63,634 nt of DNA from a virus: IMG/VR virus record IMGVR_UViG_3300030109_005543, positions 1-63,634 of that record; one strand, given 5' to 3'. Of the stretch, positions 1 to 63,634 are shown in pieces (positions within the stretch are counted from its first letter, which is position 1; each line of letters starts with the position of its first letter). A model generated the notes under the pieces. That model was not told the origin of the DNA, did not search any database, and was given only the letters and a program-made list of their open reading frames with translations. The translations under genes were made by a program, and so were the position numbers.

Positions 1-417
1 TGTCAGAAGGGTTACAAGACGCACCCGACTCGCAAAACTAAGAAGATGTATGGCAAGACATACAGAAACTGCATCAAGGCCGAAGAAGGTAAGGATCCCA
101 AGACTGGAACTGGTAAGAAACCAAAGGGCTCTGGTCGTAGACTTTACACTGACGAGGATCCAAGCGATACAGTTTCTGTAAAGTTCCGAACTGTCCAGGA
201 TGTGAAGGATACATTATCAAAGAAATCTTTCAAGGCAAAATCTCACAAGCGTCAATCCCAGATTATTAATCTTATTCACCAGCGTGTGCGAGCAGCTCAC
301 AAAAACGCTAAGGATCCAAAAACAAAAGCAAGGCTGAAGAAAGTTCTTGACCATGCCGAAAAGAGAAAAGAAGCCTCTAAAGAAAAAACAAAACGTTTAC
401 AGAAGAAAAAAGACTAA
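1..417 (+). CDS. DUF5872-like basic phage protein, 5' end missing
   Basis: The frame is open from the window edge; residues such as CQKGYKTHP precede the first Met codon at 46, so the true start lies upstream. 138 codons are visible. The visible start has a Cys-Gly-Tyr-Lys-x-His segment and a second Cys in YGKTYRNCIK, a pairing that could bind metal. The middle (RRLYTDEDPSDTVSVKFRT, then SHKRQSQIINLIHQRVR) matches my memory of DUF5872, a family found in large phages and algal viruses with no known function. The protein is strongly basic and ends in a Lys-rich helix, which would suit nucleic-acid or virion-core association, but that is inference. Confidence 0.5.
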   Translation, partial: CQKGYKTHPTRKTKKMYGKTYRNCIKAEEGKDPKTGTGKKPKGSGRRLYTDEDPSDTVSVKFRTVQDVKDTLSKKSFKAKSHKRQSQIINLIHQRVRAAHKNAKDPKTKARLKKVLDHAEKRKEASKEKTKRLQKKKD

Positions 418-439
418 TTAGCATATGGGAGATCTGAAT

Positions 440-1495
440 ATGTCCGTAACTGGTAAAATTATTAAACTCGTTGAAGAAGAGTTGAAAAACGAAAATGCGT
501 TAAGTAAAACACTTGATAGTGCAAAAAATGTTGCCAAAAAGCTTGGCAAAAACATAGGGGACGAAGTAGAGGATTTTGTGGATCGACCGGTGACCTACGC
601 GGCTGGAGAGGTCCTCAAAGATGGACCTGCTGCGGAGGCACTTAGAGCTGCTACAGATCTGTTTTTACGAATCGCTGAGTCGAAGATTAAAGACCTTCTT
701 GTTGAGAACGCCGACGATATTGCCTCGCAGGTTGTGCCAGATATTCCATTTGATGGCGATGTGATTGAAGGATTGATGCAGAGAAAATTTTCTGAAATTG
801 TTGTAGATCAAGCCGATGAGATTGCAGCTATGGTAGTTAGCATGCTCAAGGAGCGGTATCTATCCGCATTGTCATCTGATACCAATCTTCAGGAGGCCTT
901 GCACGAAGCAGTGGACCAGGGCGGCGATCCAGTAGAGGCCGCCGAAGACGCTATTGAAGCCATGGATGATACTGCTCAAGACAAAATCCTGAATACACTA
1001 CTTGCCAAGATAGGTACGGATGATCTACAGGAGGCCAAAGGCAATCCAGTGTTGAAGACACTCCTAAATCTCCCGGGTGGTCGAGATCTGGCTGCTATGT
1101 ATATGGCTATCAACGACCGTGCCACGCCCAAAAAGCTTCGAATCTTAGCTGCTTTTGCTATTCTTAACTTGATTTCTCCTGTTGATGCCGGCACACTCAT
1201 GGGCCTTGATTTCCTTGGACCTCTGGGAGCGCTTGACGATATTATTCTCTTACGCAGAATGTTTAAGAAGTTCGAGAAGGCTGGTCTACCCTCTGAGAAA
1301 CATCACGACAAATTGCAACTCGCTGCGGGTGAGGATCTAAGTCCAGAACGCTCTGCTGAACAGGAGCTTGAAAAAGCTAAAGATCTTGCTCAGGGCCGCG
1401 GCCGGGCTGCCGTCGCGCAAGATAAAATGAGAAAGTTAGAGGAGCACAAGATGGTCGACCTCAAAGAGTCCTTTGGCCGATTCTTGGTAAAATAG
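440..1495 (+). CDS. Helical protein with DUF1232 (YkvA)-like C-terminal segment
   Basis: An ATG at 425 is also in frame, but the ATG at 440 has GGGAG at 427-431 eight bases upstream and gives an N-terminus (MSVTGKIIKLVEEEL) like those of neighbouring genes, so I chose 440 (351 aa). The protein is helical and acidic. Around residues 235-280 it reads LRILAAFAILNLISPVDAG then GALDDIILLRRMF, which follows the DUF1232/YkvA pattern (hydrophobic helix, SPxD, hydrophobic loop, DD). That family is membrane-associated with unknown function. The first 13 residues resemble a capsid-targeting peptide ending LVE. Function unknown; the DUF1232 match is by pattern only. Confidence 0.6.
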   Translation: MSVTGKIIKLVEEELKNENALSKTLDSAKNVAKKLGKNIGDEVEDFVDRPVTYAAGEVLKDGPAAEALRAATDLFLRIAESKIKDLLVENADDIASQVVPDIPFDGDVIEGLMQRKFSEIVVDQADEIAAMVVSMLKERYLSALSSDTNLQEALHEAVDQGGDPVEAAEDAIEAMDDTAQDKILNTLLAKIGTDDLQEAKGNPVLKTLLNLPGGRDLAAMYMAINDRATPKKLRILAAFAILNLISPVDAGTLMGLDFLGPLGALDDIILLRRMFKKFEKAGLPSEKHHDKLQLAAGEDLSPERSAEQELEKAKDLAQGRGRAAVAQDKMRKLEEHKMVDLKESFGRFLVK

Positions 1496-1499
1496 TAAA

Positions 1500-1964
1500 A
1501 TGAGTATAGATTATAAACAACTTGAATCAATGGTTAAAGAGGCCCTCGCCGGCGATGGTCCTGGCGGAGTTATGGCGCCGTCTGCACCCGAAGGTGTACC
1601 GCACCGAATGCCAGCAGCCGACACGGAAACACCGGAGCACGAAAGAGGTGACAAGGATGCCAACAAGATGTACGAGATCGCTCTGGAGGCCAGAGAGGCC
1701 GCTGAGAAGCTCGTAGAGGCTCTGGACGAGCCTATCTATGATGGCGCATATGAATACGCCTTCAAGGCCTCTGCGTGCCTTAGAAAGGCTCTCAACGCGC
1801 TGGAGCAAGCCGGTGCATATCCAATGCCCGACCAGCGAGTAGTCGCCCCACCTAAGAGCCAGCAGCCATATGGAACTGGTGGCTCTGGTGCTATGAATGC
1901 TTACAGCATGGGTTATGCTGATTTTGGCGCACTTGGCGCCGGCTTAGAAGAGGAGAAAAAGTAA
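1500..1964 (+). CDS. Hypothetical acidic phage protein
   Basis: 154 aa, starting four bases after the previous stop and overlapping the next start by one base (TAATG). The N-terminus MSIDYKQLESMVKEALAGD is a short helix of the type shared by genes in this block. A linker rich in Gly, Pro and His follows (about 20-50), then a helical region (about 55-110) with many Glu and Ala residues, then a Gly/Ala-rich tail. No family recognised. The order helix-linker-helix suggests a small virion-core or assembly protein, which is inference from its neighbours. Confidence 0.6.
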   Translation: MSIDYKQLESMVKEALAGDGPGGVMAPSAPEGVPHRMPAADTETPEHERGDKDANKMYEIALEAREAAEKLVEALDEPIYDGAYEYAFKASACLRKALNALEQAGAYPMPDQRVVAPPKSQQPYGTGGSGAMNAYSMGYADFGALGAGLEEEKK

Positions 1965-2290
1965 TGAAAATTTCAAAAAATGCTCTCAAACAGATGATCG
2001 CAGAAGAATTAAGCAAGTCCTCTTCTGTGTTGCTTGAGGCACCAGAGATCGACGAGGGTATGCATCAGGCGCCAGAGCACGATAAGGATCCTGATGGTTA
2101 CGAAGGTCACATGGCAAGGAAGTCGCTTTATCATATGGCGGCACAAGCACAGCAGCTTCATGACATGCTCCATGATGATGAGAATCTTGAGCCTTGGGTT
2201 CAAGCAAAAATTACAAAGGCAGCCGACTATATTGAGGCCGCCTTCAAATCAATTACCTATGAAAAAGGTCCAGGAAAGGGGAAACTATAA
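1964..2290 (+). CDS. Conserved phage protein with IAE-type N-terminal peptide
   Basis: 108 aa. Preceded by GAGGAG and overlapping the previous stop by one base. The N-terminus MKISKNALKQMIAEELSKS carries Ile-Ala-Glu at 12-14, the form cut by T4-type prohead proteases. The C-terminal half (ARKSLYHMAAQAQQLHDML, then EPWVQAKITKAADYIEAAF) is a helical module I recognise as recurring in marine myovirus genomes beside virion-core proteins. No biochemical role is known. Packaging into the capsid with removal of the first 14 residues is a hypothesis. Confidence 0.65.
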   Translation: MKISKNALKQMIAEELSKSSSVLLEAPEIDEGMHQAPEHDKDPDGYEGHMARKSLYHMAAQAQQLHDMLHDDENLEPWVQAKITKAADYIEAAFKSITYEKGPGKGKL

Positions 2291-2505
2291 TGAATTGGGA
2301 TTGGGCACATTTTAAAGCTGAGGGGTACATCTCTCACCTCAGGCGATCTGCGAAGCTTTCTGGGCTTCTACTTCTCGCTGGACTCGCTATGATTGTTCAC
2401 ATGCTTGTGCCGTTTTGGCAGCAGCCAAGGTGGTTATCAGGCTATGGAGTCCGCGACACACTTGATACAGAGCTAAAGACACACCAGGAAGCGAACAAGG
2501 AGTGA
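2290..2505 (+). CDS. Small single-span membrane protein, DUF6356-like
   Basis: 71 aa, overlapping the previous stop by one base (TAATG). A hydrophobic helix at about residues 22-43 (LSGLLLLAGLAMIVHMLVPF) is flanked by a basic N-terminal part and a polar tail. The AxxIVHxxxPF signature resembles DUF6356, small membrane proteins of unknown role in marine phages and bacteria. It sits next to a second membrane protein, so the pair may act together at the envelope. A holin role cannot be shown from sequence. Confidence 0.55.
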   Translation: MNWDWAHFKAEGYISHLRRSAKLSGLLLLAGLAMIVHMLVPFWQQPRWLSGYGVRDTLDTELKTHQEANKE

Positions 2506-2509
2506 TTAG

Positions 2510-2830
2510 ATGCTGCGGAGAATTGTTAAGCTAGTATACGTTTTAGCTTTTCTGATTCTCGTAGATTTAACCGCAACTTTATTCTGGGTACAGAATGGAC
2601 TAGCAACAGAAGCAAATCCTATCATGGATTTCTTTTTGCAGGCCTCTCCAATCTTGTTCGTCCTGGCTAAGCTAGGACTTAGTGGTGCAGGAATTTGGAT
2701 CCTCTACTATTTTAGAAAAAGATTCAAGAAAAAAATCTTTGCTGCTCTTTTAGGTCTTAATCTTGTTTATATCGCCGTTTTTGTTTATCATTTATGGGGC
2801 GCTCTCTTTCTGTTATTTTCAACTAATTAA
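2510..2830 (+). CDS. Three-span membrane protein, DUF5658-like
   Basis: 106 aa, start preceded by AAGGAG. Three hydrophobic segments are visible at about 7-27, 42-66 and 76-103. The first carries an Asp and Thr residues (LVDLTATLFW) and is followed by EANPIM; this Asp / EANP arrangement resembles DUF5658 membrane proteins. A positively charged loop (YFRKRFKKK) separates spans two and three, putting it on the cytoplasmic side by the positive-inside rule. Function unknown. Confidence 0.55.
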   Translation: MLRRIVKLVYVLAFLILVDLTATLFWVQNGLATEANPIMDFFLQASPILFVLAKLGLSGAGIWILYYFRKRFKKKIFAALLGLNLVYIAVFVYHLWGALFLLFSTN

Positions 2831-2836
2831 TAGACA

Positions 2837-3598
2837 ATGCACAAATGCGTGAATAATACAGTGGGAAACGTATATCATCTTGAACAGATGGTTGACAACT
2901 TCTTTCCATACTCTCAGGAAAAACTTGGCTTTGATAAGCCAGTTACCATTTATTTCCAAAGCGACCCGGATAACTCCAACAAAATGCTAGGGAAGACAGC
3001 GTACTATGATCCTGAGAATATGGACGTCGTTCTGTACGTTGACAATCGTCATCCCAAGGACATTATGAGATCTTTGTCCCACGAGCTTGTTCATCATGCA
3101 CAGAACTGTCGCGGTGATTTTACAAGCGATAGTCAAACACACGAAGGGTATGCCCAGAGTGATCCTCATCTTCGTAATATGGAGAAAGAGGCATATACCA
3201 AAGGAAATTTAATATTTAGGGACTTTGAAGACCTAATTAAGACAGGAAAAATTGACGTAGAGATTGATTTTTCAAAAACAGGAGAACCAAAAATGTCACT
3301 TAAAGAGTGGAAAAACAACACAATCAACCAGAAGTTGATGAAAAAATGGGGACTTCTTAACGAAGCTGCCAAGCCAGACTTTCTTGATCTTGACAAGGAT
3401 GGCGATAAAGAAGAGCCTATGAAGGACGCCGCAAAGGATGCCAAGGAGAAGGATCTCGACGAGGCACACTGTGGCCGCGAAGAGGACGAGATCGAGGAGG
3501 CTGTTGAGGAAACAGCAGCTCCAAGAATGATTTCCCTCAAGGAAGCCAAAGACATCACTCGCAGAATTCTTGCGAAAATCAAAGAGGAGACCAAGTAA
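2837..3598 (+). CDS. HExxH zinc metalloprotease with acidic C-terminal tail
   Basis: 253 aa. HELVHH at residues 82-87 is a zinc-peptidase HExxH motif in a hydrophobic context (RSLSHELVHH), and EKEAY about 30 residues later can supply the third ligand as in gluzincins. The catalytic domain covers roughly 12-140. The tail is low in complexity: a DFLDLDKDGDKEEP segment (181-194) resembling a calcium-binding loop, an acidic run, and a terminal helix ISLKEAKDITRRILAKIKEE like those that open neighbouring proteins. A role in capsid or core protein processing fits the surroundings but is inference. No secretion signal is seen. Confidence 0.65.
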   Translation: MHKCVNNTVGNVYHLEQMVDNFFPYSQEKLGFDKPVTIYFQSDPDNSNKMLGKTAYYDPENMDVVLYVDNRHPKDIMRSLSHELVHHAQNCRGDFTSDSQTHEGYAQSDPHLRNMEKEAYTKGNLIFRDFEDLIKTGKIDVEIDFSKTGEPKMSLKEWKNNTINQKLMKKWGLLNEAAKPDFLDLDKDGDKEEPMKDAAKDAKEKDLDEAHCGREEDEIEEAVEETAAPRMISLKEAKDITRRILAKIKEETK

Positions 3599-3599
3599 A

Positions 3600-3869
3600 A
3601 TGGTTGCACCACACGTTAAAAGAAGAAGAAAGGCCGAAGCCGCAAAGAAAGCCGCAGAGGCAGCAAAGCGGGAAGAGGCAGCAGCAAAGCCTGCGCCCGC
3701 TCCAACGGCCGCACCAGCTCCAGCAGCACCAAAAGCCGCACCAGCACCAGCAGCGCCAAAGGCTGCTCCGGTAGGAATTAAGGCACATGTTGATGAGGCC
3801 GTTGCAGCAGCAGCCGCTAAGCCAACAACTGCAGAGGCAGCCCCTAAAAAGACCGCCGCAAAGAAGTAA
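3600..3869 (+). CDS. Lys/Ala/Pro-rich low-complexity protein
   Basis: 89 aa from the ATG at 3600, with GAGGAG ten bases upstream; a longer TTG-started version overlapping the protease gene is less likely. It begins with a basic segment (MVAPHVKRRRKAEAAKKAAE), then a Pro-Ala repeat tract (PAPAP, APAAPKAAPAPAAPKAAP) and a basic C-terminus ending AAKK. The composition is like DNA-binding or capsid-interior proteins. No family can be assigned. Confidence 0.55.
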   Translation: MVAPHVKRRRKAEAAKKAAEAAKREEAAAKPAPAPTAAPAPAAPKAAPAPAAPKAAPVGIKAHVDEAVAAAAAKPTTAEAAPKKTAAKK

Positions 3870-3875
3870 TGACGC

Positions 3876-4121
3876 ATGGACTTTCGCCGGTTAACACGCC
3901 AGTTCATCCTTAATGAAGGCAAAGGACCTAGTGTATCTAGCTATCTTCAATCTATCTCTGAGGTTCTCCAGAATATATCTCCGCGTAGCCGCACTGACGA
4001 GCGACGGATTGAAATGGCTAGGCAAAGTCTTAAAGAAGTTAGGCGTCACATGCGACGACTTCAGGAACGTGTAAATGTTCTTGAAGAGCAGGTTACTATC
4101 TTAGAAGAAAACAAGGAGTAG
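3876..4121 (+). CDS. Small coiled-coil protein with LNE N-terminal peptide
   Basis: 81 aa. The N-terminus MDFRRLTRQFILNEGKG ends its first helix with Leu-Asn-Glu at 12-14, resembling a T4-type prohead-protease site. Residues about 40-80 form a heptad-patterned coiled coil (LKEVRRHMRRLQERVNVLE, then EQVTILEE). Directly followed by the 746-residue nucleotidyltransferase gene with two bases between. A scaffold-like or internal-protein role is possible; no named family recognised. Confidence 0.6.
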   Translation: MDFRRLTRQFILNEGKGPSVSSYLQSISEVLQNISPRSRTDERRIEMARQSLKEVRRHMRRLQERVNVLEEQVTILEENKE

Positions 4122-4123
4122 AT

Positions 4124-6364
4124 ATGTCCCTTCTCGAAGAAGGTAAAGCCAATACTCACCTTACCCACCTTGAAGAGCTTGTTCTAACACAAGGTCAGAA
4201 AGGTTATGGTATGGCGCGAGCGTTCCTGCTTGAATTGTTGGAGGAGCTGAAGGGCAATACAGACTCTAAGGTTCAGACATCCGTTAAGTGGGATGGTGCG
4301 CCAGCAATATTTGCCGGACGTAATCCTGAGAATGGTAAGTTCTTTGTTGGCACCAAGTCTATTTTCAATAAAACTCCAAAGATCAATTATACAGCTGCAG
4401 ATATTAAGAAGAATCACGGCCATGCGCCCGGGCTCGTGGACAAGCTGACAAGAGCATTAGATGCCCTTCCAGCTCTAGGAATCTCCAAAATCCTTCAGGG
4501 TGATTTTATGTTTGATGATGAGATGTTGTCGACGACCAGTATTGACGGTGAGGCCCACTATGTTTTCAAGCCAAATACTATCACATACGCTGTGCCAGTT
4601 GACTCCGATTTGGGTAAGGAGATTGGCAATGCAAAGTTTGGAATTGTCTTTCATACAACATACGATAGCCTGGACAGTGGCGCTACCTTTGGCGCAGACG
4701 TCAGTGGACTAAGACAGTCTCCAGGAGTTTGGTTTGACGATGCCTTTTTCACCGATGATACAGGAACGGTTACACTAACCAACGAAGAAGAAGCTGCTGT
4801 TAAAAAGCTAGTTGATTCTGCAGATACTGTTAACAGTAATATTGATTACGATGGCTTGCCGGCAGACCTTTTAAATATCTATATTAATAGCGAGATTAAA
4901 GAGGGTGAGTTCTTAACTGATCCGGCAAAATCTTTTGAAGGATTCAAGAACTGGTATTCTGGACGCCTAGAGAAAAGAATTGGTAGCCTTAAATCCGATC
5001 GCGGGAGAATGCGCGCTGATCAGCAAGGCCAGAAGATGCTTAACCTGTTCGATGCGCGGCGCGATGATATACTAAATCTGTTTGCGGTGTCTAGACTCTT
5101 ATTTCAAGCAAAAAACATTTTTATTGACAAGTACAACAATGCTGTCTACAACACCAAGCACTTCATTGATGATGGCTCAGGCGATCTTGTCGCGAGTAAT
5201 CCAGAAGGTTACGTCGCTGTTGACAGAGAGGGCAATGGCGTTAAATTTGTGGATAGGTTGGAGTTCAGCAAAGCAAACTTTGCAGTCGATAAAGGCGCCA
5301 AGTTCCAGCAGACTGAGAGCCTCACAGTTTATTGGGGATCTGACGGTTTCTCTGTTACCAAGAATCTTTTGGAGTGGTCCCAGAATCTTCCCGTTGTTGA
5401 AAACAAGAATCAGGAACTCTACGAGAACCTTCTCGGCGGCGCTCCAATTACCTCTTTGGTTCGAGATGCTAAGCATGTAAAGATTGCACTGGCTGAGGCT
5501 GTTAACTGGGCCCTGAACGAGAGTTTGGGCGACATGGCTGTTGACGCTGCTGTTGGTACCCTCAAGAAGTTCGTTGGCAAGAAGATGCCGGGCATGAAGG
5601 ACACACTAAACCTGATAGAGCAAGAGCAAAAGAGAATAATCGCTATTTATCCTGGTAGGTTCCAGCCAATGGGGCAGCACCACTATCAAACATATAAAGC
5701 TCTGGCCGACAAGTTTGGCGTAGAAAATACCTTTATTGCTACATCAAACGTTGTGGATCCGACGAAAGGATCTCCTTTAAGTTTTAATGAGAAAAGACGT
5801 ATAGCTATAGAACATGGTGTTCCTGGGGATAAAATCATCCTAACCCGTAACCCATATCAGGCAACTGAAATCACAGATGGTTTTGATGCTGATAAAACGT
5901 CGGTGGTATTTGCCGTTGGTGGCAAGGATATGCGTGAGAGCCCGAGATTTGCAAATCTAGACGGTTTAACCAAAAAAGGGACCCCTGCATACTATAAGAC
6001 ATACAAACCAGGAGAAGAGCTTGTGGGGTTCGACAAGCATGGATATATCACAGTTGCTCCACACGTTGAGATTGAGATCCCTGGTTTTGGCGAAATGTCT
6101 GGTACAACTTTAAGAAAAGCTCTGAAGGGCGCGACTCGTGAAGACTTCGAGAAGATCATGGGATTTTATAATCAAGAAATATATGATATACTGCAAGGGA
6201 AACTTGAAGAGATGTCAGCTATGGCTGGTGGAGCCGTAGGAGGCTTCGCAGGACGAGCGCCTGATGTTGTGGGCTCCGAGAAGAAAAAGAAGAAGGTTCT
6301 CCCGGAAGATGAAGAGTTAGTTAATGAAGTAATGGACTATTTACTAGGAATATCGGTGGGATAA
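4124..6364 (+). CDS. DUF6267-like protein: KxDG ligase-like domain fused to GRFQP nucleotidylyltransferase
   Basis: 746 aa. The N-terminal half has VKWDGAPAIF with K55-W-D-G58, the form of the lysine-adenylation motif of ATP-grasp-free DNA/RNA ligases and capping enzymes, followed by strands (YVFKPNTITYAV, FGIVFHTTYD) where ligase-fold motifs would lie. The C-terminal domain (about 505-700) is a cytidylyl/adenylyltransferase of the NMNAT type: GRFQPMGQHH at 511-520, VGGKDMR, and MSGTTLRKAL at 658-667 corresponding to the ISxTxxR motif. The DUF6267 name is from memory. The tail is Lys-rich. Both domains handle nucleotides, so adenylation, sealing, capping or NAD-linked chemistry are possible; the substrate is unknown. 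Confidence 0.7.
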   Translation: MSLLEEGKANTHLTHLEELVLTQGQKGYGMARAFLLELLEELKGNTDSKVQTSVKWDGAPAIFAGRNPENGKFFVGTKSIFNKTPKINYTAADIKKNHGHAPGLVDKLTRALDALPALGISKILQGDFMFDDEMLSTTSIDGEAHYVFKPNTITYAVPVDSDLGKEIGNAKFGIVFHTTYDSLDSGATFGADVSGLRQSPGVWFDDAFFTDDTGTVTLTNEEEAAVKKLVDSADTVNSNIDYDGLPADLLNIYINSEIKEGEFLTDPAKSFEGFKNWYSGRLEKRIGSLKSDRGRMRADQQGQKMLNLFDARRDDILNLFAVSRLLFQAKNIFIDKYNNAVYNTKHFIDDGSGDLVASNPEGYVAVDREGNGVKFVDRLEFSKANFAVDKGAKFQQTESLTVYWGSDGFSVTKNLLEWSQNLPVVENKNQELYENLLGGAPITSLVRDAKHVKIALAEAVNWALNESLGDMAVDAAVGTLKKFVGKKMPGMKDTLNLIEQEQKRIIAIYPGRFQPMGQHHYQTYKALADKFGVENTFIATSNVVDPTKGSPLSFNEKRRIAIEHGVPGDKIILTRNPYQATEITDGFDADKTSVVFAVGGKDMRESPRFANLDGLTKKGTPAYYKTYKPGEELVGFDKHGYITVAPHVEIEIPGFGEMSGTTLRKALKGATREDFEKIMGFYNQEIYDILQGKLEEMSAMAGGAVGGFAGRAPDVVGSEKKKKKVLPEDEELVNEVMDYLLGISVG

Positions 6365-6366
6365 TA

Positions 6367-7209
6367 ATGATTGAACGTAAAGAATTTACAGAAGAGATAA
6401 TGCTCCGTGAGAATGTGCGCAAGGCCATTCAGCATGTTTTGAGCAAAAGAGATGCTAAACAGCGTAAAGACGAGAGTCAACTCAGAGGCCTGATTAAGAA
6501 CCTTCTTGAGGGACAATCTGCAGTTGCTGCTGTTGCCAAGCATGACAGCACTGGTATCAACACTCTAGAGGATCTCCTCAAGAATTCCAATATTCTCTCT
6601 GTTGTAGAAACTGGATATAAGTCCCTCACTACCGACAAGCAGCAGAGAGAATCGTACAAGAACCATATTCTAAACGCTGTCGAGAAGTCTCTGGCCCCTG
6701 AAGAGGAGCGAAAAGAGGCTGGTGCAGACGGTGAGCTAGATACTGTAGAGGAAGATATTGATATCTCCATCTCTGGTGACAAGCCAGAGGATGATCCGGC
6801 ATTTATCGACATTGAAGATAAGGAAGAGCCCGCAGAAGAGACTGATGAGCGTGACGACTTTGGCATTGCTGGAGAAGATAAGACTGGACGTAACAGAGCA
6901 TATGATGACTTCCGAGATATTGAGAAAAACATCTTAACTGCTTTTGATAATCTCGACAATCCAAAAGATATCTCCATGTTTGAGGAGTATCTTCTCAAAA
7001 ACCTAGCTCTATACTTCGATAAGTTTGAGAGCGAACTCCAAGTAAACGTCGACGAGCCTGCTGCGGCCGCTGACGCTGTTCCGGATGCAGATAAGCCTGC
7101 AGATGTACCCGGCGAAGAGTCAGACCCTGAGACCGATCTCCCAGAGTTTGAACTTGAAGAGGGTGCAGAAATTAACTTAGAGAGTTTAGTCGACAGTCTT
7201 TTAGAATAA
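6367..7209 (+). CDS. Acidic conserved phage protein of unknown function
   Basis: 280 aa. N-terminus MIERKEFTEEIMLRE contains Leu-Arg-Glu at 13-15, again a possible prohead-protease site. Residues 1-120 are helical and mixed in charge (VRKAIQHVLSKRD, TGINTLEDLLKN); residues 130-180 and 225-280 are very acidic and probably disordered; between them lies a helical stretch (DIEKNILTAFDNLDNP, LKNLALYFDKFESEL). The composition resembles phage scaffolds or internal core proteins. I recall similar proteins from marine phage genomes but none with a known role. Confidence 0.6.
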   Translation: MIERKEFTEEIMLRENVRKAIQHVLSKRDAKQRKDESQLRGLIKNLLEGQSAVAAVAKHDSTGINTLEDLLKNSNILSVVETGYKSLTTDKQQRESYKNHILNAVEKSLAPEEERKEAGADGELDTVEEDIDISISGDKPEDDPAFIDIEDKEEPAEETDERDDFGIAGEDKTGRNRAYDDFRDIEKNILTAFDNLDNPKDISMFEEYLLKNLALYFDKFESELQVNVDEPAAAADAVPDADKPADVPGEESDPETDLPEFELEEGAEINLESLVDSLLE

Positions 7210-7215
7210 AAATAT

Positions 7216-7554
7216 ATGTCAAACCCTAGTACAGAAAAGGGTTTTAGCAGAAACAAGTCATTATCCAACAAGCTTCGCAAAGAGGGCAAATCCTCTGAGT
7301 CGTTTGAGATAATGCTATCTGCATTAACCCTCGAAGAAGTTATAGGACTTAAGCTAGAATGCTCCATGCGACTCACTAATGGTAAGTTGTATGGCTTTAA
7401 CCTTTGGTCAAAAATAGTTAATATAGCTAAAGAAGCATTGTATAATGCTACTGTTAGTGTAGCTGATACGAATGTTGAAATAAGAAGGATCCTTGGAATT
7501 AACCAAAGTTCGCTTGTTGAGATGAAGAAGAAGTTCAACATAGACAGAGAATAA
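7216..7554 (+). CDS. Small protein with Fis-like helix-turn-helix at C-terminus
   Basis: 112 aa. The C-terminal 45 residues (IVNIAKEALYNATVSVADT, then VEIRRILGINQSSLVEMKK) follow the Fis/NtrC-type helix-turn-helix layout: a long helix, a short one, LGI turn, recognition helix. The N-terminal part is basic and polar and the middle is helical. A DNA-binding role, perhaps as a transcriptional regulator or a packaging-site binder, is suggested by the fold pattern only. It is the last gene before the tmRNA-like RNA. Confidence 0.55.
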   Translation: MSNPSTEKGFSRNKSLSNKLRKEGKSSESFEIMLSALTLEEVIGLKLECSMRLTNGKLYGFNLWSKIVNIAKEALYNATVSVADTNVEIRRILGINQSSLVEMKKKFNIDRE

Positions 7555-7593
7555 ACTATTCTACTTTCTGTGTCAAGCACTATTTTGTAAAAG

Positions 7594-7675
7594 GGGGGTG
7601 GTTTGGGTTTCGACTGGGATTAAAACCTGCAATGGCAGTCTCAGGACCACGGTTCGACTCCGTGCACCTCCACCA
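7594..7675 (+). ncRNA. Minimal tmRNA-like RNA (tRNA-like domain without tag region)
   Basis: An 82-nt tRNA-like fold. Acceptor stem GGGGGTG (7594-7600) pairs over seven positions with CACCTCC (7665-7671), followed by A and an encoded CCA (7673-7675). The T-arm is canonical: CACGG (7648-7652), loop TTCGACT, CCGTG (7660-7664). The 5' side reads TGGGTTTCGACTGGGAT with no D-stem, the layout of the tmRNA D-loop, not of a tRNA. The third base pair is G7596-T7669, the G3-U70 pair recognised by alanyl-tRNA synthetase. No 7-nt anticodon loop can be formed; only a short hairpin (CTGC 7627-7630 with GCAG 7635-7638, or CCTG 7626-7629 with CAGG 7642-7645) joins the halves. There is no room for a tag frame or pseudoknots. 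Confidence 0.7.
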
Positions 7676-7684
7676 AAAAAACTT

Positions 7685-7996
7685 ATGATTAAATGGTTAA
7701 AAACTAGAATATCTAACAAGTTAAACAACTTCTCCAAAGACAAGCTGAAGGCTTTTCTGAAAAAGAATGGACTTGCTTTTGTCATTATCTTTGTTGGTTG
7801 GGAAATTGTTGAGGATGTTGTATTCCCAATTATATTCGGTGTCCTTGGCAACTATGTGCACCCAGCATTTTACGCTGGAATCCCTGCGTCTCTGATCCTA
7901 TGTTTTCACTGGCTTGCAATTCCAATTCTTTGGGGCCTGTGGGTAAAACTGACAAACAAGCCAGACACTTACGACAAACACGACTGTTGCGAATAA
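7685..7996 (+). CDS. Small two-span membrane protein
   Basis: 103 aa from the ATG at 7685; reading further upstream would cross the tmRNA-like RNA. A basic helix (residues 1-30) precedes hydrophobic segments at about 31-52 (LAFVIIFVGWEIVEDVVFPII, with two acidic residues) and 65-90 (AGIPASLILCFHWLAIPILWG). The tail is polar and ends in Cys-Cys-Glu. Size and topology would allow a holin-like role, but no holin family is recognised. First gene of an AT-rich cassette with the lipoprotein and secreted protease genes. Confidence 0.6.
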   Translation: MIKWLKTRISNKLNNFSKDKLKAFLKKNGLAFVIIFVGWEIVEDVVFPIIFGVLGNYVHPAFYAGIPASLILCFHWLAIPILWGLWVKLTNKPDTYDKHDCCE

Positions 7997-8011
7997 AAAT
8001 ATACTTTTTGC

Positions 8012-8040
8012 TTGCACTCTACAATTAATATTGTTATTAT
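8012..8040 (+). promoter_or_regulatory. Candidate sigma70-type promoter
   Basis: TTGCAC (8012-8017) and TATTAT (8035-8040) are separated by 17 bases, a good fit to a bacterial -35/-10 pair, in one of the few intergenic gaps (7997-8054). It would start transcription around 8047, a few bases before the GTG start of the lipoprotein gene, leaving little room for a leader. The region is AT-rich, so chance matches are likely enough to keep this moderate. Confidence 0.4.
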
Positions 8041-8054
8041 ATAATTAATATAAG

Positions 8055-8573
8055 GTGAATAAGATTGTAATTTGTTTATTGCTTCTACTTTGTTCCTGCT
8101 CTAATATAGGTGAAGAAGATATTAGAATAGAAGAGTATGGAGAGCAATATGCAATTATGGACTGCTGGTGGAGTAGGAATGAAGGTCCCAACACACTGGT
8201 CTTTTGGTGTGACAAGCAACTCGACACTCCACTGATATCCGGTTTTGTCAGCCTAGCTATTGAAAGAGATACTGAGGAAGAGCAATTCTTTTCTATCTGT
8301 GGAACAGATGTAATTCTTAATTCAGGATATGACCTGCATGATACTTTGATTGCCAGTCTTACTGATGATAATTATAACTGCTATAATCACTATGAAAATA
8401 ATATAGGTAATGAATTTGATTCCATATGGGATCCGGAAATCAATATTTTACAAATCATCTGGCGTCCACCAGATTCCACACATCAGGTTCTTACATTACA
8501 CATACCACCCTCAGAGGGAGATTCTGTAAGAGTTCTCGGTACCATCTATCACAAAATTGGCACATTTAACTAA
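8055..8573 (+). CDS. Phage-encoded lipoprotein
   Basis: 172 aa with a GTG start. The N-terminus MNKIVICLLLLLCSCSN is a short basic-hydrophobic signal with a lipobox ending at Cys15 (LCSC), so the mature protein would be lipid-anchored after signal peptidase II. The rest is acidic with several Cys and Trp residues and predicted beta-rich character (LVFWCDKQLD, ILQIIWRPPD). No family recognised. Exported phage lipoproteins often change the host envelope, for example in superinfection exclusion; here that is inference from the signal alone. A candidate promoter lies just upstream. Confidence 0.6.
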   Translation: MNKIVICLLLLLCSCSNIGEEDIRIEEYGEQYAIMDCWWSRNEGPNTLVFWCDKQLDTPLISGFVSLAIERDTEEEQFFSICGTDVILNSGYDLHDTLIASLTDDNYNCYNHYENNIGNEFDSIWDPEINILQIIWRPPDSTHQVLTLHIPPSEGDSVRVLGTIYHKIGTFN

Positions 8574-8581
8574 GTATAAGT

Positions 8582-9166
8582 GTGAGTGATAATGTTAAAA
8601 TAATCCTTGGAGCACTTCTGTATGTCGTGTGCTTTGGTATGTCTGTTGTCTTGTTGGCCACCCCAGCCGATGCCAGCGACGTTCAAAGCAACTATGATAG
8701 AATTCCTCTTATTCATAACACTCCACCTCAAGTAGCGACTTGGGCCCTCACTCCTACAGTTATAGTCTGTGAGCATGCTCCTGTGAACCAAAGACAGATT
8801 ATTAAAGCAGTCAATTTCTGGAAACGTTTGGGATATAAATTCTACTCCACCCAATATAAACATGATCCCATGAATAAGTGCCTTATGGATGAGCCAATTG
8901 GTTATATTATTATTCATATGGTAACATCTGGTGTTCCAATGGAGGAAAAAGCACTCGCTCAAACACATTTCTATGTTGATAATCTTACAAACAAAATTTC
9001 GTATGCAAAAATATATATGAGATCAGATGTAAGAGAGACAGTCTTAGAGCATGAATTAGGTCATGCCCTAGGGTTCCTTCATTTCAACAAAATTAATCAT
9101 CTAATGAATGAAAAGTGGATGATGGGTGGCTGGGACACAGAAGGTCTCGAACAGCGCGCCCGCTAG
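8582..9166 (+). CDS. Secreted metzincin-like zinc protease
   Basis: 194 aa, GTG start eight bases after the lipoprotein stop. A hydrophobic signal segment at about 7-27 ends ATPADASDV, consistent with signal peptidase cleavage after ADA. The zinc site HELGHALGFLH (157-167) is the full HExxHxxGxxH metzincin consensus, and HLMNE places Met175 as the Met-turn eight residues later, as in matrixins. The domain is minimal in length. Expected to act in the periplasm or outside the cell; whether it attacks host surface proteins, helps release, or is on the virion is not known. Similar proteins occur in marine phage genomes. Confidence 0.7.
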   Translation: MSDNVKIILGALLYVVCFGMSVVLLATPADASDVQSNYDRIPLIHNTPPQVATWALTPTVIVCEHAPVNQRQIIKAVNFWKRLGYKFYSTQYKHDPMNKCLMDEPIGYIIIHMVTSGVPMEEKALAQTHFYVDNLTNKISYAKIYMRSDVRETVLEHELGHALGFLHFNKINHLMNEKWMMGGWDTEGLEQRAR

Positions 9167-9182
9167 CGGTTAAGGTAAACCG
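9167..9182 (+). other. Short hairpin after the metzincin gene
   Basis: CGGTT (9167-9171) and AACCG (9178-9182) can form a five-pair stem with a six-base loop, directly after the stop codon. There is no T-run, so it is not a standard intrinsic terminator; it is followed by CTATTTATAATATAAA (9186 on), a possible promoter element for the next gene. Confidence 0.25.
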
Positions 9183-9218
9183 TTACTATTTATAATATAA
9201 ACTCGGAGAGATACAGGT

Positions 9219-9407
9219 ATGTCAGATCAAGACGATAGAAAACTTCCATCATTTTTAAAAACTGTTTATCTCTCAAACAGAGAAATTCGCCTTATTCTTG
9301 CGGGCCTGTATTCTTTGAATATGTCCAAGGAAGAGGTTGAAGGTACTTTGTGGAAAAAGCTTTTGTTTGAGAAGCTCCATAAAAAGACAAGAAGAAAGAA
9401 AAACTAG
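9219..9407 (+). CDS. Hypothetical small basic protein
   Basis: 62 aa, preceded by CTCGGAGAGA. Polar start, a helical middle (NREIRLILAGLYSLNMSKEEV) and a Lys/Arg-rich C-terminus (KLHKKTRRKKN). Its last base is shared with the next GTG start. No family recognised. The basic tail would suit RNA or DNA contact. Confidence 0.5.
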   Translation: MSDQDDRKLPSFLKTVYLSNREIRLILAGLYSLNMSKEEVEGTLWKKLLFEKLHKKTRRKKN

Positions 9408-9697
9408 TGGCCAAATTCAGAAAGGACAAGATGTCCAAAAAGGAAGAAAGTGCTTTGCTTCTCAAGGCCATATCTGAGTTTGGTGATAGGGCATTGTATG
9501 AGATTAAAAATGGTACAATTGGAAAAACTCTTTACGCACATGCAGATAGCAAAGATGATGCACATGTGATAAGAGAGTTGATGCCACTAAAGTGGAACAA
9601 CCTGTACTGCATCGTACTCTATGATTCAGATCCGGAACCCGAATATGATGATGAGTTCGAAGAGTGGCACGATCCGACTCTGTACGATCCGTATTAA
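9407..9697 (+). CDS. Hypothetical protein, acidic C-terminus
   Basis: 96 aa from a GTG that overlaps the previous stop (TAGTG); an ATG at 9431 preceded by AAAGGA would give 88 aa and cannot be excluded. The N-terminal half is helical and basic; the C-terminus is rich in Asp, Glu and Tyr (EPEYDDEFEEWHDPTLYDPY). No recognised family. Confidence 0.5.
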   Translation: MAKFRKDKMSKKEESALLLKAISEFGDRALYEIKNGTIGKTLYAHADSKDDAHVIRELMPLKWNNLYCIVLYDSDPEPEYDDEFEEWHDPTLYDPY

Positions 9698-9700
9698 ATC

Positions 9701-10305
9701 ATGATAACAGCAATTGGCGACGTAATGAGAGAGTGCTACAAGCGCGGTTGGATAACCACCCGTGATGGCAACTGTTCGCTTAGGAGAACAGCTGACTCAA
9801 AAATCTATATCACCCCATCCGGAGTGCGCAAGACCCTCATTCATCCAGAATTTGTGGAATGCTTGCAAGTATCCGATGGAAAGGTGATATTGAAGGAGGG
9901 TGAAAATCCTTCCGGAGAATTGGAAATGCACTGGCAACTCCTAAGAGACGCCGCGAAGACTCGCTGCGTACTGCATGTTCACTCTACAAATATCGTGGCT
10001 GCGATGTATGCCGGCTGGGACCTCAAGAGCATGGCATTGCAATTCCCAGAGATTTATAGATACACCAAAGTGGGACCTAATGTTCCGGTACTCCCTGCCA
10101 TCTCGCAGGCTCTTGCTGACGAAACCTCAAGAGCCTTGGGTTTAAAGGACGGAAAGATCCAGTATGATGTGGTTGGCCAAGGCAATCACGGAGTTTGTTC
10201 CGTTGGTCAAAATCCCTGGGATGCTTTCGAGCATGTCGAAAGACTAGAACATATTTGTCAAATAGTATTGAATTCTGGTGTCAGACCTAGTATAATAAAC
10301 ACAAT

Positions 10306-10315
<10 letters not shown>
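9701..10315 (+). CDS. Class II aldolase/adducin-family protein
   Basis: 204 aa. Family landmarks are in order: GNCSLR near residue 24, SGELEMHW with Glu73 (the position of the catalytic Glu in fuculose-phosphate aldolase), LHVHST giving His92 and His94, and GNHGV giving His163 as third zinc ligand. It could be a sugar-phosphate aldolase, an epimerase or a methylthioribulose-phosphate dehydratase; the sequence does not decide. It stands alone among phage genes, not in a sugar operon, though the phage makes modified sugars elsewhere. Its last ten bases overlap the 5' end of tRNA-Thr. Confidence 0.75.
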
Positions 10316-10381
<66 letters not shown>

Positions 10382-10393
10382 TAAGGACATTAT

Positions 10394-10801
10394 ATGAGAG
10401 AGTGGAGCAACAAGGCACTATTAAAGACATTACCCAATCCCAGCGGTGATGGATATGAAATTAATATTAAGAACCCCGAGGTCACGTTTATAGGTGTAAA
10501 AGATCAACCTGATTTTGCCACAGTGTGGATCGTCTTTTATCCTAAAGACACTATTATAGAACTGAAATCGTTGAAGAAATATTTTCAGGACTTCAGAAAT
10601 CGTTTGCTTTCTTACGAGCGTTTAATTAACGTGGTCTATGATGATCTCATGAAAGTATATGAGCCCCATCGTTTGCGACTTGAAATGGACTTCAACCCGC
10701 GCGGCGGCCTCTCGTCAAAACTTTCTATTGATTCAGATTGGTCGATTCGTGGTGGTGAAGAGAAGTTTGCAGATTGGGCTGGAAAGGATCACCGATGGTA
10801 G
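10394..10801 (+). CDS. QueF-like T-fold protein lacking the catalytic cysteine
   Basis: 135 aa. It follows 7-cyano-7-deazaguanine reductase (QueF) through its core: QPDFATVWI with Asp40, then ELKSLKKYF (56-64) equal to the NADPH-site motif E(S)KSxK, SYE with a substrate-type Glu, and the NPRGG end. QueF needs a Cys about seven residues before the QPDF Asp; here that site reads F-I-G (32-34), and the protein has no Cys at all. It therefore should not form the thioimide intermediate. It may bind a deazaguanine or have a new role. No other queuosine or deazaguanine gene is in the window. Follows tRNA-Thr by 12 bases. Confidence 0.75.
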   Translation: MREWSNKALLKTLPNPSGDGYEINIKNPEVTFIGVKDQPDFATVWIVFYPKDTIIELKSLKKYFQDFRNRLLSYERLINVVYDDLMKVYEPHRLRLEMDFNPRGGLSSKLSIDSDWSIRGGEEKFADWAGKDHRW

Positions 10802-11037
10802 AGAAGCAAGATTTAGAGGTATTGGAAGAGGCAGTGGCTGGAGTCTATTTGCGCCAGGCCGAATGTAGGATTGACCCAATTGTTGGACGAACCTATTATA
10901 CTTATTTAAGAGAAGACAAGACATCTTTCATTAGTGTTGTAGAACCAGAATACTGGGACTACAATAGATTTCCCATTAAGTTTGTCTGCAAAGCTACTTA
11001 TAATGAAAGCGGGTGGCGAGAGTTACCTGTAGAGTAA
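10795..11037 (+). CDS. Conserved small phage protein
   Basis: 80 aa from the ATG at 10795, which has GGAAAGGA a few bases upstream and overlaps the QueF-like gene by seven bases. Sequence begins MVEKQDLEVLEEAVAGVYLR; a beta-rich part follows (GRTYYTYLREDKTSFISVVE, YWDYNRFPIKFVCKA). The layout suggests a small mixed alpha/beta domain. I do not recognise a function. Its position between the QueF-like gene and the tRNA cluster gives no clear hint. Confidence 0.55.
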   Translation: MVEKQDLEVLEEAVAGVYLRQAECRIDPIVGRTYYTYLREDKTSFISVVEPEYWDYNRFPIKFVCKATYNESGWRELPVE

Positions 11038-11048
11038 TAAAACGGTAT

Positions 11049-11124
11049 GGGGATGTAGCTCAGTTGGGAGAGCAGTTGCCTTGCACGCATCAGGCCGCAG
11101 GTTCGACTCCTGTCATCTCCACCA
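11049..11124 (+). tRNA. tRNA-Ala (TGC)
   Basis: 76 nt with encoded CCA. Acceptor GGGGATG pairs with CATCTCC including the G3-U70 pair that marks alanine tRNAs. D-arm GCTC/GAGC; anticodon stem GTTGC/GCATC with loop CTTGCAC (11080-11086), anticodon TGC; T-loop GTTCGACTC. First of three tRNAs separated by four or five bases. Confidence 0.95.
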
Positions 11125-11129
11125 TTTTA

Positions 11130-11205
11130 GGGCGGTTAGCTCAGCTGGGAGAGCGTCTCGTTTACACCGAGAGGGTCGGGGGTTCGAGCCCCTCACCGCC
11201 CACCA
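11130..11205 (+). tRNA. tRNA-Val (TAC)
   Basis: 76 nt with encoded CCA. Acceptor GGGCGGT pairs with ACCGCCC; D-arm GCTC/GAGC; anticodon stem TCTCG/CGAGA with loop TTTACAC (11161-11167), anticodon TAC; T-loop GTTCGAGCC. Five bases after tRNA-Ala. Confidence 0.95.
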
Positions 11206-11209
11206 TAAT

Positions 11210-11287
11210 CGGAGTATGGCGCAGTCTGGCTAGCGCACCTGCTTTGGGAGCAGGGGGTCGTAGGTTCGAATCCTACTACTCCGACCA
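11210..11287 (+). tRNA. tRNA-Pro (TGG)
   Basis: 78 nt with encoded CCA. Acceptor CGGAGTA pairs with TACTCCG; anticodon stem CCTGC/GCAGG with loop TTTGGGA, anticodon TGG; T-loop GTTCGAATC. Starts with C1, as is usual for bacterial tRNA-Pro. Four bases after tRNA-Val. Confidence 0.95.
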
Positions 11288-11312
11288 TTACTCTTCAACA
11301 TTAGGTACACTT

Positions 11313-11492
11313 ATGGATAAAACAACCCGTCGCCGCATCACCGACCTACAGAAAAAGAATGCAGACCTCCGCGCCCTTGTGGACACACTACAGATCGCCC
11401 TGAAGCGAGCACACAACGTCTTAGAGAACACGGACGACTATGACTATGTATTCGCTCAATCAGCCCGCTGGGCGATGAGTGAAAAACTTTAA
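11313..11492 (+). CDS. Hypothetical small helical protein
   Basis: 59 aa from the ATG at 11313, the first Met after the tRNA cluster. The frame is open further upstream across all three tRNAs, but that extension is the usual translation artefact of tRNA genes. Basic N-terminus (MDKTTRRRITDLQKKN) leads into a long helix (LRALVDTLQIALKRAHNVLE). No family recognised. Confidence 0.5.
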   Translation: MDKTTRRRITDLQKKNADLRALVDTLQIALKRAHNVLENTDDYDYVFAQSARWAMSEKL

Positions 11493-11513
11493 TGCATTAA
11501 GCCTATTTAATAC

Positions 11514-12305
11514 ATGAGCAATACAGTATTATTATGTGCCCCCATTCACTTTGATGTGATTTACTCTATCAACCCTTGGATGGTTGGTGAGCCAGTTAAC
11601 AGCGCCGTCGCCCTTGAGCAGTGGTTTCGTCTTAAAGATACCCTTGAAGAGTGGGGTGTTAGTGTAAAGCTCATAGGACAAGTGGGTAATCTACCAGACA
11701 TGGTGTTTACCGCCAATGCTGGTACAGTTCGTGGCAATAAAGTAGTTTTAAGCAATTTTAGGTTCCCTGAAAGACAGCCCGAAACAGATGTATATGAGAA
11801 CTGGTTTAAGGAAGAGGGGTATGAAACCTACCGATTGCCAAAGAAGTATAACTTCGAAGGCTGTGGAGACACTGTAATCTCCGGAGATAAGATGTATGCA
11901 GGGTATGGTGTCCGCTCTGACCTTGGCGGGATTCGAAGAGCGGCCAAGATTCTCGACCTGGAACTGATCCCTTTGAAGTTGAGTCACAATAGTTTCTATC
12001 ATCTGGACACCTGCTTCTGTTTATTGAACAATCAGTGTGCCATGTATTATCCCGGAGCCTTTACACCTTCTGCACTGAAGAAATTACGCAAACATATTCC
12101 AGATCTGATTCCGTTAGATGTTCATGATGCAGCTCATTTCGCAGCAAATTCAGTAGTTTATCAAGAAAATAGAGTCCTCATGCCAGCTGGCCCACAGAAG
12201 ATCGTCGAGGAGCTGGACATCAGAGGCGTTGAAGTTACACACATCAATACAAGCGAGTTCCTAAAGTCCGGCGGCTCGCTACAATGTATGACACTATGGA
12301 TATAA
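11514..12305 (+). CDS. Arginine-modifying hydrolase (DDAH/amidinotransferase superfamily)
   Basis: 263 aa, close to the size of dimethylarginine dimethylaminohydrolases. Superfamily landmarks: PDMVFTANAG, FEGCGD (acidic active-site residue), YHLDTCF with His163, and a C-terminal GGSLQCMTLWI with Cys258 as nucleophile. The guanidino-group modifying fold uses this Cys/His/acid set to release citrulline or transfer an amidino group. Closest by feel to DDAH and bacterial relatives; arginine deiminase and glycine amidinotransferase are longer. It would change the arginine or methylarginine pool in the infected cell. A CTATTTA motif lies 11 bases before the start. Confidence 0.75.
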   Translation: MSNTVLLCAPIHFDVIYSINPWMVGEPVNSAVALEQWFRLKDTLEEWGVSVKLIGQVGNLPDMVFTANAGTVRGNKVVLSNFRFPERQPETDVYENWFKEEGYETYRLPKKYNFEGCGDTVISGDKMYAGYGVRSDLGGIRRAAKILDLELIPLKLSHNSFYHLDTCFCLLNNQCAMYYPGAFTPSALKKLRKHIPDLIPLDVHDAAHFAANSVVYQENRVLMPAGPQKIVEELDIRGVEVTHINTSEFLKSGGSLQCMTLWI

Positions 12306-12634
12306 CACCTTACTGCTACAACGCGTTGATTACGAAGGTTTATGATGGTGACACTGTAACAGCCCTCGTTGATTTAGGCTTTAAGATCAAGACCACAATA
12401 AAAGTTAGATTAGCCGGGATCAACGCACCGGAAGTCCGCGGCAAGAGCAGGCCTGAAGGATTGAAGACCAGAGATTTCCTTAGAGATCTTATCCTAGATC
12501 AAGAGGTCATAATTCAGACACAAAAAGATAAAAAAGGTAAATATGGTCGTTATATTGGTGTAATATATCTGAAAGACAAGAATGTTAACGAACTATTAGT
12601 AGAAAAGAAGTTAGCAGTAAAGAAAGAATATTAG
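12284..12634 (+). CDS. Thermonuclease-like (SNase domain) nuclease
   Basis: 116 aa; the ATG at 12284 overlaps the previous gene by 22 bases and an ATG at 12296 would lose four residues. SNase signatures: KVYDGDTVTALVD with Asp21/Asp23, KVRLAGINAPE with Arg42 and Glu50, and GKYGRYIG with Arg89, matching the calcium site and catalytic Arg-Glu-Arg of staphylococcal nuclease. The domain is complete and has no signal peptide, so it would act in the cytoplasm, where host DNA or RNA breakdown is a plausible role. The last base of its TAG stop is the first base of tRNA-Gly. Confidence 0.85.
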   Translation: MYDTMDITPYCYNALITKVYDGDTVTALVDLGFKIKTTIKVRLAGINAPEVRGKSRPEGLKTRDFLRDLILDQEVIIQTQKDKKGKYGRYIGVIYLKDKNVNELLVEKKLAVKKEY

Positions 12635-12708
12635 CGGGTGTAGCTCAGTGGTAGAGCATCGCCTTGCCAAGGCGAGGGTCGTGAGTTCGAATCTCATCAC
12701 CCGCTCCA
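12634..12708 (+). tRNA. tRNA-Gly (GCC)
   Basis: 75 nt with encoded CCA. Acceptor GCGGGTG pairs with CACCCGC, discriminator T, D-arm GCTC/GAGC, anticodon stem TCGCC/GGCGA with loop TTGCCAA, anticodon GCC; T-loop GTTCGAATC. Begins on the last base of the nuclease stop codon. Confidence 0.95.
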
Positions 12709-12724
12709 AATAAGGGAGAGTTAG

Positions 12725-12958
12725 ATGAGAAACCAGATGGCAGAAAGACTGGTCAGAGCTAGTCTTGCAAAATTTGAGGCTGACAGACAAGAGGCGATTA
12801 CGGTAATTGAATTATATCTAAATAATCCAGTTGGCGTACCTGAGCATTCGTCGATAGTCAATGAATTAACAACAGCAATCACAAGATTGGCCGACGCCGA
12901 AGAAGCGATTGCCGCAATAGAAAGAAACTTTATTGGAGCAGAAGAAAATGATGAGTAG
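12725..12958 (+). CDS. Hypothetical small helical protein
   Basis: 77 aa, preceded by GGGAGAG. Two predicted helices (MAERLVRASLAKFEADRQEA, then IVNELTTAITRLADAEEAIA) joined by a NNPVGVPEHSS loop, forming a likely helical hairpin. Overlaps the next gene by about 11 bases. Function unknown. Confidence 0.5.
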   Translation: MRNQMAERLVRASLAKFEADRQEAITVIELYLNNPVGVPEHSSIVNELTTAITRLADAEEAIAAIERNFIGAEENDE

Positions 12959-13469
12959 CGAAAAGCCTAGATCCACACCATATACAACCGTTTGTGTGTC
13001 TGGAGGATTTGACCCGGTACATATCGGTCACCTCCGCATGATTCAAGACGCTGCAAAATACGGTCACGTTATTGTAATTGTAAATTCAGATGATTGGCTG
13101 ATGAGAAAGAAGGGTTATATTTTTATGCCTTTCGAAGAGCGTTGTGAAATCCTGGAAGGCTTCAGTGCCACTGGTGAGACTACATTTGTTGATGACTCAG
13201 ACAACACAGTATGTGAGGCACTGCGACGACTCCAGCCCGATTATTTTGCCAATGGCGGAGATAGAAAGACCGACAATACTCCAGAGATGGATGTATGCGA
13301 AGAATTAGGAATTCAGTTGTTATGGGGTGTCGGCGGAGGAAAAATTCAAAGCTCTTCTACGCTTGTGGAAGATGCTGGAATGGTCGATAATGACTCAGCT
13401 GATATTATTAAACCGGACCGGGTTGAGGTTATACAATGTTCTCGCACCAAAAAGCCAGGAGAGAATTAA
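12948..13469 (+). CDS. Cytidylyltransferase-family nucleotidyltransferase (heptose-phosphate or glycerol-phosphate type)
   Basis: 173 aa from the ATG at 12948 (GGAG nine bases upstream; a TTG at 12933 is also in frame). GGFDPVHIGH at 19-28 is the HxGH nucleotide-binding motif, followed by IVIVNSDDWLMRKKG, PFEERCEILEG, ANGGDRK and a C-terminal SSSTLVED. This order fits the RfaE2/HldE adenylyltransferase domain and glycerol-3-phosphate cytidylyltransferase group. Because a sedoheptulose-phosphate-isomerase-like gene lies at 22861, a nucleotide-heptose role is attractive, but the sugar is not proven. Confidence 0.75.
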   Translation: MMSSEKPRSTPYTTVCVSGGFDPVHIGHLRMIQDAAKYGHVIVIVNSDDWLMRKKGYIFMPFEERCEILEGFSATGETTFVDDSDNTVCEALRRLQPDYFANGGDRKTDNTPEMDVCEELGIQLLWGVGGGKIQSSSTLVEDAGMVDNDSADIIKPDRVEVIQCSRTKKPGEN

Positions 13470-13505
13470 TATAGACAACCTATTTACATTACAGATAGGG
13501 TCGCT

Positions 13506-14825
13506 ATGAGCCGTAAAAAAATATATGTGTTAGACACGAGCGTATATCTAACAAACGCAGACGCAATATACGCTTTTAAGAATAATGATATTTATGTTCC
13601 CCTCAAGGTATTTGAGGAGATAGATAAACATAAGAAGCGTCAAGATCTTGTGGGCGCCCAAGCAAGAAAGATTATCCGTATCTGGGATGAACTTCGAGTC
13701 AAGGGCTGTCTTAAGAAAGGTGTCAGGATCCGTAAAGGTCTCGGGATTCTTCAGTCTGTTTCAGCTGCTGATATAGATCCTGATGACCTTCCGACAGATC
13801 TAGATATAAAGATCCCGGACCATCTGATTATTGCAACTGCTAGAGCAGTCGCAAGAGAAACAGATCGTCAAGTTATTCTTGTCTCGCGGGATATTAACAT
13901 GCGCGTCATTGCAGATGCAATTGGCCTGCCGTGTGAAGACTTCCAGAACCAACAGATAGTTGGCAACAGCGAGGAGATCTTTAAGGGATACTCTGAAGTC
14001 CTGGTTGATGATGAGGTCATTGATCAGTTCTATGAGAAAAAAGAAGTTTATCTTGAGAGCAAGAATCTTAGGACAAATGAGTATGTCATGCTGATCTCTA
14101 ATGCAAACGAGAAAAAGACAGCACTCGGAAGATTTATTAACGAGAACACACCGCTTAGACAGCTGCACAAAGACCGTCGTGGTGTTTGGGGCATTCGCGC
14201 TCGCAATAAGGAGCAGTCATTCTTGCTTGACGCTCTGATGGATCCTGACATCGAAGTTCTCACTGTGATCGGCAAAGCTGGTAGTGGTAAGACGCTCTGT
14301 GCCATCGCTGCAGGGCTTGCACAGACCTTGGACGATACATCGGCCGACTACAACCGCATAATCGTTTCTCGGCCCGTACAGCCGCTTGGAAAGGATATTG
14401 GCTTTTTGCCTGGAACCATGGAGGAGAAGATGTCCCCCTGGTTGATGCCTATTCAAGATAACCTGCAAACCCTTATGGGCAATGATAAAATGACCCTTGA
14501 TATTTACATGGAAAAGGGTACAATAGAGATTGAAGCTATTACTTATATTCGTGGTCGCTCGATCGGAAATGCTTTTATTATTATTGATGAAGCACAAAAC
14601 TTGACAACTCACGAATTAAAGACTATAATAACAAGAGTTGGTGAAGGAACAAAGATTATTTTGACTGGTGACGTAGAGCAGATTGATAACGTCTATATAG
14701 ATGCTACAACAAACGGATTGACCCATGCGGTTGAAAAGTTTAAGGATTTTGAACTCGCTGCACACGTTACACTCCTTAAGGGAGAACGATCAAGGGTCGC
14801 TTCGTTCGCCGCAGAAAATTTGTGA
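13506..14825 (+). CDS. phoH: PhoH-like ATPase with N-terminal PIN domain
   Basis: 439 aa. Residues 1-150 form a PIN-type nuclease domain (VLDTSVYLT with the first Asp, VFEEIDKHK, LVSRDINMR). The C-terminal half is a PhoH ATPase: Walker A GKAGSGKT at 256-263, Walker B FIIIDEAQN with Asp361-Glu362, and ILTGDVEQID. This PIN-PhoH fusion (PhoH2 type) is linked in bacteria to RNA unwinding and cleavage. PhoH genes are widespread in marine phages, though their role in infection is unsettled. A CTATTTA motif lies 26 bases before the start. Confidence 0.9.
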   Translation: MSRKKIYVLDTSVYLTNADAIYAFKNNDIYVPLKVFEEIDKHKKRQDLVGAQARKIIRIWDELRVKGCLKKGVRIRKGLGILQSVSAADIDPDDLPTDLDIKIPDHLIIATARAVARETDRQVILVSRDINMRVIADAIGLPCEDFQNQQIVGNSEEIFKGYSEVLVDDEVIDQFYEKKEVYLESKNLRTNEYVMLISNANEKKTALGRFINENTPLRQLHKDRRGVWGIRARNKEQSFLLDALMDPDIEVLTVIGKAGSGKTLCAIAAGLAQTLDDTSADYNRIIVSRPVQPLGKDIGFLPGTMEEKMSPWLMPIQDNLQTLMGNDKMTLDIYMEKGTIEIEAITYIRGRSIGNAFIIIDEAQNLTTHELKTIITRVGEGTKIILTGDVEQIDNVYIDATTNGLTHAVEKFKDFELAAHVTLLKGERSRVASFAAENL

Positions 14826-14832
14826 GAATAAA

Positions 14833-15081
14833 ATGGAATATACTGATACTGTAAGAACCGGAGTGATCACTTCGAATACCGGCCTTAAGGAGCTGGTGGT
14901 TAACTACATCGGGGAACGCCTCGCCGCCGATGAGGATATAACAGTCGATATGGCTGTTGAGGTATTCGCTGCAGAGTTCCCGGACTTCCTGCTCGCCATC
15001 GCAGAAGAAAACTTCCTTCGTGGATATGAGCAGGCCTTGACAGATGTTGAGGCTGTAGAGAACAAGAATAATAATGTTTAG
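14833..15081 (+). CDS. Hypothetical small acidic protein
   Basis: 82 aa from the ATG at 14833, eight bases after the phoH stop; the open frame runs further upstream inside phoH but without support. Two or three helices (LKELVVNYIGERLAADEDI, VDMAVEVFAAEFPDFLLAIA, LRGYEQALTDVEAVE). Overlaps the next gene by eight bases, so the two are probably translationally coupled. Function unknown. Confidence 0.5.
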   Translation: MEYTDTVRTGVITSNTGLKELVVNYIGERLAADEDITVDMAVEVFAAEFPDFLLAIAEENFLRGYEQALTDVEAVENKNNNV

Positions 15082-15700
15082 CCGTGAGTATTATATCTAC
15101 CACATCCCTGTGTTTGTGTTCGGAGAGACAGAGCCGGAAGTAGATATCCCACAGTTCTGTGCAGACATTGAAGAAATGTTGCCTCAGTCAGTCATGCGAA
15201 ACGTTGAGGTTTGTTATATCGCTGACAATCCGATACTAGACGGTCGTAATGCTGCCTATAGTGACGGTGCAATTTACATGAAGTTGGCAGAACCAACCAA
15301 CGACGATATGATTGAAAACTTCGTGCATGAGGTCGCACACGCTGTTGAGTCCGACGATCCTTATTTCATCTACGATGAAAGGATGCACATGGAGTTCATA
15401 GGGAAAAGAAAACGACTGTATCATCTCCTGCAGGCCGAGGGCTATGAACAAATGCCAGCAAGAATGTATGCAAACACTGAGTACAATGAGGCATTCGATA
15501 ACTTTTTGGCAAATGTTGTTGGATATCCAACGCTATTAAATCTTACTATGGGCCTGTTTTGTTCCCCATATGGCGCAACATCAATTCAAGAATATTTTGC
15601 CAATGGGTTCGAAAAGTACTTTACAGAGAGTCCAGAGTTTGTTAAAAGTGTAAGTCCGGTCCTGTACCAGAAAGTTGTAGCAGTCCTTAATGACGAATAA
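15074..15700 (+). CDS. HExxH putative zinc metallopeptidase
   Basis: 208 aa. VHEVAHAVE places His85-Glu86-x-x-His89 as a zinc site, and EYFANGFEKYF near residues 177-187 supplies a Glu-containing helix as in gluzincin-type peptidases of toxin or phage origin. No signal peptide, so cytoplasmic or virion-borne. It differs from the HELVHH protein at 2837 and the metzincin at 8582 in surrounding sequence, so these are not recent copies. Target unknown. Overlaps both neighbours by 8-11 bases. Confidence 0.65.
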   Translation: MFSREYYIYHIPVFVFGETEPEVDIPQFCADIEEMLPQSVMRNVEVCYIADNPILDGRNAAYSDGAIYMKLAEPTNDDMIENFVHEVAHAVESDDPYFIYDERMHMEFIGKRKRLYHLLQAEGYEQMPARMYANTEYNEAFDNFLANVVGYPTLLNLTMGLFCSPYGATSIQEYFANGFEKYFTESPEFVKSVSPVLYQKVVAVLNDE

Positions 15701-16472
15701 AAAAACACACATATCGTACTCTGAATTAAAAGATTGGGCTCACTGCCCGCATTACCACAAGAAGAGCTGGATTGAAAAGGTCGCTTCTTTTGAAGGTAAT
15801 GAATACACCGCTTTCGGATCAGCCATCCACGATGTCTGTGAAAAGAAGCTTCTCCGTGAGAACATCGACCAAGAACAGGTGTTTCAAATTGGTTTTGAAA
15901 AGGAACTTCAGAAACTGGCTGCAAAGAATGTTGAAGTAAACCAAAGCAACATTGAGCAAATGCGAACAGCAGGTCCCGAGATCCTTGCCGAGGTAGAGGA
16001 CGCTCTGGATGATTACTTTGGAGACTATGAAGTCTACTCCTCTGAAGAATTGTTATACGAAGAAATTGAGAACTTTGGATATAATTTTAAGGGCTTTGTC
16101 GACGCTGTAGTTAAGGTAGGTGATACATATCACATCTTTGATTGGAAAACATGCTCTTGGGGTTGGGATTCTAGGAAGAAGGCAGAAAAGTTAGTGACGT
16201 ATCAGCTAACATTGTATAAGCATTTCTTCTGCCAAAAGCACAACTTAGATCCAAAAAAGGTAGAAACACACTTTGCATTGCTAAAGAGAACGGCCAAAAA
16301 GGATCGTGTGGAAATATTTAGAGTAACTAGTGGGCCAAAGAAAACTGAAAACGCCCTTAAACTTCTGTATCAAGCCATATACAATATCCAAAAAGGCTTC
16401 ACAATCAAGAACAAGTTGAACTGTCGAAAGCCGTATCCCTGTTCACTGTACAATACAGAACACTGCAGTTAG
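15690..16472 (+). CDS. PD-(D/E)XK exonuclease, Cas4/AddB/RecB-like
   Basis: 260 aa. ISYSELKDWAHCPHYH (8-23), FGSAIHDVCE, GFVDAVVKV, HIFDWKT and YQLTLYKHFF give the full RecB-like nuclease series: His of motif I, Asp of GxxD, DxK, and the QxxxY motif. Cys19 together with Cys245, Cys251 and Cys259 at the C-terminus fits the one-plus-three arrangement of the iron-sulfur cluster in Cas4 and AddB. A role in end processing for replication or recombination is likely; in T4-like phages recombination drives replication. No CRISPR array accompanies it. Confidence 0.75.
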   Translation: MTNKKTHISYSELKDWAHCPHYHKKSWIEKVASFEGNEYTAFGSAIHDVCEKKLLRENIDQEQVFQIGFEKELQKLAAKNVEVNQSNIEQMRTAGPEILAEVEDALDDYFGDYEVYSSEELLYEEIENFGYNFKGFVDAVVKVGDTYHIFDWKTCSWGWDSRKKAEKLVTYQLTLYKHFFCQKHNLDPKKVETHFALLKRTAKKDRVEIFRVTSGPKKTENALKLLYQAIYNIQKGFTIKNKLNCRKPYPCSLYNTEHCS

Positions 16473-16480
16473 GAAAATAA

Positions 16481-17731
16481 ATGTCAGATAAGATTAAGAT
16501 TTTCACCATTAGCGATCATCCGCTATCTCCGAGTGGTGTCGGAACCCAAACAAAATACATGATCGAAGGAATGTTGAAGACTGGTAAGTACCAGTTTGTT
16601 TCTTTTGGTGGTGCCATCAAGCATCCAGAACACCAGCCTCAGAGAACTGAGCAGTGGGGAGACGACTGGATTATTTGGCCAGTTGATGGATATGGAAACC
16701 AAGATATGGTTAGAGCTATGATTCAGCAGCAGAAGCCAGACATTCTATGGTTTATGACGGATCCTCGTTTTTATGATTGGCTATGGGCCATTGAAAATGA
16801 GATCCGACCCCATGTTCCGATGGTTTATTATCATGTGTGGGATAACTATCCTTACCCAAGCTTCAACGCGCAATTCTACAATTCAAATGATCACATTGCA
16901 TGTATCTCAAAGCTGACATACGACATTGTTCAGACGGTGGCGCCCAACACGGACTCCACTTATATTCCGCACGCAGTTGATGGAGATATTTTCAAGCCGC
17001 ATGACGAAGAGACAGTGACACGGTGGAGACAGGAAAAGGGCCTTGACGACAAATTTGTTATTTTCTGGAACAGCCGCAACGCACGCCGGAAGCAATCTGG
17101 CAGTCTAATTTGGTGGTTCAAGACGTTCCTAGATAGAGTAGGACAGGACAAGGCCGTCCTCATCATGCATACAGACACCAAGGATGTACATGGACAGGAT
17201 CTAGAGGCTATCATTAACGAGCTAGGTCTGACAAACGGAGAGGTAATGTTCTCCAAGAATAAAGTGGAGTCCAAGGATTTGGCCGGAATGTACAACATGG
17301 CAGATGTCACATGTTGTATTTCAGATGCTGAAGGATTTGGTCTTTCGACTTTAGAGTCCCTCTCTAGTGGCACGCCAATTATCGTCACGATGACAGGTGG
17401 TCTTCAGGATCAGGTGACTGATGGCGAAGAGTTCTTTGGCATTGGGCTTGAGCCAGTTTCAAAGGCTGTCATTGGGTCTCAGCAGGTTCCCTTTATCTAT
17501 GAAGATCGTATCAGCGAGGAGCAAATCGTTGATGCATTGGTCAAGCTCTATGAAATGACACCCGAGGAACGCACTGCACTTGGTGCAAAGGGTCGCGCAT
17601 GGTCCCAGAAACAGTTTAATTTTGATACTTATACCCAGAGATGGGATGATCTTTTCACTTCAATCGTTGAAAAGAGCGGCTCCTGGGCCGACCGTAAAAA
17701 TTATAGTTCTTATGAAGTAAAGGTATTTTGA
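16481..17731 (+). CDS. GT4-type glycosyltransferase
   Basis: 416 aa, first gene of the glycan operon. GT-B fold signs: an N-terminal SGVGTQTKYM loop, the mid-protein IPHAVDGDIF segment, then FVIFWNSRNARRKQ and the C-terminal donor site CCISDAEGFGLSTLESLSSG with the ExFGxxxxE motif of retaining GT4 enzymes. Sugar donor and acceptor cannot be read from sequence. Its TGA stop overlaps the next ATG by one base (TGATG). Confidence 0.85.
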   Translation: MSDKIKIFTISDHPLSPSGVGTQTKYMIEGMLKTGKYQFVSFGGAIKHPEHQPQRTEQWGDDWIIWPVDGYGNQDMVRAMIQQQKPDILWFMTDPRFYDWLWAIENEIRPHVPMVYYHVWDNYPYPSFNAQFYNSNDHIACISKLTYDIVQTVAPNTDSTYIPHAVDGDIFKPHDEETVTRWRQEKGLDDKFVIFWNSRNARRKQSGSLIWWFKTFLDRVGQDKAVLIMHTDTKDVHGQDLEAIINELGLTNGEVMFSKNKVESKDLAGMYNMADVTCCISDAEGFGLSTLESLSSGTPIIVTMTGGLQDQVTDGEEFFGIGLEPVSKAVIGSQQVPFIYEDRISEEQIVDALVKLYEMTPEERTALGAKGRAWSQKQFNFDTYTQRWDDLFTSIVEKSGSWADRKNYSSYEVKVF

Positions 17732-18999
17732 TGTTAAAAAGAATTTTAGTTAGAGGACCTCTCCTGTCACGATCTGGGTACGGAGAACAGTCTAGATTCG
17801 CTCTTCGAGCGCTCCGTTCCCGACCAGATTTGTATGAGATCTTCATGATCAACACACCATGGGGGAGAACGGGACAGGTCTCCGACACCTCCGAGGAAAC
17901 ACAGTGGATTCAAGATACTCTGCTTAGGACGGCTGCCTTTACTCAGAGTGGCGGCACGTTTGATGTGTCCTTGCAGGTCACAGTGCCGCACGAGTTTGAA
18001 AAGATAGCTCCGATCAACATTGGGTATACTGCTGGAATTGAAACGACCAAGGTATCTCCCCAATGGATTGACAAGACCAATAGCGCCGCTGACAAAGTTA
18101 TCGTTGTATCAAACCATTCCAAGCGAGTATTTGAGCAGACAACATACAATGTTGAGGATCAGAATGGTAACAAGCAGGAAAACTGGGGTGTGCAAGTTCC
18201 AATTGAGGCTGTAAACTACCCTGTTCGAGTTGCTGACCCAGTTGAGGTTAATATCGATTTTAAGACAGACAACAACTTTCTGATTGTATCTCAGTGGGGG
18301 CCTCGAAAGAACCTGGAAAACACCATTAAATGGTTTGTTGAGAACTTTAGAGACCGCGAAGACGTTGGTCTGGTTATCAAGACAAACACGGCATCCGATT
18401 CAGTTATGGATAGGACCTTCACGCAGAATCGTCTCGCTCACCTTCTCAGCATGCTTGGGGAAAAGAAGTGCACGGTATACCTAATTCACGGCGAAGTGTC
18501 TCCTGGAGAACTTACCTGGCTCTACCAGCACCCCACAATGAAGGCACTGATTAACATTGGCCATGGCGAGGGTTATGGTCTTCCATTGTTCGAAGCAGCT
18601 TATAATGGCCTTCCTCTCATCACAACCACTTGGTCTGGTCAGATGGATTTTATTACAAAGCCAAACAAAAAGGGCAAGAAGGTTCCACGAGTTCTCACAG
18701 TAGATTACGATATCCTACCAGTCCAGCACGACGCAGTGTGGGAGGGTATCATTCAGAAAGATTCCAGCTGGGCTTTCCCGAAGGAGATTTCGTTCAAGAG
18801 AGCACTCAATGAGTGTTTGGAAAAAGAGACACACTGGAAGAAAGAGGCAACCACCCTCATGAATCACATCCTGAAGAACTTTACAGAAGAGAAGATCTAT
18901 AATGATTTTGTTGAGGCTGTGGGGATTGGCAACCCTGATGCGGAGCAAATGAACAACTGGCTTGTGGACTTACAAGACGGCATTGAGGAATATGAGTGA
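17731..18999 (+). CDS. GT4-type glycosyltransferase
   Basis: 422 aa from the ATG at 17731. Begins KRILVRGPLLSRSGYGEQSR, the acceptor-side Gly-rich loop. The C-terminal half contains FLIVSQWGPRKNLENTIKWF and NIGHGEGYGLPLFEAAYNG, a retaining GT4 donor site. Similar in plan to the preceding gene but not closely alike, so the two probably add different sugars. Overlaps the next gene by eight bases. Confidence 0.85.
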   Translation: MLKRILVRGPLLSRSGYGEQSRFALRALRSRPDLYEIFMINTPWGRTGQVSDTSEETQWIQDTLLRTAAFTQSGGTFDVSLQVTVPHEFEKIAPINIGYTAGIETTKVSPQWIDKTNSAADKVIVVSNHSKRVFEQTTYNVEDQNGNKQENWGVQVPIEAVNYPVRVADPVEVNIDFKTDNNFLIVSQWGPRKNLENTIKWFVENFRDREDVGLVIKTNTASDSVMDRTFTQNRLAHLLSMLGEKKCTVYLIHGEVSPGELTWLYQHPTMKALINIGHGEGYGLPLFEAAYNGLPLITTTWSGQMDFITKPNKKGKKVPRVLTVDYDILPVQHDAVWEGIIQKDSSWAFPKEISFKRALNECLEKETHWKKEATTLMNHILKNFTEEKIYNDFVEAVGIGNPDAEQMNNWLVDLQDGIEEYE

Positions 19000-19828
19000 T
19001 TATACGTTTGTCGCTGATGTCTTTGTGGATCAGCTTGTTGGCGGCGGAGAGCTTAACGATTTTGAAGTAAAAAATCAGATCGAGAGCAAAGGGTATTCTA
19101 CGTCAAGAATCCATAGTCATCATCTCTACGCGGACCGACTCACAGAAGATACTTGCTATGTGGTATCAAACTTCTTAAACATGCCGCCAACAACGTTGCA
19201 GGCAATAAAAAATTATAAGTATGTGATCTATGAACATGATCACAAGTATCTTAGAACAAGAAATCCTGCTGTGTATGCAGACTTCCTCGCACCAAAAGAT
19301 CATGTTGTAAATCTAGAGCTGTATCAGAAAGCCAAGGCTGTATTCTGTCAGTCTAAATTTCATTTTGATATCATCCAAAAGAACACTGGCCTCGATAACC
19401 TAGTCAATCTGGGGGGAAACATGTGGAACCTGGAATCCCTAGCACACATGCGAACCATCGCTGAGGAAGAGAAGAGTGATACTGTAGCTGTTCTGGATTC
19501 AGTCATCCCTCATAAGAATACAAGCGATGCCGTTCGTTATTGTTTGGCGAAAAATGAGAAGTATCAACTGGTCTCGGATAAAGACTACATAACATTCCTT
19601 AACAAGCTCGGTAAGAATCGTAAGTTTGTCTTCTTCCCACAGACCCCTGAGACGCTCTCTAGGGTCTGTGTAGAGGCTAGAATGATGAACATGAGTGTTG
19701 TGTTGAATAAGCTTGTTGGAGCCCGTAGCGAGCCGTGGTTTGCGCTCAAGGGCCTGGAGCTGATCGATTGTATGACCGAGAAAAGAGACGAAATAACAAA
19801 CACAATATTGGGGGTGACCGGTGAGTAG
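18992..19828 (+). CDS. Putative GT-B glycosyltransferase
   Basis: 278 aa from the ATG at 18992; a TTG start 30 bases earlier lies inside the previous gene. FVDQLVGGGELNDFEV near the start resembles a GT4 acceptor loop. Later parts YEHDHKYLRTRNPA, FCQSKFHFDII, VAVLDSVIPHKNTSDAVRYC and FFPQTPETLSRVCVEARMM follow GT-B order but the ExFGxxxxE motif is replaced by PETLSRVCVEA. Shorter than usual GT4 proteins by about 100 residues. Position in the operon supports a glycosyltransferase role. Confidence 0.6.
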   Translation: MSDYTFVADVFVDQLVGGGELNDFEVKNQIESKGYSTSRIHSHHLYADRLTEDTCYVVSNFLNMPPTTLQAIKNYKYVIYEHDHKYLRTRNPAVYADFLAPKDHVVNLELYQKAKAVFCQSKFHFDIIQKNTGLDNLVNLGGNMWNLESLAHMRTIAEEEKSDTVAVLDSVIPHKNTSDAVRYCLAKNEKYQLVSDKDYITFLNKLGKNRKFVFFPQTPETLSRVCVEARMMNMSVVLNKLVGARSEPWFALKGLELIDCMTEKRDEITNTILGVTGE

Positions 19829-20576
19829 TAACAATCGATTCATCATTGTGGTTCCATTCTACAATGTACAGGACTGGATTAAGTTTAATATAAGATCTGT
19901 TAAAAAGCAGGACTATGACAATTTTACATGTGTGTTGGTGGACGATATCTCAACGGACAACACAGCAGAAATCATTGAGAAAGAGATCGCCGGAGACGAC
20001 AGATTCGTTCTGGTCAGAAACCAGGAAAAGAAGTTTGCCCTCAGAAACATTTATGAGGGGATCCTTGTGGCCAACCCCCAACCAGAGGATATCATTGTAA
20101 CACTTGACGGAGACGACTGGCTTTCATCAGCTGATGTCTTGTCGTACTTAAACGATTATTATAATCGTGAGGATTGCTGGCTTACATATGGCAGCTACAT
20201 AGAGTATCCCAAGGGTACCAGAGGGAAGTTCGCCCGACAGATCCCACCAGCCGTAATTCACAACAGTGCATATAGAGTTAGTGAGTGGTGCTCTTCACAC
20301 CTTAGAACGTTCAAATACCACTTGTGGTCAAAGATTAAGATAGAAGACCTAAAGGATACCACGGGAGAGTTCTATAGAATGGCATGGGATTTATCTTTTA
20401 TGTTTCCAATGCTTGAGATGTGTGGCGCAGACAAAAGCCGCCACGTTGAGAAGATGCTGTATGTTTATAACTTATCTAACCCACTAAACGACCACAAGAC
20501 GGATCACTCACTCCAGCTAAGACTAGAGCATGAGATAAGATCAAAAACCAAATATGACAAGTTGGAGAACAAATGA
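19821..20576 (+). CDS. GT2-family glycosyltransferase
   Basis: 251 aa, GTG start overlapping the previous gene by eight bases. GT-A fold: FIIVVPFYNVQDWIKFNIRS, VLVDDISTDNT (nucleotide-binding Asp pair), and VTLDGDDWL carrying the DxD metal motif. The later EWCSSHLRTFKYHLWSKI part is common in GT2 enzymes of marine phages. Inverting transferase; donor unknown. Overlaps the next gene by four bases. Confidence 0.85.
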   Translation: MSSNNRFIIVVPFYNVQDWIKFNIRSVKKQDYDNFTCVLVDDISTDNTAEIIEKEIAGDDRFVLVRNQEKKFALRNIYEGILVANPQPEDIIVTLDGDDWLSSADVLSYLNDYYNREDCWLTYGSYIEYPKGTRGKFARQIPPAVIHNSAYRVSEWCSSHLRTFKYHLWSKIKIEDLKDTTGEFYRMAWDLSFMFPMLEMCGADKSRHVEKMLYVYNLSNPLNDHKTDHSLQLRLEHEIRSKTKYDKLENK

Positions 20577-21385
20577 TAACATGTCACGTTAAGGGCCCTA
20601 GTGAGATTGATGGACACTATCTCGCTGGTTTGGGAAACCAAATATTTACAATCGCTGCCACGCTAGCTCACGCTGCAGATAATAATGATGAAGCTGTTTT
20701 CCCTGATCTGCAGAACAGAGATTGGTTTGGCCCGTATGTGGACACCATATTTAGAAACCTTAATATCGAAGGCGACAAATCTTTCTGCAAGCACCTGTAC
20801 AGAGAACGAAGCTGGAAGCATCAGGACTTGCCATACGCATCTGATCTGTGTCTAGACGGGTATTTTCAATCGTATAAGTACTTTGAACACCAGAGAGAGT
20901 TGATCCTAGAGGCCTTCTCCATTCCAGCAGAGATCAAGGCACACATTGAGTCTAAATACGCTGATATTCTAGCGCTCGATAACACAGTTGCTGTCCACGT
21001 TAGGCGCGGCGACTTCCTGACACCAAGACTCAGCCAGTATCACTATGAGCAGAAACCAGAATATTATATTGAGGCCACATCAACGTTTGGGGAAGACAGC
21101 ACGTTTGTGTTTTTCAGCGACGACATTGAGTGGTGTAAGCTCACCTTCGGAGACAAGATCAAGAATGTTAGGTTCACCGAGGGCGAGACGGATGTTGTAG
21201 ACCTGTATTTCATGTCGTTGCTTAACAACAATATCATTGGTAACTCCACATTCTCGTTCTGGGGCGCCTGGTTGAACCAAAACGAGAATAAGAGAGTTAT
21301 CGCTCCAAAGAAGTGGTATGGCCCAAAGAACGCTCACCTTGAGGATCATGAGATAATTCCACCAACTTGGGAGGTGATGGGATGA
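20573..21385 (+). CDS. GT11-family alpha-1,2-fucosyltransferase-like
   Basis: 270 aa. GLGNQIF near residue 20 is the GT11 N-terminal motif, HVRRGDF at 142-148 is the GDP-fucose-binding motif, FFSDDIEWCK and NSTFSFWGAWLN are the later conserved blocks. GT11 enzymes transfer L-fucose from GDP-fucose in alpha-1,2 linkage, forming H-antigen-type ends. GDP-mannose dehydratase, needed for GDP-fucose, is encoded nine kilobases downstream in the same operon. Overlaps the next start as ATGA. Confidence 0.9.
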   Translation: MITCHVKGPSEIDGHYLAGLGNQIFTIAATLAHAADNNDEAVFPDLQNRDWFGPYVDTIFRNLNIEGDKSFCKHLYRERSWKHQDLPYASDLCLDGYFQSYKYFEHQRELILEAFSIPAEIKAHIESKYADILALDNTVAVHVRRGDFLTPRLSQYHYEQKPEYYIEATSTFGEDSTFVFFSDDIEWCKLTFGDKIKNVRFTEGETDVVDLYFMSLLNNNIIGNSTFSFWGAWLNQNENKRVIAPKKWYGPKNAHLEDHEIIPPTWEVMG

Positions 21386-22086
21386 AAGTAGCAGTATTAA
21401 ACGTTGCGACAGGGGGGTATGTTGAACTAGCAGAAAACCTCCACAAGAGTCTAAACGAGAACTTCATGACAGATCATGAGGTGGATATTTTTCTTTTCAC
21501 GGACAGCGACAAAGAATTTGGCGAGAACGTAAAGAAATATCAAATAGAAAGAAAGGGATTCCCTGGAGATACACTGTATAGATACCATTATTTTCTGTTA
21601 GCTGAAGATGCTTTGAAGGATTATGACTTCTTATTTTACTTAGATGTCGATTTGAACGTTGAAAAGCCAATTGGAGAGGAGATAGTGGCCGATATTGTGG
21701 CATGCGAGCACCCTGGATTCTATAGAAGAAGCAATGGCACCTTTGAGCGAAGAACAATTTCGACAGCTTATGTCCCACCACAGATGTATCACCCTTATTA
21801 TTGCGGCGGAGTCCAGGGAGGACGACCAGAGTTTTACTTAGAGGCTGCCCGCATGATGAAGGCACGAATCGACACTGATGACAAGAATGGTGTCATGGCA
21901 GTGTGGCACGATGAATCTCACTGGAACCGTCAGCTTAAGGAATTCCCACCAACACTAGTCCTAGATCCTAGGTATTGTTATCCAACAGATGCGCACTTCC
22001 CTTGGATAGAACAGTTTAGCGACGATAGAATTATCACCACGGTCGCCAAAGACGAAGAGGAGATAAGAAAAGTCGATGACAAGTGA
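21382..22086 (+). CDS. GT6-family (ABO-type) alpha-1,3-glycosyltransferase-like
   Basis: 234 aa from the ATG at 21382, with GGGAGG upstream. GT6 signatures: RYHYFLLAEDALKDYDFLFY, DVDLN with a DxD at 88-90, HPGFYRR, FERRTISTAYV, YYCGGVQGGR, and WHDESHWN at 175-182, then LDPRYCYP. These blocks match histo-blood-group A/B transferases and alpha-1,3-galactosyltransferase. As I recall, most bacterial GT6 enzymes have NxN in place of DxD, so the DxD is notable. It lacks the vertebrate stem and membrane anchor. It would add Gal or GalNAc next to the fucose placed by the preceding GT11. Confidence 0.88.
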   Translation: MKVAVLNVATGGYVELAENLHKSLNENFMTDHEVDIFLFTDSDKEFGENVKKYQIERKGFPGDTLYRYHYFLLAEDALKDYDFLFYLDVDLNVEKPIGEEIVADIVACEHPGFYRRSNGTFERRTISTAYVPPQMYHPYYCGGVQGGRPEFYLEAARMMKARIDTDDKNGVMAVWHDESHWNRQLKEFPPTLVLDPRYCYPTDAHFPWIEQFSDDRIITTVAKDEEEIRKVDDK

Positions 22087-22810
22087 ACTCAACTATAAGA
22101 AATACCTAGAAAACAAGACCGTTGCGGTCGTTGGGCCGTCAAAGACTGCCACCATGCAGGAGAACGGCGCAAAAATAGATGCGTGTGATGTGGTTGTCCG
22201 CGTCAATAACATGCTGGAAGTTGAGGAAGAATATCAGAAATACCTTGGTAGTAGGACCGATGTGGTCTACGCTACACTAGATGACCCTCCTCACAGGATG
22301 GTTCAGGCCTGTGTTAGAAACAGAGTTAAGTTTTTATCCTCGTCTTACCCAAAAAACGAGTGGTTTTTCCAAGAACGCATGGCACAAAACGTTGCGGTGC
22401 TAAAAACAATACCTTATTTCTCCACTGTTACCCTCCCAGAGGACCCATATTGGGAGATTAAGAGGTCAACCAACTCCAGACCCAACACAGGATTCTCTGC
22501 CATAATCGACTTATTATCGTCAGATTTGAAGGAACTTTACATAGTAGGCATTGATTTTTACCGTAGTGCAGCTTTAGAGGGTGGACAAGGGTATTATGAT
22601 GGTTATAATTGTCAGTGGACTGATAAAAGAAAGCAGGACTTTATCAATCTTGAGTATGATGGTCCCGATAGACATGATCCAGACAGTGCTTTTAGATACT
22701 TCAAGCACAATATGTATCTAAAGGACGATAGAATAGTTGTTGATCCCATCTTTGAGACCTTCCTACAGGACGAAAAGTATGAAGATTTGGCAAACTTATT
22801 TGTCGATTAG
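22076..22810 (+). CDS. GT29-type sialyltransferase-like protein
   Basis: 244 aa, overlapping the GT6 gene by 11 bases. VAVVGPSKTATMQENGAKID (16-35) then ACDVVVRVNNM matches the sialylmotif L region of GT29 enzymes; NTGFSAIIDLL (137-147) followed by ELYIVGIDFY matches sialylmotif S; HDPDSAFRYFK resembles the C-terminal H-x-E motif. Only the catalytic core is present. The CMP-sugar donor would be made by the cytidylyltransferase at 23838. GT29 has been described mainly from animals, with scattered bacterial and phage members. Confidence 0.8.
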   Translation: MTSELNYKKYLENKTVAVVGPSKTATMQENGAKIDACDVVVRVNNMLEVEEEYQKYLGSRTDVVYATLDDPPHRMVQACVRNRVKFLSSSYPKNEWFFQERMAQNVAVLKTIPYFSTVTLPEDPYWEIKRSTNSRPNTGFSAIIDLLSSDLKELYIVGIDFYRSAALEGGQGYYDGYNCQWTDKRKQDFINLEYDGPDRHDPDSAFRYFKHNMYLKDDRIVVDPIFETFLQDEKYEDLANLFVD

Positions 22811-22811
22811 T

Positions 22812-22840
22812 CTGTAAAATATTAGTCCATGCTGTAAAAT
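22812..22840 (+). repeat. Direct repeat CTGTAAAAT in the intergenic gap
   Basis: CTGTAAAAT occurs at 22812-22820 and 22832-22840, 20 bases apart, in the only gap (22811-22860) inside the glycan operon. Two helical turns separate the copies, which would suit a regulator or a promoter for the downstream half of the operon. No clear -35/-10 pair is visible. Confidence 0.4.
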
Positions 22841-22860
22841 GAATACAAAGGTTTAAGAAT

Positions 22861-23841
22861 ATGTTAGATATTGAAGATTTTGAGAGAAAGTACCGAGCTA
22901 TTGTTAGTAGCGAGCAGTATACCCAACTGCAGGAGGCATACAACAAGGCGAAGTATGTGTTCTTTTTTGGCCACGGTGGCAACATGGGCGTAGCAGAGCA
23001 CGCTGCTATTGATCATTCACGACTCACAGACAAGAATGTGTTCGCCCCCGGAGGCGGAGTCATCGTCACATCAATTCAGGGAGACACCAACTTCAATGAT
23101 TGGATTATGAATTGGTTAGATATCCGAACAAGAGGTCTAGATCTGAGCGAATGTTTGGCTATCGGCATCTCCTGTTCAACTAATGGCATATCGTCTGATT
23201 GTTTGTCGACTGCTTTAAACTGGGCCGCAGAAAACGGAATGCCTGCATGTTTATGGGCTGCGCAACCAAAAGAAAAGGGAATCAACCCAAAGGTCAATCA
23301 GATTATTCAGCATGCAAAGTTTTATCATACTTCTGAGATGCTCTCTTTAACGATGACCTACGAGCTTATTCATGGTGCTGGCTTCATGTGTCCTGCAATT
23401 TCTACTAAGGCACAGCAGCGCCGTTTTGAAAAGTTGGGCATTGAGTCCGAAGTGGAGACATTAAATCAGCACGTTCCTCCTGGCATGGAGACACAGCTCA
23501 ATAATTTGGCTATTGATTTTGATGGTGTAATCCACAACTTTGATAAGGGTTGGCACGATGGAACTTGTTATGGTGACCCTCTGCCTGGAGCGTTGGATGC
23601 TATTCGCACACTGTCTGAGGATTGGAACATTATTGTTTTCTCTGCAAAGGTTCGTCCCGATCGTCCATTAGTCGACGGCAAGACTGGATACGAACTTGTT
23701 GATGAGTGGCTGCAGGACCACGGGGTTCGTGATCTGGTGGCAGAGATTACTCACGAAAAGCCGCGCGCTCAATACTATATTGATGATAAGGCCATTGAGT
23801 TTACCAACAATTGGACTGAGGTTCTGGAGCGTCTCAAGTGA
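22861..23841 (+). CDS. SIS-domain sugar isomerase fused to HAD hydrolase
   Basis: 326 aa. Residues about 30-190 form a SIS domain of the sedoheptulose-7-phosphate isomerase (GmhA) kind: FFGHGGNMGVAEHAAIDH, GVIVTSIQGDTNFND, IGISCSTNGISSD. Residues 213-326 form a HAD-like phosphatase: LAIDFDGVIHNF with Asp219 and Asp221, IIVFSAKVRP, and YYIDDKAIEF with Asp308-Asp309. In bacteria GmhA and the phosphatase GmhB act in the same nucleotide-heptose route but are separate proteins. The HAD part could instead be regulatory or act on another sugar. The next gene starts in the GTGA overlap. Confidence 0.78.
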   Translation: MLDIEDFERKYRAIVSSEQYTQLQEAYNKAKYVFFFGHGGNMGVAEHAAIDHSRLTDKNVFAPGGGVIVTSIQGDTNFNDWIMNWLDIRTRGLDLSECLAIGISCSTNGISSDCLSTALNWAAENGMPACLWAAQPKEKGINPKVNQIIQHAKFYHTSEMLSLTMTYELIHGAGFMCPAISTKAQQRRFEKLGIESEVETLNQHVPPGMETQLNNLAIDFDGVIHNFDKGWHDGTCYGDPLPGALDAIRTLSEDWNIIVFSAKVRPDRPLVDGKTGYELVDEWLQDHGVRDLVAEITHEKPRAQYYIDDKAIEFTNNWTEVLERLK

Positions 23842-24509
23842 CAGAAAAAAGAATCACGGCCATAGTCCCGGTGCGTAAGGGTTCCGTAAGAGTAAAGAAT
23901 AAGAATCTTAAGCCGTTTGCTGGCAAGACGTTGTTACAGATTAAGATTGAGCAACTCAAGCAAGTTAGCTCGATTGACAGTATCGTTGTTAGCTCAGACT
24001 GTGACGAAATGCTTCAGCTTGCGGCATCTCTTGGTGTCGATACACACCGCCGTGATGAATATTATGCTTCCTCAGAAGCCACAAACTCTGAGTTTTTTGA
24101 GGACCTAGGCCGATCGATCGACGGCGAATACCTTATGTATAGTCCAGTGACTTGTCCCCTTATTTCACTAGAGACCTATCACGACTGTATTAAAACCTTC
24201 AAGGAGGATGCAGAAGTTACCAACTTGGTGACAGTATCCCCTGTCAAGCATCATTTATGGCTTGATGGTGAGCCGCTTAACTACGATGTAGAAAACTCAC
24301 CAAACAGCCAGGATCTTCCTGATATCTATGCTGTAACTTACGGAGTTTGTATTGTATCGAAAGAAGACATGATAGGGTGCCGCAATGTGGTTACCTCAAA
24401 CCCTACCTTTAAAATACTAGACGAAATTGAGTCGGTTGACATTGACACTGAGTTTGACTTCATGGTTGCAGAGGTTATATACAATAAAATTTATGGAGAT
24501 CTAAATTGA
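23838..24509 (+). CDS. neuA: CMP-nonulosonate (sialic-acid-type) cytidylyltransferase
   Basis: 223 aa, GTG start overlapping the previous stop. AIVPVRKGSVRVKNKNLKPF followed by AGKTLL is the nucleotide-binding P-loop-like motif of NeuA/KdsB enzymes; SIVVSSDCDEML, YLMYSPVTCPLIS and the C-terminal SVDIDTEFDFMVAE complete the family plan. It would activate a nonulosonic acid (Neu5Ac, legionaminic or pseudaminic) or Kdo as the CMP sugar. The adjacent GT29 gene favours a sialic-acid-type sugar. No synthase (NeuB) is in the window, so the sugar must come from the host or elsewhere in the genome. Confidence 0.82.
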   Translation: MTEKRITAIVPVRKGSVRVKNKNLKPFAGKTLLQIKIEQLKQVSSIDSIVVSSDCDEMLQLAASLGVDTHRRDEYYASSEATNSEFFEDLGRSIDGEYLMYSPVTCPLISLETYHDCIKTFKEDAEVTNLVTVSPVKHHLWLDGEPLNYDVENSPNSQDLPDIYAVTYGVCIVSKEDMIGCRNVVTSNPTFKILDEIESVDIDTEFDFMVAEVIYNKIYGDLN

Positions 24510-25729
24510 GAAGAAATTACTGCCTTGTTTGCCAGTCGACTGAACTGGAGTGCATCCTAGATCTAGGAGCCCACGCCTACGCTGATACTTTTGTTCCTGT
24601 GGATAAGAGGTGCGATCCTTTGGTGACCTATAATCTTTCGTGCGTGCTTTGCAAGTCTTGCGGAAACGTACAGACTCTATCTAAAACCGAACCGGTTGAT
24701 CGATATGCATCACTATATGAATATTCCTATACATCCTCCAACTCTAACACTTCCAAGAAACATTGGATTAACTTTTGTCTGGAGGTATCTGACAACATAT
24801 CTTTACCCGACCGCTCTTTTGTGGTTGAGGTCGGTTCCAATGACGGGTTCCTGCTCAAGCAGTTCGAGGACGACCGCAGCGCCCGAACACTTGGTATTGA
24901 TGCATCACCTCATGTGTCGCAGATTGCACGAACAATAAACGGTATTGACACAAGGGTGGCCGTCTTTGATAGTCAAGTTGCCGAGTCTGTTCTGGAAGAA
25001 CATGGTCATGCCAACTTGGTGGTAGCAAATAACGTTTTTAATCACTCTGAAGATCCTGTTGACTTTGCTAAAGCAGCCTCGGCACTCTTGACCGATGACG
25101 GTACATTCGTATTTGAGGCACCCTACTGGAAATGTTCGATCGAATCAGAGAAGATCGATCAGGTCTATCATGAGCACGTTACATACCTTACCGTTAAGGC
25201 AGCCCGCGAGATGCTTCGTCGAGCAAACATGGTGATTGTGGATGTTCAGGTGGTCGATTATCACGGTGGGTCCTTGAGAGTATACGCTCAGAAGACTGGA
25301 GCCGAAGAGTCTGAGTTGGTGCGCACCATGATCGAAGAGGAAGAGAATATTGGACTCTACGATCTTAGTACATATGAGAATTTATCAAGCCGACTGCAAG
25401 AGTCGAAGTTCAACTTCTTGAAGAGGATTTATGAAATCAAAGCCGCCGGAGGATCTCTGGTAGCTGTGGGGGCCGCAGCCAAGGGAAACACATTCCTAAC
25501 GCTGTTAAATCTGGATAACTCAGTGATTGATTATGTAACTGACGCGTCCGAATACAAGCAGGGCAAGCTCACGCCGCTAACAAGTATCCCCATTCGTGGA
25601 GATGAGGTATTCGCTGAGTATGGCGAAGTATATGCAATAATCTTGTCATGGAATATCTCTGACAAAATTAAGCAGAAGCTGAATGAGATAAATCCTGAGA
25701 TTAAGTTTTTAGTTTTTAGTGATTTTTAG
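24506..25729 (+). CDS. Sugar C-methyltransferase-like SAM enzyme
   Basis: 407 aa, TTG start in a TTGA overlap. An N-terminal Cys-rich zinc site (YCLVCQST, then CVLCKSCGNVQ), a SAM fold with VVEVGSNDGFLL and LVVANNVFNHSEDP, and a C-terminal GAAAKGNTFLTLL domain give the three-part plan of NDP-hexose C-3 methyltransferases such as TylC3 and of related phage and LPS cluster proteins. It would methylate a nucleotide-linked deoxysugar. The substrate is not fixed by sequence. Confidence 0.8.
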   Translation: MRRNYCLVCQSTELECILDLGAHAYADTFVPVDKRCDPLVTYNLSCVLCKSCGNVQTLSKTEPVDRYASLYEYSYTSSNSNTSKKHWINFCLEVSDNISLPDRSFVVEVGSNDGFLLKQFEDDRSARTLGIDASPHVSQIARTINGIDTRVAVFDSQVAESVLEEHGHANLVVANNVFNHSEDPVDFAKAASALLTDDGTFVFEAPYWKCSIESEKIDQVYHEHVTYLTVKAAREMLRRANMVIVDVQVVDYHGGSLRVYAQKTGAEESELVRTMIEEEENIGLYDLSTYENLSSRLQESKFNFLKRIYEIKAAGGSLVAVGAAAKGNTFLTLLNLDNSVIDYVTDASEYKQGKLTPLTSIPIRGDEVFAEYGEVYAIILSWNISDKIKQKLNEINPEIKFLVFSDF

Positions 25730-25741
25730 GGAGATTTACGA

Positions 25742-26161
25742 ATGCAAAAGAAAAACGTTTACGAAAATGTAGAGGCCCCATTGGAGAGGCATGAAGATGA
25801 TCGAGGAGTTATTGCCGACATCTTCTACAAAAGTGGCATTGATCATGTTGCTATCATCAGATCAAATGCCGGCGCAGTTAGAGGAAACCACTACCATGAG
25901 GTTTCAACACAGCACATGCTGATTACAAAGGGATCTCTGGAGTATTGGTATGCCGATCTAGACTCTCTTGACGATGCAAAGTGTATAGTGCTTAACGAGG
26001 GTGACATTCTCTCAACCCCTCCATATGAGGTCCACGCTCTGAACATTACAGTTGATAACGAGTTTATTGTCTTCAGCGAAGGCCTCCGAGGCGGCGCAGA
26101 CTATGAGAGCGATACGATTAGGATTGATGGAAACATTATTGGAGCCGTAAAGGGTGAGTAA
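25742..26161 (+). CDS. Cupin-fold sugar-modifying protein
   Basis: 139 aa, preceded by AGGGAG. RGNHYHEVSTQHMLITKGS gives the His-x-His metal site and the first cupin motif; GDILSTPPYEVHAL gives the second. The size and plan match small epimerase- or isomerase-type cupins in O-antigen clusters (FdtA, WxcM, RmlC-like). Follows a sugar C-methyltransferase, as in many deoxysugar pathways. Exact reaction unknown. Confidence 0.75.
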   Translation: MQKKNVYENVEAPLERHEDDRGVIADIFYKSGIDHVAIIRSNAGAVRGNHYHEVSTQHMLITKGSLEYWYADLDSLDDAKCIVLNEGDILSTPPYEVHALNITVDNEFIVFSEGLRGGADYESDTIRIDGNIIGAVKGE

Positions 26162-26726
26162 TAAAGTCCGATTACATTTAGGAAGTGGCCACAGGTATCT
26201 GCCGGGGTTTGTTAATATTGATCAAGACCACCTAGATCATGTGGATCAAGTGATGGATATTAAGGATCTGTCAGCTTTTGAAGATGAGAGCGTGGATGAA
26301 ATTTACTCCTGTGGCGTCATTATCTATTTTGATAGATATGAGATTGTTGATGTCCTGGCTGAGTGGCGCCGGGTCCTCAAGCCTGGTGGTCTGCTGAGGA
26401 CGTCCATAGCGGACTTTGAGATGATGGTAGAGAACTACCTGACAAACGGTAAGGACCTCGACGCGCAAGGCCTTCTAGGGCCCTTGTTCGGCCGCTGGGA
26501 GATCGTTAACGAAGCCGGCCTCAATGAGGTGATCTACCAGAGAACATCCTATGACTTCTCGTCCCTCCAGAAAATGCTTTTGGATAACGGGTTCCAGAAC
26601 GTCGAACGATATGATTGGCGCGAGTTTCTGCCAGAAGGATATGATGACTACTCCCGAGCGTATATTCCACACATGGATGAAAGTGGGTTACACTTAGCTC
26701 TGAATGTGGTTTGCGAGAAGAAATGA
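26154..26726 (+). CDS. Class I SAM-dependent methyltransferase
   Basis: 190 aa, GTG start overlapping the cupin gene by eight bases. LHLGSGHRYLPGFVNIDQD is the SAM-binding motif, DEIYSCGVIIYFDRYE and LAEWRRVLKPGGLLRTSI follow the methyltransferase-11 plan. No DNA-methylase motif (DPPY/NPPY) is present. Most likely a sugar O- or N-methyltransferase of the glycan pathway. Overlaps the next gene by four bases. Confidence 0.75.
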   Translation: MSNKVRLHLGSGHRYLPGFVNIDQDHLDHVDQVMDIKDLSAFEDESVDEIYSCGVIIYFDRYEIVDVLAEWRRVLKPGGLLRTSIADFEMMVENYLTNGKDLDAQGLLGPLFGRWEIVNEAGLNEVIYQRTSYDFSSLQKMLLDNGFQNVERYDWREFLPEGYDDYSRAYIPHMDESGLHLALNVVCEKK

Positions 26727-27193
26727 AAAGTATCACCACAAATCCATTGAGTGCAGACTGTTGGTGGCCACCTGGCTATCACTCTGTTGCGCACAAGATT
26801 GTGACAGTTGATCTTAATCATATCCGTGATGGGATTGTTAATCGGGTGGATCGACAGAACTTAAGAATCCTGTCGTTAGAGCCAACTCTGATAAAAGATA
26901 CTCCACACTTCCAGTATGCGCTTGGGAACACAAAGCCGTATGAGGAGTATCTAGAGAAGTGTAAACACATTACATGGGCTCGTGCTGCTATCAATGAAGA
27001 GCATCTGGAAATGCAGTATATGTTTGATAAGTTTGATAAGATTCTGAACACTGACGCTGCCTATCTAGACCCTCCACATCAAGACAAATACATAATTATT
27101 AACCAACAGGGTCATCTGATTGATGGCCTCCACCGCTCTGTGGCACTATTGAGAGCAGGTATCAATATAGTGCCGGCCGCACTGACAGCGTAG
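26723..27193 (+). CDS. ParB/sulfiredoxin-like domain protein
   Basis: 156 aa from the ATG at 26723 (ATGA overlap with the previous stop). The C-terminal IINQQGHLIDGLHRSVALLR carries the DGxHR motif of the ParB/sulfiredoxin nuclease-like fold, a nucleotide-binding site in that group. The rest (LRILSLEPTLIK, HITWARAAINEEH) is not recognised. Proteins with this fold occur in phage and polysaccharide clusters, where they may act as kinases or nucleotide-binding partners; no role can be assigned here. Confidence 0.5.
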   Translation: MKSITTNPLSADCWWPPGYHSVAHKIVTVDLNHIRDGIVNRVDRQNLRILSLEPTLIKDTPHFQYALGNTKPYEEYLEKCKHITWARAAINEEHLEMQYMFDKFDKILNTDAAYLDPPHQDKYIIINQQGHLIDGLHRSVALLRAGINIVPAALTA

Positions 27194-27209
27194 AAAGAAG
27201 AGAGACAAG

Positions 27210-27902
27210 ATGCTTTACCCCTTGATCAACCCACACAAGAAATTTATAGTGTGCTGGAATGCCAAAGCCGGCTGCACCGCCGTAAAAAGGTGGTACTTAC
27301 AGACAATGGGCGTCGATCCAGACTCGGTTAATCCACATGTTTTTTTGGGCCAGCGCGCCCCGAAGTTTAACACAACACAACTTGATGAGTTGTATCCAGA
27401 CTACTATAGGTTTATAGTGTGTAGAAATCCTTGGAAGAGAATTGTCAGCTATTACAAAAATAAGAAGGTCGCTGTTTGGTGGAAAAATTCCACATGGCCC
27501 ATTGACATACGGCAGCAGAACATGAACAGCGAAGATTTTACCTTTAGAGATTTGGTAAACTTTGTTTGCGACACTCCAGACCAGTATCTGGAGCAACACC
27601 TCCAGAGTCAGACTAGTGAATTGGGAGATATGAAGTTCGACCAGATTGTAAGGTTGGAAGATTACGCTGATGGTATGAATCAGGTGTGTGATCATCTTGG
27701 TATTGATGTGAGAGATTTCCGTAACCCCAACAAGACGTTAGAGACTGAAAACAAGGTAAATGTTAGTGACTTGCCTCCGAAAGAGTTCAACACCGACAAT
27801 ATGCCATCATACGACTGTTTTTATGACGATGAACTTAGAGATATGGTTGAACAATATTTCAAAAATGATATAGAATATTTTAGTTACAAGTTTGAGGATT
27901 AA
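27210..27902 (+). CDS. Carbohydrate sulfotransferase-like protein
   Basis: 230 aa. CWNAKAGCTAVKRWYL (15-30) is the 5'-phosphosulfate loop of PAPS-dependent sulfotransferases and FIVCRNPWKRIVSYYK (68-83) the 3'-phosphate site, as in sulfotransferase family 2 enzymes that act on sugars. The enzyme would move sulfate from PAPS, supplied by the host, onto a glycan. Cytoplasmic, with no membrane anchor. Its place inside the glycan operon supports a sulfated surface sugar. Confidence 0.82.
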   Translation: MLYPLINPHKKFIVCWNAKAGCTAVKRWYLQTMGVDPDSVNPHVFLGQRAPKFNTTQLDELYPDYYRFIVCRNPWKRIVSYYKNKKVAVWWKNSTWPIDIRQQNMNSEDFTFRDLVNFVCDTPDQYLEQHLQSQTSELGDMKFDQIVRLEDYADGMNQVCDHLGIDVRDFRNPNKTLETENKVNVSDLPPKEFNTDNMPSYDCFYDDELRDMVEQYFKNDIEYFSYKFED

Positions 27903-27904
27903 AA

Positions 27905-28318
27905 GTGAAAAAGATCTTTTCAAAAGTGGAAGAAGGCCTTCTGATGCATACCATCAATCGGTATGATGAGATCGCTGAAAAAAGAACCGATCTAAGCCCC
28001 GAAGAAGAGTTCTTACAAGTATCGGTCTTTCGTTTAAACGAAGGGAAGACTTTCAGGGCACACCAGCATATTGAATGCAACAAGGTTGCCAACATAACAC
28101 AAGAGTCTTGGGTTGTTGTCAAGGGCTCTGTAAAAGTGTTTCTGTACGACGTTGATCAGACCCTTCTCGCAGAGGAAACATTGGGACAAGGGGATTGCAC
28201 CATATCGTTTAGAGGTGGTCACAACTACCTTTGCCTTGAGGATGATACAGTTGTATACGAATATAAGACTGGCCCATATTATGGCCAGGAGTTAGATAAG
28301 GAATTTATTGATGTATGA
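27905..28318 (+). CDS. Cupin-fold protein
   Basis: 137 aa, GTG start two bases after the sulfotransferase stop. FRAHQHIECNKVANITQESW and VVVKGSVKVFLYD form the first cupin motif, and GDCTISFRGGHNYLCLED the second with a His. Resembles WbuC-like and sugar-isomerase-like cupins in polysaccharide operons. Not closely similar to the cupin at 25742. Overlaps the next gene by eight bases. Confidence 0.65.
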   Translation: MKKIFSKVEEGLLMHTINRYDEIAEKRTDLSPEEEFLQVSVFRLNEGKTFRAHQHIECNKVANITQESWVVVKGSVKVFLYDVDQTLLAEETLGQGDCTISFRGGHNYLCLEDDTVVYEYKTGPYYGQELDKEFIDV

Positions 28319-29132
28319 TATAAAAGTACGTTTGGCCGAAAGGTCGTTGGGTCCAAGTGTCTATGGCGACCTGTTCACAGACCAGCCATCAGATATTACG
28401 GTGTATGCCGATGTGGCCTGCTGGTCCGCACCGCATCACCATAGTAAATATAAAATTGCATTGTTGATTGAGCCGATTACGGTTGCAGGCGGGACATACA
28501 AGTGGGTATACCAGAATCATTCATATTTTGACCTGATCATGACACATAACAAGGACATGGCAGCGAATGCTGATAAGTTTGTATACTATCCAATATGGCC
28601 AAAGATCTGGATTCCTAAAGAAGACAGAAAGATGTACGATAAGTCTAAGATGGCATCTGCTATCTTCTCTGCGGCGGCTGTGACCCAAGGTCATCGCTTC
28701 CGACACGAAATCGTTAAGGAATTGAAGGATCTTAATGTGATGGATGTGTATGGTAGAGAATACAATCCTGTTGAAACAAAAACAGAGGGTCTAGCAGACT
28801 ATCGATACCATGTTGTGGTTGAGAATGAAGAAAACGGATACGCCAGCGAAAAGGTCAATGATGCGTTCTGTTGTGGGTCCATCCCCATATACTGGGGCAA
28901 CGAAGGCTCGAACATTCATGATTATTATAATACCGAAGGTGTCTTGTTCTTCCAGACGATAGACGAGCTGAAAGATATTCTGACCAACGTTGTCTCTGAA
29001 GAGCATTACAACAGCAAGCTGAGCGTGGTAGAAGAGAATTACAACTTAGCTAAAGACTTGACTCTAGATCATATATACTGGAATTACGGTATTAAGCAGT
29101 TTGCTGAACAAAAAGGATTGATAGATAAATGA
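28311..29132 (+). CDS. GT10-family alpha-1,3/4-fucosyltransferase-like
   Basis: 273 aa from the ATG at 28311. The defining block is YRYHVVVENEENGYASEK (164-181) followed by VNDAFCCGSIPIYWG, matching the FxxxFENSxxxxYxTEK and PVYWG motifs that bind GDP-fucose in GT10 enzymes. The N-terminal half, which binds acceptor, is shorter than in vertebrate enzymes and has no membrane anchor. It would add fucose in alpha-1,3 or alpha-1,4 linkage, giving Lewis-type ends. ATGA overlap with the next gene. Confidence 0.88.
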   Translation: MYDIKVRLAERSLGPSVYGDLFTDQPSDITVYADVACWSAPHHHSKYKIALLIEPITVAGGTYKWVYQNHSYFDLIMTHNKDMAANADKFVYYPIWPKIWIPKEDRKMYDKSKMASAIFSAAAVTQGHRFRHEIVKELKDLNVMDVYGREYNPVETKTEGLADYRYHVVVENEENGYASEKVNDAFCCGSIPIYWGNEGSNIHDYYNTEGVLFFQTIDELKDILTNVVSEEHYNSKLSVVEENYNLAKDLTLDHIYWNYGIKQFAEQKGLIDK

Positions 29133-29728
29133 GTTTTGAGCCCGTAAGAAAGTTTGAAAATCAATTGGCCGAGTTTTTTGGCTGCCCATACGCTGTTGCA
29201 GTGGACAGTTGCACGCATGGCATAGAACTTTGTGTGCGATACCAAAAGCTCGATAAGATAAATGTTCCGAGAAGAACATACCTGTCAGTTCCATTCTTGG
29301 CTAACAAATTAAACATTGGCCTTGAATGGAGAGACGAAGCATGGCAAGATTGCTACAAGATAAACGATGAGCCAAAGCCGATCTATGATGCAGCCGTACT
29401 CTGGACAAGAAATAGTTACATCCCTGGATCCTTCATGTGTATCAGTTTCCAGTATGCGAAGCACTTGAGTCTTGGTCGTGGTGGTGTCATTCTTTTAGAT
29501 GACGAAAAGGATGCGATCCAATTAAAAAAGATGTCATACGATGGTAGAATACCAGATATACCGTGGAGAGAGCAGAACATTGATACCTTCGGACTTCATT
29601 ACTATATGACACCGGAGGTTGCTTCGCTGGGACTAGAAAAGCTTCCAGAAGCTATAAAGACTAAGCCACATAAATGGGTCGTTACAGATTGGCCTGACCT
29701 TACAAAATTGGAGATTTTTAAGAAATGA
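29129..29728 (+). CDS. Short DegT/DnrJ/EryC1-like aminotransferase homologue
   Basis: 199 aa, about half the usual 370-400. FENQLAEFFGCPYAVAVDSC is the family's N-terminal block with the PLP-phosphate-side region, and CISFQYAKHLSLGRGGVILL retains Lys111 at the position of the PLP lysine with the following Gly-rich turn. The C-terminal substrate domain is missing. It overlaps both neighbours by four bases and shows no frameshift remnant downstream. It may be a reduced sugar aminotransferase or dehydratase, or may work with another subunit. Confidence 0.65.
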   Translation: MSFEPVRKFENQLAEFFGCPYAVAVDSCTHGIELCVRYQKLDKINVPRRTYLSVPFLANKLNIGLEWRDEAWQDCYKINDEPKPIYDAAVLWTRNSYIPGSFMCISFQYAKHLSLGRGGVILLDDEKDAIQLKKMSYDGRIPDIPWREQNIDTFGLHYYMTPEVASLGLEKLPEAIKTKPHKWVVTDWPDLTKLEIFKK

Positions 29729-30699
29729 AGAAGAAAGCACTGATTACAGGAATCGCTGGCCAAGACGGCAGCTATTTGACAGAGCACCTACTGTCGTTGG
29801 GATACGAAGTCCACGGCATTGTCCGTCGCCACTCGGTCGCGGAGAACCAGAACCACAGACTCCACAAGTACGGTCTGGGAGAGAACGTCCACGCTTACTA
29901 TGGAGATCTTCTAGACTATCCTTCGTTGGTTAGAATCGTATCGCAGGTAATGCCAGATGAGATTTACAACCTTGGCGCCATGAGTCATGTCCGCGTCAGC
30001 TTCGATATGCCTTCTTTTACAATTCAGACAAATGCTCTTGGTGTCCTGCACCTTCTAGAGGTCTACCGTACGATCTGCCCCGGAGCTAAGTTCTATCAGG
30101 CCAGCTCCTCCGAGATGTTTGGCAACTCCGTCGACGACGATGGCTTCCAGAGGCTCACAACGCCCATGAATCCCGTTAGTCCTTACGGCTGCGCTAAAGT
30201 TATGGGATACAACCTTGTAAGGCATTATAGACACGCTTACGGCCTTCATGCATGCAACGGTATTCTTTTTAATCATGAGTCCCCACGCCGAGGTTCTAAC
30301 TTCGTCACCAACAAGGTTGTCAAGGGAGCCGTGGCTATCAAAAAGGGTCTGCAGGAAAACCTTGAGCTTGGCAATATGGATTCTTACCGTGACTGGGGAC
30401 ACTCCCAGGACTATGTGAGAGCCATGCACATGATTGTCAATCATGATGTTGCTGACGAATTTATCGTTGCAACCGGCGAAGCTCACTCTGTTAGAGACCT
30501 GTGTGATACAGTCTTTACCAAGCTAGGAATGGACTATCGCGATTATGTCGTCCAGAACCCGAAGTACATGCGACCAGAGGAACTCAAATACCTCAAGGGT
30601 GACTCCTCCAAGTCCAGAGAGGTCTTGGGTTGGACACCAGAGTTCACTTTCGAGACTCTGTTGGATGACATGATTGAGAGATGGCAAAACGAACTCTAA
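29725..30699 (+). CDS. gmd: GDP-mannose 4,6-dehydratase
   Basis: 324 aa, a normal length. TGIAGQDGSYL binds NADP; IYNLGAMSHVRVSFDMP, QASSSEMFGN with the catalytic Ser, SPYGCAKVMGYN with the Tyr-x-x-x-Lys pair, and LFNHESPRRG are hallmarks of GMD. It turns GDP-mannose into GDP-4-keto-6-deoxymannose, the first step to GDP-fucose, GDP-rhamnose or GDP-perosamine. It supplies the GT11 and GT10 fucosyltransferases in this operon if a GDP-fucose synthase is available. Confidence 0.95.
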   Translation: MKKKALITGIAGQDGSYLTEHLLSLGYEVHGIVRRHSVAENQNHRLHKYGLGENVHAYYGDLLDYPSLVRIVSQVMPDEIYNLGAMSHVRVSFDMPSFTIQTNALGVLHLLEVYRTICPGAKFYQASSSEMFGNSVDDDGFQRLTTPMNPVSPYGCAKVMGYNLVRHYRHAYGLHACNGILFNHESPRRGSNFVTNKVVKGAVAIKKGLQENLELGNMDSYRDWGHSQDYVRAMHMIVNHDVADEFIVATGEAHSVRDLCDTVFTKLGMDYRDYVVQNPKYMRPEELKYLKGDSSKSREVLGWTPEFTFETLLDDMIERWQNEL

Positions 30700-30700
30700 A

Positions 30701-31534
30701 ATGAAAATCCTAATCACGGGTCACAGAGGCTACATTGGCTCGCATCTGCTCTCCCATCTACAAGAAAATTGCTCTTCGGAAACATATATCCGCGGCATTG
30801 ACCTTAAAGAGGGAGAGGATATAGCCAACTGCTTGCCTGATGAAGACTTTGATTACGTTTTTCACATGGCTGCGCTACCAAGAGTCAATTATTCTGTAGA
30901 ACAGCCAAGTTATACATTCAGGCATAACGCCTATGTCACATCCATCCTGCTAGAATGGGCTAAGAACCATGGGGTTGCAAGGGTAATCTTCAGCTCCTCA
31001 TCAGCAGTGTTAGGTGATGGAGATGGTCCGAACTCTCCATATGGCCTTCACAAGCTAATCTCAGAACAAGAGTGTAAATTATACTCGCAGCTATATGGAC
31101 TAGACACGGTTTGCTTGCGCTATTTCAACGTCTTCTCGGAAGATCAGGAGTATGGTGGATCCTACTCAACAGTTATTTGTGCATGGATGGAGATGATTAG
31201 CAAGGGTCTCCCACTCCGCTTAGACGGGGACGGAACACAAAGCAGAGACTTTGTTCATGTAGATGACATCGTTGCGGCTAATGTATTCTGCATGAACTAT
31301 GATAAAGACTTTGGTGGAGAATGGTTTGACGTCGGCTCCGGCACCGTCATTTCTCTGAACGACATAAAGCAAATTGTAGAAGATAACAATCAGGTCAAAT
31401 TCTCTTACGTCCCAGAACGTGTAGGGGATGTGAAAACAACAAAGGCGGATACAGCTAAATTAAAAAATATTGGCTGGTCTGCTACAATAGATTCAAAGAA
31501 AGCAATCAAAGATTGTTTTATTAAGGAGACATAA
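30701..31534 (+). CDS. NAD-dependent sugar epimerase/dehydratase
   Basis: 277 aa from the ATG at 30701, one base after the gmd stop. Extended SDR: ILITGHRGYIGSHL, FHMAALPRVNYSVEQP, IFSSSSAVLG with the catalytic Ser, SPYGLHKLISE with Tyr and Lys, and RDFVHVDDIVAAN. It reads most like a UDP-hexose (GlcNAc or Glc) 4-epimerase. GDP-fucose synthase would be expected after gmd; the SPYGLHK and ALPRVNYS motifs do not point to that enzyme, but a related epimerase/reductase role cannot be excluded. Last gene of the glycan operon. Confidence 0.85.
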   Translation: MKILITGHRGYIGSHLLSHLQENCSSETYIRGIDLKEGEDIANCLPDEDFDYVFHMAALPRVNYSVEQPSYTFRHNAYVTSILLEWAKNHGVARVIFSSSSAVLGDGDGPNSPYGLHKLISEQECKLYSQLYGLDTVCLRYFNVFSEDQEYGGSYSTVICAWMEMISKGLPLRLDGDGTQSRDFVHVDDIVAANVFCMNYDKDFGGEWFDVGSGTVISLNDIKQIVEDNNQVKFSYVPERVGDVKTTKADTAKLKNIGWSATIDSKKAIKDCFIKET

Positions 31535-31535
31535 A

Positions 31536-31754
31536 ATGAAACTATCAAACCAAGCAGTTGGGGCCTTAATGATGGCCCTCCAGCGATCACTCATGGAGCA
31601 GAGCGACATTGTTCCAATTCTTCAGGACATGGACTTTCAGGTCAACCCCGAGGACAACTCCCATTCCGAGTTAGTGGTCACAAATCCTCCTGTGGTTAAC
31701 TTTGAGGATGTCACTGTCGAAGAAAATACTTTACCTTTAGAAGGAGATGAATAA
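31536..31754 (+). CDS. Conserved small phage protein
   Basis: 72 aa, one base after the epimerase gene. N-terminal helix MKLSNQAVGALMMALQRSLM with EQSDIVPILQDMDF, then an acidic tail with NPPVVNFEDV. I recognise the pattern from T4-like marine phages, where it is conserved near late-gene regulators, but no function is known. Confidence 0.6.
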   Translation: MKLSNQAVGALMMALQRSLMEQSDIVPILQDMDFQVNPEDNSHSELVVTNPPVVNFEDVTVEENTLPLEGDE

Positions 31755-31755
31755 G

Positions 31756-31911
31756 ATGTTAAAGAAGAAGACTGATTTTATTACTAAGATTGAAACAACG
31801 GAACTCGTTGACTCTCAGATCCGTGAGGCCCTCCGCGAACAGGCGAGATCGCTTGAGAAGCACCTTACTGACATTGATAAGAGACTTAGGACCCTCGAAC
31901 GCAAGAAGTAA
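31756..31911 (+). CDS. Small coiled-coil protein
   Basis: 51 aa. ATG at 31756 has AAGGAG (31741-31746) nine bases upstream; the TAA at 31909-31911 overlaps the next ATG by one base. The translation begins MLKKKTDFITKIETTE and continues as one charged helix (LVDSQIREALREQARSLEKH, then LTDIDKRLRTLERKK) with heptad leucines. Good ribosome site, exact packing between neighbours and helix-like composition support a real gene. Function unknown. Confidence 0.7.
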   Translation: MLKKKTDFITKIETTELVDSQIREALREQARSLEKHLTDIDKRLRTLERKK

Positions 31912-32159
31912 TGCCACGATATCAATATCGTTGCACAACATGCGATAAGATTTCCGTCATAAGTCACGCTTCTAGCGACGTTGAAACCGATTGCCCTGAG
32001 TGTGGTAACAAAGATACGTTAGTAAAAATGCTAACGCAGTTCAGGACCAACAAGGCGGGAACAGAAAAGAAAAAAGTTGGTCAAATAACTGAACGATTTA
32101 TAGAAGATTCGCGACACGAATTGCAGCAGCAAAGAAAAAAATTGGATAAAGATAGATAA
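31911..32159 (+). CDS. FmdB-like zinc ribbon protein
   Basis: 82 aa. RCTTCDK (Cys8, Cys11) and DCPECGN (Cys28, Cys31) form a zinc ribbon of the FmdB type, here with the MPRYQYRC start typical of that family. The rest is a charged helix ending in Lys and Asp. Such phage zinc ribbons may be transcription or DNA-binding helpers; proximity to the gp55-like sigma gene is suggestive. Confidence 0.75.
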   Translation: MPRYQYRCTTCDKISVISHASSDVETDCPECGNKDTLVKMLTQFRTNKAGTEKKKVGQITERFIEDSRHELQQQRKKLDKDR

Positions 32160-32531
32160 ATGTCGACAATTTATGTTTTAATTGCTATTTCAATCGTAGT
32201 GAATGTACTACTAGCTTGGTATGTTACTCGTCTATTGCAAAAGTTTTTGTACTTGTCGGACACCATATCTGAACTGTATTTGATGACAAAGGCATTTCAG
32301 GTGTTTGTTAAAGACATGTATGGCATGGATTCATATCATGGAGAACCTATTATACAGGAACTCCTCGACCGCATTAGGCAGGTCAATGATGAGATGCAGA
32401 ACTTTCGGGATGTATTTGAGTACACAATAGACGAGGAGCTAGAGGAAGAACTAGAGGAAGCATTAAATGCCGAGGAAGAAGAGCAAGAAAAATCATTACT
32501 TTACGCAGGTACACGAGGACGCAATAGTTAA
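32160..32531 (+). CDS. Single-span membrane protein with acidic tail
   Basis: 123 aa, directly after the previous stop. Residues 3-25 are hydrophobic (IYVLIAISIVVNVLLAWYV) and act as anchor; the remainder is cytoplasmic helix (LYLSDTISELYLMTKAFQVF) ending in an acidic run of Glu. Conserved in T4-like marine phages as I recall. The last 65 bases overlap the sigma-factor gene in another frame. Confidence 0.6.
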   Translation: MSTIYVLIAISIVVNVLLAWYVTRLLQKFLYLSDTISELYLMTKAFQVFVKDMYGMDSYHGEPIIQELLDRIRQVNDEMQNFRDVFEYTIDEELEEELEEALNAEEEEQEKSLLYAGTRGRNS

Positions 32532-33153
32532 ATACGCCCTGACAGATGACAGGGAGTTGCGATCTAAGTTGTACGAGGAGTACATCCAGCCTGCGTTTGA
32601 TCACATGGTAGATAAGATTATCTACACCTATCGTTTTACGACACTGCCAAATATTGAATATTTGCGAGCTGACTGCAAGGTTTGGCTCACAACCATTCTA
32701 AACAAGTATGACCCCAACAAGGGCTCGAAGGCCTTTTCGTATTTCTCAGTCGTCACCAAAAACTGGTTTATTCACAAAGTTAAGAGAACCAAGAAGCGCC
32801 TTCAGACGGAGGTCTTCATGGAGGATGTTCTTAATGAAGTGGACGAGGATCTGGTTTCTGACGAGATCACATACTATGACAAAAGGTCTGAGATAGAATT
32901 TTGGACTTCTCTCAACAGTGAGATAGAGACTTGGGACTCCTTTATGATTAAGGAGAACGAGAAAAAGGTTCTCATGGCTGTTCGAATCCTGCTAGACTCC
33001 GCCGATCAAATAGAAATTTTCAATAAAAAAGCTATTTACTTATACCTTCGGGAGATCACGGGGTTAAACACTAAGCAGGTGGTTAACAACTTGAATAAAC
33101 TCCGAAAGAGATATAGGACGTTCAAAGTAAAATGGGAAAACAGCGAGATCTAA
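32467..33153 (+). CDS. 55: T4 gp55-like late transcription sigma factor
   Basis: 228 aa. GAGGAAG at 32453-32459 supports the ATG at 32467 although it overlaps the previous gene by 65 bases; no other Met is near. MPRKKSKKNHYFTQ, then LYEEYIQPAFDHMVDKIIYT, WLTTILNKYDPNKGSKAFSY and FSVVTKNWFIHKVKR follow the sigma-2-like region of gp55-type factors. These small sigmas guide host RNA polymerase to phage late promoters together with the sliding clamp. It lies immediately before the virion genes that it would control. Confidence 0.8.
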   Translation: MPRKKSKKNHYFTQVHEDAIVKYALTDDRELRSKLYEEYIQPAFDHMVDKIIYTYRFTTLPNIEYLRADCKVWLTTILNKYDPNKGSKAFSYFSVVTKNWFIHKVKRTKKRLQTEVFMEDVLNEVDEDLVSDEITYYDKRSEIEFWTSLNSEIETWDSFMIKENEKKVLMAVRILLDSADQIEIFNKKAIYLYLREITGLNTKQVVNNLNKLRKRYRTFKVKWENSEI

Positions 33154-33443
33154 GTTTAGAAACCTACATCGAGGAAACCACCAAGAACATCAAGGAAGAC
33201 CGTGCCATGGCCAAAACACTCCTAATGGATGTTATGGCCGACATGGCGACTTCCTCACACGACCGCAGAGAGTTTGGTCCTCTGGCGGCAAAGTTTGTTG
33301 AAAATCTTCAACGTTCAAATGAGCAGATGGTGAAGCTTGCAGCCATCCTTCAGAGACAAAAAACAGGAAATGTTGGTCTTACTGACGATGACAAGGAACA
33401 ACTGTTTGATCTTCTGAACGAGAACAAAGAAGATGACAGGTAA
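33132..33443 (+). CDS. Conserved phage protein, helical
   Basis: 103 aa, overlapping the sigma gene by 22 bases and the tail-lysin gene by 11. Two helical blocks: DRAMAKTLLMDVMADMATSS and FGPLAAKFVENLQRSNEQMV, with QRQKTGN and an acidic C-terminus. Recurs at this place in marine myoviruses in my experience, without a known role. Size and helical nature would allow a small terminase-like or clamp-linked role, but there is no direct sign of either. Confidence 0.55.
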   Translation: MGKQRDLSLETYIEETTKNIKEDRAMAKTLLMDVMADMATSSHDRREFGPLAAKFVENLQRSNEQMVKLAAILQRQKTGNVGLTDDDKEQLFDLLNENKEDDR

Positions 33444-34620
33444 ACTCAGACTTGATCAGATACCGTTTGGTACACTAAACAACATATCTGACGCTGGCGG
33501 TCCCTCCACCGATCGGAGGAGAACCGACCCCCTTGAGTTTCTGCGATTATCAACAGAAGAGGCCTACGGTCGAGATGCCCTTGCGAACAAGGACTCCTTT
33601 GAGGGCATTGTGATCGCGAAAAGAACAATCACATTCCCGTCAGTAAAAAATAAGTCAGCACTGTTTAGGGATTATGTCCTTAAGGTTGCACAAGAATCTG
33701 AGGAGTCTGAGGGCTCCGACGCCGCCGAGACTGCTGATTATCCGACATTTGTTTATAAAGTATACATCCCTGAGCTTGAACCACGGCCAGCCCCTAGGGG
33801 TACCAACGATCCAATCATCGCTACATACTCTGATGTTTACTCCGATGTCACCCCCACCGAGATTGGGATTGAGATCGGATCTATAGTTAGAGTAATATAT
33901 GAGGACGTAGGAACTCTCTATGGGCCTAAGATCAGCTCCATCGTCGGCCCTCCTGTTCAACTGGCAGGATATGAGCAAGCACAAAGTCTAGACACTGCAT
34001 TCAAGAATGGAACGCCCCTTCCTCTTCTTGACTCCACTCCAGAAAGGAAACTTCTCTCTGGAGAGATCAAGAATTTAGCAGCTAATCGACCTGACTTTAC
34101 TGGAGAGACACCCAACGCGGACAAACTCCGTGCAGCCCTGAGAGAGCTAGGTTATAGAGAGAAGGGCAGTGAGTTGTCAAATGCCGGCGATATCACAGCA
34201 AAGATGGCCGATGTGGGCATAGAAGTGTTCAAGCAGATCAAGAAACAACTACCAAGCGTTGGCATAATAGCCACTGGCGGTAATGATAAATATCACAAAG
34301 TAATTGATGATGCTAGAAAAGCTGGCCGAAAGGGCGCTTATACAAGCAGACATGTCCTTGGGAACGCCTTAGACTTTGTATTTTTTCCAGTTAATGAAGC
34401 TAACGAATCAGCTATACTAAAAATACTACAAGGATACAGCGCTGTCAACTCGGCGTTTAGATTTAAGGACGAGTATACGACATTAACTTCCGCCGCTTCG
34501 GGCCAGCACTTCCACTTTTCGTTCGGTGAAGGAACAGAGAGTATTAAAGAGCAGAATGAGGCAAAGCGACTTCTCGCTGCCGGAAGTATTGTAGGATATA
34601 AGATAGGAGAAACTAGCTAA
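33433..34620 (+). CDS. Tail/baseplate lysin: OB-fold hub domain plus M15 peptidase
   Basis: 395 aa. The N-terminal 180 residues (FEGIVIAKRTITFPSVKNK, then VYKVYIPELEPRP, IEIGSIVRVIYED and YGPKISSIVG) are beta-rich and look like the OB-fold of gp5-type baseplate hub proteins. The C-terminal domain has SRHVLGNALDF with His307 and Asp314, and GQHFHFSFG with His359 and His361: the zinc site of M15 peptidases (DD-carboxypeptidase / L-Ala-D-Glu endopeptidase). It would cut cell-wall peptides as the tail passes through the envelope. First gene of the virion region. Confidence 0.78.
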   Translation: MTGKLRLDQIPFGTLNNISDAGGPSTDRRRTDPLEFLRLSTEEAYGRDALANKDSFEGIVIAKRTITFPSVKNKSALFRDYVLKVAQESEESEGSDAAETADYPTFVYKVYIPELEPRPAPRGTNDPIIATYSDVYSDVTPTEIGIEIGSIVRVIYEDVGTLYGPKISSIVGPPVQLAGYEQAQSLDTAFKNGTPLPLLDSTPERKLLSGEIKNLAANRPDFTGETPNADKLRAALRELGYREKGSELSNAGDITAKMADVGIEVFKQIKKQLPSVGIIATGGNDKYHKVIDDARKAGRKGAYTSRHVLGNALDFVFFPVNEANESAILKILQGYSAVNSAFRFKDEYTTLTSAASGQHFHFSFGEGTESIKEQNEAKRLLAAGSIVGYKIGETS

Positions 34621-35606
34621 TGGCATCGCGCAAAAAACCAGCAATTGATTTAAGTTTGCTTTCGCCCGAGCAACGACAGGCCTATGATGGCATGTCAGAG
34701 CAAGAACAGGCAGAGTTTCTTGGCTTCGGCCAGGGCACAAGAGAAGATTTTGATACCCCTGAGTTTATTTCAATAGACGAAGAGATGGCGACCCACAAGG
34801 GTAATTGTGGAATTGTATTGGGGCTAGATAGGCCAAGCAATATCCTGTCTGGTTTCGGGGGGTCCAAGGACACACACTGTGCCGCAGTGGATATTGTCGC
34901 GGGGCGATTGGGATATCGAGCACGCCATCGCAACAAAAGAGGCAAAGCGCTTCGAGTCGATCCTAACTTCAAACTAGATGCCGCTCGTATCTATGTCTCA
35001 CAAAAGTCTGACCCTGATTCGTATTTTGGTTTGGCCGCAGGCACTGTTGGAAACACTACACCAGACTCTCCTCGAAGCACCGTTGCACTCAAAGCTGACA
35101 CACTTCGATTCATTGCGCGTGAGAATATCAAACTTGTGACTCGAACCGACAAGAAAAACTCACAGGGTGGTGACCTCACAAACGCATCGACAAAGGGTTA
35201 TGGTATCGACCTGATCGCTTGCAACGATGATCGTGACATGCAACCGCTGGTAAAAGGAACAAACCTAACAATGTGTTTGATAGAGACCTGTGATGCTGTC
35301 CATGACCTTAGAGAGCTATTCAAAAACTTTTTGGAGTACAACCGACAACTCACAAAAGCCCTGATGACCCACACTCACAGATCTCCGTTCTACGGACAAC
35401 TCACAGCCCCGGACTTTGAAACCTTGCTCCCTTCTGCCACTGAGAGCATCATTAACAACCTCGCAAATGTTGAGGCGCAATTGATGTTGCACATGCAGAA
35501 AGTTAGCGGGATCAAGAGAACCTATCTCGGAATTCCAGGCGGAGCAGAGACAAAGACCCCACTAGGCGGCTCATTTATATTAAGCAAATATAACAATACG
35601 AATTAA
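34620..35606 (+). CDS. Putative baseplate/tail structural protein
   Basis: 328 aa, starting on the last base of the previous stop. Polar start (MASRKKPAIDLSLLSPEQRQ), a conserved-looking middle (HCAAVDIVAGRLGYRARHR, DTLRFIARENIKLVTRTDK), and a helical part (ELFKNFLEYNRQLTKALMTH). No named family recognised; assigned as structural because it lies between the tail lysin and the large baseplate proteins. Confidence 0.55.
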   Translation: MASRKKPAIDLSLLSPEQRQAYDGMSEQEQAEFLGFGQGTREDFDTPEFISIDEEMATHKGNCGIVLGLDRPSNILSGFGGSKDTHCAAVDIVAGRLGYRARHRNKRGKALRVDPNFKLDAARIYVSQKSDPDSYFGLAAGTVGNTTPDSPRSTVALKADTLRFIARENIKLVTRTDKKNSQGGDLTNASTKGYGIDLIACNDDRDMQPLVKGTNLTMCLIETCDAVHDLRELFKNFLEYNRQLTKALMTHTHRSPFYGQLTAPDFETLLPSATESIINNLANVEAQLMLHMQKVSGIKRTYLGIPGGAETKTPLGGSFILSKYNNTN

Positions 35607-35613
35607 TTAAGAT

Positions 35614-38600
35614 ATGACTTCCATCATAACAAAAAAATATCTAAGTAAAACTTTTAATGTGCCGTTTTATGAGCGGTCAAGTGAATCTAGCAAAGTCCGA
35701 ATGAAGGTTGGCCGCGCCAATAGTGCTGACGAGATTGTTGGCAACAGCGCCAATATCCGTGATGCAGCACGCGAGTTCATTACATCATACCTCCCTGAGT
35801 TTTACTCTGCCCTATATGATGAGGAATATTTTGCAACAGAGGCCAATGGTGATCTTGATTTAGCAAATCAACTAGTGCTCGATATCCAAGATTCTATCAC
35901 TGTTGAATCATTCTACCAGACATTCCCTCCATCGAACAAAACAGTCGTTATTTTTAGATCTGTTTATAACTTCGACAAAAAGAGGGAGGAACTGCTTTCG
36001 AATGATACGATGCCTGACTTCGATGCAAACCTGGCGTTCTTCAATGAACAACAGAGCATCGTAGGAGAGATTTCAGAGACCACACTTACGGTTGGGACAC
36101 TCGGTAGCCAAAATAATCTTCTGAACAATGGTCTTAAGTCCTTTGATACACAGTATGGTGGCTTTGAGGGACAGATAGACATCAACGTTGCATTTGGTCC
36201 CCTGCAATTGCAGGCAACGGGTATTCTGAATGTACTTGTGGCCATCCTGTCTGAGCAGACAAAGATCCAGAGCCCCAGCTATGATTTCTCCGAAGCTGAT
36301 ACAATCACCATAATTTTTGGCAAGAAGCGCGGGAAGCTTGCTGTGTCTAGAATAGATTATCTCCTCGTCGAGGATTCGATTGAAAGTCAGCCTCTGCGCG
36401 TGGGTTACTTCTCGATCATCAAGAATAACAAACTACTAAAAGACCCGCTGACTCTGGCGATCCTAAGAAACTATCAGAACCTGCTCACAGCATTCCAGGG
36501 TAACATCGACACACAAAACCCGTATTCTTTCTTTGACTTTCTGAACGATGACTCGGTTAGAGACTCGCTAGGACTCACAGGAGACCTGATAGAGAACTTC
36601 CAACTCCAACCCAAGAAGGATATGACCAATGAACTCCTCCGGGTGGCATCAGATCAGGGCCTTATAGATATCAATAACGTTGATCAGTTGGAAAAAGGAT
36701 TCAAGGATTACTTCACATCGGAGGAATACAGAAAGCTCAAGCAGGAAGTCGCTGACAATCCAGAGGTGTTTAAGAGAGTTGCTGCAGCCCAGTCTGTCAA
36801 AGCTCTTACAACTGCAGCAGATGTTTCAAATACCATCGCTAATGTTATTGAACAGGGCCCATTGGGTCTAATTCAGAAGAAGAACCCAAAAGTTGCATAC
36901 ATCATGCGACAGTTTGGAATTGATGAGATTGCAAAAGAAGCGTTCTTGTGCTTAACTTTCGGCGCCTCTGCAGCCGCTGCAAGAGTCGGCCGTGCTACAG
37001 CTAATGCTCTGACAAGTGCTGCAGCCTCAGTTTACATACCTCCTGACTTGCCAAAGCGCGCTCCAATTAGCTTGCCGGAAATTGATTTTGAGAAGTTCAA
37101 GCCATTTACGATCTCTGGGGACTTGTGGAAACAAATCGAGAAAGTTCTGATCGATACAGTTCAGCAGATTGTCTTGGAGATCATCAAGCAGCTTGCCGAC
37201 TTGCTGAGGGAAAATTGCCCAACTACATCACCACGATCTACCGATTATGGTCAGAACGACATCACAAGCTTTATTAACGATAACTCCAATCCGCAATTGG
37301 ATGGTCTACCACAGGTAGGTGCCACATCACAGCTCGACCAACTGTCAGCGAAGAATGGCCTCTCGGTCCAACAGACACTGGACTATCTGAGCGCCCTTTC
37401 ATCTATACTAAGCTCGATTGATATTTGCACACTGATGTTGAATAGAAACGATGCACCACCCGATCTACTCGATAAGATATTGGACTTCAATGCAGAGTAT
37501 TCAGATACCGTAGTTGGCGAGAGGCTGGACTCAATAACCCAAATTCTAGGGTTCTTTGAAGACTTGTCTGCAAGCGTTGACGTAACCGACCTCTGTAATC
37601 AAATTGCCAACGACCTTTATGCCCTTAATCAAGACAACGTATGTCTAGATGCAGGGATCTTTGATGACGAAAATATCAACGATCTGTTAAGACTTATAGA
37701 AGACGGGCTGGTGATTGATCTTCCAGACCTTGATCTCGATTGCCCAGATTCAGAGTTCCTAGATCCAACAATCGGTAAGTCAGTACCAGAGACATTCAAT
37801 GTATTGGCAGAAACAGTGCAGCTCCAGTTTATTGCCTCTGGTGATTCAGTGAAGGAGATTATGCTGCAGCCAGTTCAGGCAAATGAATCCCCAGTGCTTA
37901 GCGGTATTCAGTATGCTGATGAGCTTCGAGGTATAGAAAGAGACCTGGGTCCAGGCATCTCTCCGGAGTTCTTGCAAAAAATTGTGAGTGTCCTACAGGA
38001 TGTGAAGGATGGCTTCGACGATCTTGAGACTAGACTACAAGAATGCGATGTCGATATCGCTCGTATTCTGGGCACAGACCAGGCCGCTGCAATTGGAACC
38101 GTCAGCACAATGGCCGGCGCCCTAACGGATGCTTCCAATGACCCTAACTTCAGAGACGCGATACAAAACGTCATTGATAACATTCAGGGACTGGACAACC
38201 CAGCAAACATAGAAAACCCGGTTTTCACAACGTATAAATTTAATCAAAACTTTATCGATGCTCTTAGGGATTACATAATCCCCGAGACGTTTGAGTATGA
38301 TTCTCAAACACTTCAAACACTGACGCAGAGGTTTTACAGTTCGTATATTGTTGCAGCCGGCGAACCCGACGCGTACAAAGATCTACAGCTCCTGTTTAGG
38401 TTTGCGGAGGAGAATGACATCTCCCTTCTGCCATCCCTTAACGAAAGTGGGCAGCACTTCCACTACTACGTCAACGCTGCCAACGATCCAAGCGGATTGG
38501 GCTACGTTATACATCAAGATGATGAGCCAATCTTTTCCCCGAACTCGACGCTTGTGAGGCAAGAAGCCGGCCTTCCGGCCAATGAATATGACATAAACGA

Positions 38601-40953
38601 CTTTACGCGAATTGACCCACCATACACTAGCAATCAATTAAGATACGTCAACACTCATGTGTCCACCAATACTACAACAAATGCCATTTCGGTCTACCTA
38701 TCGTTTAATGATCTAGATGATAAAGATGAATACTATGTTTTGGAAGAAGCGCAACTCTTCATTATGAACCAGTATCCTAACGCTGAGATGAGAAACGTTG
38801 TGCCACAAGTTAGGTATCAAAATTACGATGTGCAATATAACGTTCCTACAGGTCCTGAGTTTTATGGATATCAAATTAATGGGCGCCTCGATGTAACAAT
38901 AGAGGATCCACAGGTTGGCGATGGTGTTCACGATACAGAAAATGGTATATACATTCCATCCCATAATCACCCTGGTTACCCTGAATGGGGCCCTTCAACT
39001 CTGCAGGCACCATTCGCCATCGACCAGCAGGCAACCTCCACCACAACAGCGTTTCAGCCCCTTGCGGAGAACCTTCAGAATTCATTCCTTGAGTCGTATG
39101 CGAATACAGGTCTTGGAGAACAGGTTGGTACGCCTCCTTCAGGCTTCCCGAACTCTCTTGCTATAACGTATCCTGCAAAGCCCGAAGACTATGAAGAGCC
39201 TCAGCTGATCGCTGATTTTAATCTGCGCAGATTTTTCCTTAACAACGCAGAAGACGAAATCATCGGTGGCTCAAAGACGGCAACAGTTTCAGAGATTGAA
39301 TATAATGACTCTTCGGTTAACAGTCTGGGTGACACCGCAAATGCCTTTGTGTATAAGTTTGCAGAGGCAATCATTAGCGAAATGGATTCCCCTGATACTG
39401 AGAATGGGCTGGAGGTATACTACAGTGACTTCCCGCAAGCATATGGTCAGCTTGTTGATAATGCATTTGATTATGTTTTAAACAATGGTATTTTTGACGC
39501 TGCGACACTTCAGTCGCTAAACTTCTTCACTCAGACAGAAAACTGCCCGCCATCTGAGCTAGGTGATCTCCTCGATATAGACGGAATTATTCAGCAGATG
39601 ATGGATGAGTATAAGGAGGGTTGTGCAGATGACATCCCTCTAAGCTCTAAGATTAGAAACGTGATCAAATACGGCATGTATCAGCTCCTGGTTCAGGTCC
39701 ACATCGCTGAGGTTATTATTAAGAACATTTTTGTTCTGTCGGCCTATAACATCGACGGTCTCCTCGATCGCGATAACTTTGTGTTTGCCTTCATTAGAGG
39801 TCAGATATTGCAGTCACTGCTAGTTTACTTTGACCAGAACGGCCCACAATTGGGCAATGTGGTGCGCTTGGATCTGGTCTCGTATTTCAATACGAAGACT
39901 AAGAGAATACCTGTAGTTAACCAAGGTGGTATTCTCTATCAGGATGGTACCGTTGCAATCCCTGACGGCACTGAGTTCTCGGTCACTACTGAACCCACCT
40001 TTTTTGGTTTCGATGAGATCTTAGACTTTATTATCACAGATCGAATAGATCGCAGCAGGCTGGCAATCAACAACGCTCTCCGGAAGGCGCTCCCAAACAC
40101 TAACCAATTATCTTTTGATGAGTCTGTGTTGCGGACACTTCCTGGCCTGACAGTCGAGACCGATACACCTGAAGCGATCAGTCAGATACTATCAAGCATC
40201 GAGGAATCTTCATTGACAGCTGAGGTTCTGAACATTCCTGAAGTTGGATTGATAATGACATTGAGAGTTGAGAACATTTATGCAGACAGTTCAACAGCAT
40301 CTGAGGAGGCAGCTCAAACGTACGAAAACTTAACCACTCTGCAAAGACAAGAAAATAACCTTGCCCCAATTGAATATGACCCCGGTGATTTTACTCTAAT
40401 CAATCCGCCATATACCAGCAGTCAACTAAGATATGTTAACGGCCATGTATCTATTAATACCTCAAATAATGCGGTATCGGTATACACCGCACGCAATGAT
40501 ATCGACGACGATGAGTTTACAGTGCTCAGTGTAGCTCAAGCGGAGGTGGCCGCCCTGTATCCTCAGTATGCAAACGTTGAAATGAGGAACGTGGTCGCGC
40601 AGGTTAGGTTTCAGTATGTGGATTTCAGTTTCAACCCGCCTATTCCTTCGGGCCCTGAGTTTTATGGATATCAGGTCAACGGCCGCCTGGATACAACGCT
40701 GGAGCAGCCAACCGCCGCTGAAGCTATAGAGGAGATTCTTGGTGACCCAATCGACTCTAACAGACACTTCAAGCTCTGGTTCAAAAAAGGAAACGATGTT
40801 TATTTGCTAATTGATCTGGGTTATACACCAGCTGGCGGCCCACCTGAACCGCCACCATCACTTATCCCGCCTGTTGCAGAATCAGAAGGACTTCTGCAGT
40901 ACTCACAGGACAATTTTTCAACTCCTTCTATTCCGCCTATGGTTGGGCCATAA
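35614..40953 (+). CDS. 1779-residue virion protein with internal duplication
   Basis: 1779 aa. Start MTSIITKKYLSKTFNVPFYE, helical N-terminal third, a hydrophobic Ala-rich stretch around 445-475 (FGASAAAARVGRATANALTS), and a helical segment (IEKVLIDTVQQIVLEIIKQL). Two related ~105-residue blocks lie at 990-1093 and 1587-1693, each running from EYD..DFT through PPYTS.QLRYVN to GPEFYGYQ.NGRLD. The C-terminus is Pro-rich. No family known to me; position before gp25 and gp6 points to baseplate or tail. The duplicated block may bind a partner or sugar. Confidence 0.65.
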   Translation: MTSIITKKYLSKTFNVPFYERSSESSKVRMKVGRANSADEIVGNSANIRDAAREFITSYLPEFYSALYDEEYFATEANGDLDLANQLVLDIQDSITVESFYQTFPPSNKTVVIFRSVYNFDKKREELLSNDTMPDFDANLAFFNEQQSIVGEISETTLTVGTLGSQNNLLNNGLKSFDTQYGGFEGQIDINVAFGPLQLQATGILNVLVAILSEQTKIQSPSYDFSEADTITIIFGKKRGKLAVSRIDYLLVEDSIESQPLRVGYFSIIKNNKLLKDPLTLAILRNYQNLLTAFQGNIDTQNPYSFFDFLNDDSVRDSLGLTGDLIENFQLQPKKDMTNELLRVASDQGLIDINNVDQLEKGFKDYFTSEEYRKLKQEVADNPEVFKRVAAAQSVKALTTAADVSNTIANVIEQGPLGLIQKKNPKVAYIMRQFGIDEIAKEAFLCLTFGASAAAARVGRATANALTSAAASVYIPPDLPKRAPISLPEIDFEKFKPFTISGDLWKQIEKVLIDTVQQIVLEIIKQLADLLRENCPTTSPRSTDYGQNDITSFINDNSNPQLDGLPQVGATSQLDQLSAKNGLSVQQTLDYLSALSSILSSIDICTLMLNRNDAPPDLLDKILDFNAEYSDTVVGERLDSITQILGFFEDLSASVDVTDLCNQIANDLYALNQDNVCLDAGIFDDENINDLLRLIEDGLVIDLPDLDLDCPDSEFLDPTIGKSVPETFNVLAETVQLQFIASGDSVKEIMLQPVQANESPVLSGIQYADELRGIERDLGPGISPEFLQKIVSVLQDVKDGFDDLETRLQECDVDIARILGTDQAAAIGTVSTMAGALTDASNDPNFRDAIQNVIDNIQGLDNPANIENPVFTTYKFNQNFIDALRDYIIPETFEYDSQTLQTLTQRFYSSYIVAAGEPDAYKDLQLLFRFAEENDISLLPSLNESGQHFHYYVNAANDPSGLGYVIHQDDEPIFSPNSTLVRQEAGLPANEYDINDFTRIDPPYTSNQLRYVNTHVSTNTTTNAISVYLSFNDLDDKDEYYVLEEAQLFIMNQYPNAEMRNVVPQVRYQNYDVQYNVPTGPEFYGYQINGRLDVTIEDPQVGDGVHDTENGIYIPSHNHPGYPEWGPSTLQAPFAIDQQATSTTTAFQPLAENLQNSFLESYANTGLGEQVGTPPSGFPNSLAITYPAKPEDYEEPQLIADFNLRRFFLNNAEDEIIGGSKTATVSEIEYNDSSVNSLGDTANAFVYKFAEAIISEMDSPDTENGLEVYYSDFPQAYGQLVDNAFDYVLNNGIFDAATLQSLNFFTQTENCPPSELGDLLDIDGIIQQMMDEYKEGCADDIPLSSKIRNVIKYGMYQLLVQVHIAEVIIKNIFVLSAYNIDGLLDRDNFVFAFIRGQILQSLLVYFDQNGPQLGNVVRLDLVSYFNTKTKRIPVVNQGGILYQDGTVAIPDGTEFSVTTEPTFFGFDEILDFIITDRIDRSRLAINNALRKALPNTNQLSFDESVLRTLPGLTVETDTPEAISQILSSIEESSLTAEVLNIPEVGLIMTLRVENIYADSSTASEEAAQTYENLTTLQRQENNLAPIEYDPGDFTLINPPYTSSQLRYVNGHVSINTSNNAVSVYTARNDIDDDEFTVLSVAQAEVAALYPQYANVEMRNVVAQVRFQYVDFSFNPPIPSGPEFYGYQVNGRLDTTLEQPTAAEAIEEILGDPIDSNRHFKLWFKKGNDVYLLIDLGYTPAGGPPEPPPSLIPPVAESEGLLQYSQDNFSTPSIPPMVGP
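38581..38892 (+). repeat. Duplicated ~105-residue coding block, copy 1
   Basis: Encodes residues 990-1093 of the 1779-residue protein. Shared landmarks with copy 2: PPYTS, QLRYVN, EMRNVV, QVR, GPEFYGYQ and NGRLD. The copies differ at many positions and by a few residues in length, so the duplication is old. Confidence 0.85.
40372..40692 (+). repeat. Duplicated ~105-residue coding block, copy 2
   Basis: Encodes residues 1587-1693 of the same protein, about 1.8 kb after copy 1. Same order of landmarks with a few inserted residues (LYPQYANVEMRNVV against QYPNAEMRNVV in copy 1). Confidence 0.85.
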
Positions 40954-40965
40954 AGAGAGAATGAT

Positions 40966-42465
40966 ATGCCGACTTATACACTAGGAACAACTGCTAACCT
41001 TGCCATTGATGATATTCTCACCGACGCCGGCCTGCCGTTGTCTTCAACCAGCAATGGTGGTCCCGGTTGGAGTCCGAAGCCAGATGGCCTTCTGACGAAT
41101 CCTTTAGTTGATGGAAATCTAGGTAATGCCAACAGCACTCGCCGCGGCGAATGGGCAACAGAACTTGCCAACATGAACACTCTTATTCAGAGAGCAGCCG
41201 GCATCTTTGGCAATACCTCAAGCCAACTAAAGGCTGTATATTTTCCAGTCCTATCCTCGCAATGGATTAATCTGAGTGAGATTTTTCTATATAACGATAT
41301 TAGCGCTTTTGAGGGTTATAGCCGCGCCAATGCAGAGCGGTTTTTCTGGAGTGAACTTAATGGCCCCGAAAGTTATACAGTAAAGAACACAATTTTACTG
41401 TATCAAGCCCTCCTTGGCGATGGTGGATATGATCCCCTCCCGGATGCATCAACGGTTGTCACCACAGATGGTACCCTCGGCCGATGGTCCCTGACGCGTG
41501 TCCGGGATCTGATATTCGTTGTGGATCGAGAGTTAACCTTAAGAGAAGATGCGCGAGACGCCGCCATCGAGACCGAAGAGTACATTCTTAACTCGACTGG
41601 GATTGACTATTCTGCAACCGACGTCGATTTCATTCTTAGCAATGACGAGTGGTCAAGGTGGTTCTCAACAACGTTTGATTCAGACTCAATCTCACTGGTG
41701 CCATTGATCTACAACTTCTATCTGACAGGGCAGTATTTCCCAGAGTTACAACGAGCCTTCCGAGCACCTAAAGACAGAGTTATGAGCATTCTGATATCTA
41801 CAATTGCAAATGATAACAACTTTGACGCAAACCCGGATATGTCACGCCCAGCAAGCAACGCAGCACTCGCAAGCTCAACAGGTCAAGACCAGACAGCTGC
41901 ATTCAACTCCGCCGCCCGAGACTTTATCCTCAAGATGTTGATTAAGACACCTATTGATATTCTTAAGGGAGTCGTCGAACTGACAGACCCTCACGTTGCA
42001 ATCACCAAGGTCATCAAGACTGGTACCGGTTTTGCCTTTAATTCGTTGGCAGAGGTGATGGATTCAGCAGGCATCGCAGAGGGAGTGAATGAAGCACTCA
42101 CTCAAATAGGTCTCGACCCAACTCTTAACGGAGAGGACCTGGCCAAGCTCCTGTTATGTCTGATTGATTTTGCTATGCAAGAGGGAATGACAGCGGGCAT
42201 CGATGCATTGCAGCCACCTCCTGATGACGGAAACCCTGGAGTCCCTGAGAACTTCTTCCCGCGTGTATCCCTTGATGGCGTTGACTTTACTGGAACGATT
42301 TCTGGAATGTTAATGATGCCACCAGGCCCACTGGGTATAATTTATCTGCTGTTAGAACTACTTAGAAGTGAAATTGACAACCAAAATGAAAATGTTTCAA
42401 ATGGTGGTGTAGAAAACGCACTAGCAAACGAGTGTAACGACGACGCTGAAACGGAGGAGACCTAA
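40966..42465 (+). CDS. Putative baseplate structural protein
   Basis: 499 aa, preceded by AGAGAGA. Gly/Asn-rich start, a middle with LSSQWINLSEIFLYNDISAF and WSLTRVRDLIFVVDRELTL, and a C-terminal part with LKMLIKTPIDILKGVVELTD and hydrophobic PPGPLGIIYLLLELL. The latter block looks like the helical segments of the 1779-residue protein and may be a distant copy. Not assigned to a known family; the next gene is gp25. Confidence 0.6.
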   Translation: MPTYTLGTTANLAIDDILTDAGLPLSSTSNGGPGWSPKPDGLLTNPLVDGNLGNANSTRRGEWATELANMNTLIQRAAGIFGNTSSQLKAVYFPVLSSQWINLSEIFLYNDISAFEGYSRANAERFFWSELNGPESYTVKNTILLYQALLGDGGYDPLPDASTVVTTDGTLGRWSLTRVRDLIFVVDRELTLREDARDAAIETEEYILNSTGIDYSATDVDFILSNDEWSRWFSTTFDSDSISLVPLIYNFYLTGQYFPELQRAFRAPKDRVMSILISTIANDNNFDANPDMSRPASNAALASSTGQDQTAAFNSAARDFILKMLIKTPIDILKGVVELTDPHVAITKVIKTGTGFAFNSLAEVMDSAGIAEGVNEALTQIGLDPTLNGEDLAKLLLCLIDFAMQEGMTAGIDALQPPPDDGNPGVPENFFPRVSLDGVDFTGTISGMLMMPPGPLGIIYLLLELLRSEIDNQNENVSNGGVENALANECNDDAETEET

Positions 42466-42467
42466 AC

Positions 42468-42866
42468 ATGGCATCAGGATTATCACCAAAGCTACCGCTT
42501 GTGGTGAGCGAAGTATTTGGTCCCTACGAACTGAACACTAACTTTGAAGATTTAGCCCGGCAAAATCTAAAAATGCTCATCCTGACAGTCCCTGGCGAGA
42601 GGATAATGGATCCAAGATTCGGAGTTGGGCTTAAAGCGTATTTGTTTGAGCAAAACGACTCAAGCACTTACACCACAATAGAGAACAATATTCGCAAGCA
42701 AACAGCAAAATACCTGAGTTATATTCAGATAGACAAAGTTGAGTTCCAAATTCCCGAACAAAATCCAGACTTGTTCCCCAATAGCTTGTCTGTCTCGATA
42801 TCTTTCACTATATTGCCCCTTCAGCTATCAACATTACTGCAAATTGATGTCGATCAACCTATTTAG
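42468..42866 (+). CDS. 25: Baseplate wedge protein, gp25-like
   Basis: 132 aa, GGAGGAG upstream. Belongs to the GPW/gp25 family: NFEDLARQNLKMLILTVPGE then RIMDPRFGVGLKAYLFEQ, the conserved central strand and EPR-like core (here MDPR), and a C-terminal LSVSISFTIL strand. In T4 gp25 joins the baseplate wedge near the sheath start and triggers contraction. Immediately followed by the gp6-like gene, the usual order in contractile-tailed phages. Confidence 0.9.
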   Translation: MASGLSPKLPLVVSEVFGPYELNTNFEDLARQNLKMLILTVPGERIMDPRFGVGLKAYLFEQNDSSTYTTIENNIRKQTAKYLSYIQIDKVEFQIPEQNPDLFPNSLSVSISFTILPLQLSTLLQIDVDQPI

Positions 42867-42877
42867 AGAAATAAACT

Positions 42878-44677
42878 ATGGCCAAAAAACTACAACCAAT
42901 TGATTATACAAGTCGCGACTTTGATTCTATCCGCAGGGATCTGGAAAACTACGCGAAAAGATACTATCCTGATACCTACAAGGACTTTAATCAAGCGTCT
43001 TTCGGTTCTTTGATGCTGGATACGGTGTCCTACATCGGCGATATCCTGTCATTTTACTTAGATTATCAGACAAACGAGTCGTTTTTAGAGACCTCTATAG
43101 AATATAACAACGTTGTCCGACTTGCTCGCCAGATGGGTTTCAAGTTGAATACAAGCCCATCGTCTTTTGGGTTGCTCACATTTTACGTTCAAGTTCCATC
43201 TGACACTTCGACAGTCGGTCCAAACCTGAGCTACGCCCCGGTCCTCCGCGCCGGTTCGATCTTTTCCTCCACCGGAGGTGGCCTATACACACTTATCGAA
43301 GACGTTGATTTCTCTGTTTCCACAAATCAGGTTGTGGTGGGGACAGTGGACTCCTCAACAGGTAATCCTACGAACTTTGTCATTAGAGCCCAGGGCCGTG
43401 CAGTTTCGGGCAGAACACTGTTCAAGGAAGTAGAGGTAGGGAATTTCCAGAGGTTCCTCAGAGTAGAACTCCAGAACAACCGAGTGGCAGAAGTTATCTC
43501 GGTTACAGATTCCGAGGGTCACGAGTATATTGAGGTAGATCATCTATCTCAGAATGTTGTCTACAAGGGTGTGAGAAACACGAACACATCGACTAACTCA
43601 ACGGTTGCGAACATTTTAAAGGCAGTCCCAGTTGCTCGACGCTTTACTGTTGAGCGCGAGGGGGATAGAACATTCCTGCAGTTTGGATATGGTTCGGATA
43701 CTGAACTGTTGTCTAACTCGATCACAGATCCATCTAACCTTGTTTTGGATCTTAATGGTCGAGATTACACCACCGACATTGATTTTGACCCAACTAAGCT
43801 CATTAGCACAGATAAGTTTGGTATCGCCCCATCCAACACAACTCTGAGAATCGGATACAGAGTCAACCTCGCAAACGATGTGAACGCCGCTGTCAATTCG
43901 ATTACAGGAGTGGATCGCCCCTTGGTGCGCTTTACATCCCAAGGATCTCTGTCGCAAACACTCCGTAACGGTGTTCTTACTTCGCTAGAAGTTCTAAACG
44001 AAGAGCCTTTCGTTGGTGATATCTCGCTGCCGTCCTCTGAGGAGATCAAGCAGAGAGTCTTTGGCTTTTATGCAACACAGAACAGAGCAGTGACAATTCA
44101 GGACTACCAGTCGATCTGCTATGGCATGCCGGCCAAGTTTGGATCAATCAAAAGAGCAGCAGTGGTTAGAGACTTTGACGAGTTCAAGAGAAACCTGAAT
44201 ATCTTTGTTATTTCGCAGGATACAAGCGGAAAGCTCCTGGCCGCGAACACAACTCTTAAAAATAACTTAAGAAATTGGCTTTTACAGTATAAAGTTGTAA
44301 ACGACACAATCGATATTTTGGACGCTGAGATCGTCAACTTTGGTATCAACTATGTTGCGGCCGTTGATTTGTCCGCAAACCGATTCACAGTCATTAATCG
44401 CGCAAACGCAGCATTGAGAGAATTTTTGTTCAAGAATCAGTATGAAATTGGCGAGTCGATCCTCATAACTGACTTCTACAAGGTCCTTCAAAAGGTCGAC
44501 GGCATCATCGACGTTGTAGATCTAGAAATCGTTGAAAGAACCGGCACATCGTATAGTCAGTCATCCTTTGATTTTGAAGGAGCACTATCAGCAGATGGTC
44601 GAAGAATCGAGGCCCAGAATAACGCTATCTTTGAACTTAAGTTCCCCAATGTGGACATTAAGGGAGCTATTCAGTAA
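42878..44677 (+). CDS. 6: Baseplate wedge protein, gp6/BaseplateJ-like
   Basis: 599 aa. Start PIDYTSRDFDSIRRDLENYA and ASFGSLMLDTVSYIGDILSF match gp6/gpJ-like wedge proteins; ARQMGFKLNTSPSSFGLLTF, RFTSQGSLSQTLRNGVLTSLE and GFYATQNRAVTIQDYQSICY complete the plan. Dimers of gp6 form the iris-like ring of the baseplate. Supports a contractile tail. A CTATTTA motif lies 19 bases before the start, within the end of gp25. Stop overlaps the next start. Confidence 0.9.
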   Translation: MAKKLQPIDYTSRDFDSIRRDLENYAKRYYPDTYKDFNQASFGSLMLDTVSYIGDILSFYLDYQTNESFLETSIEYNNVVRLARQMGFKLNTSPSSFGLLTFYVQVPSDTSTVGPNLSYAPVLRAGSIFSSTGGGLYTLIEDVDFSVSTNQVVVGTVDSSTGNPTNFVIRAQGRAVSGRTLFKEVEVGNFQRFLRVELQNNRVAEVISVTDSEGHEYIEVDHLSQNVVYKGVRNTNTSTNSTVANILKAVPVARRFTVEREGDRTFLQFGYGSDTELLSNSITDPSNLVLDLNGRDYTTDIDFDPTKLISTDKFGIAPSNTTLRIGYRVNLANDVNAAVNSITGVDRPLVRFTSQGSLSQTLRNGVLTSLEVLNEEPFVGDISLPSSEEIKQRVFGFYATQNRAVTIQDYQSICYGMPAKFGSIKRAAVVRDFDEFKRNLNIFVISQDTSGKLLAANTTLKNNLRNWLLQYKVVNDTIDILDAEIVNFGINYVAAVDLSANRFTVINRANAALREFLFKNQYEIGESILITDFYKVLQKVDGIIDVVDLEIVERTGTSYSQSSFDFEGALSADGRRIEAQNNAIFELKFPNVDIKGAIQ

Positions 44678-46206
44678 TGGCTATTACAAGGTATACGGCC
44701 AGCGCCGATAACACTATTACAAATGCATTTGAAGCAAACCTGCTAACCAGAGGCTCAGGTTCAAACATGGGCTTCGCCGACTCTCTAGAAGTCTTTTCAA
44801 TTTACGGTCAGGACTCTGGTTCCAATGGTCAGTCGTCAGAGCTGTCCAGGATACTTATCCAGTTTCCTGTCGCATCAATTAGTGCGGACAGAACTGCGGG
44901 GATTATCCCAGCGTCCGGCTCGGTTTCTTTTTATCTTAAGATGTTTAATGCAGAGCATCCATTCACGTTGCCACAAGACTTCAACTTGGTTGTCGCTCCT
45001 ATTTCACAGTCCTGGAATGAGGGCACTGGCCTTGACATGGACAATTACCAGGACCTTGGGTTTTCAAACTGGGGTTCTGCTAGCTCGACTGCCGGCTGGA
45101 CCAATATAGGTGGTGACTATCTGTCATCCGATAACTATAACATCAGGTTTCAGCAAGGCTATGAGGACATGGAGGTTGATGTTACCACAGTGGTGGAAAA
45201 CTGGATTATCGGTGAAGAAGGTGGTAAATATAACAACTATGGTTTCGGTATTCGTCTAACTGCTTCGCAGGAAGCATACTTCTCTTCCTCGTTGGGTACA
45301 ACATCAGGGTCTGTGTTGCAGAACATCAATGGCGCAACAGAGTCTTATTATACCAAAAAGTTCTTCGCTCGGTCTACAGAGTTCTTCTTCAAGAGACCAG
45401 TTCTCGAAGCACGATATGATTCCCGTGTCACAGATGATAGAGAGAACTTCTACTACTCATCGTCCCGCGCAGAGGCTCCATTTAACTTAAATAACCTCTA
45501 TGTATATAACTACGTTCGAGGCCGTTTGCGAAACCTTCCAAATGTTGGAACAAACGATCTGTTGGTTTCTTTCTATTCAAGTTCTTTTGGAACCCCAACC
45601 GGCTCAAAGTTGGCGATCTCACTTGGTGGTACAACGGCCGCAGACGGCGATCTGAACACTACAGCGAGTTTTGTGAGCACTGGTATCTATTCGTGCTCCG
45701 TGGCCCTCACAGCGGCTTCTACGCCGCTCCAAGAGATTCATGATGTCTGGCACTCCGGAGGAGTTGAGTATTTCACTGGATCGTTCTTCCCTGAGACTCT
45801 CCGAGAGTATGACAGTGCCCCAACGTTTAACAGGATTACGTCGTGCAAGAACCTCAAGAAAGTTTACTCTAAGCAGGATAAGGCAAGATTCAGATTCTTT
45901 GTCCGAGATAGGGACTGGTCCCCAACCCTCTACACAGTTGCAACGGCCAATAATCCAACTGAGATTATTGAAAGTGCATCCTTCAGTATTCACAGGGTTA
46001 TTGATAACACACCAGCTGTGTCATATGGAACAGGGTCTGATTTCAGCACCTATCTGTCGTACGATAAGGAAGGAAGTTATTTCGATTTGGATATGTCCCT
46101 TTTGGAAACTGATTACATGTATGAAATCAGACTTGCTTACTACAATGACAGCATAGGAGACTGGCAAGAACAACCACAAACGTTCAAATTTAGAGTTGAA
46201 GAATAA
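44677..46206 (+). CDS. Tail/baseplate protein with DNRLRE-like beta domain
   Basis: 509 aa, overlapping gp6 by one base. The first 230 residues (SSELSRILIQFPVASISADR, SVSFYLKMFNAEHPFTLPQ, APISQSWNEGTGLDMDNYQD) resemble DNRLRE/CBM96-type beta-sandwich domains that often bind sugars. The rest is beta-rich with Ser/Thr/Tyr. It follows the wedge proteins, where T4 has gp7/gp8; whether it replaces them is not clear from sequence. Confidence 0.6.
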   Translation: MAITRYTASADNTITNAFEANLLTRGSGSNMGFADSLEVFSIYGQDSGSNGQSSELSRILIQFPVASISADRTAGIIPASGSVSFYLKMFNAEHPFTLPQDFNLVVAPISQSWNEGTGLDMDNYQDLGFSNWGSASSTAGWTNIGGDYLSSDNYNIRFQQGYEDMEVDVTTVVENWIIGEEGGKYNNYGFGIRLTASQEAYFSSSLGTTSGSVLQNINGATESYYTKKFFARSTEFFFKRPVLEARYDSRVTDDRENFYYSSSRAEAPFNLNNLYVYNYVRGRLRNLPNVGTNDLLVSFYSSSFGTPTGSKLAISLGGTTAADGDLNTTASFVSTGIYSCSVALTAASTPLQEIHDVWHSGGVEYFTGSFFPETLREYDSAPTFNRITSCKNLKKVYSKQDKARFRFFVRDRDWSPTLYTVATANNPTEIIESASFSIHRVIDNTPAVSYGTGSDFSTYLSYDKEGSYFDLDMSLLETDYMYEIRLAYYNDSIGDWQEQPQTFKFRVEE

Positions 46207-46213
46207 TTAAAGT

Positions 46214-49200
46214 ATGAGCCTTAAAAAGTATTTTGAGATCACTGATAAAATCAAATCTCTTTCCGGTAAAACGGCGGATCAAATCGGCTCTCAAGTCGAG
46301 TCCGTCGCTTACCATGAACAAGATATCATCGAAGAGGAAAGGTTTATTCCAAGAGTAGACTTCTCCGACCCGAAGAATTTTGCTCGCTATGGCTCCGCCG
46401 AAGAATATTATGATCAGTCTGTAAAGAGGATCTACAACGAGTATCCTTATGATGGCTCGTTAAGAGAGAAGCTGGAATGGAGAAACGCTTCAACCTATAT
46501 CGATCTCCATGTATTCGACAATCTGTATCCAAGAACAAACGGATACATTATCCACGGACTAGACTGGGGTACCACGCGTACAATGACAGACGGGTATGGA
46601 GACCCGGCTGATGATGAGTACATCTTTGTAAAGGGCGGCCCGAATGCCAACCCTAACGGGATGTCCCCAAAGTCAACTCAGTTTACTGGCTCTAACTACT
46701 ACGAGCCATCAATGAACAGAGGGTCAAACCTAGAGTTTGATCTAACAACTCATGGCGCCACATTAGAGTTCTGGCTGAACAAGACCGAATTTATCACTGG
46801 CTCGACAGAAAAAGAGGTTATCTTTGACCTCTGGAACGGCGCCCTCTCGTCCTCTGCAGATTATTTACGATTCAGGCTGGAGCTGTCAGGCACCACATCG
46901 GGTGCGGATCCGTGGCTCCTGACGGTAATTTCGGGAACAACAGGTTTTCAGTCAACTTCAGTCGCAGCTTCTAGCATCACAACAGCTTCCGTCGCAGACG
47001 GCAACTGGCATCACTACGCAGTTACTGTTAAGTCTGACACTGATAATGATGTTATAGAGACAAGATTCTACGTCGATGGTAACCTCAATAGGCAGCAACT
47101 TCTCGGCAAAGCCGTCAACGATACTGATGGTTCTTCACACCGCGCCTACATTGGTGCTCTCATCGCGCCACCATCTAGCTCCACAGCGAATGCCTCTGCC
47201 GGTAAACTCTCTGCTTCGCTTGATGAATTGCGCTACTGGAAGACACAGCGAAGCTCCGAAGAGATCGGCCGCTTCTGGTTTACACAGGTAGGTGGCGGCG
47301 TCAATACAGACCCCACTCCATTTACGACCACTGAAGAGTCGGCTAACATTGACCTTGGTGTGTACTTTAAGTTTAACGAAGGAATCACCGGGACCAGCTC
47401 CACCGACAGCACAGTGTTGGATTACTCTGGTCGTTTCTCGAATGGTTCGTGGACTGGGTATGCGTCTGGCGCGCGACAGACTGGATCTGCTATTGTCCTC
47501 TCTAATGCGGCCACCAAGGAGTTCAAGGACCCGATTATTTATGCCTTCCACCCGGATGTAAAGTCCATCGCCGCCGGCCTTCAGGCATCTGGCTCTGCAC
47601 ACGATAACGAGAACAACGCGGCGATCTATAACTCAATCCCTTCATGGATTACAGAAGAGGATCAAGAGGGTACAAAGAATGTTAAGTATCTTACACAGAT
47701 TATTTCTAGCTATTTTGATACCCTGCACTTACAGATTGACAGTCTAAACAGTCTCAAAAATATTGAATACCCCAGTGGCAGTGATAAGCCGCTGCCTTTT
47801 GCTGAGAGACTTCTAAACTCATATGGCTTTGTTGCTCCGGAAATCTTCCTAGATTCCGATGTATTAGAAAAGCTTGCTGACAGAAGCGAAGATAGGGTTT
47901 ATGAGAAGTCGCTCCATGATATTAAGAACACGATTTATCAGAATATTTACAACAACTTAAACTACATCTATAAGACAAAGGGCACAGAGAAGGGATTCAG
48001 AAACCTTATTCGCTGCTTTGGCATTGATGATGAGCTGGTTAAGCTCAATATGTACGCTGATAATATCAAGTATGACCTCGACAACAACAGAAGAAACATC
48101 ATTGTTGCTGACAAATTTGCTAACTTCAACACATCTGACGGCCAGACAGCTGTAATCTACAACTACAAGGACACTACAAACTCTAATTCTGTTGGTTTTG
48201 TAACGGCTAGCGCTGATCTACAGAATGGCTATGCCTCCACTTTGGAAACAGAGGTCCTGCTTCCACTCAAGCTAGCCCGCGACTCCCGAGCATTTGTTGA
48301 TACAAACACTATCAGTGCATCGCTGTTCGGAACCCACGGGACTGTTTACTCTGGGACAGACACCACTTGGGATCCCGAAGATAGGGTTAACTTCCAGGTT
48401 TACGCCGTTCGTGATGAGATCAACTCAACAAACGCTAAGTTCGTCTTAACCGGCACTGCGGGAGGCTTTGTCCCATCGCTGGAATCACAGTTGTATGAAG
48501 ACATATATAACAACACCAGGTGGAATCTTTCTGTTCGAATTAGACCAGACCAATATCCACTTACAAACCTCGTTCACGGCACTGATAACGATTATGTCGT
48601 CGAGCTGCATGGTGTTCAGGCCGAAGCTGGCGAGATTCTCCAGGAGTTTACTGTTTCTGGAACCGTGACAGCCCCACCAGCTGGTTTTGTTACAGGCAGC
48701 AAGCGTGTATATGTTGGCGCACATAGAACAAACTTCACCGGCGCTGTCCTTCAGTCGGCCGACGTTAAGGTCAATTCGTGTAGATATTGGCTTGACTACA
48801 TTAACGATGAGGCCCTTGAGGGCCACATCCTCGACACCGAGAACTTCGGTGCACTCCAGCCACACTTGTATGCGTATGAGTTTAAGATGTCTGGTTCCAA
48901 TATGGACATCTCCAAGTTTGATACGCTTGCATTCAACTGGGAGTTCTTGACAAACACAGGCTCCAACGCCGGCGGCCAGTTCATTGTCGATGATCTTAGC
49001 TCTGGTTCTGCTGAATTAACAACATTTGGTGAGCTAGGAAACATTCTGAACAAGCAGTATACGGCCCGAGGCGACTTCTTCAAAGCATCCTCCACCGATC
49101 CTATCGACAAAGACTTTGTTGTTTCCTCTAAGTTAAATCTACCAGAGAACGTCCAATCACAAGATATGGTCCGAGTGCTGAATGCACAAGAGCAGGACGT

Positions 49201-52200
49201 CTTTACAACAGAGTCTAGGCCCATCAACTACTTCTTTGCTTTCGAAAAGAGCATGTATCAGACAATCTCAGAGGAGATAATCAATTACTTCGCGACACTG
49301 AGAGACCTTCATAATCTGATCGGTGATCCAGTCGAGAAGTATAGAACTGACTACAAGCAGATGGCGTATATGCGCCGAAAGTTCTTCGAGAAGGTAGGCA
49401 ATGATGAGCTAGACTTTGACAAGTTCTATGAGTTCTATAAGTGGTTTGATACCTCACTATCCTTAATGCTGGGTCAGTTGGTGCCAGCCTCCGCAGATTT
49501 TGCTGACACTGTTCGAACGGTGGTTGAGAATCATGTTCTGGAAAGACCTAAGTACCAGCGTAAGTTCCCATTCCTACAGAGGGAGGGCGGAGTAGACCTT
49601 GAAGGAACCCTTACATCATCAAACGTCTCGGCTCCTTCTCGTCCAGAGCCAGGCTCGCCTTCGATGGTATACCTTGCCAACACGGCGATTACTCGACGAC
49701 AGATCGGTACATCCAATCCTACTCGATTTAAAGAATACAAGTTTAACCATGCTCCACTTTCGGGAGCTAACGCTCACCTGCCATGGCAGAGGTATAGACA
49801 GGGCACAGGCAGTGCCTCAGACCCGCGTGCAGGCATTCTGGCGGCACTTAATTCGACTTACACCCGAATGATCGGAGCCCCGGTAAACGTTAATTTTGGA
49901 GCCGTACAAACCATTGGCGGTGTACTCCGCCACTCAAGCAATAAGCCGAACTTCACATTTGCTGCAGCAGCCCCATATGGCCCAAATGTCGATCAGCCCT
50001 CGACAAACATTCCGGTTAACATTATGCTGTCCTTTGATACCGATATTGAACAGCTTGTTGATACTCCGGACGTCTACTTCGCTAATCGAAAGCAACGCCT
50101 GGGCTTTGGCCTGAACCCATCACAAAACCGCAGCGGTTCAGAGGATTTAAAATTTGATGGCAACATGTATGCACCATTTAGTTTGTACAGCTCATCCGTC
50201 CAGACTGGTTACAACGCTGCCATTGTTGAAAGTTACTCCACGGGCGCGATGATTACAAACCTGCATAACGATTTTGTTAACAGCACAGACACGGGTCTCC
50301 AGGGGCCGTTTACAGAGAAGTTTGTCGGCGGCCGCTTCTATCGACACGCAGAACTAAACGATGGCACCGATAGAAGAACAAACAGACCCGAAGGTTTCCG
50401 ACTCCTCTTGGGTCTTGGGTACCCTCCAACTCTAGAAGTTCCTGTTGGAGCCTCCGGTGCCCTGGGCATTGTGGCACCAAACTATCCGTTCGCAGATTCC
50501 CCAGCTGGGTCAGCACCTGACGGCTTCTTGCCAGAGACACCAACAGCACAGCGCTTCCGCGATGAAACTGCAAAGCGTCCGGTTAACATTAAGAACATTC
50601 TTATGTCTACCGGATCGACAGCTGTAAGGCTTTCCGGCACCATTGTTCACAACCAGATTGGTAACTATCAGAAGAACTATCAAGTCATCCAGACTGCAGG
50701 ACGTACGATTAACGATCCATTCTTCAAGGATCAGTCTATTACTTTTGCTGCAGATCCAGAGACAACTGCAACACGAGGGCGCTTCCCGCTAGGCACCGCA
50801 ACATCATCTACAGCGAACACTGGCGGAGACATTGACTTTACACTGCCAGACAGAACGGGTGCCAACTCTAATGAGACAGTATTCGTCAACCTGTTCTCGT
50901 CCCCCGGATCTTTTGAAGTATTGTCAAGAGGCTATCTTGATCCTGCTCACGAAGAGTTGTCGGTATATAACGCAAGCCCATACCGCAACCGAGGTATTAT
51001 CTCTCATGGTATGTCAGGTTCTGCCTCCCTTGATCCTGATGAGGCCAACACCATTGCCGTAGTTGACCAGATCGATAAGAATCGTGGCCTGAATCAGCTG
51101 GCAACTCTGCACGCTGGACGTTTTGGATCCGATGCAGCATATGGATCCGTCCCGGCAGCGAGTTATGTAACAGTTCCATCTTGGCATAAGACAAACCGAA
51201 ACAGAGCCCGTCGCCCCGAGTTGTCGGGAACACACACTCTCTTTACGGGTTCGCACTTCGATAACCTGTTCGTTCAGCACGCAATCCCTCGATCACTTCA
51301 GCAATACACTTGGGTAACAGCCTCATTGGGGCAGAACCAGATAATCTACTCCAACAACAGGCCAACTTGTTTCAGCGCTAGTTCGCTGGATGAGCTGACG
51401 CAGACAGGATCCTACTCAAACGTAACATTTGTTGGTCTCAACACACGCTTGATTGATCCAGTGTCTGCCTCCGCGCATGTTCTTGGTTTCCCATCAAGTT
51501 CAAACGCTAGCTCCTCCTACATCAACGCTGATTTCTTCCCTGGCAATCCGTTGGACAACGAGGCTGATTTGCTTAACGTATTGACTACCATGCGTAATGG
51601 AGCATTTGGATATCCAACCTGGAAGCAGATCCGCACCGGCGAGACAAAGACAGCACGCGCGCTGATTAGAACAAACCAGATCGGATATCTGCCGTTGCCA
51701 GAGAGGCTCCCTTCGGGTCCTCAGCGAACCCAACCAGCCCAAGGATTGCAACCAAATAACTTTATTGACCTTACCGAGGCACCAATCTCTCTCAATGCTT
51801 CGCCGATTACATTCGCATTGGAGGACAACACAGCTAACTCCGATCCAGCAAACAACATGGTTGTTACGGTTCCGTTTAGAAACCAGATCGATTACTTCTC
51901 GCATAATGAATTGAACAACTTCTATAACCTGAAGTCCGACCCGAGCAACCTAAACTCATACAACACAATTCTTGACTTTACATTGAGCAGTAGCTTGAGT
52001 GTTGTGGTCTCATACACGGAAAACCTGTACCCGGCGGATATCAACATGTTTGATGATCGGGTAAGACGACGAACCGGATTCACGATTGACAATGCTTGGA
52101 ACGATGACCGCACTCAGCGCAGCTTGATAGGGCCACGCATAGCAAGATCCGGCATTTCCGGGTTCCCTGGCCTGATTAGCTCCCAGGGAGTGAATGTTGA

Positions 52201-55000
52201 GTCAGCATCTGTTTTCACCCTAGATGCTCGTTTGTTCTTTACAACTGAATTAGGAACCGTTCCAACGGGTACCCACACCTCCGCCCCGTTCGCCACTGGC
52301 TTAGGCGCCGGCGAACTTCTGAACCATTATTCGCGCTATTCTACATTGTTCGAAGTCGACTCCGGCACAAAGCATGCCACCATCAAGGCCGCCGCCACTT
52401 ACGCCGCCCTCGTCCCTGCAGGAAGCTCCAGCGCCACGGATCCTCGGGTCAGCCAGTCACCATTGGTTTATGCTGGGGACGCTCTTTGGCAAGCCGGTGA
52501 TCAATCTGGTAAAGCGCCTCATCAAAACTACACTTCATATGCTGACAGGATTGCCTTGGCAGGAAAAGACCACTCTATTATACCAGAGTTCCGTATAAGT
52601 GAATTGATGGCAACCTATGTTGACGATCAGTCTGGTGATTTCCTGGCTGAAATTGATAACATCTTTAGTTTGACTGGTGCAGCGCTCCCTGATAGCTCAA
52701 AGGAAAACTTCTACAAGACATATACAAATGCAGACTTCTTAAAATACTTCTCGGTTATCGATGAGGATCTTAACGACCAGCGGTCCGCGCCCCTTAAGAT
52801 CAAGAGAGATAAGGTCTCGCTTCGTTGCAATGCAATCACTAAGTTCTTGCCATACAAGGGATTTTACCCAGCTGAGAGAACCGTGGAGCTTGCAACTATC
52901 CTATCGCAATCCTATGGGCAATACATTGAGATCGCCGGCGTTGGCGGCTCGACGGGCCGCACCATGGTCTTGCGGGCATTCCTGGAGCCTCTATATGCAC
53001 CAGGAATCATGTATAATACAATCAAGAGTGGCCTTGCGGTTAGCAACTATGTGCTGGTTAACACCGGTAGCGATGCCAGCACAGTTAAAGGCACTCTATC
53101 GCCGCCAATCTGCAGTGGTGCTATTTCTCCACTACCAGAGGGGACGGTCCAATATAGAGAAATGCTTAATCCAAAGGGCAACGACCCGACCCTTGGTGAG
53201 AACAATGGATACCTAGTCCAAAAACTGCCTTTTGAAACGCTGCAGCGACCGTTGGCATTCATGGATACTGGACGCCTTTCCGGATCCGGCGCGATATTCG
53301 ATACTGGAGTTTCGACAGGTTCTGATGCACTCCCAAACCACGCCCTCTCCACCACTGGTGGCGGAACGGTCGGTCTAGATTTTATCAAAATCAACAACGG
53401 TAAGAGACTTTATGAACTGGCTATCGATAACTTCTTATGTGAAACTACTAACTTCTTCATGGATGGCCTTGCAAGTTTCCGCTCCAATCGAGAAGACCAG
53501 TTTGGCACGGTGGAAAGTGGTAGTACTTACCGAATGAGGATTGATATGTTCCGCACGTTGGATGCAGACTTGAAAGTTGACCGTGACTCGTTTGATCTAT
53601 ATGCCCGAGAGTCGGCCTTCGGATACCCATTGGGTCAAGGCGAAGCCCCAGGAACTACTCAGACTGCATCGTTCAACCACGTTGTTCCATCTTACTATCA
53701 TGGCCGCGGCACAGTAGACTATACTTTTGTCGCACCGAATACGGGCCGTCCAACACTGGATGAGATTCTTGCAAACACATCGATTCGCTTCACCACAGAG
53801 TATCCGTATGATGTGATTGATCAGTGCACAATGAACATTGGAGATTCGATAAACCTGACAGACTTCTTCACGGAAGTCCCAGAGAATACTGTCGAGCAGA
53901 AAAAGGTATGGCTGATTCAGTCTAAATTCGAGACACCTGTGCTTAACTTTGCAAATGTTTCGTATACAGCCCCAACCGCAAGTTTTGTTGGCCCAGATCT
54001 TTCCAGCTCTGCCGACATTAAGATTAATGGCATGTGGCACCAGTATGGTACAGCCCCAACAGCAGATAACGAGGGCGTCTTCATGAAGATCCGCGAAGGC
54101 GCTGAGTCCGCTGGATTTGAAGATCTTGCCCGAGTTGTTGGTTTTGAGACCGGTAAGCCAGTAAGAATTGGCCAGCCAAAGCAAGCAAACTTGCTTGAAG
54201 AGGCGGTGGTCGCAATTCCATTCAAGACGGTCAACAACCGTAGAAAGTTCTTCTCAGTCCAGGGAGGTAATGGCCAGCTTGATGATATCACAGCGCTCAT
54301 GGAGAAGTACATCTTCCCGCCACGATTTGATTTTGTTCTGAATGAGACAGTAGATCCAATCCTTTTGTATGGTTTTGAGTTCTCGCAAACTGTCTCCAAT
54401 AAAGACATCACTGATATGTGGCAGAACTTGCCACCAAGCATTGGTGAAAGCTTCCAACAGAAAGAGGTTGTTATCGATGACCAGCAGGTTCTTGACCTGC
54501 TTATCAACAACTCAGAGAATATTGAGTGGCTTGTGTTCAAGGTTAAGAAGCGAGGCGCTAGCTCGTATAACAAGTTTAGAAGATCGCTTGTCACAGAAGA
54601 TACTTCTGCTCTACCAGATGAGATTGGTAACTACTCATACAACTGGCCGTACGATTACTTCTCGCTGGTCGAGCTGGTTAAGATGGACGAAACTGTGCAG
54701 TACGCATCGCAGGATCTTCTTGATCCGTCAGATCCAACTGGTATTACACCAACAACCACCCGTGCAGCCACGCCGCCAACTACCAGTAGGGCGCCCCAAG
54801 GATCAGACACGGCGACTGCAACAGCACCAATCGCGCCGGCTATCACGAGAGCAGCGCCTGCAAGAGCGGCTACTGCAACTACGACAGCACCAGTGACCCC
54901 AGCAGCTCCAGCGACAACCACAACTGCTCCGGTCACAGCTGCTCCAAGGACAACCAGAGGCCGACGCGGCGGCGGCGGCAGTAGAGGAGGCGGCTACTAA
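46214..55000 (+). CDS. 2928-residue virion protein with LamG domain and Thr/Pro/Ala tail
   Basis: 2928 aa, by far the largest gene here. Residues about 150-356 form a LamG/concanavalin-like domain (GATLEFWLNK, DGNWHHYAVTV, TRFYVDGNL, LDELRYWKTQRSSEEIGRFW). A helical piece near 545-640 (VYEKSLHDIKNTIYQNIYNN, NYIYKTKGTEKGFRNLIRCF) resembles wedge-type proteins such as gp7. The long remainder is beta-rich with few helices. The last 83 residues are low complexity: Thr/Pro/Ala blocks, then RGRRGGGGSRGGGY. Likely the main wedge or peripheral baseplate protein; the tail could carry glycans. Confidence 0.65.
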   Translation: MSLKKYFEITDKIKSLSGKTADQIGSQVESVAYHEQDIIEEERFIPRVDFSDPKNFARYGSAEEYYDQSVKRIYNEYPYDGSLREKLEWRNASTYIDLHVFDNLYPRTNGYIIHGLDWGTTRTMTDGYGDPADDEYIFVKGGPNANPNGMSPKSTQFTGSNYYEPSMNRGSNLEFDLTTHGATLEFWLNKTEFITGSTEKEVIFDLWNGALSSSADYLRFRLELSGTTSGADPWLLTVISGTTGFQSTSVAASSITTASVADGNWHHYAVTVKSDTDNDVIETRFYVDGNLNRQQLLGKAVNDTDGSSHRAYIGALIAPPSSSTANASAGKLSASLDELRYWKTQRSSEEIGRFWFTQVGGGVNTDPTPFTTTEESANIDLGVYFKFNEGITGTSSTDSTVLDYSGRFSNGSWTGYASGARQTGSAIVLSNAATKEFKDPIIYAFHPDVKSIAAGLQASGSAHDNENNAAIYNSIPSWITEEDQEGTKNVKYLTQIISSYFDTLHLQIDSLNSLKNIEYPSGSDKPLPFAERLLNSYGFVAPEIFLDSDVLEKLADRSEDRVYEKSLHDIKNTIYQNIYNNLNYIYKTKGTEKGFRNLIRCFGIDDELVKLNMYADNIKYDLDNNRRNIIVADKFANFNTSDGQTAVIYNYKDTTNSNSVGFVTASADLQNGYASTLETEVLLPLKLARDSRAFVDTNTISASLFGTHGTVYSGTDTTWDPEDRVNFQVYAVRDEINSTNAKFVLTGTAGGFVPSLESQLYEDIYNNTRWNLSVRIRPDQYPLTNLVHGTDNDYVVELHGVQAEAGEILQEFTVSGTVTAPPAGFVTGSKRVYVGAHRTNFTGAVLQSADVKVNSCRYWLDYINDEALEGHILDTENFGALQPHLYAYEFKMSGSNMDISKFDTLAFNWEFLTNTGSNAGGQFIVDDLSSGSAELTTFGELGNILNKQYTARGDFFKASSTDPIDKDFVVSSKLNLPENVQSQDMVRVLNAQEQDVFTTESRPINYFFAFEKSMYQTISEEIINYFATLRDLHNLIGDPVEKYRTDYKQMAYMRRKFFEKVGNDELDFDKFYEFYKWFDTSLSLMLGQLVPASADFADTVRTVVENHVLERPKYQRKFPFLQREGGVDLEGTLTSSNVSAPSRPEPGSPSMVYLANTAITRRQIGTSNPTRFKEYKFNHAPLSGANAHLPWQRYRQGTGSASDPRAGILAALNSTYTRMIGAPVNVNFGAVQTIGGVLRHSSNKPNFTFAAAAPYGPNVDQPSTNIPVNIMLSFDTDIEQLVDTPDVYFANRKQRLGFGLNPSQNRSGSEDLKFDGNMYAPFSLYSSSVQTGYNAAIVESYSTGAMITNLHNDFVNSTDTGLQGPFTEKFVGGRFYRHAELNDGTDRRTNRPEGFRLLLGLGYPPTLEVPVGASGALGIVAPNYPFADSPAGSAPDGFLPETPTAQRFRDETAKRPVNIKNILMSTGSTAVRLSGTIVHNQIGNYQKNYQVIQTAGRTINDPFFKDQSITFAADPETTATRGRFPLGTATSSTANTGGDIDFTLPDRTGANSNETVFVNLFSSPGSFEVLSRGYLDPAHEELSVYNASPYRNRGIISHGMSGSASLDPDEANTIAVVDQIDKNRGLNQLATLHAGRFGSDAAYGSVPAASYVTVPSWHKTNRNRARRPELSGTHTLFTGSHFDNLFVQHAIPRSLQQYTWVTASLGQNQIIYSNNRPTCFSASSLDELTQTGSYSNVTFVGLNTRLIDPVSASAHVLGFPSSSNASSSYINADFFPGNPLDNEADLLNVLTTMRNGAFGYPTWKQIRTGETKTARALIRTNQIGYLPLPERLPSGPQRTQPAQGLQPNNFIDLTEAPISLNASPITFALEDNTANSDPANNMVVTVPFRNQIDYFSHNELNNFYNLKSDPSNLNSYNTILDFTLSSSLSVVVSYTENLYPADINMFDDRVRRRTGFTIDNAWNDDRTQRSLIGPRIARSGISGFPGLISSQGVNVESASVFTLDARLFFTTELGTVPTGTHTSAPFATGLGAGELLNHYSRYSTLFEVDSGTKHATIKAAATYAALVPAGSSSATDPRVSQSPLVYAGDALWQAGDQSGKAPHQNYTSYADRIALAGKDHSIIPEFRISELMATYVDDQSGDFLAEIDNIFSLTGAALPDSSKENFYKTYTNADFLKYFSVIDEDLNDQRSAPLKIKRDKVSLRCNAITKFLPYKGFYPAERTVELATILSQSYGQYIEIAGVGGSTGRTMVLRAFLEPLYAPGIMYNTIKSGLAVSNYVLVNTGSDASTVKGTLSPPICSGAISPLPEGTVQYREMLNPKGNDPTLGENNGYLVQKLPFETLQRPLAFMDTGRLSGSGAIFDTGVSTGSDALPNHALSTTGGGTVGLDFIKINNGKRLYELAIDNFLCETTNFFMDGLASFRSNREDQFGTVESGSTYRMRIDMFRTLDADLKVDRDSFDLYARESAFGYPLGQGEAPGTTQTASFNHVVPSYYHGRGTVDYTFVAPNTGRPTLDEILANTSIRFTTEYPYDVIDQCTMNIGDSINLTDFFTEVPENTVEQKKVWLIQSKFETPVLNFANVSYTAPTASFVGPDLSSSADIKINGMWHQYGTAPTADNEGVFMKIREGAESAGFEDLARVVGFETGKPVRIGQPKQANLLEEAVVAIPFKTVNNRRKFFSVQGGNGQLDDITALMEKYIFPPRFDFVLNETVDPILLYGFEFSQTVSNKDITDMWQNLPPSIGESFQQKEVVIDDQQVLDLLINNSENIEWLVFKVKKRGASSYNKFRRSLVTEDTSALPDEIGNYSYNWPYDYFSLVELVKMDETVQYASQDLLDPSDPTGITPTTTRAATPPTTSRAPQGSDTATATAPIAPAITRAAPARAATATTTAPVTPAAPATTTTAPVTAAPRTTRGRRGGGGSRGGGY

Positions 55001-55917
55001 TGGAATTTTTCAATAAAAAAGAGGATGTACTAGAGGTAAAGCTTACCAACTATGGCAAAGACAGGCTCGCAGCCGGCCAGCTCAACCCAACGTTCTATGC
55101 ATTTTTTGACGATGATGTGCTGTATGATGTCAGCGGCTCCGGATTCGAGGAGACTCAAAATAGTGCAGAGGGTAGAATTCAGAGCGACACCCCTAAGTTG
55201 AGAGCGATCCCCACCCGAGAAGGCGCAGAGACAAGAGTTAACAGGTTTATTGACAATGTTTCCTCGTCTTTTAATGGCACCATCGGTGGGCAAACTTCTG
55301 ATCCGGCAGAGTATGTGGAGATATATCAGCAGCAGCCATACGGCGACAAGGGCAAGCTTGATGCATACCCGCTTGGTAGATCATCCCTGAATGAACAAAG
55401 CGCTCCTGCGTGGCAGCTAGAGCTGCTGTCGAATCCAACAGCGTCAGTTTCGGGCCGTACTTTGAACGAAGATGACTATATTCAACCGATTCCTCAAATT
55501 GATATAACTATTGATTATGAAACCTTTTACGAGTTTGGTGATTTGACTGATGAGTCCATAACCCAACATCTTGATGGAACCAATATATTCCTGGCTTTAA
55601 AAGAGAATTATCTGATGGTAGAATTGCAAGAGGAAAACACTCCGTTCGAGAAAGAAAACTTTGAGTTTGAGGTGTTCCTATCGGGCTCTACTTCCGATGA
55701 GTACACGCAATTAAGCTTCACACCTGAAAGTCCCACTGAGTTTATTGCTCCAACAGTTAATAACATTGAATACTTTATGAACATTGTAACTGACTCAGAT
55801 ATTCCGGACGAAGTTCTTGAGGAACTAAATATTAATGAAGACGCCGTCCGCACGAGTGCAGCAAGAGTTAGGTTGAATAGAGATTTGTATTCAACCAACA
55901 ATGAGGAGCCTTGTTAA
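55000..55917 (+). CDS. Virion protein, paralogous start with gene at 61405
   Basis: 305 aa, start overlapping the previous stop. The N-terminus VLEVKLTNYGKDRLAAGQLN then FYAFFDDDVLYD aligns with the start of the protein at 61405 (DAVLTDLGRKRLAEGNG, KFALGDDEIDYGLYD), suggesting a shared attachment domain. The rest is acidic and beta-rich. Role probably in tail or fibre attachment. Confidence 0.6.
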   Translation: MEFFNKKEDVLEVKLTNYGKDRLAAGQLNPTFYAFFDDDVLYDVSGSGFEETQNSAEGRIQSDTPKLRAIPTREGAETRVNRFIDNVSSSFNGTIGGQTSDPAEYVEIYQQQPYGDKGKLDAYPLGRSSLNEQSAPAWQLELLSNPTASVSGRTLNEDDYIQPIPQIDITIDYETFYEFGDLTDESITQHLDGTNIFLALKENYLMVELQEENTPFEKENFEFEVFLSGSTSDEYTQLSFTPESPTEFIAPTVNNIEYFMNIVTDSDIPDEVLEELNINEDAVRTSAARVRLNRDLYSTNNEEPC

Positions 55918-58619
55918 TGTCAATTTCTCTCGGTCCATATGAAAGATCAATTCCCTTTGCAAGCATCCAAGATATTAGGTTTGATGTAAACGACGAGGGC
56001 CAGTATGTTGTTGTATTGGGTGTGTCGAATGAAAAAGTGATCGAAGATGGATCCACCCCCGGCGCCACCAGCTTTGGCAACTTTATTTATTTCTCCGACA
56101 ACAAGACAGAAATTGATTCACTAAGCAGCTCACAATCAGAACTTCTCAGGGTTATCAGGGGAAATGGTAAAAATCGTTTTAACCTGCGTCCAACGACTGA
56201 CATGTTTACACTCAAAGCCACGGCAGAGAAAAGCAACAGTGTGTACAGCTATTTGAACAGAAAGAGGTTTGTTCTAGAAAAATCACAACAGCTTTATGTC
56301 TTGGTGTGCTCGTATATCGAAGTAAACAATGCTTTTATCATTGGAAATGTGACAAAAGAGACGATCATCGCCAATGATGTAACTCCCATTAATGCAACAG
56401 TTTATACTTTGGATGAGACAGTTGAGGGCTATGGCACCAAAGATACAGTCTGGCCTGGATCTGTGCACCTTCACAATAATCAATTTATGGCAGGCAATGC
56501 GCATGTGTTGGAACAGCACCCTGATGTAACTCCGAGAACTGTTCTTAACGTGCGGTTGAAAGACCTGCGAGTTATAAAAGCCGCCAACTCTCTGAACTAT
56601 AAGTTTGAAAAGAGCGCAGCGCCGTATTTTTCTCCGGCAACCTTATCGCGTGTGCCTTCTGGAGACGTCAATGGTTCATTCACGTTTAATCGGCAGGCGT
56701 TCGCTGAAAATGTTAGCAAATATGGTGGCCTTATCAAGAACAACGAAACATTGTTGTCGACCGTTATTATTAAAGACGTTGTAATTTACCAAAAGATATC
56801 TGACAGAGATATTGGCGGAAACGCACTGACTACAGGCAAATCCACGAAGTGTGGCCTTGAAGAGGCGAACACAATGCAGACAGTTGCAAATTTAAACAAC
56901 AACTGCTCTATTGTGGCCAACACCACCGAGAACACAGACTTGGTTGAGATATTCTTTACTGACAACACCACAACAGAGGTGAACTCAGGCGCAGCTGAAT
57001 ATAAAGCTGAGGTGATTGTAGAAGATAAGACAGGAGAAATGCTTAACGACCTAATCACCAGGATAACCAATCAGATGCAGAAGATTAACGATGTCCAAGA
57101 TATCGCAGATAGTCAGGCTGTTTATGACGCTGTAGTAATCGAGTATCTTGCCGCAGTATCAACGATCTTTGGCACTCAGCCATTTAACAAGTTCTCGCAA
57201 AAGTTCTGGAGAAAAAATCTACTTGCGTTGGTTAACAGGTTTAATCCAAACTATGATGAAGACAAGCAGTTGTTTATCAAGACTATCAGTGATTTTGTTG
57301 CTAAGCTGGAATCCATACGCAACAAGCAAGCCAAAAAGACCGATACGTTTAATATCAATTCTGCAATGTACATTTCCAAGAAAGATGGGATTCTCACAGC
57401 ACGCAAATCTTTTGTTAACAAGTATACCTTTACTGGCACTAGAGATTTTGGTCTAAGCATTATTGACAACGACATCGAGCCTTCAAGCGTGTCCGTGCCT
57501 ACAATCACGTTTGACAATTACAAATCTCGTGCAAGACAAGAGGTGTCGAAATATGAAATCGTCAATACTCAAGCGACTGCTTTGAACCCGTTCGGATTCC
57601 TGTCGGCGCAGTCAATTAATCTGACACCCAACCCCACAAGATTTAGTATGGCTAAGCTGAATGCTCCAACGAGCCTGGCACTACCACTAATACAAAGTAA
57701 CACACAGAAGAGAAATGTATTGGACTTAAACAAAAAAGAGAAGCCAGCCACTACAACAAAGAATGTTTTAAGCACGTTGAATGTTAATGTTGCTCCTCAG
57801 CGCGTGCCACTTCGAGAGGTCGTCAACACACCATCAAGAGCGATGGCCCGAGATATCATTGATGCAGCAGAATTTCTGTCGGAGACTTCTGATTTTATTT
57901 ACGAAGACAAGGCTAACATACCAACTTCTGGCTCAAAGAGTTCAAATGTCCCCAATCCTAAGAAGGACAGAGTTCTCAGCGCGCCTCTTGTACAATCTTT
58001 TATTGAACGAACGGTGACGTCATTTAAGCGTCCTACTCGCATCGTTGAAGCTGAATCACTCCAGGGATCACCAGCACTTCAGAAACTAAGAGAAGATTCT
58101 ACCGTGATCGCATCTGGCTCAGCACTGTCAAACGCCGTTAATTTTAATTCGGTCGTCCAGGTGCAATACTTGGCCTCCTATGATACCAAGAAGGGTATAA
58201 CACAGCAGAACTGGAATGTGTTAACACCTGAGATCCTTGATGCTAAGAGTGCCAGAAACCAGCCTATGGTGTGTAAGATGGTCAAGGTCTCCAGTGCCCT
58301 GGGCGTCCCTGATGTCTTGAATCTTCAGCCGATGTCTAGCATGTTTGTGATTGGGACACCCCAGAAGCTTGCCCCTGCATCTGCTGCAGTTGCTCCTACA
58401 ATTGTGGCAGAGCGAGCCAGACAGACTCTGCAAAATCAGTCCCCAGATCTCAATCTCAATCTGGACAACGTTAACATACTATATTCAAAAAATGTGCCGG
58501 TTGCTTCCACAACAAGTACGGCGCCTGCAGCTGCGCCGTCGACGGCTCAAGCACCAGCTCAACAAAATCCCGCAGTGCAGCTAATTACTAGCAGGCCACC
58601 GACCGGGTTGGGTTATTGA
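55917..58619 (+). CDS. Large virion protein with Ala/Pro/Thr-rich C-terminus
   Basis: 900 aa from the ATG at 55917 (TAATG overlap); a TTG six bases earlier is also in frame. Beta-rich N-terminal third (GQYVVVLGVSNEKVIEDGST, LVCSYIEVNNAFIIGNVTKE), a charged helical middle (DLITRITNQMQKINDVQDIA) and a C-terminus with VPVASTTSTAPAAAPSTAQ. The Thr/Ser/Ala/Pro tail resembles that of the 2928-residue protein. No family recognised. Structural by position. Confidence 0.6.
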   Translation: MSISLGPYERSIPFASIQDIRFDVNDEGQYVVVLGVSNEKVIEDGSTPGATSFGNFIYFSDNKTEIDSLSSSQSELLRVIRGNGKNRFNLRPTTDMFTLKATAEKSNSVYSYLNRKRFVLEKSQQLYVLVCSYIEVNNAFIIGNVTKETIIANDVTPINATVYTLDETVEGYGTKDTVWPGSVHLHNNQFMAGNAHVLEQHPDVTPRTVLNVRLKDLRVIKAANSLNYKFEKSAAPYFSPATLSRVPSGDVNGSFTFNRQAFAENVSKYGGLIKNNETLLSTVIIKDVVIYQKISDRDIGGNALTTGKSTKCGLEEANTMQTVANLNNNCSIVANTTENTDLVEIFFTDNTTTEVNSGAAEYKAEVIVEDKTGEMLNDLITRITNQMQKINDVQDIADSQAVYDAVVIEYLAAVSTIFGTQPFNKFSQKFWRKNLLALVNRFNPNYDEDKQLFIKTISDFVAKLESIRNKQAKKTDTFNINSAMYISKKDGILTARKSFVNKYTFTGTRDFGLSIIDNDIEPSSVSVPTITFDNYKSRARQEVSKYEIVNTQATALNPFGFLSAQSINLTPNPTRFSMAKLNAPTSLALPLIQSNTQKRNVLDLNKKEKPATTTKNVLSTLNVNVAPQRVPLREVVNTPSRAMARDIIDAAEFLSETSDFIYEDKANIPTSGSKSSNVPNPKKDRVLSAPLVQSFIERTVTSFKRPTRIVEAESLQGSPALQKLREDSTVIASGSALSNAVNFNSVVQVQYLASYDTKKGITQQNWNVLTPEILDAKSARNQPMVCKMVKVSSALGVPDVLNLQPMSSMFVIGTPQKLAPASAAVAPTIVAERARQTLQNQSPDLNLNLDNVNILYSKNVPVASTTSTAPAAAPSTAQAPAQQNPAVQLITSRPPTGLGY

Positions 58620-58622
58620 TAA

Positions 58623-61364
58623 ATGCAAGATGATAGCTATAAAGATAGATTACTAATTGTTGACAACAATTTGATTGGTATTAAAAACAGAGGCGTGAAC
58701 ACAAACAACGCTGAGATTGTTGGAAATCCAGTCAACTTCCACCCAATGCTTAGGGACAACTGGGGGATTGAGGACCCATTGCGTGGTGTGCTGGGTTCGT
58801 ATTACACACGATACCTTAGTACTAAGGGTGAAACATTATACAACTACGCCTCGGCCTTAGAGGTACTAAAAGCTGGCGGCAACGTAGGAGCAGTTGACCA
58901 AGACCCTAATGGAATTGGGGCCCTGCGGTATCAACTAGAGGGAAACAATTACGGCCGTAATCTTGTTTTTGACCCGCAGTTTCTCCCGGGTGACACAGAC
59001 ATAATGCTGACGTTTGCTCCTTTTACTTGGGATCAGTACCCATCTGCCGACAATACGTTGGGTAATGGATCACAGTGGTTCATTGATAATATCGTTGATT
59101 ATGTGGGTGATTTTGACCTCTCAACTCCTAATGTCACAGTTACCGATATAGTCAATGGCAACCAATATTCCTATCCGGGCCTCCTCAATCTGTTAAACTT
59201 CGAGAACAAGGCTTTCGCTGATCATACGTCTAGACATTTCTTACTACCTAGAAAAAAGACTATCAGAGAAAGATCGGGTGTTTTAACTGGCGTAGAGCCC
59301 GTTTACAACTTCTATATCAACTCCAATCCAGACTATGAAGATGTCATCGCAGATCCTAGAGTGGAAGAATATTTAATTCCCAACTCCTATTATTTGCAGA
59401 TAGAGTTGAGAAATGAGACTGACCTGCCCTTCGAGCCGGGTCATGTCACTGCCATACAGTTTGGTGGCCAGTTCACTACCTTCCCAGCAATCGTCAGGGC
59501 CCAAACAGCTAATGGTCCAGTTGATTGGTTCCAGACGTCCACCGCAGGTATGTCCGAAAGTAACATCGGGGTTTACTACAATTTATACTCTGATGGAATG
59601 GCTGCTGCTATTGAAACCATGAGCGAAGATATGAAGGATAGCATCAAGGCAGTCAACGGTGACCTGGCTGTTGTCAGATCCGATCTTCCCATTCTCGACC
59701 CCGACACACTCGATCTCAACAAGATTCCATTTTATAATAAGCTTGTAATTGGAGATGACACGGATTCTGCCCAAGGCCCAGCTGGCCTATTGATGGCAAT
59801 GTCCACCAACCCGGATACGGCACCTTTCATTGACGTATTACAGACAGCCGCTGTGTTTGCTTACTATATTCAGGGCTTTTTACCTGCACCAGAGTTTGCC
59901 ACAAGGTTCAGGCGACTTAATGATGTCAGCGACTTATCAGATTATGACTTCGACGCACCGACCGACCCAGCTCGACTACCGATACTTTTGGATTTGGGAG
60001 ACATTCTTGCGAACGGCCTGAATGATGTGGTTAATTTTGTTCGATTCATGCAAAACAAGGGCCTGGGCCTCCTTAGCCTAGTGCCGGTCAACTTCTTGAG
60101 AGACTATCTTGGAAAAGATCTCCCAACTCTTTTTGAAAACCCACCAGATGTAGCGCTGTCAATGGACCACACTATGGCCACTTATTTTCCTGGTGGCCTC
60201 CCCGGCTCTTTGATAAGTTCGTTTAAGCGCACACTAGAAGAAATATTCAATAACAAGATTTGTCACGCAGAGACATTGATGTATGTTGTTGAGAAATACA
60301 GAGTCGACGACGACGATGACGTAGGCACACTCGTTCAAAGATTCTTTATTTCCCCGAGAATTGAGAAGCCACCGATTACAGGTCCAATGCCAACTTACTA
60401 TGATTCGCAAATTAAGTACGGCCAGAGGTATCGGTATGATCTTAAGAAAATGGTTATTGTATATGGAAACCAATATACATATCCGAGAAGATCCCTCGTC
60501 TATCCAGGTCAGACAACACTGATCAAGGGAGTTGTCAACGAAATGTCCATCAAGGTCATCTTGGCACCGTACGGAATGGGTGACGCTGGTCTTCATGTTA
60601 TGATGATGGATAAGCCACCCGTTTCTCCAAACCTGTCTTTCTATCCTATAAAGGGGAATGACAGAAACATCAAGATCCTGCTCAACGCCCACACAGGCGA
60701 ATTTGAAGACAGGCCGGTGCAGATTCAAGATTCGGATGCTGCCTACTTCGAAGATCTATACTTCGCTCAAACAGAGGTTAGTAAGACATTTGAAGAAATC
60801 ACTGAAGATGGTCTCAAGATAGCATTCTCATCTGATGACCCAGTTAACAAGTATCAACTGTTCAGGATAAGCGAAAAGCCCACCTCGTATCGTGACTTTA
60901 ATAACGAGTTCATCGAAATTGATCCGGATGTGGGCGTTCCAGGATACTACCAAGACACTATCGTGCCAAACAGGAAGTATTATTACTGCGCTAGAGCAGT
61001 GGATGTCCACGACAACGTTTCGAACCCAACATACATTTTTGAAATAGAAATGGTGAATAATGAGGGTCAGATATTCCTGAGACAGGAGTTATTTACTTTT
61101 GAGAGGGAAAAACCAACATTCACTAAGCCCGGCCGAAGATTTATTTATGTTGAACCTAGTTTCAATCAGGTTGCACTTGACCAGCAGGTAAATGCACCAG
61201 GGGACATACAGATTCCGCCATCAGACAACATTCTGGGCGCTCAGACAAACGAACAATCTTGCTGGAACAAGACCTTCAAAATTAGAGTTACGAGCAAAAA
61301 GACAGGCAAGAAAATTGATTTAAATTTAACTTTTAAAAATTCAGGGGTTACAAATCCAAGCTAA
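58623..61364 (+). CDS. Large virion protein with FnIII-like C-terminal region
   Basis: 913 aa. N-terminal part with LIGIKNRGVNTNNAEIVGN and RGVLGSYYTRYLSTKGETLY; a middle helical part; and a C-terminal stretch (KYQLFRISEKPTSYRDFNNE, YYQDTIVPNRKYYYCARAVD, NPTYIFEIEMV) that looks like a fibronectin type III fold, common on phage tails. Ends in a polar Lys/Asn-rich segment. Structural by position; no known family. Confidence 0.6.
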   Translation: MQDDSYKDRLLIVDNNLIGIKNRGVNTNNAEIVGNPVNFHPMLRDNWGIEDPLRGVLGSYYTRYLSTKGETLYNYASALEVLKAGGNVGAVDQDPNGIGALRYQLEGNNYGRNLVFDPQFLPGDTDIMLTFAPFTWDQYPSADNTLGNGSQWFIDNIVDYVGDFDLSTPNVTVTDIVNGNQYSYPGLLNLLNFENKAFADHTSRHFLLPRKKTIRERSGVLTGVEPVYNFYINSNPDYEDVIADPRVEEYLIPNSYYLQIELRNETDLPFEPGHVTAIQFGGQFTTFPAIVRAQTANGPVDWFQTSTAGMSESNIGVYYNLYSDGMAAAIETMSEDMKDSIKAVNGDLAVVRSDLPILDPDTLDLNKIPFYNKLVIGDDTDSAQGPAGLLMAMSTNPDTAPFIDVLQTAAVFAYYIQGFLPAPEFATRFRRLNDVSDLSDYDFDAPTDPARLPILLDLGDILANGLNDVVNFVRFMQNKGLGLLSLVPVNFLRDYLGKDLPTLFENPPDVALSMDHTMATYFPGGLPGSLISSFKRTLEEIFNNKICHAETLMYVVEKYRVDDDDDVGTLVQRFFISPRIEKPPITGPMPTYYDSQIKYGQRYRYDLKKMVIVYGNQYTYPRRSLVYPGQTTLIKGVVNEMSIKVILAPYGMGDAGLHVMMMDKPPVSPNLSFYPIKGNDRNIKILLNAHTGEFEDRPVQIQDSDAAYFEDLYFAQTEVSKTFEEITEDGLKIAFSSDDPVNKYQLFRISEKPTSYRDFNNEFIEIDPDVGVPGYYQDTIVPNRKYYYCARAVDVHDNVSNPTYIFEIEMVNNEGQIFLRQELFTFEREKPTFTKPGRRFIYVEPSFNQVALDQQVNAPGDIQIPPSDNILGAQTNEQSCWNKTFKIRVTSKKTGKKIDLNLTFKNSGVTNPS

Positions 61365-61404
61365 TAAGCAAAATTAAAACTATTTAAAGGAAGAGGATAA
61401 CAAT
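61365..61404 (+). promoter_or_regulatory. Intergenic gap with CTATTTA motif and strong ribosome site
   Basis: Forty bases between genes. CTATTTA at 61380-61386 is followed by AAAGGAAGAGGA, a strong ribosome-binding site for the ATG at 61405. The same heptamer lies 11-33 bases before several other starts in the window (6337, 9186, 11503, 13480, 42859), which makes it a weak candidate promoter element. Confidence 0.3.
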
Positions 61405-62331
61405 ATGGGTTTCTTAGACAATTCTGGCGACATTATTTTAGACGCTGTACTTACCGACTTAGGCAGAAAGAGATTAGCCGAAGGAAATGGTAGATTTAAC
61501 ATTTCAAAGTTCGCTTTAGGCGACGACGAGATTGACTACGGTCTGTATGACAAAACACACGCAAGTGGTTCTGCATACTACGATCTTAACATTCTGCAGA
61601 CGCCGGTCTTGGAATCGTTTACAAACAACATGTCCAGCATGAAGTCGCGTTTGCTGTCATATGCCAGAAACGACCTGCTTTACTTACCAGTGATTCTTGC
61701 AAATACAACAGCTGGTGGACAGCCTTTCTTTAGTGGTCTGAACTCCTACATCATTTTGGTTGACCAGACCACGGTAGATACTGTTTCTTCTACTGGCCAG
61801 AACGCTCTTGCCGCCGGTGTCCTTAATGGCTTCAGGCCTGCTCAGGGCGCAAATCTTATTGAAGCAGATCAGGGTCTTGACACCACAGAACTTTCCAACG
61901 AGGTAAGTCTGGCCGCAGAGGACGATACTCTTGTCGAAACACAATATTTTGTTCAGATCGACAATCGTCTCGGTCAGCTGCGCTCGGCAGCTGGGGACGC
62001 TTCGTATAGTCCATCCTCCATTGATGATGATAACATTGCAACGTATATTTTTAGTCGCAACGATGACACAGGAGCTGTTTCGGATCTGAATCCGGCTGCA
62101 GCCTCAATCCTGAGAGGACCAAGAGGCTCTAGAGTTCAGCTTAAGGTTGCCTCCTCGCTTGATCTTAAGACAAGCTCGTTCCTGTTCACACAGCTGGGAT
62201 CCCCAGGTGTGTCAGCTATTGGTGACCTCGCCGCCGCAAACTACAGATTTATTGACTCGACGGTTAGGATTTCTGGCGTTTCGACGGGATATACACTGGA
62301 TGTTCCAGTTAGATTTGTGAAGCAAAACTAG
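61405..62331 (+). CDS. Conserved virion protein
   Basis: 308 aa. MGFLDNSGDIILDAVLTDLG starts a domain also seen in the protein at 55000; SGSAYYDLNILQTPVLESFT and SMKSRLLSYARNDLLYLPVI follow. The rest is beta-rich. I recognise the family as common in marine myoviruses next to two further structural genes in the same order as here. Function in the particle is not known. A strong ribosome site suggests high expression. Confidence 0.65.
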   Translation: MGFLDNSGDIILDAVLTDLGRKRLAEGNGRFNISKFALGDDEIDYGLYDKTHASGSAYYDLNILQTPVLESFTNNMSSMKSRLLSYARNDLLYLPVILANTTAGGQPFFSGLNSYIILVDQTTVDTVSSTGQNALAAGVLNGFRPAQGANLIEADQGLDTTELSNEVSLAAEDDTLVETQYFVQIDNRLGQLRSAAGDASYSPSSIDDDNIATYIFSRNDDTGAVSDLNPAAASILRGPRGSRVQLKVASSLDLKTSSFLFTQLGSPGVSAIGDLAAANYRFIDSTVRISGVSTGYTLDVPVRFVKQN

Positions 62332-62351
62332 TTAAGTAAAAGGATATAATA

Positions 62352-63434
62352 ATGGCAACTTCATTTAAAGCGTTAGAAAGCGGAAGAGACTCCGTAGTAA
62401 CAAGAAACCTCTTGCATGAGGCAATTCCGATCACGGGATCTATCGTTTCGGGCACATACGCCACTGAGAACATCAAAGAGTTTTCGCATGGAATGTTCCA
62501 GTCAGTATATGACTATCCTTTCCTCAGCTCCTCGGCCAATCACATTCTTGATTTGACTGTTGGTTACTCGGCTGTTTCGGGACTCTCGGGCACCGGATAT
62601 CCTGCCGCAGCGCAGCAGGACAAGAAGATCAACATCTATAACGAGTTTGCTCAGGTCCTCGTCGGCTACAATGAGAACGGTGCGATCCGACGCTTCGATG
62701 AAGATGGAGACCTCACAGGAGGCACTAAGATCGACGAGGCTTACTTCTTCAACTTTACACGCCTCCTGACAAAGGATGAGATTAAAAAGGGCTCCTTCAA
62801 CCTCACACTGGGCGTGAGCGCCTCGTTTACTACTCCGTTCGGAACAGGCACAGGCTCAGTCACTCTTAGAGACTACAGTGGTTCTAGCGGCTACAAGGTT
62901 AACTCCCCTGCTGGAGAGTATGGAGTCCTGTACGCTACAGGTAACTTGCTCCACGGTGGAGACGCTACACCAGATGAAAACGGTAATGTCCCTGCTGGTC
63001 TTCTTTACTACCAGGCTGGTGTCGCGGTTGTTACAGCTTCTATCTTCCAGGGTCTGCTTGGAATTAACGCGCAGGTGAACGCGGCCACAGAGATTGCAGA
63101 TGCAGTTCTCACTGGTTCCTCAATTAACCTCAACGCTGACGGTATTCGACACAGAGTTGAAAACATCTCGTTTAACAACACGACAGAGCTGAACTCGACA
63201 GTTTACTTCTGCCGCGTGAACAACACTGATTTCAACTACTCCGCAAACCCAACATATCTTTCGAGCAGTAAGATGGTGGTCAAGACAAACTCACAGGATC
63301 TTCCAGTATCCTATGTAACTGCAGTTGGTCTTTATTCACCTGACAACGAATTGCTCGCGGTTGCTAAATTGTCGGAGCCTCTGAAAAAGGATCCAAGCGC
63401 TGAGTTCACAATTCGTGTGAGACTAGACTACTAA
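62352..63434 (+). CDS. Conserved virion protein
   Basis: 360 aa, start preceded by AAAGGATATAATA. SGRDSVVTRNLLHEAIPITG at the start and FQSVYDYPFLSSSANHILDL are family landmarks; Gly/Ser/Thr-rich with beta strands through the rest (VSASFTTPFGTGTGSVTLRD), and ending DPSAEFTIRVRLDY. Recurs together with the flanking two genes in marine phages as I recall. Structural, probably tail or fibre linked; no biochemical data known to me. Confidence 0.65.
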   Translation: MATSFKALESGRDSVVTRNLLHEAIPITGSIVSGTYATENIKEFSHGMFQSVYDYPFLSSSANHILDLTVGYSAVSGLSGTGYPAAAQQDKKINIYNEFAQVLVGYNENGAIRRFDEDGDLTGGTKIDEAYFFNFTRLLTKDEIKKGSFNLTLGVSASFTTPFGTGTGSVTLRDYSGSSGYKVNSPAGEYGVLYATGNLLHGGDATPDENGNVPAGLLYYQAGVAVVTASIFQGLLGINAQVNAATEIADAVLTGSSINLNADGIRHRVENISFNNTTELNSTVYFCRVNNTDFNYSANPTYLSSSKMVVKTNSQDLPVSYVTAVGLYSPDNELLAVAKLSEPLKKDPSAEFTIRVRLDY

Positions 63435-63454
63435 AGTGAAGATGCGGTCATGCC

Positions 63455-63634
63455 ATGCCTTACTACAAGTTTAAACGGAATGAAGTATATAACAATACTT
63501 TAGTAACATACCCAAGTGTTAAATTCGTAGTCTACAGCGGCTCGGCGTACTATAACAACACCCCAACTATCTCAGGTGCTCTTGCCAATCCAATCAGGCT
63601 AACTGATGGCGGCAACGTATCCCTCTACGAAATT
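63455..63634 (+). CDS. Virion protein, 3' end cut by the window
   Basis: ATG at 63455 opens a frame to the window edge (60 codons visible). It starts MPYYKFKRNEVYNNTLVTYP and continues SVKFVVYSGSAYYNNTPTIS, then LTDGGNVSLYEI. The pattern is that of a small structural protein that follows the previous two genes in marine myoviruses. An ATG at 63450 in another frame stops after 17 codons. Confidence 0.65.
   Translation, partial: MPYYKFKRNEVYNNTLVTYPSVKFVVYSGSAYYNNTPTISGALANPIRLTDGGNVSLYEI

Follow-up and report, generated by a model that had tools for sequence, protein, structure and literature searches.

A TLD-only tmRNA encoded by a T4-like phage belongs to a large family of viral mini-tmRNAs

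The plus strand of a 63,634-base virus record (the window, by which we mean the whole stretch of DNA analysed) encodes at positions 7594–7675 an 82-nt tmRNA made up of the tRNA-like domain (TLD) and a short P2 hairpin. The gene scores 67.0 bits against the Rfam tmRNA model RF00023 (cut-off 47; E = 6e-24) and is the sole tmRNA match above cut-off in a search of the whole record. The alignment uses both model ends, from position 1 to 374, and deletes 306 model positions; cmscan retained the tmRNA model for this segment within its clan. ARAGORN called five ordinary tRNAs elsewhere in the window and none at 7594–7675, where the D-stem and anticodon arm of a tRNA-Ala cloverleaf were likewise not found.

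The window encodes a baseplate wedge protein of T4-like phages. Another of its proteins shares 40% identity with a protein of Melnitz and HTVC008M, and we take the source to be a marine virus of bacteria. The mini-tmRNA gene lies between same-strand open reading frames, one ending at 7554 and the next starting at about 7685. A sigma70-like promoter, TTGACA-N17-TATNNT, is present on the minus strand at 7548–7576 and points antisense into the upstream genes. It has a counterpart upstream of the mini gene in five other loci (L016, L020, L021, L029 and L032) and was judged by eye to be conserved among relatives, the intergenic DNA around it having diverged.

The RNA exhibits the features of the tmRNA TLD. 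Its acceptor stem contains seven pairs, GGGGGTG (7594–7600) with CACCTCC, in which G3 (7596) and U70 (7669) form the alanine identity pair; the 3' strand, the discriminator A73 and the encoded CCA together span 7665–7675. The T-arm, CACGG TTCGACT CCGTG, occupies 7648–7664, and its stem pairs 1–3 vary with compensation among relatives. The deformed D-region at 7601–7613 (GTTTGGGTTTCGA), which is of the tmRNA type and forms the SmpB-contacting part, reads GGGTTTCGAC in the sequence and in the Rfam alignment. It fits the RF00023 consensus, with the stem-less element GGTTTCGAC and a GGAC junction as in tmRNA. The first G of this junction (7644) pairs with C7614 and the remainder lies at 7645–7647; GGAC or GGA[TAG] is found in 154 of the 164 family members listed. 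The two halves of the TLD are joined by about 31 nt, consisting of a P2 stem of eight pairs (5' strand CTGGGATT, 7614–7621; 3' strand AGTCTCAG, 7637–7644) and a small apical hairpin. The apical loop AAAACCTGCAATGGC (7622–7636), an A-rich bulge with a small CC/GG hairpin, replaces the whole mRNA-like region. With these model positions deleted and a loop of only 15 nt, the window RNA has neither a tag reading frame nor pseudoknots. A first-pass annotation made from the sequence had described a tag-less phage RNA without pseudoknots, with this acceptor stem, G3-U70 pair, encoded CCA and T-arm and with a D-region typical of tmRNA rather than tRNA, and had proposed the Rfam and ARAGORN searches; the features that it described are borne out. 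Its estimate of a join of about 30 bases was close in length, but the join is not unstructured.

Thermodynamic folding gives a z-score of -1.2 and places the TLD fold at -26.6 kcal/mol, compared to -29.4 kcal/mol for a minimum free energy structure that differs from the TLD. Single-sequence folding is thus weak evidence for the TLD, and the real support is covariation among relatives. Apart from TTCGAC.GG, the T-arm core and CCA, our first pattern for viral contigs left the sequence open, position 70 included. It returned 41 viral loci, 28 of them genuine short tmRNA-like genes with 20 distinct sequences, and 13 chance or ordinary tRNA matches, which were rejected. In wider scans, the CCA requirement was dropped and the D and T motifs were loosened, and a match was kept if it had A73 and could form six or all seven of the acceptor pairs and four or all five of the T pairs. 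The filtered pattern scans of viral contigs yielded at least 165 distinct sequences at a minimum of 219 loci. After one artefact of the acceptor filter (L069:373) had been taken out before the statistics, at least 164 distinct mini-tmRNAs in at least 51 clusters at 75% identity were left. TTCGAC belonged to the search patterns; relatives found by similarity also keep it, BRock with TTTTGAC.

The mini-tmRNAs are 63–91 nt long, mostly 80–83 nt (112 of 165 listed), and a scan for larger central gaps gave one good example, of 108 nt. In a smaller class of 63–70 nt (L013, L059, L067, L141, L161, L184, L244 and L268), P2 is capped by a small loop of 2–7 nt, compared to 15 nt in the window RNA; this class is close in form to the TLD construct from SmpB crystallography. 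A loop motif resembling a stop codon was rejected as a shared feature, as many members are without it. Among 84,980 species genomes, there were 24 chromosomal matches and only two loci of the full mini form, one on a Prochlorococcus single-cell contig and identical to the viral locus L023, the other in a Parafrankia prophage that encodes a terminase and a portal. Two further chromosomal sequences pass the acceptor filter and were not counted, their discriminator being G. The RpAliso match was set aside, as were several from Xanthomonas, Stenotrophomonas, Mycobacterium and Gordonia: these are full-length or permuted tmRNAs, or isolated 3' ends.

Both stems covary. Among the 164 listed sequences, acceptor pairs 4–7 are paired in 656 of 656 cells, against 395 ± 9 with 3' strands exchanged between sequences, a figure that is uncorrected for relatedness and inflated by the acceptor filter (6 of 7). 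P2, which was unfiltered, is paired at positions 2–7 in 884 of 984 cells, against 426 ± 14 with partners exchanged and 301–416 if the strands are slid by one or two positions, again without correction for relatedness. The 51 clusters alone give 204/204 against 108 for the acceptor stem and 263/306 against 140 for P2. Acceptor pairs 1–3 are always G-C, G-C and G-U among the 164 listed, all scans but the first having required T70. In the first scan, which demanded neither base, G3-U70 is present in 20 of 20 distinct genuine members, and position 3 is G, never A, in all 164 listed, although no pattern fixed it. A scan demanding a base other than T at position 70 gave two matches, neither of which passed the acceptor filter. 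Across the seven contigs nearest to the window, identity is 88–98% in the RNA and about 70–89% in the flanking DNA; the downstream neighbours of the gene differ in one of them. The comparison with related phages that the first-pass annotation had called for therefore shows a conserved RNA with its acceptor pairing kept. Because both stems carry compensatory changes and the gene is more conserved than its flanks, the RNA is not decayed, as that annotation had argued from the intact stems; the tag-less form is maintained by selection in many phages and is not a relic.

Carriers include T4-like, N4-like and HK97-type phages. L049 encodes an N4-like RNA polymerase, L011 an internal virion protein, and L083/L119 represent the Parafrankia prophage, with HK97-type terminase, portal and integrase. 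The mini gene often lies inside tRNA arrays. Cultured carriers are the Streptomyces phages LuckySocke, GiJojo, pSt2308 and BRock and the Stenotrophomonas virus Jojan60, in each of which the RNA is unannotated. Predicted hypothetical proteins that overlap the mini-tmRNA in GiJojo (gene 44; L295) and Jojan60 (UPU15879.1; L297) are probably misannotations. Streptomyces phage Alone3 carries a mutated mini-tmRNA (L129:1456–1535) with the D-region GGCACGAC and two mismatches in the T-stem, in a stretch that otherwise matches LuckySocke at 97.6% identity, and thus offers a natural loss of function for comparison. Since this copy is mutated and its T-stem broken, Alone3 at least seems able to do without the gene. 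SmpB was not found in 43 records, nor a full-length tmRNA over cut-off in 36 or a permuted tmRNA over cut-off in 23, these records being mostly fragments; host partners must therefore be used. We also observed full-length or permuted tmRNAs, left unannotated in GenBank, in the Xanthomonas phages Rb1 and XacN1, Stenotrophomonas phage QDWS359, Gordonia phage GMA2 and Ruegeria phage RpAliso (L121, L122, L123, L126 and L045). GMA2 has in addition a Pistol ribozyme match above cut-off (L126:1842–1898), and XacN1 a partial GOLLD RNA match that is below the gathering score and clipped by the locus end (L122:2814–3037).

A 'TLD only' tmRNA was described in mycobacteriophage DS6A (Mao et al. 2009, as cited in passages of PMC4131195 and PMC11915505), and the class named from it has been entered in the tmRNA database papers; the first-pass annotation made no reference to this kind. 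The window RNA is likewise a phage gene with a TLD and no mRNA-like region, a likeness drawn from the description of the DS6A gene and not from its sequence. While DS6A was reported as one phage, the form seen here occurs in many unrelated phages and has a conserved P2 hairpin. The kind is thus already known from DS6A; what is new is the breadth, the covarying architecture and the finding that every member retains the alanine identity pair. Literature searches, which covered few subscription journals, did not find the TLD-only tmRNA described as a widespread phage family. The window RNA shares the acceptor stem with G3-U70, the deformed D-arm, the T-arm and the base of P2 with the bacterial one-piece tmRNA (RF00023, ssrA), but is 82 nt rather than about 350 nt long and lacks the mRNA-like region, tag and pseudoknots. 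The tmRNAs of Melnitz, RpAliso and Bxz1, full-length or two-piece, are also phage-encoded; in contrast to the minis, they keep the tag-encoding part. A tag frame is also absent from the CDS-less plastid tmRNAs of Mallomonadaceae (about 65 bp) and from jakobid and oomycete mitochondrial tmRNAs. However, these arose by reductive evolution beside an organelle-targeted SmpB, whereas the window RNA is viral and acts in a cell expected to have a full tmRNA.

The TLD binds SmpB, AlaRS and EF-Tu according to the literature. A DS6A-like TLD-only molecule strongly inhibits tmRNA, perhaps by SmpB titration and whether or not it can be charged (Mao et al. 2009, as relayed in PMC4131195), and in vitro a TLD fragment with SmpB produces polyalanine even if template mRNA is absent (Shimizu and Ueda 2006, as relayed in PMC3929946). 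On account of these two results, competition with host tmRNA is the most likely role. We put the probability at roughly 0.55 that the RNA is a phage-encoded, alanylated TLD-only tmRNA that rivals host tmRNA without tagging. During infection, the mini-tmRNA would be processed like a tRNA and charged with alanine by host AlaRS. Host SmpB and EF-Tu would bind it, so that host tmRNA would face a competitor both for SmpB and for stalled ribosomes. Without a resume codon or tag frame, the nascent chain would stay untagged. The RNA may thus act as a dominant-negative brake on host trans-translation or as a bypass of it, and phage proteins and mRNAs would be spared tagging and decay. Titration needs no charging, yet the alanine identity pair is present in every natural mini, which suggests that a charged RNA enters the ribosome; plain SmpB titration does not alone account for this universal pair. 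Once there, the charged mini could be a dead-end competitor or a tag-free rescuer or tailer. SmpB titration, tag-free ribosome entry and a block of trans-translation, all raised in the first-pass annotation, are candidate functions in this phage.

The second of these outcomes is a tentative alternative to competition. Ala-mini-tmRNA with SmpB would actively accept the nascent chain in a stalled ribosome, leading to drop-off with an untagged product or, with further Ala-mini-tmRNAs, to an untemplated alanine tail. The retention of G3-U70 in every listed member points to charging as needed, the polyalanine synthesis just cited supplies an in vitro precedent, and the 63–70 nt class closely resembles the TLD fragment co-crystallized with SmpB. 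It is more doubtful still that phages of many lineages go beyond SmpB titration and use an alanylated mini-tmRNA to redirect host trans-translation, so that ribosomes are rescued tag-free and alanine is added without a template, as a viral counterpart of Ala-tailing.

It is unlikely that the tRNA-like fold serves only as a recruitment site for RNase P and 3' processing enzymes, which would then cleave a polycistronic phage transcript. The position between same-strand genes in the window and the frequent occurrence within tRNA arrays are consistent with such a processing or punctuation element, but it would need neither G3-U70 nor a tmRNA-specific D-region nor the GGAC junction. Still less probable is a function outside trans-translation, either AlaRS titration, the least likely of the functional options raised by the first-pass annotation, or service as a decoy for host defences that target RNA, such as tRNA or tmRNA nucleases. 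The alanine identity pair and the tRNA-like fold would suit both, but the SmpB-contacting D-region would be superfluous, and the RNA has no anticodon loop in need of protection. Although phages integrate into tmRNA genes, and Halomonas phage H4907 has a lone tmRNA 3' end near the phage end (L298:703–830), likely an attachment-site copy, a decayed tmRNA or integration remnant is very improbable here: covariation already contradicts it, both halves and all stems are intact with compensatory changes, the size classes are sharp with one good intermediate only, the window has both RNA ends and no tyrosine integrase, and such an integrase occurs in 3 of 29 carrier records, never adjoining the mini gene.

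Trans-translation is near universal in bacteria. What had been one peculiar gene of a mycobacteriophage is now a large family of viral RNAs overlooked by standard annotation. Its invariant alanine identity pair implies a role for charging that simple titration would not predict, and with carriers in culture on tractable hosts the function can be tested directly. Mini-tmRNAs are a common viral tool and probably serve to block or divert the way in which the host rescues stalled ribosomes.
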